Positions 1-29,185 of a stretch of DNA of 29,185 nt are shown here, in pieces (the first letter of the stretch is position 1; the number at the start of each line of letters is the position of its first letter). Below the pieces are notes generated by a model. The model made no database searches, had not been told where the DNA came from, and saw only the letters and a list, made by a program, of their open reading frames with translations. The stretch is taken from the IMG/VR virus record IMGVR_UViG_3300037316_000051, positions 1-29,185 of that record; one strand, given 5' to 3'. This DNA comes from a virus. Position numbers and translations under genes: made by a program.

Positions 1-156
1 ATCTCCTCCTTCCGAGGAAGGCGGGAACTGCATACTTCCCCATACCCTGTAAAATGGTGCCGAAAGCTATGACACAAGGCGCTGTCTTGAAGGCGCTTGC
101 TTTAGCTTCCGGCTTTCTCCCTTACGCTCAAGCACGTGGGGGGAGGATTGAATTAG
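1..156. other. Leader/trailer region with several hairpins, no gene
   Basis: No ORF is convincing here. The sequence can form stacked hairpins: CCTTCC/GGAAGG near 9-22, GGGAA/TTCCC near 24-41, and a 10-bp stem (one G-U) pairing GCCGAAAGCT near 59-68 with AGCTTCCGGC near 104-113. AAGGCGCT occurs twice between 76 and 100. It lies downstream of the HNH gene and could be part of a structured RNA continuing left of the window. Strand and identity are not known. Confidence 0.3.
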
Positions 157-549
157 TTATGTTCCCCGTCTAACGTATTTATCACGACGTTTATCAGTTG
201 TGTAATACTTTGCACGATGCTGACGGGCAGCTTCGACGCATAAATCACAGCGGCATCCTTTAACCCACATCCACCGTTTGCCGTGCTCGGTAGCGTGTTC
301 TTTCTTATGATGATCCGAACACCTTAATTCGCACTTATTAAGCTCTTCGATCAAAATCTCTTTTTGCCGAGAGAGAAGAGGACTGATATTAAACTCTTTC
401 TCAGCAGGGGCCTTGTGATGAAACTCAAGGTTCTCGGTTGCACCACATTCGACACAAACGCCACCAAGATATTCAAGAGCCCATTCACGCCGCTTTCGCC
501 GCCAACACCGTTGGGCCTCCATTTTATCATTGTGATTACTATATGGCAT
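157..549 (-). CDS. HNH endonuclease, zinc-finger type
   Basis: A 130-residue protein with an HNH-like core: a CxxC knuckle (C32, C35), the metal/catalytic HH pair (LEFHHK, H44-H45), then CELRCSDHHKKEH (C73, C77, H80, H81). A further cysteine cluster (C99, C101, C104) sits near the basic C-terminus. HNH proteins of this size are usually free-standing homing or nicking endonucleases in phages and cleave DNA in the cytoplasm. The ATG at 549 follows GGAG with about 9 nt spacing. It lies at the promoter-distal end of the tRNA array, a common insertion place for phage homing nucleases. Family assignment is firm; target and activity are not known. Confidence 0.85.
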   Translation of the reverse strand: MPYSNHNDKMEAQRCWRRKRREWALEYLGGVCVECGATENLEFHHKAPAEKEFNISPLLSRQKEILIEELNKCELRCSDHHKKEHATEHGKRWMWVKGCRCDLCVEAARQHRAKYYTTDKRRDKYVRRGT

Positions 550-565
550 TGCGTCTTACTCCAAA

Positions 566-641
566 TGGCGGAACCGACGAGAATTGAACTCGCCTCAACA
601 ACTTGACAGGCTGTCTGCCTCAACCAGATGCATCCGGTTCC
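566..641 (-). tRNA. tRNA-Asp(GTC)
   Basis: The acceptor stem GGAACCG/CGGTTCC pairs fully and the 3' CCA is encoded. The anticodon arm ACAGC-ctGTCaa-GTTGT has T33 and anticodon GTC. The T arm has the canonical TTCAATT loop. It is the last clear tRNA of the minus-strand array, next to the HNH gene. Confidence 0.93.
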
Positions 642-647
642 TAGTAT

Positions 648-732
648 TGGTGTGCTCGACACGAATCGAACGTGCAAGGATTTCTCCATTAGCTCCTCAA
701 GCTAACGCGTCTGCCTATTCCGCCACGAGCAC
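648..732 (-). tRNA. tRNA-Leu(GAG)
   Basis: A class II tRNA of 85 nt with acceptor GTGCTCG/CGAGCAC, discriminator A and encoded CCA. The anticodon stem TTAGC/GCTAA encloses loop TTGAGGA, anticodon GAG, read as Leu (CTC/CTT codons). The long variable arm and TTCGATT T loop are typical of Leu. Confidence 0.93.
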
Positions 733-733
733 G

Positions 734-785
734 TGGATGGGGTTTCGGATTCGAACCTCTAAGCCTCTCCGACTAGGGGAACCCC
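734..785 (-). pseudogene. tRNA relic lacking the anticodon arm
   Basis: About 52 nt that resemble a tRNA with its anticodon arm missing: GGGGTT at the 5' side pairs with AACCCC at the 3' side, a D-arm-like CTAGTCGGAGAGGCTTAG follows, then directly GAGG-TTCGAAT-CC with the canonical T loop, and a CCA close to the 3' end. The T stem is reduced to about 2 GC pairs. It begins just after the stop codon of the small membrane protein gene. Most likely a decayed tRNA; a functional mini-RNA is possible. Confidence 0.45.
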
Positions 786-794
786 TGTTGTAGT

Positions 795-965
795 TTACTT
801 CCAAGCTACCCCGGCGATCCCGCCGAAGATGAAGAAAATGCAGAGCGACCATAGCGCCCAAATGTTTGGGTTGGCGACCGAGTTGGTTGCGACTGCCAAA
901 CAGACGCTCACGATGAAGAACACGAGAGCAATCAGAAAAACGAGCATTGGATGCGAGAAGACCAT
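795..965 (-). CDS. Small membrane protein within the tRNA array
   Basis: A 56-residue ORF starting at the ATG at 965, with AAGGAT as ribosome binding site about 8 nt upstream. It has two hydrophobic segments, about residues 7-27 (LVFLIALVFFIVSVCLAVA) and 34-53 (WALWSLCIFFIFGGIAGVAW), so a two-pass inner-membrane protein is expected. No family is recognised. It sits between tRNA-Lys(CTT) and a tRNA relic on the same strand, so it is probably cotranscribed with the tRNAs and released by their processing. The good start signal and hydrophobic pattern make it a likely gene. Confidence 0.65.
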   Translation of the reverse strand: MVFSHPMLVFLIALVFFIVSVCLAVATNSVANPNIWALWSLCIFFIFGGIAGVAWK

Positions 966-1010
966 GACACTATATCCTTTTTGTTGTTATGTGCCGTAAG
1001 TCGTCGGAAT

Positions 1011-1094
1011 TGGAGGATCAGGTGGGACTCGAACCCACGGTGTTTGTGTACTAGATTAAGAGTCTAGGCCCATCGCCACTCGGGTCACTGATCC
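1011..1094 (-). tRNA. tRNA-Lys(CTT), enlarged variable loop
   Basis: Acceptor GGATCAG/CTGATCC, discriminator T, encoded CCA. Anticodon arm CTAGA-ctCTTaa-TCTAG is a typical Lys(CTT) arm. T arm GTGGG-TTCGAGT-CCCAC is perfect. The variable region is about 12 nt, longer than the usual 4-5 nt for a Lys tRNA, which makes the gene 84 nt long. Confidence 0.85.
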
Positions 1095-1099
1095 GTTGT

Positions 1100-1181
1100 T
1101 GGAGGATACCTGCGGACTCGAACCGCCTGCCTGCGGTTTAAAAGACCGCTGTCGCACCGATAGACTTAAAGCTAGGTATCC
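1100..1181 (-). tRNA. tRNA-Lys(TTT), enlarged D region
   Basis: Acceptor GGATACC/GGTATCC, discriminator T, encoded CCA. Anticodon arm GCGGT-ctTTTaa-ACCGC gives anticodon TTT. The T loop is TTCGAGT. The D region is about six nucleotides longer than usual, so the gene is 82 nt long. Confidence 0.87.
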
Positions 1182-1188
1182 GTGTTGT

Positions 1189-1265
1189 TGGTACGTAACC
1201 AGAGAATTGAACTCTGCTCCACCGCCTTATCAGAGCGGCCTCCACGACCAGTGGAGTTGTCACGC
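1189..1265 (-). tRNA. tRNA-Ile(GAT)
   Basis: Acceptor GCGTGAC/GTTACGT (two G-U pairs), discriminator A, encoded CCA. D stem CTCC/GGAG. Anticodon arm CCGCT-ctGATaa-GGCGG. T arm CAGAG-TTCAATT-CTCTG. A standard 77-nt tRNA. Confidence 0.93.
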
Positions 1266-1270
1266 GTGAA

Positions 1271-1345
1271 TGGTACGCCCTGATGGTTACGATCCATCTA
1301 CCCCAACGATGTCAACGTTGTACTCTTCCATTGAGCTAAGGGCGT
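1271..1345 (-). tRNA. tRNA-Val(GAC)
   Basis: Acceptor ACGCCCT/AGGGCGT, encoded CCA. Anticodon arm CAACG-ttGACat-CGTTG. The T loop reads ATCGTAA rather than TTCRANY, a variation also present in tRNA-Thr(GGT) of this array. Confidence 0.9.
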
Positions 1346-1485
1346 GTAGTTGTTGACTTTTCCACTCGACCGCTTGTTTTGCAGCCGCAAAGTGGAAAAC
1401 TGAAACGATTGCCCGCCACCGAACCTCTTCAGGATGTGGGACGCGCGGGCACTACAGGTACGAGACCCGCAGCTCCTGACTGTAT
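1346..1485. other. Structured spacer in the tRNA array
   Basis: No tRNA or convincing ORF was found. On the minus strand it holds a 7-bp stem TGCCCGC/GCGGGCA (1417-1457 region) enclosing CAC/GTG and CCT/AGG pairs, and a 9-bp stem TTTTCCACT/AGTGGAAAA around 1359-1398. It may hold a decayed tRNA or a small structured RNA; neither could be assigned. Confidence 0.3.
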
Positions 1486-1560
1486 TGGTTTTCCCGCAGA
1501 GACTCGAACTCTGGATCACGGCGTGTAGGGCCGATGCTTTTGCCGCTAAGCTACGGGAAA
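1486..1560 (-). tRNA. tRNA-Val(TAC), C33 variant
   Basis: Acceptor TTTCCCG/CGGGAAA, discriminator A, encoded CCA. D stem GCTT/AAGC. The anticodon arm is TCGGC-ccTACac-GCCGT. Position 33 is C instead of the near-universal T, and the 27-43 pair is T-T. T arm CAGAG-TTCGAGT-CTCTG is perfect. Anticodon TAC implies Val, but the odd loop makes function less sure. Confidence 0.8.
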
Positions 1561-1620
1561 TCAGAACTGATTTTTATCGATATACTCCACATTTGCTTCG
1601 ATGTCAAGTACATAGTGAAT

Positions 1621-1706
1621 TGGTGCGAGCGGCGCGACTCGAACGCGCAAGGGTTTCCCCATCCGGGTTTGAGCCGGACACGTCTGCCAATTCCGAACAC
1701 GCTCGC
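1621..1706 (-). tRNA. tRNA-Leu(CAA)
   Basis: Class II, 86 nt. Acceptor GCGAGCG/CGCTCGC, discriminator A, CCA encoded. Anticodon arm TCCGG-ctCAAac-CCGGA. Long variable arm, T loop TTCGAGT. Confidence 0.93.
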
Positions 1707-1828
1707 GAATTTTCTAGGCTAATCGACGTGCATGTCTGCGGTCTTTCGCCTACGGCATCGGGTATTGGTTCTCACTTAACATCGGGCATCCCCATGCCAG
1801 GGTGAGTACCGGACCCGCCGGCCTTTAT
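1707..1828. other. Spacer with a CCA-ended mini-helix, possible tRNA relic
   Basis: On the minus strand TACTCAC pairs with GTGAGAA (one A-A mismatch), is followed directly by CCA at 1776, and encloses only about 26 nt with a GGCAT/ATGCC hairpin. This looks like a tRNA acceptor stem with the body lost. The rest of the 122-nt spacer shows no gene. Confidence 0.25.
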
Positions 1829-1906
1829 TGGTGTGGGTAGTCCGAGTCGAACGGACAAACTCCTGGTTTTAAGCCAAGAAGGTTTACCAATTTCCGTCAT
1901 ACCCAC
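1829..1906 (-). tRNA. tRNA-Leu(TAA), short variable loop
   Basis: Acceptor GTGGGTA/TACCCAC, discriminator A, CCA encoded. Anticodon arm CTTGG-ctTAAaa-CCAGG, T arm GTCCG-TTCGACT-CGGAC. The D region resembles Leu tRNAs, but the variable region is only about 5 nt, unlike the long class II arm expected of bacterial Leu tRNAs. Confidence 0.87.
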
Positions 1907-1920
1907 GTATTCAGTATTGA

Positions 1921-2007
1921 TGGTGCGGACGGCGTGAGTCGAACACGCACGTCTTTGGAACACTAGCGCCTGGGGCTAGCGCGTCTACCATTTTCCGCCA
2001 CGTCCGC
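1921..2007 (-). tRNA. tRNA-Leu(CAG), C33 variant
   Basis: Class II, 87 nt. Acceptor GCGGACG/CGTCCGC, discriminator A, CCA encoded. Anticodon arm CTAGC-ccCAGgc-GCTAG, with C at position 33 in place of T. Variable arm and T arm are standard. Confidence 0.9.
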
Positions 2008-2012
2008 AGTAT

Positions 2013-2097
2013 TGGTGCGAGCGAAGAGAGTCGAACTCTCAAGTCTTTCGACACTGGAACCTAAATCCAGCGCGTCTGCCAGTTCCGCCACGCTCGC
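2013..2097 (-). tRNA. tRNA-Leu(TAG)
   Basis: Class II, 85 nt. Acceptor GCGAGCG/CGCTCGC identical to that of tRNA-Leu(CAA), CCA encoded. Anticodon arm CTGGA-ttTAGgt-TCCAG. T arm GAGAG-TTCGACT-CTCTT. Confidence 0.93.
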
Positions 2098-2103
2098 ATG
2101 TAT

Positions 2104-2179
2104 TGGTGCTGTCAACCGGTTACGATCCGATTACCTCTGCTTTACCGAAGCAGCGCTCTGCCGATTGAGCTATGACAGC
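2104..2179 (-). tRNA. tRNA-Thr(GGT), C33 variant
   Basis: Acceptor GCTGTCA/TGACAGC, discriminator A, CCA encoded. D stem GCTC/GAGC. Anticodon arm CTGCT-tcGGTaa-AGCAG carries C33. T loop is ATCGTAA, as in tRNA-Val(GAC). Confidence 0.9.
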
Positions 2180-2181
2180 AT

Positions 2182-2288
2182 TGTATGTGTTTATCGCGGG
2201 AGGTATCCTGCCGCTAGACGAACGGAGAGCTTTTCGCCACCCGTATTGGATTCGAACCAACGTCTCCTCCCTGGATAAACACATTACA
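2182..2288 (-). ncRNA. Permuted tRNA-like RNA, YrlA (bacterial Y RNA)-like
   Basis: On the minus strand an 11-bp perfect helix (ATGTGTTTATC at 2284-2274 with GATAAACACAT at 2195-2185), extended by 3 bp after a bulge, closes the element. Inside, in order: GGAGG, T arm GTTGG-TTCGAAT-CCAAT, an acceptor-like hairpin ACGGGTGGC-gaaaa-GCTCTCCGT (one mismatch), a D arm GTCT-agcggca-GGAT, and CCTCC pairing with GGAGG. This is a complete tRNA core opened at the anticodon loop and closed at the acceptor end. The tRNA-like domain of bacterial YrlA Y RNAs has this topology. It lies between tRNA-Thr(TGT) and tRNA-Thr(GGT). No Ro60 gene is in the window. Fold read by eye. Confidence 0.6.
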
Positions 2289-2378
2289 CACTGCCCGGAG
2301 AGTTTCCCGAATTCTCTCTCGTTGTCAACGCTTGTCGCGTCCGTCTCTTATCTTGGAGGGATGGACTACAGGCAATAT

Positions 2379-2454
2379 TGGAGCTGGTAGCAGGTCTCGA
2401 ACCCGCCACATCCTGCTTACAAGGCAGGCGTTCCACCAACAGAACTTTACCAGC
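2379..2454 (-). tRNA. tRNA-Thr(TGT)
   Basis: Acceptor GCTGGTA/TACCAGC, discriminator T, CCA encoded. D stem GTTC/GAAC, anticodon arm CCTGC-ctTGTaa-GCAGG, T arm GCGGG-TTCGAGA-CCTGC. Confidence 0.93.
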
Positions 2455-2462
2455 ATAGGTAG

Positions 2463-2537
2463 TGGAGCCGACTAGAAGCTTCGATCTTCTCTCCCCTGCT
2501 TACGAGACAGGTGCTCTACCGAATGAGCTAAGCCGGC
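2463..2537 (-). tRNA. tRNA-Thr(CGT)
   Basis: Acceptor GCCGGCT/AGTCGGC, discriminator T, CCA encoded. Anticodon arm CCTGT-ctCGTaa-GCAGG. T stem AGAAG/CTTCT with loop ATCGAAG. It is the promoter-proximal tRNA of the array. Confidence 0.92.
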
Positions 2538-2786
2538 GAAGCACACCGAGCACTTGAACCACGTTACGACCCCGTGGACGTTTCTCGATGCGCATATATA
2601 GATCGGCGGCGGCTCGCGACATGAAGACGGTCGGAGTTACCCTAGCGGCTTCACAAGACGAAAGCCGCCGCCAAATCTGGACAATCAACGATGTCAATGA
2701 ACCCGAGCCAGATAGCTCGCCGTTGCCTGCCGGATGCGTGTCATTTCCGGTACCGGATTTTGCCCGGCGCCGTGGAATGACGGCAA
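2538..2786. other. Region upstream of the tRNA array, probable promoter and structured leader
   Basis: No convincing gene. It must hold the tRNA array promoter, since a minus-strand terminator closes it on the right. A TATATA box on the minus strand near 2595-2600 is a -10 candidate without a good -35. A perfect 10-bp inverted repeat GGCGGCGGCT (2605-2614)/AGCCGCCGCC (2663-2672) spans 48 nt and could form a large stem. Confidence 0.35.
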
Positions 2787-2810
2787 CAAAAAACCCGCTT
2801 GAAGCGGGCT
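2787..2810 (-). terminator. Rho-independent terminator upstream of the tRNA array
   Basis: On the minus strand GCCCGCTT-CAAGCGGG forms a GC hairpin directly followed by TTTTTTG. It ends transcripts that start at the strong promoter at 3000-3027 and isolates the tRNA array from it. Confidence 0.8.
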
Positions 2811-2848
2811 ACCCATTCCAGTTCGCACTGAAGAAAAGGATAACCCGA

Positions 2849-2942
2849 TTAGACACCTACGTCCTTCGTGGACGCGGGTAGCCACGTCCCGCCGGTGGTC
2901 GGCAGGGCTTGGCTAATGACTGTTTTCTCTAACGAATGCATG
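2849..2942 (-). CDS. Possible 30-residue peptide on a short transcript
   Basis: Downstream of the minus-strand promoter at 3000-3027 the first ATG with some ribosome binding signal (GAGAG, 7 nt) is at 2942. It encodes 30 residues beginning MHSLEKTVISQ and stops at 2849, before the terminator at 2787-2810. No family is recognised. The transcript (about 210 nt) could equally be a small non-coding RNA. A longer reading of this frame from a TTG at 3040 is unlikely because it would contain the promoter. Confidence 0.3.
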
Positions 2943-2999
2943 GAAGTCTCTCGAATGATGGGGCGCCACTCCCGTATGGCGCTGGCGAATTCTTTTTCC

Positions 3000-3027
3000 A
3001 ATATAGCGACACTTTTTGAAATGTCAA
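3000..3027 (-). promoter_or_regulatory. Strong sigma70-type promoter
   Basis: On the minus strand TTGACA (3027-3022), 16 bp, TATATT (3005-3000): five to six of six matches in both boxes. It is divergent from the plus-strand operon at 3121 and reads towards the terminator at 2787-2810. Confidence 0.65.
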
Positions 3028-3063
3028 CTGAATTTTTCAAAACGGGTCATTTTTCGTTTCCAG

Positions 3064-3097
3064 TTGACAATCATAGTCCAATCGGTCACACATACGT
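3064..3097 (+). promoter_or_regulatory. Possible promoter of the plus-strand small-gene operon
   Basis: TTGACA at 3064-3069 is perfect, but the -10 region 17-22 bp downstream (ACACATACGTAT) is only a weak match. A start near 3105 would fit the ATG at 3121. Confidence 0.35.
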
Positions 3098-3120
3098 ATC
3101 GAACACACATTTTTCAAGCA

Positions 3121-3699
3121 ATGGAGCTACACGAAATGTTAGGAACAGAGCGTTTCTCGACTGTCGCTGACAGTCTGATCTACAAGCGCAAGACACTTCG
3201 CTATTCTCAGCTGGAAATGGCGGAACGGTTGCGGGTTCCATATGACATTTACATACTGTATGAATCCGCCACCGTGCATATCCCGGCCTTGATTATGCTG
3301 GAAGCCATGAAGTTTCGTCGACCTTTCAAGGGACGCCCGCCGAATGACCCGCGCGCCGAGCGTGAGAAGCTGATCAAGGCCGCCGAATTCGAGAGGGACC
3401 GGAAACGCAAGTCAATAACAACGGCAGTGGTCAATGCCGCCGAAATCGAGAGGGACCGGAAACGCAAGTCAATGACAACGGCGATGGTCAAGCACGGCAA
3501 GCGCTACAATGAGATCGCCTTTACGCTCGGTATCTCAGAGGCAGCGGCTCGCGAGATTGTTGTCGGTTTGGGGCTTGAAACTCCCAGGCTAGTGCGCGAC
3601 TATGAGAATCGGAAGGCGCAGCGCCGCGCAGAGAGAATGACACGTCGGATGATTCGGAATGAAATGCCGAACGGAGCGACGGTGCGCGGACGCTACTAG
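3121..3699 (+). CDS. HTH-containing DNA-binding protein with internal duplication
   Basis: A 192-residue basic protein if started at the ATG at 3121; a TTG at 3016 would add 35 residues but overlaps the promoter candidate. Residues 14-62 look like a Xre/Cro-type helix-turn-helix (SLIYKRKTLRYSQLEMAERL). Residues 87-105 and 106-124 are a tandem repeat of one 19-residue unit (AAExERDRKRKSxTTAxV). Residues about 124-150 (RYNEIAFTLGISEAAAREIV) look like a second HTH. Such proteins bind DNA as regulators. It is the first gene of the plus-strand operon and opposes a divergent promoter, so it may autoregulate. The exact target is not known. Confidence 0.65.
   Translation: MELHEMLGTERFSTVADSLIYKRKTLRYSQLEMAERLRVPYDIYILYESATVHIPALIMLEAMKFRRPFKGRPPNDPRAEREKLIKAAEFERDRKRKSITTAVVNAAEIERDRKRKSMTTAMVKHGKRYNEIAFTLGISEAAAREIVVGLGLETPRLVRDYENRKAQRRAERMTRRMIRNEMPNGATVRGRY
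3379..3492 (+). repeat. 57-bp in-frame tandem duplication
   Basis: Two adjacent 57-bp units (3379-3435 and 3436-3492) differ at only a few bases and keep the reading frame, duplicating 19 residues of the HTH protein. The high identity points to a recent event. Confidence 0.9.
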
Positions 3700-3774
3700 G
3701 TCCGCCGATGGGGTACGAAGCGTGAACAGAATTCGGACAATTGTATTGACATATGAACAAAGGAGGAACGAACC

Positions 3775-4113
3775 ATGGGATACAATTCCGTCGCAGTGAT
3801 CCTCAACGATGCGACCGGCTCAATCCGTCACGATCCTGGTTTCGGCGAGCGCGTCGCTGACGCCGTGACCCGGTTCTCGGCGCGCAATCGATCACTAGGA
3901 AGCAATGAAGCTAACGCCGTCTCCAACCGTGGAATCCATATTGGCGCTTTGACGATCGTCGGACAAGAGCACGCGGACTTCTACCAAGTCGTCGTCGTCG
4001 GACATAACAGCGGATGGGCGATGCACCGCGACGACAACGTTCCGGAAGACGCTGTGAATGCGCTGGCGCGCGAGCTGAAGCGCCGTGGATGGAAGGTGAC
4101 GGCGCCGAAATGA
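3775..4113 (+). CDS. Conserved small phage protein, unknown function
   Basis: A 112-residue protein starting at the ATG at 3775 behind a near-perfect AAAGGAGG site, the best ribosome binding site in this operon, so high expression is likely. The N-terminus MGYNSVAVILNDA and the C-terminal segment DAVNALARELKRRGWKV suggest a small alpha/beta fold; similar N-termini occur in uncharacterised phage proteins. There is no signal peptide or membrane segment. Its stop overlaps the next start (ATGA), so the two are translationally coupled. Confidence 0.75.
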   Translation: MGYNSVAVILNDATGSIRHDPGFGERVADAVTRFSARNRSLGSNEANAVSNRGIHIGALTIVGQEHADFYQVVVVGHNSGWAMHRDDNVPEDAVNALARELKRRGWKVTAPK

Positions 4114-4322
4114 ACCAAGCCGAGGTTGAAAGAGAAGCAGGCGCGGTCCTGCGGTTGCTAGCGATGTTCGTCGCCCTGCGCGTGCTTTTTGTCGTATGGA
4201 CAGCAGCCGACCAGGGCGCGCATCAGTTGTTTTTCGATATCGGCGATTTCCTATTCACGCTGCTGTTGCTGATGTTGTGGCTCATGTCTTTGGCGCTCAT
4301 ACGCTCCGCCGAGAAATTGTAA
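4110..4322 (+). CDS. Small two-pass membrane protein
   Basis: Starts at the ATG at 4110 that overlaps the stop of the preceding gene (ATGA). The 70 residues hold two hydrophobic stretches, about 15-31 (LLAMFVALRVLFVVWTA) and 42-63 (FDIGDFLFTLLLLMLWLMSLAL), so a hairpin inner-membrane protein is expected. No family is recognised. Its own stop overlaps the next start (TAATG). Confidence 0.65.
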   Translation: MNQAEVEREAGAVLRLLAMFVALRVLFVVWTAADQGAHQLFFDIGDFLFTLLLLMLWLMSLALIRSAEKL

Positions 4323-4708
4323 TGGCTATCGCACAAAGTTTAATTTCACTGTTTGACGAGATGGCTAAGCTGACCGAGCCCGAGTGCGCGGCTTGCGCTG
4401 TAGCCAGTCGACACCAGTTCCGCTGCTGCGCCTTCGAATATTGCGCGATGGCAGAAGAGTTGGCGAAGGAGTTCGGAGTTCAGGTCCAGAAGCAGGCTGT
4501 CGTTGATACTCTCCCATACATGGGACCGCAAGGATGCGTGATGCCACCTTACCTACGCCCGCTGTGTACGATGCATACCTGTGATATCAATTCTTTGGGG
4601 TTCAAGACTCACGGCGCCGGCACACAGAAAGATAAGTCGGATTGGACGAAGGCGTACTTCGCGCTGCGCGCGAAGATCGACCGGCATCCAGACATGAGGA
4701 AATATTGA
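4322..4708 (+). CDS. Cysteine-rich protein, possible metal binder
   Basis: A 128-residue protein, ATG at 4322 overlapping the upstream stop. Cysteines cluster at 22, 25, 35, 36 and 41 and again at 72, 82 and 87 (ECAACAV, RCCAFEYC, CTMHTC), resembling a zinc- or iron-sulfur-binding arrangement. The family was not identified. Predicted cytoplasmic. The frame extends upstream to 4196, but that part overlaps the previous gene and is unlikely. Confidence 0.65.
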   Translation: MAIAQSLISLFDEMAKLTEPECAACAVASRHQFRCCAFEYCAMAEELAKEFGVQVQKQAVVDTLPYMGPQGCVMPPYLRPLCTMHTCDINSLGFKTHGAGTQKDKSDWTKAYFALRAKIDRHPDMRKY

Positions 4709-4935
4709 TGGCTGATCACCCGCTGAAGGACTGCTTCGAGACGGCGAGCGAATTCGTTGCCGGCGGAGCCACGGTCTATCAAAAGTTCACTTGCACTGAG
4801 TGCGACAACCGCCTGACGATCGAAGAAGCTAACACCTTCTACACGGCGGCGACGTGCGACAGGTGCGGCAAGGTAACAGACATTCGCAAGAATGGCTGCA
4901 ACTATATGCTGATACTACGATACACTGATGGCTAG
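4708..4935 (+). CDS. Small zinc-ribbon protein
   Basis: 75 residues from the ATG at 4708 (TGATG overlap with the stop before). Two knuckles, C29xxC32 and C50xxC53, make a four-cysteine zinc ribbon. The role is unknown; small zinc ribbons in phage early operons often bind nucleic acid or protein partners. It overlaps the next gene by 8 bp. Confidence 0.65.
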   Translation: MADHPLKDCFETASEFVAGGATVYQKFTCTECDNRLTIEEANTFYTAATCDRCGKVTDIRKNGCNYMLILRYTDG

Positions 4936-5179
4936 ATTTATGGGACGCGTCGGCGGATGGGCTGTCATGCGTCACGGCAAGCTGATCAACTATCGTGGCG
5001 TGTCGGTAGAGCGCAAATACCTGATCCGCGATTGGGATTACATCGCCTGCCAGTTCAAAAATATTGCTCGCCAGCGCGCCGTTGAGTACGATGGCGAAGT
5101 CGTCAAAGTGGAGGCGTCGATAATCGCGATCACACCCGGCTACACGAAACGAAAAACACGACAAGTTCTGGTGTACTAA
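4928..5179 (+). CDS. Small basic protein, unknown
   Basis: 83 residues, start ATG at 4928 inside the end of the zinc-ribbon gene. Rich in Arg, Lys and Tyr and predicted to be mostly beta strand (RYLIRDWDYIACQF, VVKVEASIIAITPGY). No family is recognised. The stop overlaps the next start (TAATG), continuing the chain of coupled genes. Confidence 0.6.
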   Translation: MARFMGRVGGWAVMRHGKLINYRGVSVERKYLIRDWDYIACQFKNIARQRAVEYDGEVVKVEASIIAITPGYTKRKTRQVLVY

Positions 5180-5439
5180 TGGAACTCTGGCGTCGATTTG
5201 ATCCACCGGCACACATAGTTGCGTCGCAGCAAGTGTATGATCGCTCTTATATGACTTGGCGAATGTCTCAGTGTGGCTTCACACATCGGCAAATCGCCTT
5301 GCGGCTTCACGTTTCGGAAGGGCGAGCTGGACAGCTTATCAGACGATTCGAGCGCCACCGCCGCCGCCTGTCACCTATCGAGCGCTGGATCAAAAATACG
5401 GTTCCGGAACTGGCGCGCACCTATCCAATAGTCAAATGA
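5179..5439 (+). CDS. Small HTH protein
   Basis: 86 residues. Residues about 25-58 (YMTWRMSQCGFTHRQIALRL then HVSEGRAGQLIRRF) form a helix-turn-helix like sigma factor region 4 or MerR/Xre type recognition helices: THRQIALRL, turn, SEGRAGQLI. The tail is basic (RHRRRLSPIERWI). It probably binds DNA and may regulate this operon or the adjacent one. The start at 5179 overlaps the upstream stop. Confidence 0.6.
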   Translation: MELWRRFDPPAHIVASQQVYDRSYMTWRMSQCGFTHRQIALRLHVSEGRAGQLIRRFERHRRRLSPIERWIKNTVPELARTYPIVK

Positions 5440-5459
5440 CAATCTTAGGAGAACATCTT

Positions 5460-5645
5460 ATGCCGACACCACTCGACGAATTCGAGGAGCGCGTGCTGGC
5501 GCTGAACGGATTGCTTCACGCCAGGGACAGCGTTTACAAGGTGCTGATTTTGCCGGAAGACAAGAGCGCCTTTACCGCCAGGATCGAGCTGCGCATTTGG
5601 AAGCAGACCGAGGCGCTGCGGAAGCTGTTGAGGAACGACAAATGA
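5460..5645 (+). CDS. Small protein, unknown
   Basis: 61 residues, ATG at 5460 with AGGAG 8 nt upstream. Mostly helical and charged (DEFEERVLALNGLLHA, RIELRIWKQTEALRKLL). No family is recognised. It overlaps the next gene by 4 bp (ATGA). Confidence 0.6.
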   Translation: MPTPLDEFEERVLALNGLLHARDSVYKVLILPEDKSAFTARIELRIWKQTEALRKLLRNDK

Positions 5646-5818
5646 TCGGCGAGCTGGTTATCAAGTTCCATGAGAATGGTTACATCGAGCTTGACGACAC
5701 CAAGGCGAAAAGCGTTTCCATCGGTCAGCTCTACCGAGCCGGCAAGATGCTCGTCGGGCTTGGAGACCTGATCATACCGATTGACAAGATCGCTATCGAT
5801 AATGAGGAGACTGGATAA
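5642..5818 (+). CDS. Small protein, unknown
   Basis: 58 residues, ATG at 5642 overlapping the previous stop. Acidic, with a predicted beta-rich N-terminus (ELVIKFHENGYIELDD). No recognised family. Its stop overlaps the next start (TAATG). Confidence 0.6.
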   Translation: MIGELVIKFHENGYIELDDTKAKSVSIGQLYRAGKMLVGLGDLIIPIDKIAIDNEETG

Positions 5819-6030
5819 TGCTAACGCTAAAGCCAACCGAAATAATCAACCAGAGGACTGGCGACAGTTTTGACGGCGGCATCGGCGAGTGCGAGTGCGG
5901 CGGTCACACTTTCATAATCCTGTGGGTGACTGGACAGGATCACCCGCACTACCAATGCACCGAATGCGAAAGCTCGTATTGCGGAACCTGGGACGGTCGC
6001 GATTGCATCAAACCGGCAAGAGGTAATTAA
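5818..6030 (+). CDS. Small zinc-ribbon protein
   Basis: 70 residues, ATG at 5818. Cysteines C25xC27 and C47xxC50 plus C55 make a probable zinc ribbon (GECECGGH, YQCTECESSYC). It is distinct from the zinc-ribbon protein encoded at 4708-4935. The function is unknown. Confidence 0.6.
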   Translation: MLTLKPTEIINQRTGDSFDGGIGECECGGHTFIILWVTGQDHPHYQCTECESSYCGTWDGRDCIKPARGN

Positions 6031-6246
6031 ATGAAACAGCGCGACCCTTACATCGCCATCATGATTGCCAACGACACTCAAGTCGGGCTGCACCTGTCGA
6101 AGGAGGAAGTCGCCGAGCTGGCGAAGGAGTCGGTTATCATCGGACGCGCCTATCTTGCTCTGAATGAAGAGCAGAAGGCGGACTTCGAGCTGAACGGATG
6201 GAAGGGATTGTTAAGGGAACAGATAATTAAGCGATGGTTCTCTTAG
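6031..6246 (+). CDS. Small protein, unknown; last gene of the operon
   Basis: 71 residues, ATG at 6031 directly after the preceding stop, with AAGAGG upstream. Helical and charged (SKEEVAELAKESVIIGRAYLALNEEQKADF). No recognised family. Its 3' end overlaps the 3' end of the convergent gene at 6211-6483 by 36 bp, and no terminator is visible between the two operons. Confidence 0.6.
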   Translation: MKQRDPYIAIMIANDTQVGLHLSKEEVAELAKESVIIGRAYLALNEEQKADFELNGWKGLLREQIIKRWFS

Positions 6247-6483
6247 GAGAATCCTGACTAGCAAAGTGAGCGCAATCGATCCTTCTATCAGGAACAAGCC
6301 GGCGATGGCAAAGCTGATTGTGCGAGATGACTTTATTAGGCATAGTGCTATACCTAATAAAGAAATCGAGCACGTCAGGATCAGCCATTGAACAAGGAAG
6401 AGATTGCTGAGGAAGAACACGATCGGCGGAGTGCTAACTAACAGCGCCCCAACGGCACTGAGAAATAAAGCAATCCACAGCAT
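6211..6483 (-). CDS. Small three-pass membrane protein
   Basis: 90 residues, start ATG at 6483, overlapping the stop of the upstream gene. Hydrophobic segments at about residues 2-25, 30-50 and 58-78 predict three membrane helices. No family is recognised. It is last in the portal operon, a place where phages often keep small membrane proteins such as holins, but a lysis role is only a guess. Confidence 0.6.
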   Translation of the reverse strand: MLWIALFLSAVGALLVSTPPIVFFLSNLFLVQWLILTCSISLLGIALCLIKSSRTISFAIAGLFLIEGSIALTLLVRILLREPSLNYLFP

Positions 6484-6692
6484 TAGTTCTCTAAGTCCGG
6501 ACGCTGCGGTACTGGCGCGACAGCCATTTCGGTTACGTGAATAACCTGCTTGCCGTAAACGGTGACGTGGCGAACGCCGCCGGGTCCGATCGGGAGACTG
6601 CTAAGCAGTTTGCCGTTATCTTCGAAGGTCTCGACAAGGAGGTACTTCGGGACGGTTTCGTTGCAGTGTTCGATTTTGACTGAGATGGTCAT
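6483..6692 (-). CDS. Small beta-rich protein, unknown
   Basis: 69 residues from the ATG at 6692, stop overlapping the next start. Alternating strands (TISVKIEHCNE, KYLLVETFEDNG, VRHVTVYGKQVIHVTEM) suggest a small beta sandwich. No recognised family. It is in the portal operon immediately after the zinc-ribbon gene. Confidence 0.6.
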   Translation of the reverse strand: MTISVKIEHCNETVPKYLLVETFEDNGKLLSSLPIGPGGVRHVTVYGKQVIHVTEMAVAPVPQRPDLEN

Positions 6693-6881
6693 TTAGGTTT
6701 CCTTGATATCTGGCGTCACGTACACATTGACTTTACAGCCAGGACAAACGATGAACCTGTTGACAGCTACGCCGGAATTCCAGCCTTTGCAGTCAGCCGC
6801 CGTGTACTCCAAACGAGAGGCGCAGCCCAAACAGGTAGTTTGGTGCTTGCTGATGTCCTTATTTACCACTGTAACGGTCAT
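6693..6881 (-). CDS. Small zinc-ribbon protein
   Basis: 62 residues, ATG at 6881, 4-bp overlap with the hydrolase gene. C17xxC20 and C46xxC49 form a zinc ribbon (TTCLGCASR, IVCPGCKV). Function is unknown. Confidence 0.6.
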   Translation of the reverse strand: MTVTVVNKDISKHQTTCLGCASRLEYTAADCKGWNSGVAVNRFIVCPGCKVNVYVTPDIKET

Positions 6882-7390
6882 GTTATTGCTGGCAGTCCTT
6901 TTGAGAGCGCCAGGACGGCTTCGTAGGTGAGGTTGTGCAGAAACTTGTCGCTGGCAAAGCCGACATGATAGTCGTTGTTGCGCTGGACTTCCTTATAGAC
7001 GGCGGTCGGGTCCCACAGCAAATCAAAGCCGAAGATGTTGACCCAGGTGTGACCGTGATAGTCCAGGATGTACTTGACGTTACTCTTCAACGTCTGTTCA
7101 GACCACTCGGTGCAGTCATATCCAACCAGTAAGTCGACTGTGCGTGGATACACCTTGTCAGCAATCGCAGACATCATGGCGCCGCCGAGGGAATGTCCAA
7201 TGAGAACAACTTTGTCAGTTGCCGGCAGCTTGCCGATCTCGCCAACGATCTGTTCCCATTTCGTCCAATCGATTGTCGGAGGGACAGCGACGCCCGAGAT
7301 GGCGCGAAGCATTGGCGCGAGAACGGTTTCCATAGGACCGGAGTAAACTGGTCCGCCAGCGCCATACATGATGAAAACTTGGGTGGTCAT
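6878..7390 (-). CDS. Alpha/beta hydrolase, lipase-like
   Basis: 170 residues. The nucleophile elbow GHSLGG (Ser67) lies after a hydrophobic strand (KVVLIGHSLGGAMMSAIA), typical of lipase/esterase alpha/beta hydrolases; the acid is possibly Asp92 and the base His142 or His152. There is no signal peptide, so it is either cytoplasmic, released at lysis, or a virion component. It sits in the portal operon between a coiled-coil membrane protein and a zinc-ribbon protein. Phage lipases/esterases can act on host lipids or surface esters; the substrate here is unknown. It is shorter than most lipases (200-300 residues). Confidence 0.75.
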   Translation of the reverse strand: MTTQVFIMYGAGGPVYSGPMETVLAPMLRAISGVAVPPTIDWTKWEQIVGEIGKLPATDKVVLIGHSLGGAMMSAIADKVYPRTVDLLVGYDCTEWSEQTLKSNVKYILDYHGHTWVNIFGFDLLWDPTAVYKEVQRNNDYHVGFASDKFLHNLTYEAVLALSKGLPAIT

Positions 7391-8178
7391 TTTGGTGGCG
7401 CCGCGATGATGACTTGTCCCGGCGCTGCGGCTGCGGCAGAAGCGGCTTGTGATGCTGGCGCTGGGATGTAGATGATTTGCGGCACTGGCGCAGCGGCTGG
7501 CGCAGAATACATGGCTTGCGGCGCTGGCGCTGAACTATGTTGTCCCATGAAGTCGACGAGCACGAGACCGCAAGTGGCGACAGCCACTATGATGGCAATA
7601 ACCCATCCCCAGGCGCCTGACTGTCCGGATTGATTTCCTTGGCTGCGATCCAGGCGCTCTCTGACGTTGCTAAGCTGATCGATGTATCCTTTTAGCTCGC
7701 TTGTCGTGGCGTAAGACGCTTGCATGTCTTTCATCTGCGCACGGAACTCGTTGACGCTATCGAAACGCTTCTCGTTGGCAACGTCAGCCTTGGCGATAGC
7801 CTTTTCCGATGCCGTCATGGCGGTCGCCAAGTTCTTGTCGGCGTTGTCGGTCGCCAGCTTCAACGCGTCCTTGGTGTTCATGTTAGCGGCGTTAAGCGCG
7901 TCCTTGGTGGTTGCGTTAGCAGCGTTGAGAGCTTCCTTGGCGGTATTGGAGACGGCGGCAAGCGCTTCCTTCGAGTTATTAACCGAATCGGTCAATTGCT
8001 CTTTCAGCGTCTTGTGTGCGATCTCGTAATGACTGTTCTTCTCGTTGATCAAGGTCTCAAGATATTGTCTCTTGTCTTCAACAAGTTGCTCGATGTAGGT
8101 TTGCAGCGACACATCGCTTGCAGTTGGCACTACAAGCGCGACTGGATTTGTCTTCATCGTCTTTTTAGTTAGCTTCAT
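7387..8178 (-). CDS. Coiled-coil protein with C-terminal membrane anchor
   Basis: 263 residues. Residues about 25-175 are a long helical region with heptad-like repeats of A/N/T/K/D (KEALNAANATTKDALNAANM), predicted as coiled coil. Residues 189-211 (AWGWVIAIIVAVATCGLVLVDFM) form a membrane helix, followed by an Ala/Pro-rich tail. Resembles phage proteins of unknown function that anchor a coiled coil in the inner membrane. The ATG at 8178 has only a weak site (GAAAG), and 14 bp overlap with the upstream gene suggests coupling. The stop overlaps the hydrolase start (ATGA). Confidence 0.65.
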   Translation of the reverse strand: MKLTKKTMKTNPVALVVPTASDVSLQTYIEQLVEDKRQYLETLINEKNSHYEIAHKTLKEQLTDSVNNSKEALAAVSNTAKEALNAANATTKDALNAANMNTKDALKLATDNADKNLATAMTASEKAIAKADVANEKRFDSVNEFRAQMKDMQASYATTSELKGYIDQLSNVRERLDRSQGNQSGQSGAWGWVIAIIVAVATCGLVLVDFMGQHSSAPAPQAMYSAPAAAPVPQIIYIPAPASQAASAAAAAPGQVIIAAPPK

Positions 8179-8422
8179 GTTCGTTTTCTTTCGGGTTCAG
8201 AACTTTCCAGTTCATCATTTCATCGTAAAGGACTTGCTCGAAGCCAGGGTCCTTACCCCAATTCGGATTCCAGTTGAGACGCATGGATTGCGCAGTTACG
8301 CTATCGCCGCCTTGCTGTACGAAGCGCGAAAGATATTCACGCATGACAGTGGCGCCGGCTAGGAATGCTTCAGTGAATGGATGATCTACCATGTGACACT
8401 CCGGAGTATAGTTCGTACTCAT
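8165..8422 (-). CDS. Small virion-operon protein, unknown
   Basis: 85 residues, ATG at 8422, two bases after the portal stop. No membrane segment or known motif; moderately acidic C-terminus (NPKENEHEAN). Its place directly after the portal suggests an accessory head or connector role, but this is inferred from position only. Confidence 0.6.
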   Translation of the reverse strand: MSTNYTPECHMVDHPFTEAFLAGATVMREYLSRFVQQGGDSVTAQSMRLNWNPNWGKDPGFEQVLYDEMMNWKVLNPKENEHEAN

Positions 8423-8424
8423 GC

Positions 8425-10701
8425 TTAAGTCTGTGTTTGAGGTTTCGGTGTACCACCGCCAGCATTAGCCGTAGCGCTTGACGGCGCCTTGGTTGAGCCA
8501 GCTCCACCGAACGAAGGCGCAGGTTTCGACTTCGCACTAATTAGGGTTGAACCCATCTTGATATTGAACTCTTGGGTTTGCCCACTGTTTTTGCTTGTTG
8601 GTGCCTTCGATGTGTTCTCTTGGGTTTGACCGCCCTTGTTACCGTTGCCGGTTTCGAGTCTCTGTAGGGTTTGAGCGCGTACCAGAGTGGCTTGGCGTGA
8701 CTGTGGAGAGCCTTGAGCCGGCTGCATGCCGGCTGGTCCGTTCGAGCGGTTGAGACGTGCCTGGACGCGTTGCAGGGCGATTGCGCGCTTCTGCTGATCG
8801 GCTTGCTGCTTCGAGGCAATGCCGGCATTGTGAGTAGCCAAGTCCTTTGCATTAGCGTTCTGGTTGTCCTGAAGGTTCTGCTGGATATCGCCTTGCTCGC
8901 CTTGCAGATCAGATTGCGCACCAGCTGCGTCGTCGGCGAGACCGGAAGCTGCTTCGTTCTGCATTTCCAGCAGCTCGACTTGCAGCTCGCGATCCAGCTC
9001 CTTGTCGTCGGAGACGATCTTGGCGCCGGCATCCGGATAGCCTTCTTGACGCGCCTCGAAGTTTGGGCTCTCCGGGAAGGATGCGGCGGACGCAAGCAGT
9101 ACCTTGAATTCGTCAATGTCAACCCAATCGGGAATGACTTCGGCACGCTTGAAGTAGTCGAACACAATTTCGATTGGCAGCACGCCGTCGAGATACATCG
9201 CTTCGATAGCGCGGAACTCGCGGGCGCTGATGCTCGAAAAGATGAAGTCCTTGTTGAACTCAACGGTGAACTTGTCGATCGCGTCCTGACCTACGTCAAT
9301 CCAACCGCAAAACCAGCGCAGCATGCGGGTAAAGCCGGAGTCCATCGTCAGGGCAACCGACAACAGCATGGCTTGCTCGTTACGATCCGCCAGCTGTGCC
9401 GAGTAGTTCGGACGCTGCGACGTACCAGTGATTGAGTTCTCACCAATAAGACGACCACCAAGTGCAGCTATCTGGTCTTCCTTTTCCTTCAATGCGTCGG
9501 ATAGATATTTGAGACCTGAGCCGTTGTACTCGATAAGACCGGCACGGGCGTTGAGAGGGATTTCCCAAACAACGGAAGGACCGATAGTGTACTCGCCGCC
9601 GCCATCATTCTGTTCAACCTGTGTCCAGTAGACTGGCAAAGCTGTGAAATAGCGACCATGCTCCAAGTGAGCGTAGCTGCGATAATGCGAGATGTTGATA
9701 CGTGCGATGTCGAGCAGTGGCGGCTTCTCTACTTCGATAGTGCTGTTCTGTGGACCAAAGCAGATAAACGGAATAAAGTCATAAGGCACGCCGTGAATTG
9801 TCGGCGTGATAACTTCATCCGGAGCACCGAAGATATTAGCGTCGCCGGCAGCGGAGCCAGTCGTGCGTCCATCGGAGTCAGCATTGAAGTAACCATGTGG
9901 GTTCGATAGCGCTGTCGTGCCGGGAGTAGCGAGCGCGCTCTGACCGGGAGGCAATGGCGTGCCGGGCTTACCTTTTCTGCTTTTAGGTAGCTTAGCAGCT
10001 GTGTTGCCGGTGATGACGCCGCCAGCAACCGTGCGCGTCGGGTTGAAAGTCTTCTGAACGTAGACGTACTTACCGTCAGGCTGTTGTTCCAGCTCTAGGA
10101 CGCGGTAGCGATTGAGATAGCGAACATAGCCGGTCGCCGGGTCCTGATCTTCGACGATCTCACGCAGGATGACTTTGACGAGCTGCTTGCGCCCGTTGAT
10201 CATTGCCGTTCCCCAGGTCATGATCGACTCGGCAATGTAGATGGTCATGTACGGCAGAGTTGGGGTAGTTCTCGTGTCGTCCTGAACCATATCCAATAGA
10301 ACGCCGCAGCGTCCCATGTGAATGATTTCCTGCGCCACTAGCTTGGCAAACGTACGGAAATCCTCGCCTTCCTGTCCAACGTTGTTCAGATCAAGCTTAG
10401 ATGGCTTGTTTTGAATGTTGGGGAGACGACGGAAGATCAAGCCCGTCATGCCGCTCTTCGTGCGCGAGACCATGTTGTAGAACACAGCACGATCCAGATA
10501 GGCGATGTAGTCTTCGTTGGAGAAGGACTCTAGGCGCGGAAGGTAGTCCTGCCCTTTCGTCTTGATCTGCTTCTCACCCAGGTCGCAGTCGCGCAAAAGC
10601 TCCCATTCGGAAGCGTAATACTTCACGTCAGGGTGACACCAATACGGAAAGAGCAGCTGCTTTTGAAGCAGTCTGCTGGCTGTGTCTGGTGAATTTGTCA
10701 T
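8425..10701 (-). CDS. Portal protein, DUF4055 type
   Basis: 758 residues. The N-terminal half matches the DUF4055 portal-like family as recognised by eye: HPDVKYYASEWELLRDC, YLPRLESFSNEDYIAYLDRA, FYNMVSRTKSGMTGLIFRR, and later MGRCGVLLDMVQDD and HYRSYAHLEHGRYFTALPVYW. Portals form the dodecameric ring at one head vertex through which DNA enters and leaves and which docks the terminase. The C-terminal 200 residues are Gln/Asn/Ala/Ser-rich, low complexity and probably disordered, making it longer than usual. The ATG at 10701 follows GAGGACG. First gene of the minus-strand operon; terminase lies 12 kb away rather than adjacent. Confidence 0.85.
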   Translation of the reverse strand: MTNSPDTASRLLQKQLLFPYWCHPDVKYYASEWELLRDCDLGEKQIKTKGQDYLPRLESFSNEDYIAYLDRAVFYNMVSRTKSGMTGLIFRRLPNIQNKPSKLDLNNVGQEGEDFRTFAKLVAQEIIHMGRCGVLLDMVQDDTRTTPTLPYMTIYIAESIMTWGTAMINGRKQLVKVILREIVEDQDPATGYVRYLNRYRVLELEQQPDGKYVYVQKTFNPTRTVAGGVITGNTAAKLPKSRKGKPGTPLPPGQSALATPGTTALSNPHGYFNADSDGRTTGSAAGDANIFGAPDEVITPTIHGVPYDFIPFICFGPQNSTIEVEKPPLLDIARINISHYRSYAHLEHGRYFTALPVYWTQVEQNDGGGEYTIGPSVVWEIPLNARAGLIEYNGSGLKYLSDALKEKEDQIAALGGRLIGENSITGTSQRPNYSAQLADRNEQAMLLSVALTMDSGFTRMLRWFCGWIDVGQDAIDKFTVEFNKDFIFSSISAREFRAIEAMYLDGVLPIEIVFDYFKRAEVIPDWVDIDEFKVLLASAASFPESPNFEARQEGYPDAGAKIVSDDKELDRELQVELLEMQNEAASGLADDAAGAQSDLQGEQGDIQQNLQDNQNANAKDLATHNAGIASKQQADQQKRAIALQRVQARLNRSNGPAGMQPAQGSPQSRQATLVRAQTLQRLETGNGNKGGQTQENTSKAPTSKNSGQTQEFNIKMGSTLISAKSKPAPSFGGAGSTKAPSSATANAGGGTPKPQTQT

Positions 10702-10716
10702 TCTTCGTCCTCAAAA

Positions 10717-10730
10717 TATTATCAACCGTG
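10717..10730 (-). promoter_or_regulatory. Possible extended -10 promoter of the portal operon
   Basis: On the minus strand GGTTGATAATATT holds an extended -10 (TG-A-TAATAT) about 20 bp before the portal start codon. No good -35 lies at 17 bp; TTGACT about 24 bp upstream is too far. Confidence 0.35.
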
Positions 10731-11086
10731 CCTGAAAAGCTAGGAAAAGTCAAGATTTACATTGGATAGGGTCAATTTGATTCGACAGGTCTAGCTCCCT
10801 ACCCGCCTTGGGTCCCATCCTACCCGCCTTGGGTCCCTCTACCTTTTACTTCCCGAGCCTGACAGTGGCGCCGCCGAAAAAATGGCCCCATGGTCAAGGT
10901 CAATGGGTCCCATACGGCAGTATAAAAGCCAGGAAGCCTAGAATGCCCGAGGCAACGCGCGCGCGAATGTTAGCGAGCAAAGCAACGCGGCAGCAATCCC
11001 GCGCGCTAACCTTCAACGTTGCCGTGGATTGCTAGCGCGTTGCTTGTGGATTGCTGCAACTACAGTGTTGACAACGAACGAACAAA
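10731..11086. other. Intergenic region with 21-bp-spaced direct repeats
   Basis: No convincing gene. Two copies of CTACCCGCCTTGGGTCCC lie at 10799-10816 and 10820-10837 (period 21 bp, two helical turns), and a third GGGTCCC is at 10905-10911. TATAAA at 10922-10927 could be a plus-strand -10 box. An ORF at 10808-11035 has no ribosome binding site and odd composition and was not accepted. Confidence 0.45.
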
Positions 11087-11112
11087 AGCCGCGCGGTAAT
11101 AACCGCGCGGCT
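11087..11112 (-). terminator. Terminator of the secreted-protein gene
   Basis: A perfect 11-bp inverted repeat AGCCGCGCGGT/ACCGCGCGGCT with a 4-nt loop, followed on the minus strand by TTTTG. It lies 84 bp after the stop of the gene at 11196-11687. Confidence 0.8.
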
Positions 11113-11195
11113 GGTATTGCTTTAACAGTGTTGCTATAGTCTAATCGGTCAACCGTCCGGCGTTACTGTAATATTCCGCTGCTTGCATGGTCGAT

Positions 11196-11687
11196 TTAGA
11201 AGTGACGAATAGTCTTGCGAAACGTTAGCACTGGCGATGCGTGGCCGATTGCCTTCGTTGTTACTTTCGTTGCTGTCATCTTTCCCATTGTAACCTTTGG
11301 AATTTTGACTACCGGGATTTTTGTTGCTTTAACAGTGGCGGCCTTTGCAGTCGAACCCTTGCTAAGCTTTGGCGCTTTGCTAGCCTTTGTCGCTTTGCCG
11401 CTCGCGCTAGCCTTAGCGCTTGCGCCGCTAGCGCGACCAGTGACAACATTCGTCGCACCATAACTTGCTGTTGCTTCGCTATACATATCGAATTCCGTTT
11501 CGCCACTAGCAAGCGACTCCAGATTGACACTAGGCAACGTCGAATTGTCGACTGCAATTGTACCGTCGGAATTCAACGTTTCGCACACCTGCAACGCGTC
11601 GCTTGGATTCCAACAAATACGCTGTTGATCTGCAATCGCGCTAGTAGAAAGTAGTGCGAGGATAGAGACGGCGAGGAGAATTTTCAT
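11196..11687 (-). CDS. Secreted protein with histone-H1-like tail
   Basis: 163 residues. The first 19 (MKILLAVSILALLSTSAIA, cleavage before DQ) are a typical Sec signal peptide. The middle part has two cysteines (ICWNPSDALQVC). From about residue 85 the protein is built almost only of Ala, Lys, Ser, Thr and Gly with KATKASKAPKLSKG-like repeats, like the tails of bacterial histone-H1-like proteins. Export of such a basic, disordered tail is unusual; it may bind envelope polyanions or nucleic acid outside the cytoplasm. Single-gene unit with its own terminator. Function unknown. Confidence 0.65.
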   Translation of the reverse strand: MKILLAVSILALLSTSAIADQQRICWNPSDALQVCETLNSDGTIAVDNSTLPSVNLESLASGETEFDMYSEATASYGATNVVTGRASGASAKASASGKATKASKAPKLSKGSTAKAATVKATKIPVVKIPKVTMGKMTATKVTTKAIGHASPVLTFRKTIRHF

Positions 11688-11720
11688 GGTTATTCTGTCC
11701 TTTCGTGTGAGGCGAAGATT

Positions 11721-11738
11721 AGCGCGCGATTGCGCGCT
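11721..11738 (-). terminator. Hairpin at the end of the 11737-12226 gene pair
   Basis: AGCGCGC/GCGCGCT with a 4-nt loop overlaps the stop codon of the 75-residue gene. The following minus-strand sequence TAATCTT is only weakly T-rich. Confidence 0.45.
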
Positions 11739-11964
11739 ATCCTCCCGAATTCTTTATTGCATGTCGCGCAACCATTGACGGCGTTTGTCCGTCTTCGTAA
11801 GCTTCGCGATAGCAATAATCGTCCAGATCGTCAATCGACAAGCTGCAAAGCTTGTCGATTTGCTCGCTAACCTTGGCAAGCCAAGCATTGAAACACTTGT
11901 CTTCAAATGCTTTCATTTCCGCGTCCGATTCAATCGGCAGCATTCCAGGATAGTGAATTGCCAT
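11737..11964 (-). CDS. Small acidic protein, unknown
   Basis: 75 residues from the ATG at 11964, which has GGAG 8 nt upstream; a longer frame to 12060 has no ribosome binding site. Acidic and helical (FEDKCFNAWLAKVSEQIDKL, SIDDLDDYCYREAYEDGQTP). No recognised family. It follows the 83-residue gene by 10 bp, probably one operon. Confidence 0.6.
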   Translation of the reverse strand: MAIHYPGMLPIESDAEMKAFEDKCFNAWLAKVSEQIDKLCSLSIDDLDDYCYREAYEDGQTPSMVARHAIKNSGG

Positions 11965-11974
11965 TTTTGACTCC

Positions 11975-12226
11975 TTACTCGCGCGAGGATGCAATTGCCA
12001 CCATGGCGGCGCGAATTGCATCTTTGAGCGAAGCGTTAAATTTTCCGTGGCAAGACTCACGGTGGAGACTCCACACGCGAATCATGATATGATCGATCGC
12101 AGTAAACGCGATTGTTTCGCGTTCGATTTTTGCCAGTCGGGGCATTTGTCCCGCGCGAGCTTGTGAAAAGAACGCGCGATAACGGCGATTGAAACCGTCC
12201 TCTAAAATCATGGTGTAATTGCGCAT
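11975..12226 (-). CDS. Small protein, unknown
   Basis: 83 residues, ATG at 12226 with AAGGA about 9 nt upstream. Slightly basic; no motif recognised. First gene behind a class 2 promoter element (12257-12313). Confidence 0.6.
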   Translation of the reverse strand: MRNYTMILEDGFNRRYRAFFSQARAGQMPRLAKIERETIAFTAIDHIMIRVWSLHRESCHGKFNASLKDAIRAAMVAIASSRE

Positions 12227-12256
12227 GGTCTCGTTTCCTTTTTTCTATCCTCACCC

Positions 12257-12313
12257 TACACTCAAAATCCTAACAAAGTGTTAACGCGCGTTGACCTTTC
12301 GAAATATGGTTAA
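12257..12313 (-). promoter_or_regulatory. Class 2 regulatory element with GTTAAC motif
   Basis: The most diverged of four related elements. It keeps GTTAACACTTTGTTA on the minus strand (12285-12271) and an upstream TTAACCATAT with CGAAAG, but the TAGACT box of the other copies is replaced by TAGGGT. It lies about 45 bp before the start of the 83-residue gene. Confidence 0.45.
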
Positions 12314-12349
12314 AAAAGTGTTAATGCGCTCGGACGGCTATGGTAAAGA

Positions 12350-12455
12350 ATTAAGGTTAACGCGGCGTTACCGTTCGCGAAGCGTTAACCCTAATTATTA
12401 GGGTTAACGATTTGCTAATTTTCACTTTTCGTTAACCTTACGAATTAAGGTTAAC
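12350..12455. repeat. Cluster of GTTAACC/GGTTAAC palindromes
   Basis: A perfect 25-bp palindrome at 12384-12408 (arms GTTAACCCTAAT/ATTAGGGTTAAC, one central T) and an imperfect one at 12431-12455 (GTTAACCTTA, 5 bp, TAAGGTTAAC), plus a half site near 12352. They fill the space between the terminator at 12472 and the promoter element at 12257. Confidence 0.85.
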
Positions 12456-12471
12456 GCCGACGCCGAAGAAA

Positions 12472-12506
12472 TTAACCATGTCGCCCGACGAGGGCGACAT
12501 GGTTAA
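12472..12506 (-). terminator. 15-bp hairpin after the zinc-ribbon gene
   Basis: TTAACCATGTCGCCC and GGGCGACATGGTTAA form a perfect 15-bp stem with a 5-nt loop, 8 bp after the stop at 12514. On the minus strand AATTTCTT follows, a weak T run. Probably a terminator whose outer bases also carry the GGTTAA motif. Confidence 0.55.
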
Positions 12507-12513
12507 CGAAAGG

Positions 12514-12723
12514 TTAAAATCCTCCTCGCTCGTCTCGATCGGCACAAGAGTCACACTGATAACCTTGTGCCCTATCGGCAGGAGTCAACCGGTTCGGTTG
12601 CTTGCATGTCGGACAAGGGAGATTCCGACGATTGCCCTTGTGCGCCGCTCTAAGAGCGGATTTGCCGCCCGGTTCGGCAAAATCGATAAAATCGCTTTCG
12701 TCCATTCCATCATATTCGCGCAT
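12514..12723 (-). CDS. Small zinc-ribbon protein
   Basis: 69 residues from the ATG at 12723, with GGAG 7 nt upstream; the longer frame to 12774 would run into the promoter element. C37xxC40 and C57xxC60 (LPCPTCKQ, YQCDSCAD) form a zinc ribbon behind an acidic N-terminus. Single-gene unit between a class 2 promoter and a 15-bp terminator hairpin. Function unknown. Confidence 0.65.
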   Translation of the reverse strand: MREYDGMDESDFIDFAEPGGKSALRAAHKGNRRNLPCPTCKQPNRLTPADRAQGYQCDSCADRDERGGF

Positions 12724-12760
12724 TTGAAGACTCCAGGTTTCGCTTGTTTCTACAATTCGC

Positions 12761-12820
12761 AGTCTACTCGCCACACATTAACAAAGCGTTAACGCGTGGC
12801 GAGCTTTCGCGATACGGTTA
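12761..12820 (-). promoter_or_regulatory. Class 2 promoter/operator palindrome
   Basis: A 37-bp imperfect palindrome at 12767-12803 with arms CTCGCCACGCGTTAA and its complement surrounds the motif GTTAACGCTTTGTTAAT (12793-12777). TAGACT (12766-12761) follows 10 bp later as -10 candidate. The element begins with the TAA stop of the upstream gene (12818-12820). A near-identical copy lies at 13416-13475. Confidence 0.65.
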
Positions 12821-13060
12821 AGAATGTGTATAGCCGTCCGGCTCGATTCCAAGCCACATCCCGCACCAAAAAACCATTACGCAACCATAACCGGGCTTTA
12901 CGGTGGCGCGGAATTCGCCAAACGTCAATTTGCGTTGTCCGGCGCCGCCGTCCGGCAGATTGTCGAACCGGTTCGCTGTCAACGTCAAAGATTGACGGTC
13001 GAAAACGTTTCGCAATGCGGATTCTTGTGCGGGATTCATGGGAGTCAATTCGATTGTCAT
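12818..13060 (-). CDS. Small protein, unknown
   Basis: 80 residues, ATG at 13060 with AAAGGG 8 nt upstream. No clear membrane segment; the C-terminal half is Gly/Cys/Trp-rich (GYGCVMVFWCGMWLG). No recognised family. The stop codon forms the first bases of the class 2 promoter element of the next unit. It follows the 86-residue gene, with a GC-rich hairpin between them. Confidence 0.6.
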   Translation of the reverse strand: MTIELTPMNPAQESALRNVFDRQSLTLTANRFDNLPDGGAGQRKLTFGEFRATVKPGYGCVMVFWCGMWLGIEPDGYTHS

Positions 13061-13083
13061 TGGATTGCCCTTTCTAGGGGATA

Positions 13084-13107
13084 GCGCGCGGCACCATTGC
13101 CGCGCGC
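13084..13107 (-). terminator. GC-rich hairpin between two genes
   Basis: GCGCGCGGC/GCCGCGCGC, 9 bp, 6-nt loop. On the minus strand it is followed by TATCCCC, so without a T run. It may attenuate transcription from the upstream gene into the 80-residue gene, for which no separate promoter was seen. Confidence 0.5.
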
Positions 13108-13126
13108 GAGGTCACAGGTAGGAATG

Positions 13127-13387
13127 CTAGTCAACGCGTGTCGAACCGTTCCACAGTCTTTCTTGCGTCCTATCCTCAGCGGACAAGCTCGCAAGCGAAA
13201 TCCGATTCGCGTACGCGTTAAACCGACCAGGATAGCGAGTCGTCGACACGACACGAACGGGAGTCACGCGGCAAATATGAACCGTGCAATCGGGGCGAAA
13301 AAATCGACGATACAGATTCGCGATTCGAACGGTCTTGAATTCAGCCACGAAATTTTCGTTCTGGTCGAAAAGCCGGAAGGTTTCCAT
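13127..13387 (-). CDS. Small protein, paralogue of the 42-residue protein at 13883
   Basis: 86 residues, ATG at 13387 with AGGAG 8 nt upstream. The N-terminus METFRLFDQNENFVAEF matches MFTFRLTDENDVFVAEF of the protein encoded at 13883-14011, and both share a later CxVTPxxx segment. Basic C-terminal half. Function unknown. Driven by the class 2 promoter at 13416-13475, whose sequence is likewise related to that of the paralogue. Confidence 0.65.
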   Translation of the reverse strand: METFRLFDQNENFVAEFKTVRIANLYRRFFRPDCTVHICRVTPVRVVSTTRYPGRFNAYANRISLASLSAEDRTQERLWNGSTRVD

Positions 13388-13415
13388 AGCAGCGACTCCT
13401 TGTTTCTATGATCGA

Positions 13416-13475
13416 AGTCTACTCGCCACACGTTACCAAAGTGTTAACGCGTGGCGAGCTTTCGCGATATGGTTA
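13416..13475 (-). promoter_or_regulatory. Class 2 promoter/operator palindrome
   Basis: Near-identical to 12761-12820. A 37-bp palindrome at 13422-13458 (arms CTCGCCACGCGTTA and complement, one mismatch) contains GTTAACACTTTGGTAAC (13448-13432); TAGACT at 13421-13416 is the -10 candidate. The upstream gene's TAA stop (13473-13475) is again the first part of the element. Confidence 0.65.
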
Positions 13476-13616
13476 GCGCTTCCTTTCGACGATCGTCGAA
13501 TTCTTGCTAGCAGCCACGACCAGAACGTTCGAATCGTGGTGCTCAAGATTCAGCCAAGCAATTCGCGCGGCTAAGCGCTTAGCATTGCGCCGCTCAATTT
13601 CTTTTTCCTTTGTCAC
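13473..13616 (-). CDS. Small basic protein, unknown
   Basis: 47 residues from the GTG at 13616, which has AAAGGAG 8 nt upstream. The same frame extends to a GTG at 13700, also behind GAGGAG and overlapping the stop of a 19-codon ORF, giving 75 residues; the extra part is Phe/Ser/Arg-rich and looks less like coding sequence. The core is helical and basic (KEKEIERRNAKRLAARIAWL). Start choice is open. Confidence 0.5.
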   Translation of the reverse strand: MTKEKEIERRNAKRLAARIAWLNLEHHDSNVLVVAASKNSTIVERKR

Positions 13617-13696
13617 TTTCAGACTCCTTTTGAAGTAGAACGAAAAGCCGAATCGGCTAAACGAAACGAAGTGAAGACTCCCGACTCGTGAATACT

Positions 13697-13756
13697 TCAC
13701 TTGCGTGACTCCTCATATTGAGCCGCGCCAAGCTCGCAAGCTTTCGTAAGCGTCAC
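13697..13756 (-). CDS. 19-residue micro-ORF
   Basis: GTG at 13756 behind AAGGAGTC, encoding MTLTKACELGAAQYEESRK, with its stop overlapping the GTG at 13700 (GTGA). The good ribosome binding site and the coupled stop/start suggest a leader peptide for the next ORF rather than a free protein. Confidence 0.35.
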   Translation of the reverse strand: MTLTKACELGAAQYEESRK

Positions 13757-13818
13757 TGTCGTGACTCCTTGTTATGCGAGACCAGGATAGTCTAGCATTG
13801 CTAAGCGCTAAGTCTTTC

Positions 13819-13848
13819 ACTGCTATGAAGACTCTATGTGATTCCTGT
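13819..13848 (-). promoter_or_regulatory. Possible promoter for the micro-ORF unit
   Basis: On the minus strand TTGACA (13848-13843) is followed 17 bp later by TCATAG. The -35 is perfect, the -10 weak. Confidence 0.35.
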
Positions 13849-13882
13849 CAAATCACAGATAGCGCTTGCCAATGCTGACTCC

Positions 13883-14011
13883 TCAGTTAATAGCGTGAAA
13901 GATTGGTGTAACGTCGCAATGAAAGTATTCGGCCATTGCTTTCGCCATTGCGAGCGAAGCGAATTCTGCAACGAAAACGTCGTTTTCGTCAGTGAGTCGG
14001 AAGGTAAACAT
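13883..14011 (-). CDS. 42-residue protein, paralogue of the 13127-13387 product
   Basis: ATG at 14011 behind AAGGAAACGAG. The 42 residues start MFTFRLTDENDVFVAEF, matching the 86-residue protein encoded at 13127-13387 in about 10 of 17 positions. The C-terminal half is shorter and diverged. Expressed from a class 2 promoter (14040-14095). The gene-plus-promoter pair looks like a duplication. The function of either copy is unknown. Confidence 0.55.
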   Translation of the reverse strand: MFTFRLTDENDVFVAEFASLAMAKAMAEYFHCDVTPIFHAIN

Positions 14012-14039
14012 TTGCTCGTTTCCTTGTTTCTATGATCGC

Positions 14040-14095
14040 AGTCTACTCGCCAGATGTTAAGAAAGTGTTAACGCGGTCGGCGATGTTTCGGCATG
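14040..14095 (-). promoter_or_regulatory. Class 2 promoter element, diverged outer arms
   Basis: Motif GTTAACACTTTCTTAAC (14072-14056) and TAGACT (14045-14040) are kept at the same 10-bp distance as in the two copies at 12761 and 13416, but the outer palindrome arm is partly lost. It precedes the 42-residue gene. Confidence 0.55.
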
Positions 14096-14350
14096 GTAAA
14101 GAATTAAGGTTAACGCGGCGTTGCCGTTCGCGCGGCGTTAACCTTAATTAGTAACCCTAACGAATCCTTTCTGTTAAGGCGGCGTTAACCCTAAGCGTTA
14201 ACGTTAATTAGTAACGTTACCGGACGTTAGCGATTGACACGGCTAACGGTTAATGCTACATTAAGGATAGGAAAGTAAGAAAGCGTTAACCTTACCTTTC
14301 AACCGGTCGTTAACCCTAACGCGGCGGTAAGGTTAACGGGCGTTAACCAT
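14096..14350. repeat. Large cluster of GTTAACC-type repeats
   Basis: About 250 bp without a gene, containing about a dozen TTAACC or GGTTAA motifs, some paired as palindromes (for example around 14137-14160 and 14189-14222) and some single. With the iterons that follow it forms the left of two similar non-coding loci. Confidence 0.8.
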
Positions 14351-14374
14351 GCTCGGCGCTCGACGCAACTTGCC

Positions 14375-14434
14375 GCGACTTAGGACGGCGACTTAGGACG
14401 GCGACTTACGAGACCGATTTGCCGGCGACTTATT
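14375..14434. repeat. GCGACTTAGG iterons, left cluster
   Basis: GCGACTTAGG at 14375-14384 and 14388-14397, GCGACTTACG at 14401-14410 (13-bp period), and GCGACTTATT at 14425-14434. The same decamer occurs five times in a second cluster at 21652-21721, in the same orientation. Confidence 0.85.
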
Positions 14435-14502
14435 TTCTGGCACGATTTTGCCAGCGAATTTTCCGAAACAATTTTCGCCTTTGGAATTTTGCCTCGCGAT
14501 TT

Positions 14503-14718
14503 TTAGTCGCGAAGCCGTTGATAGATATCGAACCCGCCGCGCCTGAGACCAGCATACACAAGTCGCGGAACGACTCGCAGCTCGTCGGGCGTCAGCTTGT
14601 TGCACGCTTGAATGTATGCGTCGAAAGCCGGATGCTTGTCAGTCATCGCGTTGCGAAGCGTCAGCGCTGCAAAGTACAGCGCATCGGCAATGAGTTGTTC
14701 CCGATCGAATGCAAACAT
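14503..14718 (-). CDS. Small helical protein, unknown
   Basis: 71 residues, ATG at 14718 behind AAAGGAGG, which overlaps the last codons of the upstream gene, so the two are coupled. Helical (REQLIADALYFAALTLRNAM, CNKLTPDELRVVPRLVYAGL). No recognised family. The gene ends just beside an iteron region; a TCGCGA-armed hairpin follows the stop. Confidence 0.65.
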   Translation of the reverse strand: MFAFDREQLIADALYFAALTLRNAMTDKHPAFDAYIQACNKLTPDELRVVPRLVYAGLRRGGFDIYQRLRD

Positions 14719-14721
14719 GTC

Positions 14722-15165
14722 TCAATCCTCCTTTGGCACGAGCGCCAACGCTTCGGGCGTCAACGCTGATTCGATGCTGTCATAGATGTTGATCAACTGC
14801 CCGCGCGCTTCGTCCTCCTCGACGGGAAACACTTCCAGGATCAGCCAAGCGCCGTTTGCGTCGCAGTATGACTCGCCTTCTGCCGGTTCATCCTCGCCGT
14901 CTTCAACGGGCGGATCAGAAATGCAAGCCGTGATCGTGTACTCGGCTTCACCGTCGACTGTCATGTTTTCGAGTGCCCACGTCATGCCGTGCTCGCCGGG
15001 CTTGAACATGTCGGCACACGCTGCCTTGGCTAGCCGCCACGGATCATCAGTCAAGACGTAATAGTCCGGATGCATGTGCGACACGCCATCGTTGCCGTTG
15101 CCGGTCGATACGCCATAACACTTGATTGCCGGATCATCTTGCTCGACGGCTGGAATGTTTGTCAT
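14722..15165 (-). CDS. Acidic protein, unknown
   Basis: 147 residues from the ATG at 15165 (AAAGGAG, 8 nt); the longer frame to 15255 covers the promoter and is unlikely. Very acidic middle (DPPVEDGEDEPAEGESYCD, FPVEEDEARG). No recognised family. First gene of a two-gene unit behind the class 1 promoter at 15202-15264. Confidence 0.65.
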   Translation of the reverse strand: MTNIPAVEQDDPAIKCYGVSTGNGNDGVSHMHPDYYVLTDDPWRLAKAACADMFKPGEHGMTWALENMTVDGEAEYTITACISDPPVEDGEDEPAEGESYCDANGAWLILEVFPVEEDEARGQLINIYDSIESALTPEALALVPKED

Positions 15166-15201
15166 GGTTGCGACTCCTTTGGTTGCTTGTTCGTTGTTTT
15201 G

Positions 15202-15264
15202 AATATACACGTTTTGCCGCAGTATGCTAGCACGATGTGCGGATATAGTTAACAAAGGGTTAAT
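15202..15264 (-). promoter_or_regulatory. Class 1 promoter with upstream GTTAAC element
   Basis: -10 TATATT (15207-15202), 16-bp spacer, weak -35 TAGCAT (15229-15224). The element ATTAACCCTTTGTTAAC (15264-15248) starts 18 bp upstream of the -35. Confidence 0.65.
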
Positions 15265-15278
15265 GTGTGTGTGGTGTT

Positions 15279-15340
15279 GTTAACCCTAATTAGTAACGTT
15301 AATGACCATCCGGGTATTAACCCTAATTAGTATTGTTAAA
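15279..15340. repeat. Two GTTAACC/GGTTAAC-type palindromes
   Basis: Imperfect 24-25-bp palindromes at 15279-15302 and 15316-15340, each with TTAACCCTAATTAGTA followed by a degenerate GTTAA arm. A short TG repeat precedes them. Confidence 0.8.
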
Positions 15341-15354
15341 GGTACCTGCCGGCG

Positions 15355-15383
15355 AAAACGCGCGCGGGAACTCCCCGCGCGCG
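15355..15383 (-). terminator. Terminator after the 15388-16364 operon
   Basis: CGCGCGCGGG/CCCGCGCGCG, 10 bp, 5-nt loop, followed on the minus strand by TTTTCG, 5 bp after the stop at 15388. Confidence 0.8.
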
Positions 15384-15387
15384 ACGA

Positions 15388-15768
15388 TCACTTGAGATAA
15401 AACCGAATCCACTGGGCGAGCGCTGGCTTATCATTGGACTCAGCATATTGGGCGGTATCCTCCCATGACTCGTCTACTTGCTCGATTGCCGTGCCATAGC
15501 CTGCCGCTGATTCGCGCACGTAATCGTAACCGTCCGAAGTCAACGGATTTTCCAAGAAGACTCCGCAGTGGTCGCAATGCTGCGGGCAATCCGCTTCCCC
15601 GCCACCGTCCGGATATGGTCCTTTCGGATAGTAGTCCGAGTCATAGGTCGACTCGTTGTCTTCGTCGAATCCAGGATGCAAATCCGCAATGCTTTTGCGG
15701 AGTTGATCACACGTCGCCTTGCCGCAAGGCTCACAGAGTAACGCGGCCTGAAAAATATACGCGTTCAT
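15388..15768 (-). CDS. Cysteine-containing acidic protein, unknown
   Basis: 126 residues, ATG at 15768 overlapping the upstream stop (ATGA). Four to six cysteines lie in CEPCGKATC and CPQHCDHCG, the latter like a zinc knuckle. The middle is acidic (DEDNESTYDSDYYPKG). No recognised family. Second gene of the unit driven from 16397-16456. Confidence 0.65.
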   Translation of the reverse strand: MNAYIFQAALLCEPCGKATCDQLRKSIADLHPGFDEDNESTYDSDYYPKGPYPDGGGEADCPQHCDHCGVFLENPLTSDGYDYVRESAAGYGTAIEQVDESWEDTAQYAESNDKPALAQWIRFYLK

Positions 15769-16364
15769 GCTGGCTTCCCTTCCTCTGTAAAGTCGTATTC
15801 GTTGGCGCGAATATCTTCGTCCACTTGCTCGTCTGCATACCGATACTCAAGTTCAGCAGAAAGCGCGCGATATATCCAACGCATATAGTCGCGCAGTAAC
15901 TCCCGAATATCGTCGTCGTCGTTCGACGCATAACCGCCGTCGACTTCGATTCCACGCTCCCGGATTGTCGCAGTCAATCGGTAGAAGTTGCGCCGTTGCG
16001 CCTCCTGAAGTTCATCAGAGATACGGTGCAACTCGGTGTCCTGTGGCGCGTGCGCGCGAATTGCCTTCCGTGCGCCTTTGGCGTAGCGGTATGAACCTGA
16101 AAAGGACGCGCTCCCGCCCATACCAAGATTGCCCCAATGGAACGACGGCTCGCTACGTGTATCGCCGCCGCGAGTCTGAAACGTCCGCTGGTCGACTTCG
16201 ATTCCGAAAATCTTTGCGATGGTATCAAAGTCATCGAAAAGAAAATCGAAATCCATAATCTCGCCGAGCCCGTCGCGATACCAGTCGCGCGCCTTGTCCT
16301 TTGCAGTGTCGGACAGCTCGTCGAACGTCCACACTTCTTTTTCTGTCTTTCTAATGTGAGGCAT
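15765..16364 (-). CDS. Conserved phage protein, unknown function
   Basis: 199 residues, ATG at 16364 with AAAGGAG 10 nt upstream. The N-terminal WTFDELSDTAKDKARDWYR, then DFDFLFDDFDTIAKIFGI, a WGNLGMGGSASFSGSYRYAKGA segment and an acidic C-terminus resemble a widespread but uncharacterised phage/plasmid protein type seen in Gram-negative hosts. Mixed alpha/beta, cytoplasmic. Drives a two-gene operon with the 126-residue gene. The family has been automatically labelled antitoxin-like in some genomes; nothing here supports that. Confidence 0.7.
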   Translation of the reverse strand: MPHIRKTEKEVWTFDELSDTAKDKARDWYRDGLGEIMDFDFLFDDFDTIAKIFGIEVDQRTFQTRGGDTRSEPSFHWGNLGMGGSASFSGSYRYAKGARKAIRAHAPQDTELHRISDELQEAQRRNFYRLTATIRERGIEVDGGYASNDDDDIRELLRDYMRWIYRALSAELEYRYADEQVDEDIRANEYDFTEEGKPA

Positions 16365-16396
16365 GTTGCTTGAACTCCTTTCGTTTTGCTTTCAGG

Positions 16397-16456
16397 AATG
16401 TAGCATCGCCGAGCAAGTAACGCAAGCACGACAACCCAACATAGTTAACGGTTAAC
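16397..16456 (-). promoter_or_regulatory. Class 1 promoter with upstream GTTAAC element
   Basis: -35 TTGCGT (16425-16420), 17 bp, -10 TACATT (16402-16397). The compact element GTTAACCGTTAAC (16456-16444) starts 18 bp upstream of the -35, as in the longer version. Confidence 0.7.
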
Positions 16457-16475
16457 TATGCTCGCTCGCGGCGGC

Positions 16476-16499
16476 GTTAACCTTACTAATCAAGGTTAA
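16476..16499. repeat. GTTAACC/GGTTAA palindrome
   Basis: GTTAACCTTA, 5 bp, TCAAGGTTAA. It lies between the terminator at 16510 and the promoter at 16397. Confidence 0.8.
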
Positions 16500-16509
16500 T
16501 CCATAGCGC

Positions 16510-16537
16510 AAAAAGAGCCGCGCATTTGCGCGCGGCT
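16510..16537 (-). terminator. Terminator after the 240-residue protein gene
   Basis: AGCCGCGC/GCGCGGCT hairpin followed on the minus strand by TCTTTTTG; 15 bp after the stop at 16553. Confidence 0.8.
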
Positions 16538-16552
16538 AGTTGACCATCGCTG

Positions 16553-17275
16553 CTAATCACCCATGCCAAGGCAAACGCGAATATATCTCCGGAGCCGACG
16601 ATAGACGATCTGGTCAACGCGTCCGCGATTCCATTTCTCGTCGACATGCATTGACAAGCCGAGGTCGTTCATTCCGGCATACTTGAAAGCCCAAGCGAAC
16701 ATTTTCCGGAACACGTATTTTTCGACCAGCCATTCGCGCATCATGTCGGCTTCGATCTTGCCGCTTTTGTCCGGCCAAACGAACGGATCACCTAGCGAGT
16801 CCTCAACGCTAGGACAGCCCACCTTGCGCGCCGCGCGCATATAGGCGTCAATGAGCTTGCGATCTGCCGTGACCTTGCGCACGGCGTCGAACATCTGACC
16901 TTCGTTCGCGAGCGTACCGGACGGCAGATTGAACGCGATACCGTCAAAGAAAATCACATCGGCGAGCGCTGGCGTCCGAACGTGCCAGACGCCTTTGTCA
17001 GTCCACACGTTGAAACCTGCCGGCGTGTTTTCGTTGATTCGATCTTTCGTTATCGACGTTTTCCAGCCGCCGGAGTTCATCCGCACGTGAGTCGGCGAGA
17101 ATTCCAGGATATCAGTATCGTGGAGTCGAATGTATCGCATGTCATGATCGGCGAAATACTCGATCGTATTGCGCGCGACGAAATGCGATTTGATGATAGG
17201 CGAGCGAACGCCGCCAAGCAAGTCCGGCTTCGTGCGCCGTCCTTTATATTTGGAGTCGTTGTTTCCCATATACAT
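16553..17275 (-). CDS. Conserved hypothetical protein
   Basis: 240 residues from the ATG at 17275 (or 17269), with a weak GAAAG site; the longer frame to 17419 passes through the promoter. No recognised family. Features: basic N-terminus (SKYKGRRTKPD), a beta-rich middle (RYIRLHDTDILEFSPTHVRM, GVWHVRTPALADVIFFDGIAF), and an Arg-rich C-terminus (RVDQIVYRRLRRYIRVCLG). Cytoplas­mic. Single-gene unit with its own promoter and terminator. Confidence 0.65.
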   Translation of the reverse strand: MYMGNNDSKYKGRRTKPDLLGGVRSPIIKSHFVARNTIEYFADHDMRYIRLHDTDILEFSPTHVRMNSGGWKTSITKDRINENTPAGFNVWTDKGVWHVRTPALADVIFFDGIAFNLPSGTLANEGQMFDAVRKVTADRKLIDAYMRAARKVGCPSVEDSLGDPFVWPDKSGKIEADMMREWLVEKYVFRKMFAWAFKYAGMNDLGLSMHVDEKWNRGRVDQIVYRRLRRYIRVCLGMGD

Positions 17276-17322
17276 TGCTTTTTCGCTTTCATTTGAGCCG
17301 AGCGGGGTTGCCCGACAACGCG

Positions 17323-17386
17323 AATGTAAGCAATCGCGAGCGCATAAGCAAGCCAGAACGCCGGGAATGGTTAACAAAGGGTTAAT
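17323..17386 (-). promoter_or_regulatory. Class 1 promoter with upstream GTTAAC element
   Basis: -35 TTGCTT (17351-17346), 17 bp, -10 TACATT (17328-17323). Element ATTAACCCTTTGTTAAC (17386-17370) starts 18 bp upstream of the -35. Confidence 0.75.
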
Positions 17387-17401
17387 GTGTGTGTGTGTGG
17401 T

Positions 17402-17425
17402 GTTAACCCTAATTATCAAGGTTAA
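17402..17425. repeat. GTTAACC/GGTTAA palindrome
   Basis: GTTAACCCTA, 5 bp, TCAAGGTTAA; a TG repeat separates it from the promoter element. It overlaps the stop codon of the 32-residue ORF. Confidence 0.8.
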
Positions 17426-17520
17426 TGGATCGCGAAGGGCATTCGCGCCCTATTTATGCCTCCCTCACCTTCGGACGAGTCCAATACGGCGCAGCTCTCG
17501 GCGATTAAATTGAGCGACAT
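17422..17520 (-). CDS. 32-residue protein, possible
   Basis: ATG at 17520 behind GAGGAG (8 nt), downstream of a class 1 promoter. Encodes MSLNLIAESCAVLDSSEGEG followed by 12 more residues; the stop lies in the palindrome at 17402-17425. The 3' part overlaps a GGGCGC/GCCC hairpin. The start signals are good, but the peptide has no recognisable family. Confidence 0.5.
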   Translation of the reverse strand: MSLNLIAESCAVLDSSEGEGGINRARMPFAIH

Positions 17521-17550
17521 TGCTTTGGCTCCTCTTTTGTTGACAAGTAG

Positions 17551-17610
17551 AATATGCGCTCGTATGAAGTAGAAAGCAAGCGCGACGTTCAGGGACAGTT
17601 AACCGTTAAC
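17551..17610 (-). promoter_or_regulatory. Class 1 promoter with compact GTTAAC element
   Basis: -35 TTGCTT (17579-17574), 17 bp, -10 CATATT (17556-17551). GTTAACGGTTAAC (17610-17598) starts 18 bp upstream and shares its right half with the palindrome at 17605-17628. Confidence 0.75.
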
Positions 17611-17628
17611 CTTAATCAGTAGGGTTAA
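17605..17628. repeat. GTTAACC/GGTTAA palindrome
   Basis: GTTAACCTTA, 4 bp, GTAGGGTTAA, fused to the promoter element on its left. Confidence 0.8.
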
Positions 17629-17634
17629 TGTCGA

Positions 17635-17660
17635 GGGCACGGCATTTGCGCCGTGCGCCC
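17635..17660 (-). terminator. Hairpin after the 22-residue membrane peptide gene
   Basis: GCACGGC/GCCGTGC stem extended by GGG/CCC, loop around ATTT, ending 1 bp after the stop at 17662. No T run follows. Confidence 0.55.
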
Positions 17661-17661
17661 T

Positions 17662-17730
17662 TTACTTGCGCCCTTTCTTCTTTGGTTCATAGATAAAGCC
17701 GGCGGCTATCAGGATGACAAGTAACAGCAT
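17662..17730 (-). CDS. 22-residue membrane microprotein
   Basis: ATG at 17730, one base after the stop of the 66-residue gene (TAGgATG), so reinitiation is likely. Sequence MLLLVILIAAGFIYEPKKKGR plus one residue: one membrane helix followed by a positively charged tail, giving a cytoplasmic C-terminus. No family recognised. The organisation repeats at 19400-19498, where another tiny membrane peptide overlaps its neighbours. Confidence 0.5.
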   Translation of the reverse strand: MLLLVILIAAGFIYEPKKKGRK

Positions 17731-17731
17731 C

Positions 17732-17932
17732 CTAGTTGTGCCGGATTGTGTCGACGAATTCGCGGATCACGTGCTCAAGGCCGATCTCGTCGACTCCCTT
17801 GGCGAGCGCATCGCGGCCGACTGCAAAAACCTTGCCGATATCCATGATGTTGATTTGGATACCGGAGCAAGTCCGGTAGTAAGCCGCCTCGACTCGCTTG
17901 TCGATTGCCTTCGCTTCCTTGCTTTGCTTCAT
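17732..17932 (-). CDS. Small protein, unknown
   Basis: 66 residues, ATG at 17932 behind GAGGAG. Helical and basic N-terminus (KQSKEAKAIDKRVEAAYYR), then GIQINIMDIGKVFAVGRDAL. No recognised family. It follows the 194-residue gene by 37 bp and is likely part of that operon. Confidence 0.6.
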   Translation of the reverse strand: MKQSKEAKAIDKRVEAAYYRTCSGIQINIMDIGKVFAVGRDALAKGVDEIGLEHVIREFVDTIRHN

Positions 17933-17969
17933 ATCATGACTCCTCTGTTGTGCGCTCCTGTGCGCGTTT

Positions 17970-18554
17970 CTAGTAATCCTGGCAAGCTTCGGCGAGCTTG
18001 GCGAGTCCGTCCTCGCCGAGTCCGTTCCGCATCTTTAAGGCGGTATCAATGCACGCCTTCCAGATCGTTTCGGCCTTGCGCGAATCCGTATCGAAGCCGA
18101 GATTGCTAGCCCAATCCTCGAAACCGCCATAGCTGAGGCAGTCTGAGTCCATTATGAGCGACGAAAGAACGTCACAGATATCCGGCTTGATCTGTTGGCG
18201 ATGCTTGCCAGCAAACGCCGCAATATTGCCACCGGATAAGATCACGGCTTGCTTGCCAGTCTCGCACTCGAAATCGATTGCGTCCTGAACGGAAACGGAA
18301 TGCAGCGAACGCCCGCCGTGCTGTTGCTTGTAGCTCGGCGCGTGCGCCTGCCCTGCCGTGTAATCAATTTCGACGACAAGCGAGCGCGGCGGGGAGTTGG
18401 GCGGAGTCGCGTTGCGGTAAAGCCGAACCTTCCAGTTCAGCGAATGCAATTTCTCGTCTTTCATCCGCGACTGTGAAAAGGGAATGAACGTCGACTCCAT
18501 CGTCAAGCCAAGCTCGGCGACGACGGCTAGGATTTTCTCGCGTGCTTCGGTCAT
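17970..18554 (-). CDS. Conserved phage protein, unknown
   Basis: 194 residues, ATG at 18554 with AAAGGAG 8 nt upstream. The C-terminal segment with DCLSYGGFEDWASNLGFD and SRKAETIWKACIDTAL, ending NGLGEDGLAKLAEACQDY, resembles a conserved uncharacterised phage protein type. The N-terminal part carries a strand-rich segment (LNWKVRLYRNATPP). Cytoplasmic. First gene of a three-gene operon (with 17732-17932 and 17662-17730) behind a class 1 promoter. Confidence 0.7.
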   Translation of the reverse strand: MTEAREKILAVVAELGLTMESTFIPFSQSRMKDEKLHSLNWKVRLYRNATPPNSPPRSLVVEIDYTAGQAHAPSYKQQHGGRSLHSVSVQDAIDFECETGKQAVILSGGNIAAFAGKHRQQIKPDICDVLSSLIMDSDCLSYGGFEDWASNLGFDTDSRKAETIWKACIDTALKMRNGLGEDGLAKLAEACQDY

Positions 18555-18595
18555 GGTTTGAACTCCTTTGGTTTTCGTTTGCTTTCGTTGTCCAG

Positions 18596-18659
18596 AATAT
18601 GCGCTCGCCGGAGAGTATTAGCAAGCACGAACGCGGCAAATGGTTAACAAAGGGTTAAC
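18596..18659 (-). promoter_or_regulatory. Class 1 promoter with upstream GTTAAC element
   Basis: -35 TTGCTA (18624-18619), 17 bp, -10 CATATT (18601-18596). GTTAACCCTTTGTTAAC (18659-18643) starts 18 bp upstream of the -35. This is the best copy of the whole module. Confidence 0.8.
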
Positions 18660-18673
18660 GCTGCGCTCGGTGC

Positions 18674-18698
18674 GTTAACGTTACTAATCAAGGTTAAC
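18674..18698. repeat. GTTAAC/GGTTAAC palindrome
   Basis: GTTAACGTTA, 5 bp, TCAAGGTTAAC, between terminator and promoter of neighbouring units. Confidence 0.8.
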
Positions 18699-18713
18699 AA
18701 ACGGGAGTGGTTT

Positions 18714-18738
18714 CGCAACCGGGTTCGACCCGGTTGCG
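18714..18738 (-). terminator. Hairpin after the 104-residue protein gene
   Basis: CGCAACCGGG/CCCGGTTGCG, perfect 10 bp, 5-nt loop, 8 bp after the stop at 18747. AAACCAC follows on the minus strand, so it is not a classical T-run terminator. Confidence 0.55.
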
Positions 18739-18746
18739 ACTGGAAG

Positions 18747-19061
18747 TCAAATTGTATCGGCGAGCTTGTTAGCCGCCGTCAAGACTTCCTCAAGGTTAGT
18801 TGTGTAATCGGAGATAACGACTCCCGGCTCATTGCCGTAGATCAGTCGAACCCAGCCGCACGAATGGTTGGCGCGGCAAGGAATCAAGTAATCCTCGCCA
18901 GTCGAGAACATCGCGGCGAGAATAGACGCCTTGTCATTGAACTCGCCCACGATCTCTTCGCCATCATTGACGCGAATCGTATAGCCGGCGGCGATCATGG
19001 AGTCGATCGCGGTTTCGATAATCTGCCGATCGATTAGGCTCATTGTGTTTTCGATGGTCAT
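18747..19061 (-). CDS. Small protein, unknown
   Basis: 104 residues from the ATG at 19061, behind AAAGGAGG; the longer frame to 19280 crosses promoter and repeat. Segment IETAIDSMIAAGYTIRVNDG is followed by DKASILAAMFSTGEDYLIPC and GWVRLIYGNEPGVVISDYTTN, a mixed alpha/beta protein typical of phage accessory regions. No recognised family. Single-gene unit. Confidence 0.65.
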   Translation of the reverse strand: MTIENTMSLIDRQIIETAIDSMIAAGYTIRVNDGEEIVGEFNDKASILAAMFSTGEDYLIPCRANHSCGWVRLIYGNEPGVVISDYTTNLEEVLTAANKLADTI

Positions 19062-19090
19062 GTGCTGGCCTCCTTTGTTTCTATAATGAT

Positions 19091-19143
19091 AAGATAGCGC
19101 TTTACTCTGGCGAATACAAGCACGATCCCGCGTTAAGGTTAAC
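19091..19143 (-). promoter_or_regulatory. Class 1 promoter, variant element
   Basis: -35 TTGTAT (19119-19114), 17 bp, -10 TATCTT (19096-19091). The element is GTTAACCTTAAC (19143-19132) and starts 12 bp, not 18 bp, upstream of the -35. Confidence 0.6.
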
Positions 19144-19160
19144 GGTTTACTACCTGGAGC

Positions 19161-19185
19161 ATTAACCTTACTAATCAAAGTTAAC
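19161..19185. repeat. ATTAACC/AGTTAAC palindrome
   Basis: ATTAACCTTA, 5 bp, TCAAAGTTAAC: a slightly degenerate member of the family. Confidence 0.75.
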
Positions 19186-19215
19186 GCACTGCGCACGGCA
19201 TTTGCGCCGCTCCTT

Positions 19216-19416
19216 TCAAAACTCCTCCGACGTGTACCAGTTGCCGACGACGTTGCCGTTCGTGTCCCGACAGCTGCCACGGTTCAAGCCGTCGCGCTCG
19301 ATATGATACAGGCTGATATCGGCGACGACCTTGCCTAGTATCTTGGCAACCTCAACAAACGCGCCCGGCGGATCGAACGCCGCGTTGTCCATATCGATCT
19401 CAACGAAGAATTTCAT
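19216..19416 (-). CDS. Small protein, unknown
   Basis: 66 residues from the ATG at 19416 (AAAGGAG, 6 nt). N-terminus MKFFVEIDMDNAAFDPPGAF is followed by VEVAKILGKVVADISLY; the start resembles other small phage proteins beginning with a short acidic strand. Function unknown. Last gene of the four-gene operon from the promoter at 20084-20147. Confidence 0.65.
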   Translation of the reverse strand: MKFFVEIDMDNAAFDPPGAFVEVAKILGKVVADISLYHIERDGLNRGSCRDTNGNVVGNWYTSEEF

Positions 19417-19498
19417 GGTTGACTCCTTTCCGAGTTGCGAGCCATTCGGCCCAAAAGAGAATAAGCACAAGTCCGCCGTAGATCACGATGGCGCTCAT
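19400..19498 (-). CDS. 32-residue membrane microprotein
   Basis: ATG at 19498 overlaps the stop of the upstream gene (ATGA), and its own end overlaps the next gene by 17 bp. Sequence starts MSAIVIYGGLVLILFWAEW: one membrane helix (about residues 3-19) followed by a basic tail (ATRKGVNHEILR). It carries the ribosome binding site of the next gene. Coupled arrangement supports translation. No family recognised. Confidence 0.55.
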   Translation of the reverse strand: MSAIVIYGGLVLILFWAEWLATRKGVNHEILR

Positions 19499-19938
19499 TC
19501 GAGGTACAGCTTGCCGTCGTCGCCTTCGTAAAGATCGGTCGACCCGTAAGGGTGCGCCATCTCTGTCAAATCCTTGCCGGTCCCTTCGAGTCCACGGTCC
19601 CAAAATCCCGCGCCATGATGGTTGCGCGTTAACCAAAAGTCGACGCCAGCATTCGACTCATCATAGGCGACCGAAGGATGCTCGTAAGCTCGCCGAAGGT
19701 AAACGGCGCACGCCTTTTGGAAATCGTCGCAATCTTCGTGAATCTGTTTCCAGGCGTCCTCGCTAAGATCGGCGACGCTCCAATCGGGATGCTCGTTTGG
19801 ATTGCCGGACTCGTCTTGATCGTTTTCATCCTTGGCAAGCCAAAAAGCCGCCTCGATATAGCCGCGTGTGAACGCGTCGCAAGCTGCATAGCGCTCGCCA
19901 GCGTCTTGCGTTCCGTGGTCAAGAATGAATTGGGGCAT
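19495..19938 (-). CDS. Conserved phage protein, unknown
   Basis: 147 residues, ATG at 19938 behind AAAGGAG. The C-terminal half, GVDFWLTRNHHGAGFWDRG followed later by YGSTDLYEGDDGKLYLE, is typical of a small protein found in many phages of Gram-negative bacteria; its function has not been established to my knowledge. N-terminus contains FTRGYIEAAFWLAKDENDQ. Cytoplasmic. Overlaps the 45-residue gene by 20 bp at its start. Confidence 0.75.
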   Translation of the reverse strand: MPQFILDHGTQDAGERYAACDAFTRGYIEAAFWLAKDENDQDESGNPNEHPDWSVADLSEDAWKQIHEDCDDFQKACAVYLRRAYEHPSVAYDESNAGVDFWLTRNHHGAGFWDRGLEGTGKDLTEMAHPYGSTDLYEGDDGKLYLE

Positions 19939-20056
19939 TTCTGACTCCTTTCCGATTGTAGGCTTTCTTTGAGGGAATAGAACGCCGGCGATACTGCGCT
20001 TGCTCCAACGCTTTCGCGAAAGGCGACCTCGCTTTGACTTGCCGGCGTTTTTTCAT
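19919..20056 (-). CDS. Small basic protein, ArfA-like in its C-terminal motif
   Basis: 45 residues from the ATG at 20056, 9 nt after GGAGG. Very basic: starts MKKRRQVKARSPFAKALEQ and continues with QYRRRSIPSKKAYNRKGVR. The pattern KAL-x4-(F/Y)RxR-x4-KKxYxRK resembles ArfA, the alternative ribosome-rescue factor, and related small phage proteins. ArfA recruits RF2 to stalled ribosomes. The match is short, so a ribosome or RNA-binding role is only suggested. First gene of a four-gene operon. An ATG at 20063 in another frame is too close to GGAGG to be used. Confidence 0.55.
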   Translation of the reverse strand: MKKRRQVKARSPFAKALEQAQYRRRSIPSKKAYNRKGVRNAPIHS

Positions 20057-20083
20057 TGCTCATTCCCTCCTTTCTACATGTTG

Positions 20084-20147
20084 AATATGCGCGTCGACGC
20101 GTAGCAAAGCAAGCCCGAACGTCGGGAATGGTTAACAAAGGGTTAAC
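20084..20147 (-). promoter_or_regulatory. Class 1 promoter with upstream GTTAAC element
   Basis: -35 TTGCTT (20112-20107), 17 bp, -10 CATATT (20089-20084). GTTAACCCTTTGTTAAC (20147-20131) starts 18 bp upstream of the -35. Confidence 0.8.
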
Positions 20148-20160
20148 GCAGGCTGACGGC

Positions 20161-20185
20161 GTTAACCCTAATTAGTAGGGTTAAT
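20161..20185. repeat. GTTAACC/GGTTAA palindrome
   Basis: GTTAACCCTA, 4 bp, GTAGGGTTAA, a near-consensus member located between the terminator at 20205 and the promoter element at 20131. Confidence 0.85.
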
Positions 20186-20204
20186 GGTCGAGCGCCGAGT
20201 AATG

Positions 20205-20235
20205 AAAAAAGCCGCGCCGGACTATCCGGCGCGGT
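20205..20235 (-). terminator. Terminator after the DUF932 gene
   Basis: CCGCGCCGGA/TCCGGCGCGG, 10 bp with a 3-nt loop, followed on the minus strand by CTTTTTTC; 14 bp after the stop at 20250. Confidence 0.85.
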
Positions 20236-20249
20236 ATGTAGTAACCGCG

Positions 20250-21110
20250 TTATGCTGCGGCCTTGATCTCAGCCATGCGGGCAGTAAGCGCCCACAGAGC
20301 TTTGTTGAGCTTCAGGTCTTGATCGATGCCCTTGACCTCGCGTGAGGTAAAGCGCTGGCGATGACCTGTCGAATTGACGCCGCGCGCAGTCAATCCGCCG
20401 CGAACGGCGTTTTCTTGCAGGTTATTGAACGTTTGCCAAAGATCAGTCGCCTGATCCTCCGGACGGCGAGCAATCAACAACTGCGCCGGCTGAATCGGAG
20501 TCGACACGTTACCGTCAGAGTCGGCGAACCGCACGAAATGTGCTTGCTCGGCGAGCGCCAAGCGCTCGTCACGGTTCAACTGAATCTGTGACCAGTCTTG
20601 CGGCGCCGCTAGCACGTGCTCCGCTTCGTTGAGCACGCGGTAAGTACCTTCGATCACCTTGGACTCAACGTCGCCAGTGTGGCGAACCTTGACGGGCTCG
20701 AAAGTACCATTGTCGACGAACAAGCCGTTCAAACAACGAATTTTTAGAAGCCCGGCGAGGAGTTCATAAGCCGCCGTGCCATCGTTGGCGTTGCGGAGCC
20801 CAATCTCAAAAATTGTATCTCCGACGGTTAGCGCCTTGAGGTTGTCGAGCCGGCGAAGCCGGATCATGTGCTTCGTGAAGTCGCGCTTTCCAGGATCACG
20901 AGTCGTCGACTGGGTGACGCGAACGGGATGAAAACCGTTGGCAATCAATCCCTTGAGAATTTCCCAGGTCGGAATCGCGTGGAACCGGTAGGAACGCGAC
21001 GAATGCGGTTCGGTGGCGAAGATCGAAGGCGCATGGGTGCGCATTTCGTCTTCGGTCAGCGCTCGCGCGCTGTCGAACCGCGCCGAAGCGCCGAAGGTAT
21101 GAATGCTCAT
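20250..21110 (-). CDS. DUF932 family protein
   Basis: 286 residues from the ATG at 21110 behind GGAAG. The SRSYRFHAIPTWEILKGLIANG start, the HMIRLRRLD stretch, the LRNANDGTAAYELLAGLLKI and RCLNGLFVD stretches fit DUF932 (phage/plasmid-related protein). Such proteins are common in phages, plasmids and ICEs; their function is not settled, though roles in DNA metabolism or against host defence have been suggested. It is the promoter-proximal gene of the array, next to the repeat/iteron region at 21.2-21.7 kb, and has its own promoter and terminator. Confidence 0.8.
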   Translation of the reverse strand: MSIHTFGASARFDSARALTEDEMRTHAPSIFATEPHSSRSYRFHAIPTWEILKGLIANGFHPVRVTQSTTRDPGKRDFTKHMIRLRRLDNLKALTVGDTIFEIGLRNANDGTAAYELLAGLLKIRCLNGLFVDNGTFEPVKVRHTGDVESKVIEGTYRVLNEAEHVLAAPQDWSQIQLNRDERLALAEQAHFVRFADSDGNVSTPIQPAQLLIARRPEDQATDLWQTFNNLQENAVRGGLTARGVNSTGHRQRFTSREVKGIDQDLKLNKALWALTARMAEIKAAA

Positions 21111-21146
21111 GGGGTTACTTCCTTTCGTTGGTGTTTCGACCGTCAC

Positions 21147-21175
21147 TGTATGCGCCCAAACGAAAAACGAATCAA
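21147..21175 (-). promoter_or_regulatory. Promoter of the DUF932 gene
   Basis: -35 TTGATT (21175-21170), 17 bp, -10 CATACA (21152-21147). Unlike the class 1 promoters it has no GTTAAC element 18 bp upstream; the nearest motif starts about 45 bp upstream. Confidence 0.5.
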
Positions 21176-21224
21176 ACGAAAAGTGAGCTTAGAAACCCGA
21201 AGCGTGCAAGATGGTGAAGAATTA

Positions 21225-21347
21225 ACCTTAACGCGAGGTCGCCGGCTGCTCGGCGCGTTAACCCTAATTCGTAAGGTTAATCTCCCCCCCCCCCTATTAA
21301 CCCTAATTCGAAAGGTTAACGGCGTTAACCCTAATTAGTAAGGTTAA
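21225..21347. repeat. Three GTTAACC/GGTTAA palindromes and an 11-C run
   Basis: Palindromes at 21257-21280, 21296-21320 and 21324-21347, plus a half site near 21225. A homopolymer of 11 C (21284-21294) separates the first two. No gene is present. Confidence 0.8.
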
Positions 21348-21541
21348 GACGCCGGCTCCACCTAGCGCACATTAGCCGGCTGGAATGGCGCAATCCCGCC
21401 GTTTCGGCAATCCATAATCGAGCTTAGCGCAACCAAAAGATCGCTGAACGAATCGTTGACAACCTAGCCCGATCTGATAGAATCTAAGGATAGCAAGGGG
21501 AAACGCTCGCCGAGCGCTCCCATGTCGCGGTAAGGTGAAGG

Positions 21542-21626
21542 ATTAACCTTACCCAGGATGGTTAACGAGCGCCGTTAACCTTACCGAGTGTGGTTAACGG
21601 CGTTAACCTTACCCAGCATGGTTAAC
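21542..21626. repeat. Three 25-bp GTTAACC palindromes beside the iterons
   Basis: Sites at 21542-21566, 21574-21598 and 21602-21626, each TTAACCTTACC, 5-7 bp, TGGTTAAC, spaced 32 and 28 bp. The inner sequence (CCCAG/CGAGT) differs from the promoter-associated family, so it may be a distinct sub-type. Confidence 0.85.
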
Positions 21627-21651
21627 GTCGCCGCCTGGGCGCCAAAAACCC

Positions 21652-21721
21652 GCGACTTAGGCGGCGACTTAGGACCGGCGACTTAGGCGGCGACTTAGGA
21701 TCACGATCGCCGCGACTTAGG
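21652..21721. repeat. GCGACTTAGG iterons, right cluster
   Basis: Five perfect copies in direct orientation start at 21652, 21664, 21678, 21690 and 21712, that is, spaced 12, 14, 12 and 22 bp. An AT-rich tract (about 21730-21840) follows. Confidence 0.9.
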
Positions 21722-21729
21722 ATCGCCAG

Positions 21730-21816
21730 CCGAAACCAAAATTGAATTGTCCAGCTCGAATTTTTAGCAAAAAATTGCTAGAAGCCAGCAAATTAGAAAT
21801 CCATGCTACTTTCTCG
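21730..21816. other. AT-rich tract, possible DNA unwinding region
   Basis: Strongly AT-rich with runs such as AATTTTTAGCAAAAAATTGC and a TAGCAA/TTGCTA palindrome. Beside the iterons it resembles the unwinding element of iteron-type replication origins. No ORF. Confidence 0.45.
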
Positions 21817-21845
21817 TTGACTTAGCAAATTTTTCATGCTACGAA
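21817..21845 (+). promoter_or_regulatory. Candidate plus-strand promoter of a non-coding RNA
   Basis: TTGACT (21817-21822), 17 bp, TACGAA (21840-21845). It precedes a structured, ORF-free stretch that ends in a plus-strand terminator. Confidence 0.45.
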
Positions 21846-21851
21846 GCCTTC

Positions 21852-22084
21852 TGCCGACTGACCAAGCGCACCTGCTGGCACGAGATCAGTCGATGAGTCC
21901 CTGGTTAGCCGTGCCTCCTCACGGTGAGCTGCCTCTGATGCGGTGTTCATGACGCACCAGACGACTTCCGGGACGATCCTCAGCTCTCCGGCTGTACCTT
22001 TCTCGTTTGGTGCGGTCGGAGAGCTGACTTATCAGGTCATAGCTTGATTTATCATACGATTTATCAGGTCACAGCCTGATTTTT
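21852..22084 (+). ncRNA. Candidate structured non-coding RNA
   Basis: About 230 nt between the promoter candidate at 21817 and a terminator, without a plausible ORF. Hairpins in order: CGACTGA (21855-21861)/TCAGTCG (21886-21892); CCGTG (21909-21913)/CACGG (21920-21924); TGCG/CGCA around 21939-21956; a perfect 11-bp stem TCAGCTCTCCG (21980-21990)/CGGAGAGCTGA (22017-22027); then two related ATCAGG hairpins. No known RNA class was recognised. It could also act as DNA, for example a packaging site near the terminase genes. Confidence 0.5.
22063..22084 (+). terminator. Terminator of the candidate non-coding RNA
   Basis: ATCAGG, 6-nt loop, CCTGAT followed by TTTTC on the plus strand. A related hairpin with fewer pairs lies just upstream at 22031-22048. 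Confidence 0.6.
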
Positions 22085-22276
22085 CGCCAAAATAGTAGAT
22101 TAGAGCCTCATTTATACTATGATTGCCAATTGTTAATGAAAGCAACGCGCAAGTATAGCGCAAGCAACACAAATTCATAAAAAGCGGACCCATCAAATTC
22201 ATAAAAAACGGAGATGGGCTAAGTTTTTGGTTTTGCTGGCGATTTCGAGCTGGCAAATTCATAGAATGAGGAAACT
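22085..22276. other. Intergenic region with repeated AAATTCATA motifs
   Basis: CAAATTCATAAAAA-rCGGA occurs twice (about 22169 and 22194), and CAAATTCATAGAATGAGGA once before the 22277 ORF. A minus-strand ORF at 22032-22262 has no ribosome binding site and was not accepted. Confidence 0.4.
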
Positions 22277-22465
22277 ATGAATTTTTTAGACTACTTGAAC
22301 TACTATACGCAGAAATTGGCGTTACTTTCGTTCGGCTGGGAGGGATTTTTCACGATTCGGGTCGATTCGCTCGCACACTGGACGAGCGCCTTATTCAACC
22401 AATCGGTTAAACGACCTATATTAGCGTTTGCTAATACTATCTTAGCGGTCTACCGCGAAAAATAG
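22277..22465 (+). CDS. Possible small protein, convergent with terminase
   Basis: 62 residues, ATG at 22277 with GAGG 6 nt upstream. Hydrophobic/aromatic N-terminus (MNFLDYLNYYTQKLALLSFG) without a clear membrane helix. No family recognised. It overlaps the end of the terminase gene by 29 bp. Moderate support only: it rests on the start signal and on the otherwise empty space. Confidence 0.4.
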   Translation: MNFLDYLNYYTQKLALLSFGWEGFFTIRVDSLAHWTSALFNQSVKRPILAFANTILAVYREK

Positions 22466-25235
22466 CCGTCATGATTGTAGGCTCCTCGAAGCCACGAGCG
22501 GCGATCTCCTTTTGAATTTGCTCAAGCCCGCCGATAAGGTTGCGAACTGGCGGTAATCCAATATAATTTCGACCAGCCACTATACTTTTCGGTAAGGTAC
22601 CGTCCTTTGGATTTGGCAAGGTACCTGCCTGAGAATCTGACAAGGTACCTGCTCCCTCAGAATCTTTACGGTCCTCAGTCAGCTCTTGAAGCTTCGCCTC
22701 AACTTCCTTCCTCGCCTTTTCATTGTAGTTGCGAGAGCCAGCATAGCCGACGCCAGTCAGACGCTTAGTACCGTACTTACGCTTCGGACGCGCCCAAGCG
22801 AGATATTGCGAAGTCGAGTCGCCCTGATCCTTGTACTTGGTCTCAGGCCAACCAAATATCTCAGCTTCATATTCTGCTAGCCACCCTGAATTCTCAGGTA
22901 GATGGACCAGATGCGCTTCCATCATTGGCGTCACACCATCCATGCGAAACTCTTTCGTAGCGTTATCAGTTGAGATAGCGATAACTGCACGCGGGCAATG
23001 TGGCGAGTTTGGATCGGATTGCTGCTGAATGTACTGAGTACCAGAACCCTTGTCTTCGACGAGAACACAATCCACATCTCTCAGCTCAGCAAGCTTGTTG
23101 AGCTTGTTTGCCATCTCAAAGAACTCCACACGCTTGCGGTAGACCTCGATCAAGTAGTGATGGTTATCTTTAGTTTCATCCCAAATCGTTGCAACCGTAT
23201 AAGCTGCACGCTCGTTGTTCTTGTTGGCAGTGTCGACTGACATAACACGACGCTTCACGTCTTTGCGCTCAGGACCGATGCGATAGCGTGTACTTGTGAA
23301 CCATTCACGCTTGATGACGCCACCTTGCTCGTCGATCGGCTTGCCCATATACAAGCTGTTCCAATCCTTTGCGGATTGCTCAGACTTGATCTGCGCGAGA
23401 ACATCTTTCGAAAAGAACTCAGGCCAAAGCGGATCACCAAACTGGCGTCCGATTGGATCGGGAACTGAATCGTCCAAGTAAATTGCCGGCAGGTTAATGA
23501 TTTCCCAAGGGGCTCCATCGACCATACCTGCCTTGATCATCTTGTTTTCGGCCTCTAGGCGTCCGCAAAGATCGTCCGAATGCCAGCGCGTCGCCACTAT
23601 GAACAGTGGAGCTTTGGGAAGCAGACGCGTAAGGTAGTCAGCCTTGAACCAAGCATAGGTTTTATTGCGGATCGTATCGGATTCCGCATCCTCTCTCGAC
23701 GCAAATGGATCATCGACGCCAGCAAGATTAGTTCTGAAACCTGCAATTCCTTGTCCGACACCACGTGTCAGATAAGCAGAGCCGTTATTTAGCACCCAAT
23801 ATCCGGCGGCGCGCGAAGCTGTGCTTAGCTGTATGTTCGGAAACACTTCAGCATAGCGATCAGACTCAATTATATCTCTGCACTTCTTACCAAATTCGTT
23901 CTCGACGAAGTTCTGGCTGTGTCCGGCTTGAAGATATTTCGTCTTTGGAGCAACACCCATCTTCCAGGTTGGAAATAAGCGCGAGGCATACGTCGAATTA
24001 TGGGTTACAATATGTCCACGACCAACAAGAAACAAACCATCTTCGCGTTCGACAGTAATGCATTGAGTCGATTGAGTTCCTTCAATCTTCTCGAACGAAA
24101 TGTAACGTCCGTATTTACCTTCAAACTCAGTTGCACGACAGACCTTGCGCCATAGCTGAAACGCACTCTTGAAGTAGAAAGACACGCGCCAATATTCACC
24201 GCAGTCTTTTCCGTTCAACATAGCACGTCCAGGGATGATTGAATTCTTCACCCCTAACGAAAACAGAAGTTCACTCACTGCGTCCCTCAAGCGAGAATTG
24301 GTTGAACAAAACGAACACTGTCCTGACGGCGAGACCGTTCCATCACTATCCATCAATCCTTGTAGAATTGATAAACGCACGTGATAAGAATTTCGAAGAT
24401 ACAGCTCAGGAACATGCTTATTGTTCAAGACACCAAGTGATACCAGATGCTTTCTAATGCCTAACAAACCAAATGCAGTCTTAGTTGTATGATCAGAAGT
24501 ATGAACTCCGCACCATTCAATGCGCTCACGTACTTCCGGCTGATCCTTCACATCACATGTTATTGTCGGTTGATCGGAATGCCCGTCGCCTAACCAATAT
24601 CCAAGAACATAAGGATCAAGCGGAATCGTACGAGCCTTATATTCGACTGCTTCAAAATTTGGAAGTTTTGCACGGCGAGGAGATGTTCGATTGGCAAGAT
24701 ATTCAGTTGGATATGTCTTCCAATAATCACGCTTGCGATCTAATCGAACTGTCCACAAATGTTCCCCATCAACTAAAACAGCTTGTCCATCATCAGTGTA
24801 TACACGATAGATTGTACGATTTTCAAACACCGGCGATTTTGCGATTATCTTAGTTGTTGTGCCGTCTGGTCCGTAAACCTTGTCACCGACTTTCAACTCA
24901 GCAATCGTTTTGTAACCGAGCGGAGTTGGAACCTTAGTATCCAGCACCATCGCTTTTGCATGTCCTGGTGGCGCCGATATCATTAGACGCGAGTGCATTC
25001 CCTGTGACAAATCTGTCAGCTTATTCAGCATGAAGACATGCCAATCAGCCGGTGGTTCATCCGGAAAAATGTATTCACAATATGCAGTTAGGTCTTTTGG
25101 CGCGAGCTGAAGCAGAGCGCTCATGTACTCATTCGAAGTGCTTTCGTAAAGCTCTTCAAGTGCAATCAGCTGTTGCGCGGGATCGGTAGTACCTGTAAGT
25201 TCTATTATGAACTTAGTCTTTGTCGGCGTCAACAT
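22437..25235 (-). CDS. terL: Terminase large subunit interrupted by an intein
   Basis: 932 residues from the ATG at 25235 (weak start; the frame stays open to 25340, other ATGs at 25277 and 25340). After removal of the 319-residue intein the protein is about 613 residues. Walker A APPGHAK-STY is split exactly by the intein. Later: GVGQGIAGFRTNLAGVDDPF with the Walker B acidic pair, IVATRWHSDDLCGRLE (motif III region), and the RNase H-like nuclease with MSVDTANKNNERAAY and CVLVEDKGSGTQYIQ. TerL is the ATP-driven motor that packages DNA through the portal and cuts the concatemer. It overlaps the small terminase gene by 23 bp. Confidence 0.9.
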   Translation of the reverse strand: MLTPTKTKFIIELTGTTDPAQQLIALEELYESTSNEYMSALLQLAPKDLTAYCEYIFPDEPPADWHVFMLNKLTDLSQGMHSRLMISAPPGHAKAMVLDTKVPTPLGYKTIAELKVGDKVYGPDGTTTKIIAKSPVFENRTIYRVYTDDGQAVLVDGEHLWTVRLDRKRDYWKTYPTEYLANRTSPRRAKLPNFEAVEYKARTIPLDPYVLGYWLGDGHSDQPTITCDVKDQPEVRERIEWCGVHTSDHTTKTAFGLLGIRKHLVSLGVLNNKHVPELYLRNSYHVRLSILQGLMDSDGTVSPSGQCSFCSTNSRLRDAVSELLFSLGVKNSIIPGRAMLNGKDCGEYWRVSFYFKSAFQLWRKVCRATEFEGKYGRYISFEKIEGTQSTQCITVEREDGLFLVGRGHIVTHNSTYASRLFPTWKMGVAPKTKYLQAGHSQNFVENEFGKKCRDIIESDRYAEVFPNIQLSTASRAAGYWVLNNGSAYLTRGVGQGIAGFRTNLAGVDDPFASREDAESDTIRNKTYAWFKADYLTRLLPKAPLFIVATRWHSDDLCGRLEAENKMIKAGMVDGAPWEIINLPAIYLDDSVPDPIGRQFGDPLWPEFFSKDVLAQIKSEQSAKDWNSLYMGKPIDEQGGVIKREWFTSTRYRIGPERKDVKRRVMSVDTANKNNERAAYTVATIWDETKDNHHYLIEVYRKRVEFFEMANKLNKLAELRDVDCVLVEDKGSGTQYIQQQSDPNSPHCPRAVIAISTDNATKEFRMDGVTPMMEAHLVHLPENSGWLAEYEAEIFGWPETKYKDQGDSTSQYLAWARPKRKYGTKRLTGVGYAGSRNYNEKARKEVEAKLQELTEDRKDSEGAGTLSDSQAGTLPNPKDGTLPKSIVAGRNYIGLPPVRNLIGGLEQIQKEIAARGFEEPTIMTAIFRGRPLR
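23997..24953 (-). mobile_element. LAGLIDADG intein, class 3 features, in the Walker A loop of TerL
   Basis: Intein of 319 residues (Ala1 to Asn319) between Lys of GHAK and Ser+1. Residue 1 is Ala, not Cys or Ser. Block B reads GEHLW (His65, Trp67), block F TQCITV (Cys298), block G VTHN (Thr317, His318, Asn319). The Trp-Cys-Thr triplet with a non-nucleophilic residue 1 defines class 3 inteins, which start splicing from the block F cysteine. Two LAGLIDADG motifs (VLGYWLGDGH at 116-125, LQGLMDSDGT at 197-206) show an intact homing endonuclease. Confidence 0.85.
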
Positions 25236-25830
25236 CGACTGACGTATCAGTGATGTTTCCAGCTCCGTCGCCACCATCTTCAGGTTCGTCAGTGACTTCC
25301 GTATCTGCTTGCGCGTCTTTTGCGAGATTATTTGCAGCATCTTCTTGTTCTTTATCCATTTTTCGGAATGTATGCACTAGATTTGCGAGGCTCGAAGCAG
25401 TAGGTGCCTTAGACTTTTTCGTTTCAGAAATTCCGCCACGATCAACACCATTTTTACCGAGCTTACCCCACATTCCAAGATATTCGCCCATCAGTTCAAT
25501 GCAACGAAAAGCTGCGTTATGCTGCTTTTCTAGCTTTGCGTTCTGAGCAAGCAACATAAGTTGTTCAAGCACCCACGTCTTTGTGAGTTCAAGGTCTTCG
25601 TCAGTCTTCGGACCATTCTTGAGAATGTCATCGATCGCCACAATCGATCCTTCAGCCGCCTCTATCTTCAGTTCGCGTATACGCGCCTGAATCTCAAGCT
25701 GATGAAACATTTTTGAAGCGTTGCCTGGGTTTGGCGAATATCCGGCTTTTTCATATGAATCAGTAATGCCGCCGCCACGAACTATCAGGCTGCAAAAGTT
25801 CTCTCGACGAATATCTTGTAATTTCATCAT
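25213..25830 (-). CDS. terS: Terminase small subunit
   Basis: 205 residues from the ATG at 25830; the frame opens further to ATG 25998 and TTG 26007, but that part is Trp/Arg-rich and has no ribosome binding site. Residues about 5-55 match the DNA-binding domain of phage small terminases (FCSLIVRGGGITDSYEKAGY, SPNPGNASKMFHQLE, then QARIRELK). The C-terminus is strongly acidic (DEPEDGGDGAGNITDTSVD). TerS recognises the packaging site and regulates TerL. It is directly upstream of and overlapping terL, as usual in phages. Confidence 0.8.
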   Translation of the reverse strand: MMKLQDIRRENFCSLIVRGGGITDSYEKAGYSPNPGNASKMFHQLEIQARIRELKIEAAEGSIVAIDDILKNGPKTDEDLELTKTWVLEQLMLLAQNAKLEKQHNAAFRCIELMGEYLGMWGKLGKNGVDRGGISETKKSKAPTASSLANLVHTFRKMDKEQEDAANNLAKDAQADTEVTDEPEDGGDGAGNITDTSVDVDADKD

Positions 25831-25972
25831 CTTACTTCTTGTTTGAGCCACATGATCAATGAAGAGTAACCAACCGACCGACCACTTATCTACCCACGTT
25901 TTTATTCTGCGGGTCTTCCTTCGATATTTTCCAATACGTATTTTCTGCTGATGTGCAAGCGGACTCCCTGGT

Positions 25973-26644
25973 TCACTTGGAAACGGTTTCCTTCCCATCG
26001 AATTCAATCACTGTTCTTGGTTGGTGTCCCTGATCGAACACACCATACATCGCAATCAGGCTGGCTTCCGCCCTGCCGTCGTCCTTTTTACGCTTGAACT
26101 GCGCGGCTGCACTTGGAAAGAGCTTCGAGGCACGCGCACGCGACAAATCCTTGTCAGCTCCGCATCCCATGCGCGCCTTCCAGATTGAAGGACGAACTTT
26201 GACAACCCTTAAGCGAAGTGATGCAGCAACGCCAAGAATCGTCCCAAGGCTGGCGCCGAAGGTGAATCCGTTCACACCACCATCGTGGACCATTCCCCAA
26301 ACATCCTCTATATAAAGGATATTGCTCGGATGCTTACGCAGCCAACTGACGACCGCGTACGCATCAACCTCGCGTCGATTGGCAGTAGCTCCGAACACGT
26401 GGACTGGCATATCCAGGATGGCTAGCTTGCCCGCATACTCGTCAATCGCGGCTAGAGCGCCGGAATTGCCTGGATCAACTCCAATCGTCCAGAACCCGCT
26501 CCCAAGCCCGGCAAAGTTCTTGTCATCGACGAACCTCGCCTTGCAATCAGCCAGCGTCTTACCATCTCCGCCCTCTGGCTCCGCCAGATGGCTTCCCGCT
26601 ACGCGGGCCGAAACCACGTCGTTCGCACGATCTTCAGTAAACAT
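25973..26644 (-). CDS. RuvC-like Holliday junction resolvase
   Basis: 223 residues from the ATG at 26644; the frame is open to a GTG at 26719, but that extension contains a hydrophobic stretch and a leader hairpin. RuvC fold motifs: TIGVDPGNSGALAAID (Asp57), NILYIEDVWGM (Glu113), and KKDDGRAEASLIAMYG (Asp188/189, Glu193), the acidic residues that bind Mg2+ in resolvases. Phage RuvC-like enzymes cut four-way junctions so that branched DNA can be packaged. It lies just upstream of terS, which fits a role in packaging preparation. Confidence 0.8.
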   Translation of the reverse strand: MFTEDRANDVVSARVAGSHLAEPEGGDGKTLADCKARFVDDKNFAGLGSGFWTIGVDPGNSGALAAIDEYAGKLAILDMPVHVFGATANRREVDAYAVVSWLRKHPSNILYIEDVWGMVHDGGVNGFTFGASLGTILGVAASLRLRVVKVRPSIWKARMGCGADKDLSRARASKLFPSAAAQFKRKKDDGRAEASLIAMYGVFDQGHQPRTVIEFDGKETVSK

Positions 26645-26905
26645 ACTTCGTACATGCCATACAACAACGTAAAAGTAAAGTAAAAGCACACATAGGGTCA
26701 TTTTGGTTTGGTTCCCCACACCCTTCCGTGCGGGGCGCGAAAAGCTAAAAGAGCAACGTTCAAAAAGTAGTGTTTTTTAGCAAAAGCTAAGCTTTCTGCG
26801 GATGTGTCATAAAATCCACAACTTTTCGACCTACCACTTTTGGCCCCAAAACCCTTTATTTCTTTAGATAAGATCAATCAAAAGAATAAAAGAATAGTGG
26901 GAACC
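26645..26905. other. Divergent intergenic region, leader of the terminase operon
   Basis: AT-rich, no gene. CCCCACAC/GTGCGGGG (26716-26737) forms a hairpin with one mismatch in the 5' leader of the resolvase gene. No clear promoter was identified on either strand. Confidence 0.35.
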
Positions 26906-27028
26906 AGGAACACCAAACCAGTCAGGGTAAAACGCTTCGAAAAAATTTCTGTGCCTGAGCTGGTACAGTGAGACACCGGCGCAGATATTTGTGCCGGGCA
27001 TTTTCCCCGCGACTGGTTCCGTGTTCCT
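26906..27028. ncRNA. Candidate structured RNA closed by an 18-nt inverted repeat
   Basis: AGGAACACCAAACCAGTC (26906-26923) is complementary to GACTGGTTCCGTGTTCCT (27011-27028) except for 2 central positions. Inside lies CCGGCGC/GTGCCGG (7 bp with one G-U, 8-nt loop) and unpaired A/T-rich segments. The element occupies the space between two divergent operons; the strand of any transcript is not clear, and no known class was recognised. Confidence 0.4.
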
Positions 27029-27128
27029 CATTTACACTACGGTTTTTGAGCTTTCGTTGTAATTCCAAGCCTTTTCACAACAATTTAATTGTTGATATTG
27101 ACTTAATTGACCGTTTGTGCTGTACAGC

Positions 27129-27157
27129 TTGACAGAAGTCACTATTTGTGCTATCAA
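27129..27157 (+). promoter_or_regulatory. Promoter of the right plus-strand operon
   Basis: TTGACA (27129-27134), exactly 17 bp, TATCAA (27152-27157). The start point would lie in or before the right arm of the inverted repeat at 27166-27183. Confidence 0.65.
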
Positions 27158-27183
27158 CCGACATCGCACAAATAGTGACTTCT
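27134..27183 (+). promoter_or_regulatory. 18-bp perfect inverted repeat around the -10 box
   Basis: AGAAGTCACTATTTGTGC (27134-27151) and its exact complement (27166-27183) flank the -10 box with 14 bp between. The left arm is the promoter spacer and the right arm the start region, as for a repressor operator. The right arm ends 11 bp before the start codon at 27195, after which GAGGAA provides the ribosome binding site. Confidence 0.7.
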
Positions 27184-27194
27184 GAGGAACCAAT

Positions 27195-27878
27195 ATGACT
27201 CTTTTCGTTAAAAACTTCGAGGAGCTGCACCAGAAGGTGCTCGACTTCGATCCGATCGTTGCCAATCGGCGCGGGCGTGTTGCGCTCCGTCTCAAGTTCT
27301 TTTGCGAGTTTGGCAACCGTAAAATCAGTGTTGGCGTTTATGCGCTCGCTAATGGAGCAACCGAACGCAGGCGCTGTTACAACATCGCTGACGCCTTCAA
27401 TTACCTCAATAAGTGTGGTGTTGAGCAAGATATACCAAAGGTCGAGCCCGGTCATGCAATTCAACCAGTCCGCAAAGTCAGGACCGGCAATAACGAGTTT
27501 GCCACGTCGGCGGTTGACAGAGCGATCTTGCTCAAGCCAATGCTGGACGCTTGGCACGATGGCGCACGCCGCCGCAACCCGCGCTTTCGCTACAATGGTG
27601 CAATTGAAACTCCTTGGGGAACAATCGATCTCGTTGGCTCTTACGATGGTAGGAAGCCACATTTCGAATTTCAAGTGACTCGACAGGATACCTCGAAAAA
27701 GCTTCGTTACAGAGAAGACGAGCTGGAAAAGGCGTTCGGTGATCTATTCCGTGGCGCGAATGGCGTCGAAGTCGAGACCTGGATTGAGCCGACTGACGAT
27801 GATGTAAGCACCTATCCGAAGGCGGCGCGTTTTCCAACGATGCGCCCGAGCCGTAGAAGTCACGCACATGAAAGCTAA
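27195..27878 (+). CDS. Hypothetical protein, first gene of the right operon
   Basis: 227 residues, ATG at 27195 with GAGGA 6 nt upstream. No family recognised. The N-terminal 60 residues are basic and beta-rich (VANRRGRVALRLKFFCEFGN), the middle holds AVDRAILLKPMLDAWHDG and RRRNPRFRYNGAIETPWGT, and the C-terminus is acidic then basic. No signal or membrane segment. Its strong promoter/operator suggests it is regulated separately from the rest. Stop overlaps the next gene by 11 bp. Confidence 0.65.
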   Translation: MTLFVKNFEELHQKVLDFDPIVANRRGRVALRLKFFCEFGNRKISVGVYALANGATERRRCYNIADAFNYLNKCGVEQDIPKVEPGHAIQPVRKVRTGNNEFATSAVDRAILLKPMLDAWHDGARRRNPRFRYNGAIETPWGTIDLVGSYDGRKPHFEFQVTRQDTSKKLRYREDELEKAFGDLFRGANGVEVETWIEPTDDDVSTYPKAARFPTMRPSRRSHAHES

Positions 27879-28302
27879 TTGGTACGAACAAGGGCGCGGA
27901 GCTGCACCGCTGCCAAATCCGAATCCTTTGCCTTGGCCTTATAGTGAGATGACAACGGAGCGTGACAACGCCAGTCATGTCTTGAGTCAGCTACAGAAAA
28001 TGCCGATCCATGAGCTTCAATTTGCCAAAATCTACCTGTTCACCAGTCCCGATCCATGTGAGGTTGTTCGGCGTCTGATGGATGAAGTTCGTTGGACTAA
28101 AGACTTTTCGGAAACGTTCTTTCTGGCTGGTTCGGTTATCTGGAACATCCCGCAGCTGGCTTTGTATCGTTGGACCGTTCCTCACCCGTTGCCACATAAA
28201 AAGCTGCCGGGTGTAGCTGGATTAGTCTTGTCAGACTACGTTCCATACCCATTTTCGATTTCTGTTGACATTTTTTCGAGTTCGTGCAATTTAACAGGAT
28301 GA
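27868..28302 (+). CDS. Hypothetical protein
   Basis: 144 residues, ATG at 27868 inside the end of the previous gene. Pro-rich N-terminus (APLPNPNPLPWPYSEM), then HVLSQLQKMPIHELQFAKIY and DPCEVVRRLMDEVRWTKDFS. No clear membrane helix. No family recognised. The stop overlaps the next start (ATGA). Confidence 0.6.
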   Translation: MKANWYEQGRGAAPLPNPNPLPWPYSEMTTERDNASHVLSQLQKMPIHELQFAKIYLFTSPDPCEVVRRLMDEVRWTKDFSETFFLAGSVIWNIPQLALYRWTVPHPLPHKKLPGVAGLVLSDYVPYPFSISVDIFSSSCNLTG

Positions 28303-28526
28303 CTGACTATTTCCTCTCACTGCCAAACCGGCTCGCCGAAATCGAGGCTGAGGAGCTAGCGCCCGATGGAAATCTCACCCCAGGTTTCTATCGGTTCTGC
28401 CGCAGCTCCAACGACACGCCGTCAGCGGCTGTGGCTCGCAGTCGTCCTAAGACACGTTCGCAAAGGCAGCGCTACGCCAAATATATCAGGACGCCGAACA
28501 CGCTCAATCCGTCAAGGAGCTTCTAG
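28299..28526 (+). CDS. Small basic protein, unknown
   Basis: 75 residues, ATG at 28299 overlapping the previous stop. Acidic N-terminal third (LAEIEAEELAPDG), then strongly basic (RSRPKTRSQRQRYAKYIRTP). No family recognised. Another frame at 28366-28665 overlaps both neighbours and was not accepted. Confidence 0.55.
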   Translation: MTDYFLSLPNRLAEIEAEELAPDGNLTPGFYRFCRSSNDTPSAAVARSRPKTRSQRQRYAKYIRTPNTLNPSRSF

Positions 28527-28528
28527 CC

Positions 28529-28789
28529 GTGCCGCGCAAGTTTATGTACGCGGTCCTCGCCGCGTCGTTCCTGTTCTTGACGATTTCACTCGTGAAATAC
28601 GTGGGTGTCGAGGAGCGCCTTATTCTCCAAATGCAAAGCGACGCAAGGGACCGCGCAAAGTCTGACGCTGTGTGGCTCGATCGCATTCGCAAGATGGAAT
28701 TGAATCAGACCCTGGCGCCGAGCAACCCGGTAATCAAGCCGTGCCCGTTCATCGATCAGCAACCTCTAGCCACGGGGTGCAGCAAGTGA
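28529..28789 (+). CDS. Single-pass membrane protein, spanin-like layout
   Basis: 86 residues from the GTG at 28529, just after the previous stop. Residues 6-24 (MYAVLAASFLFLTISLVKY) form an N-terminal anchor followed by a charged helical region (EERLILQMQSDARDRAKSDAV) and a short Cys-containing tail. This resembles an inner-membrane i-spanin (Rz) in layout, though it is short and no o-spanin lipoprotein was seen nearby. Function is uncertain. Confidence 0.55.
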   Translation: MPRKFMYAVLAASFLFLTISLVKYVGVEERLILQMQSDARDRAKSDAVWLDRIRKMELNQTLAPSNPVIKPCPFIDQQPLATGCSK

Positions 28790-28878
28790 CAATGCATCTG
28801 CGCTTCCGTGTTGCCGTCTGGCAAATCTTGCTCGGACTGTTCGTTCTGATTGGCATCATAATGTGGGCAGTGTTGTAA
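28786..28878 (+). CDS. 30-residue membrane microprotein
   Basis: GTG at 28786 overlaps the previous stop (GTGA); an ATG at 28792 gives 28 residues. A short basic N-terminus (MHLRFRVA) precedes one membrane helix (VWQILLGLFVLIGIIMWAVL). It ends in TAATG, coupled to the next ORF. Small membrane peptides in series are typical of phage lysis modules, but this is unproven here. Confidence 0.5.
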   Translation: MTMHLRFRVAVWQILLGLFVLIGIIMWAVL

Positions 28879-29185
28879 TGCTGACACAATTGCAACTCAA
28901 TATGGTGAAAGAAGCGATCGGCAATGGTCACGATTGGCTGAGCACTTTCGCCTGTATGGACAGGAGAGCTGACAGCATGCTTGGCTTCGATCCATATGCA
29001 CGTGTAATGGTGAAGGTTGTCAACCATGACTCTAAGTCATTTCGAACGGCTGGTGATCGGACTCAATATCGTTATCCTCACCGTAGTGATGACGCTCGAC
29101 TACTACGCCGTAAGCCACCAGCTACAGCTGTTCATGTCCTCACCACTTTTCTGATTTTGGTCGGGATCGTTGTCGGCATCGAAAC
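28878..29185 (+). CDS. ORF open at the right window edge, unknown
   Basis: ATG at 28878 overlaps the preceding stop (TAATG). The frame is open for 102 codons to the end of the window. It starts MLTQLQLNMVKEAIGNGHDW and is followed by a more basic part (PHRSDDARLLRRKPPAT) and a hydrophobic end (VLTTFLILVGIVVGI). The ORF competes with another frame at 29026-29154, so its real C-terminus is uncertain. Confidence 0.45.
   Translation, partial: MLTQLQLNMVKEAIGNGHDWLSTFACMDRRADSMLGFDPYARVMVKVVNHDSKSFRTAGDRTQYRYPHRSDDARLLRRKPPATAVHVLTTFLILVGIVVGIE
29026..29154 (+). CDS. Alternative 42-residue membrane protein, nested frame
   Basis: ATG at 29026 with GAAGG about 9 nt upstream. One membrane helix near residues 9-26 (LVIGLNIVILTVVMTLDY). 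It lies in a different frame inside the ORF at 28878-29185; both have a ribosome binding option and a hydrophobic segment, so one or both may be translated. Confidence 0.35.
   Translation: MTLSHFERLVIGLNIVILTVVMTLDYYAVSHQLQLFMSSPLF

Follow-up and report, generated by a model that had tools for sequence, protein, structure and literature searches.

The minus strand of the window, which is an entire IMG/VR virus record of 29,185 bases, encodes between positions 2288 and 2182 a circularly permuted tRNA-like RNA, in which the 3' half of a tRNA stands ahead of its 5' half; this was confirmed by the present analysis. With its permuted core, its complete 5-bp anticodon-equivalent stem and its location in a record where no Ro60 was found, the RNA fits a group of permuted RNAs that occur without Ro60. 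Permuted tRNA mimics were previously described as partners of Ro60; the RNA of the window most likely works like the tRNA-like domain of the bacterial Y RNA YrlA, without Ro60. No description of such a Ro60-free subtype was present in the open-access papers searched (a set outside which the main paper on bacterial Y RNAs as tRNA mimics lies), and we regard the subtype as new provisionally. The record is a fragment of the genome of an uncultured bacteriophage and contains, besides a tRNA array on the minus strand (566-2537), phage portal and terminase genes.

Architecture of the permuted RNA

The preliminary description of this locus had claimed a complete tRNA core in permuted order and a perfect 11-bp outer helix, and both were found. 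The covariance model R1, built on 37 other viral permuted RNAs with the window left out, detects the RNA at 57.2 bits (E about 3e-19, match over 2276-2197), nothing else in the window being close. The predicted RNA (2182-2288, minus strand, both ends presumed) has a fold more stable than that of shuffled sequence (z = -4.5). It begins with the 5' strand of the outer helix, AUGUGUUUAUC (2274-2284), which forms 11 perfect pairs with the 3' strand, GAUAAACACAU (2185-2195); for the Watson-Crick pairs P = 5e-5 against shuffled flanks, and the pairing probability is 0.999. The first helix strand is followed by CA, GGGAGG (2266-2271, the 3' strand of the anticodon-stem equivalent), the variable region AGAC, the T arm GUUGG-UUCGAAU-CCAAU (2245-2261), the acceptor hairpin (2222-2244), UC, the D arm GUCUAGCGGCAGGAU (2205-2219), A, CCUCCC (2198-2203, the 5' strand of the anticodon-stem equivalent, pairing with GGGAGG), GC and the second helix strand, all on the minus strand. 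Positions 39-43 of the anticodon-stem equivalent covary in relatives, and between this stem and the outer helix there is an internal loop, CA/GC.

The acceptor stem is sealed as a hairpin, ACGGGUGGC-GAAAA-GCUCUCCGU: ACGGGUG pairs with UCUCCGU, one U.C mismatch excepted, a GC/GC extension follows, and GAAAA closes the loop. There is no CCA, although the sampled neighbouring tRNAs of the same array do encode it. The D arm, GUCU-AGCGGCA-GGAU (2219-2205) when written out and preceded by U8 and C9, is of the tRNA-Glu type (U11-A24, C12-G23, U13-G22); like the T arm, it was assigned from the sequence together with the R1 alignment. The positions of the tRNA elbow (U8-A14, G15-C48, G18 G19, UUCRA) are present as a full set. 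When the halves are swapped back around a 7-nt loop, ARAGORN calls a tRNA-Glu, a call that tests the body only, the anticodon having come from the added loop. The RNA itself has no anticodon loop, and its flanks offer no material for a 7-nt loop bearing a plausible Glu anticodon; a 3-nt bulge-helix-bulge motif is likewise absent, the CA/GC internal loop and then the perfect helix standing there instead. No promoter-like site was found around the RNA.

As to the energy of folding, the thermodynamic minimum (-42.2 kcal/mol) lies below the tRNA-like fold (-39.4 kcal/mol) and lacks the T and D arms, and therefore it is the covariance model, not energy, that supports these two arms. The minimum also misses the cloverleaf in two of five ordinary tRNAs of the window array. 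Since the energy model alone disfavours the T and D arms, comparative evidence is needed.

Relatives and covariation

Viral contigs were scanned with a pattern comprising a T arm, a gap and a tRNA-Glu-type D arm. Many of the loci retrieved were tandem ordinary tRNAs; once those recognised by ARAGORN had been removed, several dozen permuted RNAs were left, each with its acceptor closed locally. Most of the search patterns included the Glu-type D arm, so that its frequency is partly a matter of ascertainment; when the variable-region pattern was combined with a TAGCTCAG D arm instead, the 25 loci obtained contained only about 2 permuted candidates. Covariation in relatives, a check put forward in the preliminary description, was found for the core: in the alignment of the 37 RNAs, which leaves out the window, two-sided changes occur in 15 of 21 pairs, with a covariation score of 0.67 (shuffled versions 0.17, slid ones no more than 0.13), the acceptor pairs being biased in this respect by their use in the selection of loci and the anticodon-stem pairs not having been so used. 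R1 scores up to about 50 bits were trusted only after a check for ordinary tRNAs; high scores at tRNA-Glu/Glu, Gln/Gln and Pyl/Pyl junctions (Cp1R7A-A1 with 49.6 bits, CcrRogue and L174) proved to be due to tandem ordinary tRNAs and were rejected.

Rfam, at gathering as well as loose thresholds, does not match the RNA of the window, which says nothing about its nature, because Rfam 15 at gathering thresholds detects not one of the permuted RNAs collected and misses clear YrlA-type loci too, the latter also at loose thresholds. DNA searches of phages with the RNA alone and with the whole window gave no homologue, and blastn with the arrays of the records L077 and L136 gave matches to one or two tRNAs only. 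Relatives of the DUF932 protein of the window gave 32 loci, of which only three have a permuted RNA; it differs in type, containing CCA and having a D arm of the ordinary kind. In L272-L274, phages that share this DUF932 protein, the permuted tRNA-like RNA stands just before a tRNA, its D arm being GGCTCAG/TAGCTCAG and its acceptor loop containing CCA.

Conservation in tRNA arrays

The permuted RNA ends 2-3 nt ahead of the 5' end of tRNA-Thr(GGT) (2104-2179), which lies immediately downstream of it; its upstream neighbour is tRNA-Thr(TGT) (2379-2454), both tRNAs being recognised by ARAGORN and the Rfam tRNA model. Further upstream lies tRNA-Thr(CGT) (2463-2537, ARAGORN), and the rest of the array (566-2097) consists of five Leu, two Val, one Ile, one Lys and one Asp tRNA genes, all on the minus strand; for the most part it runs collinear with the array in L077, a virus record of 70 kb. 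In L077 an RNA that is apparently the orthologue of the one under study stands between tRNA-Thr(CGT) and tRNA-Thr(GGT). The order shared by the two records is two Thr, the permuted RNA, ThrGGT, LeuCAG, LeuCAA, ValTAC, IleGAT, LysCTT, LeuGAG and AspGTC; for ten tRNAs it agrees, save that two Thr genes have changed places and a few additional genes are present. Pairwise identity is about 77% for the permuted RNA and 69-83% for the ten paired tRNAs, these values being relative, as unrelated tRNAs also share much sequence. Because the L077 copy stands in a collinear array and is conserved to roughly the same degree as the tRNAs, the RNA of the window is not debris, and the earlier suggestion that it is not a decayed tRNA thus holds.

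The preliminary description had also proposed a search for compensatory changes in related phages, and these were found in the core helices: between the window and L077, pairs 29-41, 51-63, 6-67 and 7-66 (read by eye) are changed on both sides and still paired. As the key conserved feature the outer helix finds no support: it is missing from L077, where only AGTA precedes the core and GCAATTCAC follows it (4 and 9 nt); the 11-bp helix is therefore local and outside what is conserved. A UUCAC in the L077 trailer that looks like an anticodon was put down to chance. The two phages are distant (23% identity of the terminases and no portal match), and therefore the tRNA array may have moved between phages as a unit. 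The nearest relatives of the portal protein of the window are from a Microcystis phage and siphophages of alphaproteobacteria; no relatives of its terminase were found in the viral contigs. In two further records, L038 and L136, an RNA of the same kind stands between tRNA-Pro(TGG) and tRNA-Ile(GAT). In the closest array-embedded cases (L077, L038, L136, L121, L074) a sealed acceptor without CCA stands next to tRNAs most of which encode CCA.

Relation to Y RNAs and Ro60

YrlA has D, T and acceptor arms of the tRNA type (PMC8394870). The RNA of the window shares with it the order of T arm, closed acceptor hairpin and D arm, joined via the anticodon side to an outer stem, an arm order that we observed in Ro60-linked loci as well. 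A structure of the tRNA-like effector domain of Salmonella YrlA is deposited as PDB 6CU1. In contrast to YrlA, the RNA of the window has a complete anticodon-equivalent stem and is set in a tRNA array, and neither the Ro60-side elements nor a Ro60 gene were found; YrlA forms from its 5' and 3' ends a basal stem that binds Ro60, and the RNA of the window has an 11-bp stem, but without the Ro60-linked sequence signatures.

Of the 52 records that were compared, 21 have the Ro60 (TROVE) domain PF05731 above the cut-off; the window counts among the negatives. An anticodon-equivalent stem with all 5 bp is present in one of these 21 records and in 20 of the 31 Ro60-negative ones (Fisher p 1e-5). The two pairs beside the anticodon-loop side are unpaired in 13-14 of the 16 aligned Ro60-linked sequences; the stem of the window RNA, with 5-6 complete pairs, is unlike the short stem of these members. 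Two further covariance models, R2 trained on Ro60-linked and R3 on Ro60-free RNAs, were scored on sequences held out of the training. The RNA of the window obtained 66.2 bits with R3 and 49.0 bits with R2, so that the Ro60-free model is ahead by 17 bits, and R3 is also above R2 for L178, L038, L043, L069 and L212. All seven bacterial Ro60-linked RNAs, on the contrary, score 66-83 bits with R2 against 57-66 bits with R3. RpAliso, Lacusarx, L037 and L215 lean to R2, and therefore the separation of the two forms is not clean for every member.

As a bacterial control, the same pattern was run on bacterial genomes. It retrieved seven RNAs with a YrlA-like upstream element, all seven in TROVE-bearing genomes, and one permuted RNA without TROVE, in a Parasphingopyxis MAG. 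The latter (L178, 2672-2751), which may lie in a prophage, has with the Ro60-free model the best score of the held-out sequences, 78.3 bits.

That no Ro60 is in view, as had been stated previously, holds for the whole 29-kb record, itself a fragment of the phage genome, in which no TROVE protein was found; nor was any found in the records of L077 (70 kb), L038, L136 and L121, which span 70-177 kb. The Ro60-side elements of Ro60-linked relatives, GGUUAUC/GGUUACUUC upstream and, in some of them, CCGA...ACUUG, are absent from the RNA of the window according to a motif search and inspection by eye. Position in an array and absence of Ro60 go in the same direction, not significantly (p 0.23 and 0.38). 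Thus, of the initial reading of the RNA as a YrlA-like Y RNA, the topology of the tRNA-like domain stands, whereas the Ro60-side signatures are lacking and R3 scores above R2. Filing the RNA as a Y RNA is not supported, because the Ro60-side features tested are absent from it and no Ro60 gene is in view.

Possible function and alternative explanations

We suppose, with about equal weight for and against, that the RNA of the window is a Ro60-independent, stand-alone tRNA mimic that binds tRNA-handling proteins competitively. It would probably be co-transcribed with the tRNA array and then released. Its fold has all the parts of a tRNA body: both the T and the D arm, the variable region and the two stems of acceptor and anticodon. 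Owing to the permuted wiring, the acceptor end is a closed hairpin and the RNA's own ends exit at the anticodon side; the mimic would be unchargeable and, lacking an anticodon loop, could neither decode nor be cleaved there. Such a molecule could hold proteins that grip the tRNA elbow or a Glu-type D arm without itself being a substrate, possible targets being tRNA-cleaving defence nucleases and modification or decay enzymes, and the phage would presumably benefit from it. The tRNA-like domain of YrlA has been proposed as a possible competitive inhibitor of an anticodon nuclease (PMC7790460), and the anticodon nuclease RloC prefers tRNA-Glu when overexpressed in E. coli (PMC2610378). Phage tRNA arrays opposed to tRNA-cleaving defence (PMC10264068, PMC11555353) offer the same genomic setting and possibly the same pressure; the tRNAs of such arrays decode, whereas the RNA of the window cannot. 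Tentatively, and with somewhat more doubt than trust, we extend this reading to phages more widely: they would carry, often within tRNA arrays, permuted tRNA mimics with sealed acceptors that need no Ro60 and form a family apart, serving during infection as inhibitors of tRNA-targeting enzymes or as decoys that these cannot cleave. If the Ro60-free subtype is real, phage tRNA clusters hold more than decoding tRNAs, and standard tRNA finders and Rfam overlook a part of them; the proposed action of the mimics as inhibitors of tRNA-cutting defence would be testable in the cultured phages RpAliso (host Ruegeria pomeroyi DSS-3) and Lacusarx (host Sphingobium). A simple origin for the YrlA domain would be offered as well, from tandem tRNAs by loss of their outer halves.

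It is unlikely that the RNA is an orphan YrlA Y RNA, with the outer helix as the Ro60-binding stem and a Ro60 encoded either by the host or in that part of the phage genome which the record lacks. The topology is indeed that of YrlA, a Ro60-bearing phage record (L025) carries such an RNA among its tRNAs, the seven bacterial RNAs with the YrlA-like upstream element all come from Ro60-positive genomes, and the window is only 29 kb long; but TROVE is absent also from the four longer records, the Ro60-linked model falls 17 bits short, the Ro60-side elements are lacking, and the outer helix is not kept in L077. A functionless relic, i.e. two tRNA halves left after recombination in the array, is quite improbable. 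Phage tRNA arrays do recombine, tandem tRNA-Glu genes losing their outer halves would yield the permuted order, and position 2-71 of the acceptor is mismatched. A relic, however, accords poorly with the covariation of the core across the family, with the compensatory changes and tRNA-like conservation of the L077 copy, with the perfect outer helix (P 5e-5) and with the identical placement of the RNA in L038 and L136.

The distance of 2-3 nt from tRNA-Thr(GGT) and the lack of a promoter-like site nearby would suit a processing element whose fold merely aids RNase P or other enzymes in separating the flanking tRNA-Thr transcripts; yet most neighbouring tRNAs of the array have short plain spacers instead, and the same type of RNA is also found far from tRNAs, so that we consider this very improbable. 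Least credible of all is a permuted tRNA gene whose transcript, as in red algae, would mature to a working tRNA through joining on the anticodon side and opening of the acceptor. The permuted tRNA genes of algae and archaea, with the 3' half ahead of the 5' half as here, have bulge-helix-bulge junctions and circularise to normal tRNAs, and the known cases come from algae and one archaeon (PMC3978253). The complete tRNA body with tRNA-Glu identity elements in the D arm, NCCA kept in the acceptor loop of L025, L028, L069, L116 and L130, and RtcB in several records would agree with such a gene. In the window, by contrast, the acceptor is sealed by the extra GC pairs and the GAAAA loop, CCA is missing next to tRNAs that encode it, and neither a bulge-helix-bulge nor an anticodon loop can be formed. 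A decoding tRNA is thus unlikely because of the sealed, CCA-less acceptor, the missing anticodon loop and the presence of normal tRNA-Glu(CTC) and tRNA-Glu(TTC) genes in L077, where a further tRNA-Glu is therefore not needed. The permuted two-piece tmRNA of alphaproteobacteria and their phages, genes of which are present in portal-related phages, has the same order of T arm, acceptor and 5' piece, but the RNA of the window has a full D arm; no tag reading frame was found in it, and the ARAGORN tmRNA search of the window was negative.

Complete phage genomes and further observations

Among complete genomes, that of Ruegeria phage RpAliso has a permuted RNA detected by R1 at 66.5 bits and that of Sphingobium phage Lacusarx one at 63.4 bits; in Rhodobacter phage RcXuper the match (41.1 bits), checked by eye and confirmed, is a variant whose D arm is ordinary. 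No TROVE was found in these three genomes. In RpAliso (L155, 1500-1580) and RcXuper (L159, 1500-1580) the RNA comes after a permuted tmRNA gene, its long outer helix (about 20 bp) is at matching positions in both phages, and downstream of it lie genes for a 720-aa protein and an RlaP-type RNA-repair nucleotidyltransferase. Part of the 720-aa protein matches the MXAN_6230/SCO0854 family; a hidden Ro60 was rejected by profile comparison (0.8% probability). Phages MD18 and DSS3_MAL1 have tmRNA and RlaP, with a weaker permuted-like match elsewhere in the genome. Repair enzymes RtcB or RlaP occur in several records of the permuted-RNA group, a count made without a base-rate control, and none in the window record; their co-occurrence is compatible with the tRNA-mimic idea.

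The L077 record has a second permuted-like RNA (L188, 3023-3105; 41.7 bits) with a perfect 5-bp anticodon-equivalent stem, between tRNA-Pro and tRNA-Met. Within the window array, a tRNA-like stretch at 734-790 (minus strand) with acceptor, CCA and T arm apparently has no anticodon arm (GGGGTTCCCCTAGTCGGAGAGGCTTAGAGGTTCGAATCCGAAACCCCATCCA) and is perhaps a truncated tRNA, and at about 1102-1182 (minus strand), between the genes for tRNA-Ile and tRNA-Lys(CTT), there is a sequence resembling tRNA-Lys(TTT) that ARAGORN and Rfam missed. At the end of the array, a 130-aa protein (157-549, minus strand) with an HNH-like pattern (CVECGATENLEFHHK...HHKKEH) and no Pfam match is a possible homing endonuclease. 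The large terminase (22437-25340, minus strand; 967 aa) contains a LAGLIDADG-like domain (PF14528), so that an intein or another insertion of that sort probably interrupts it.
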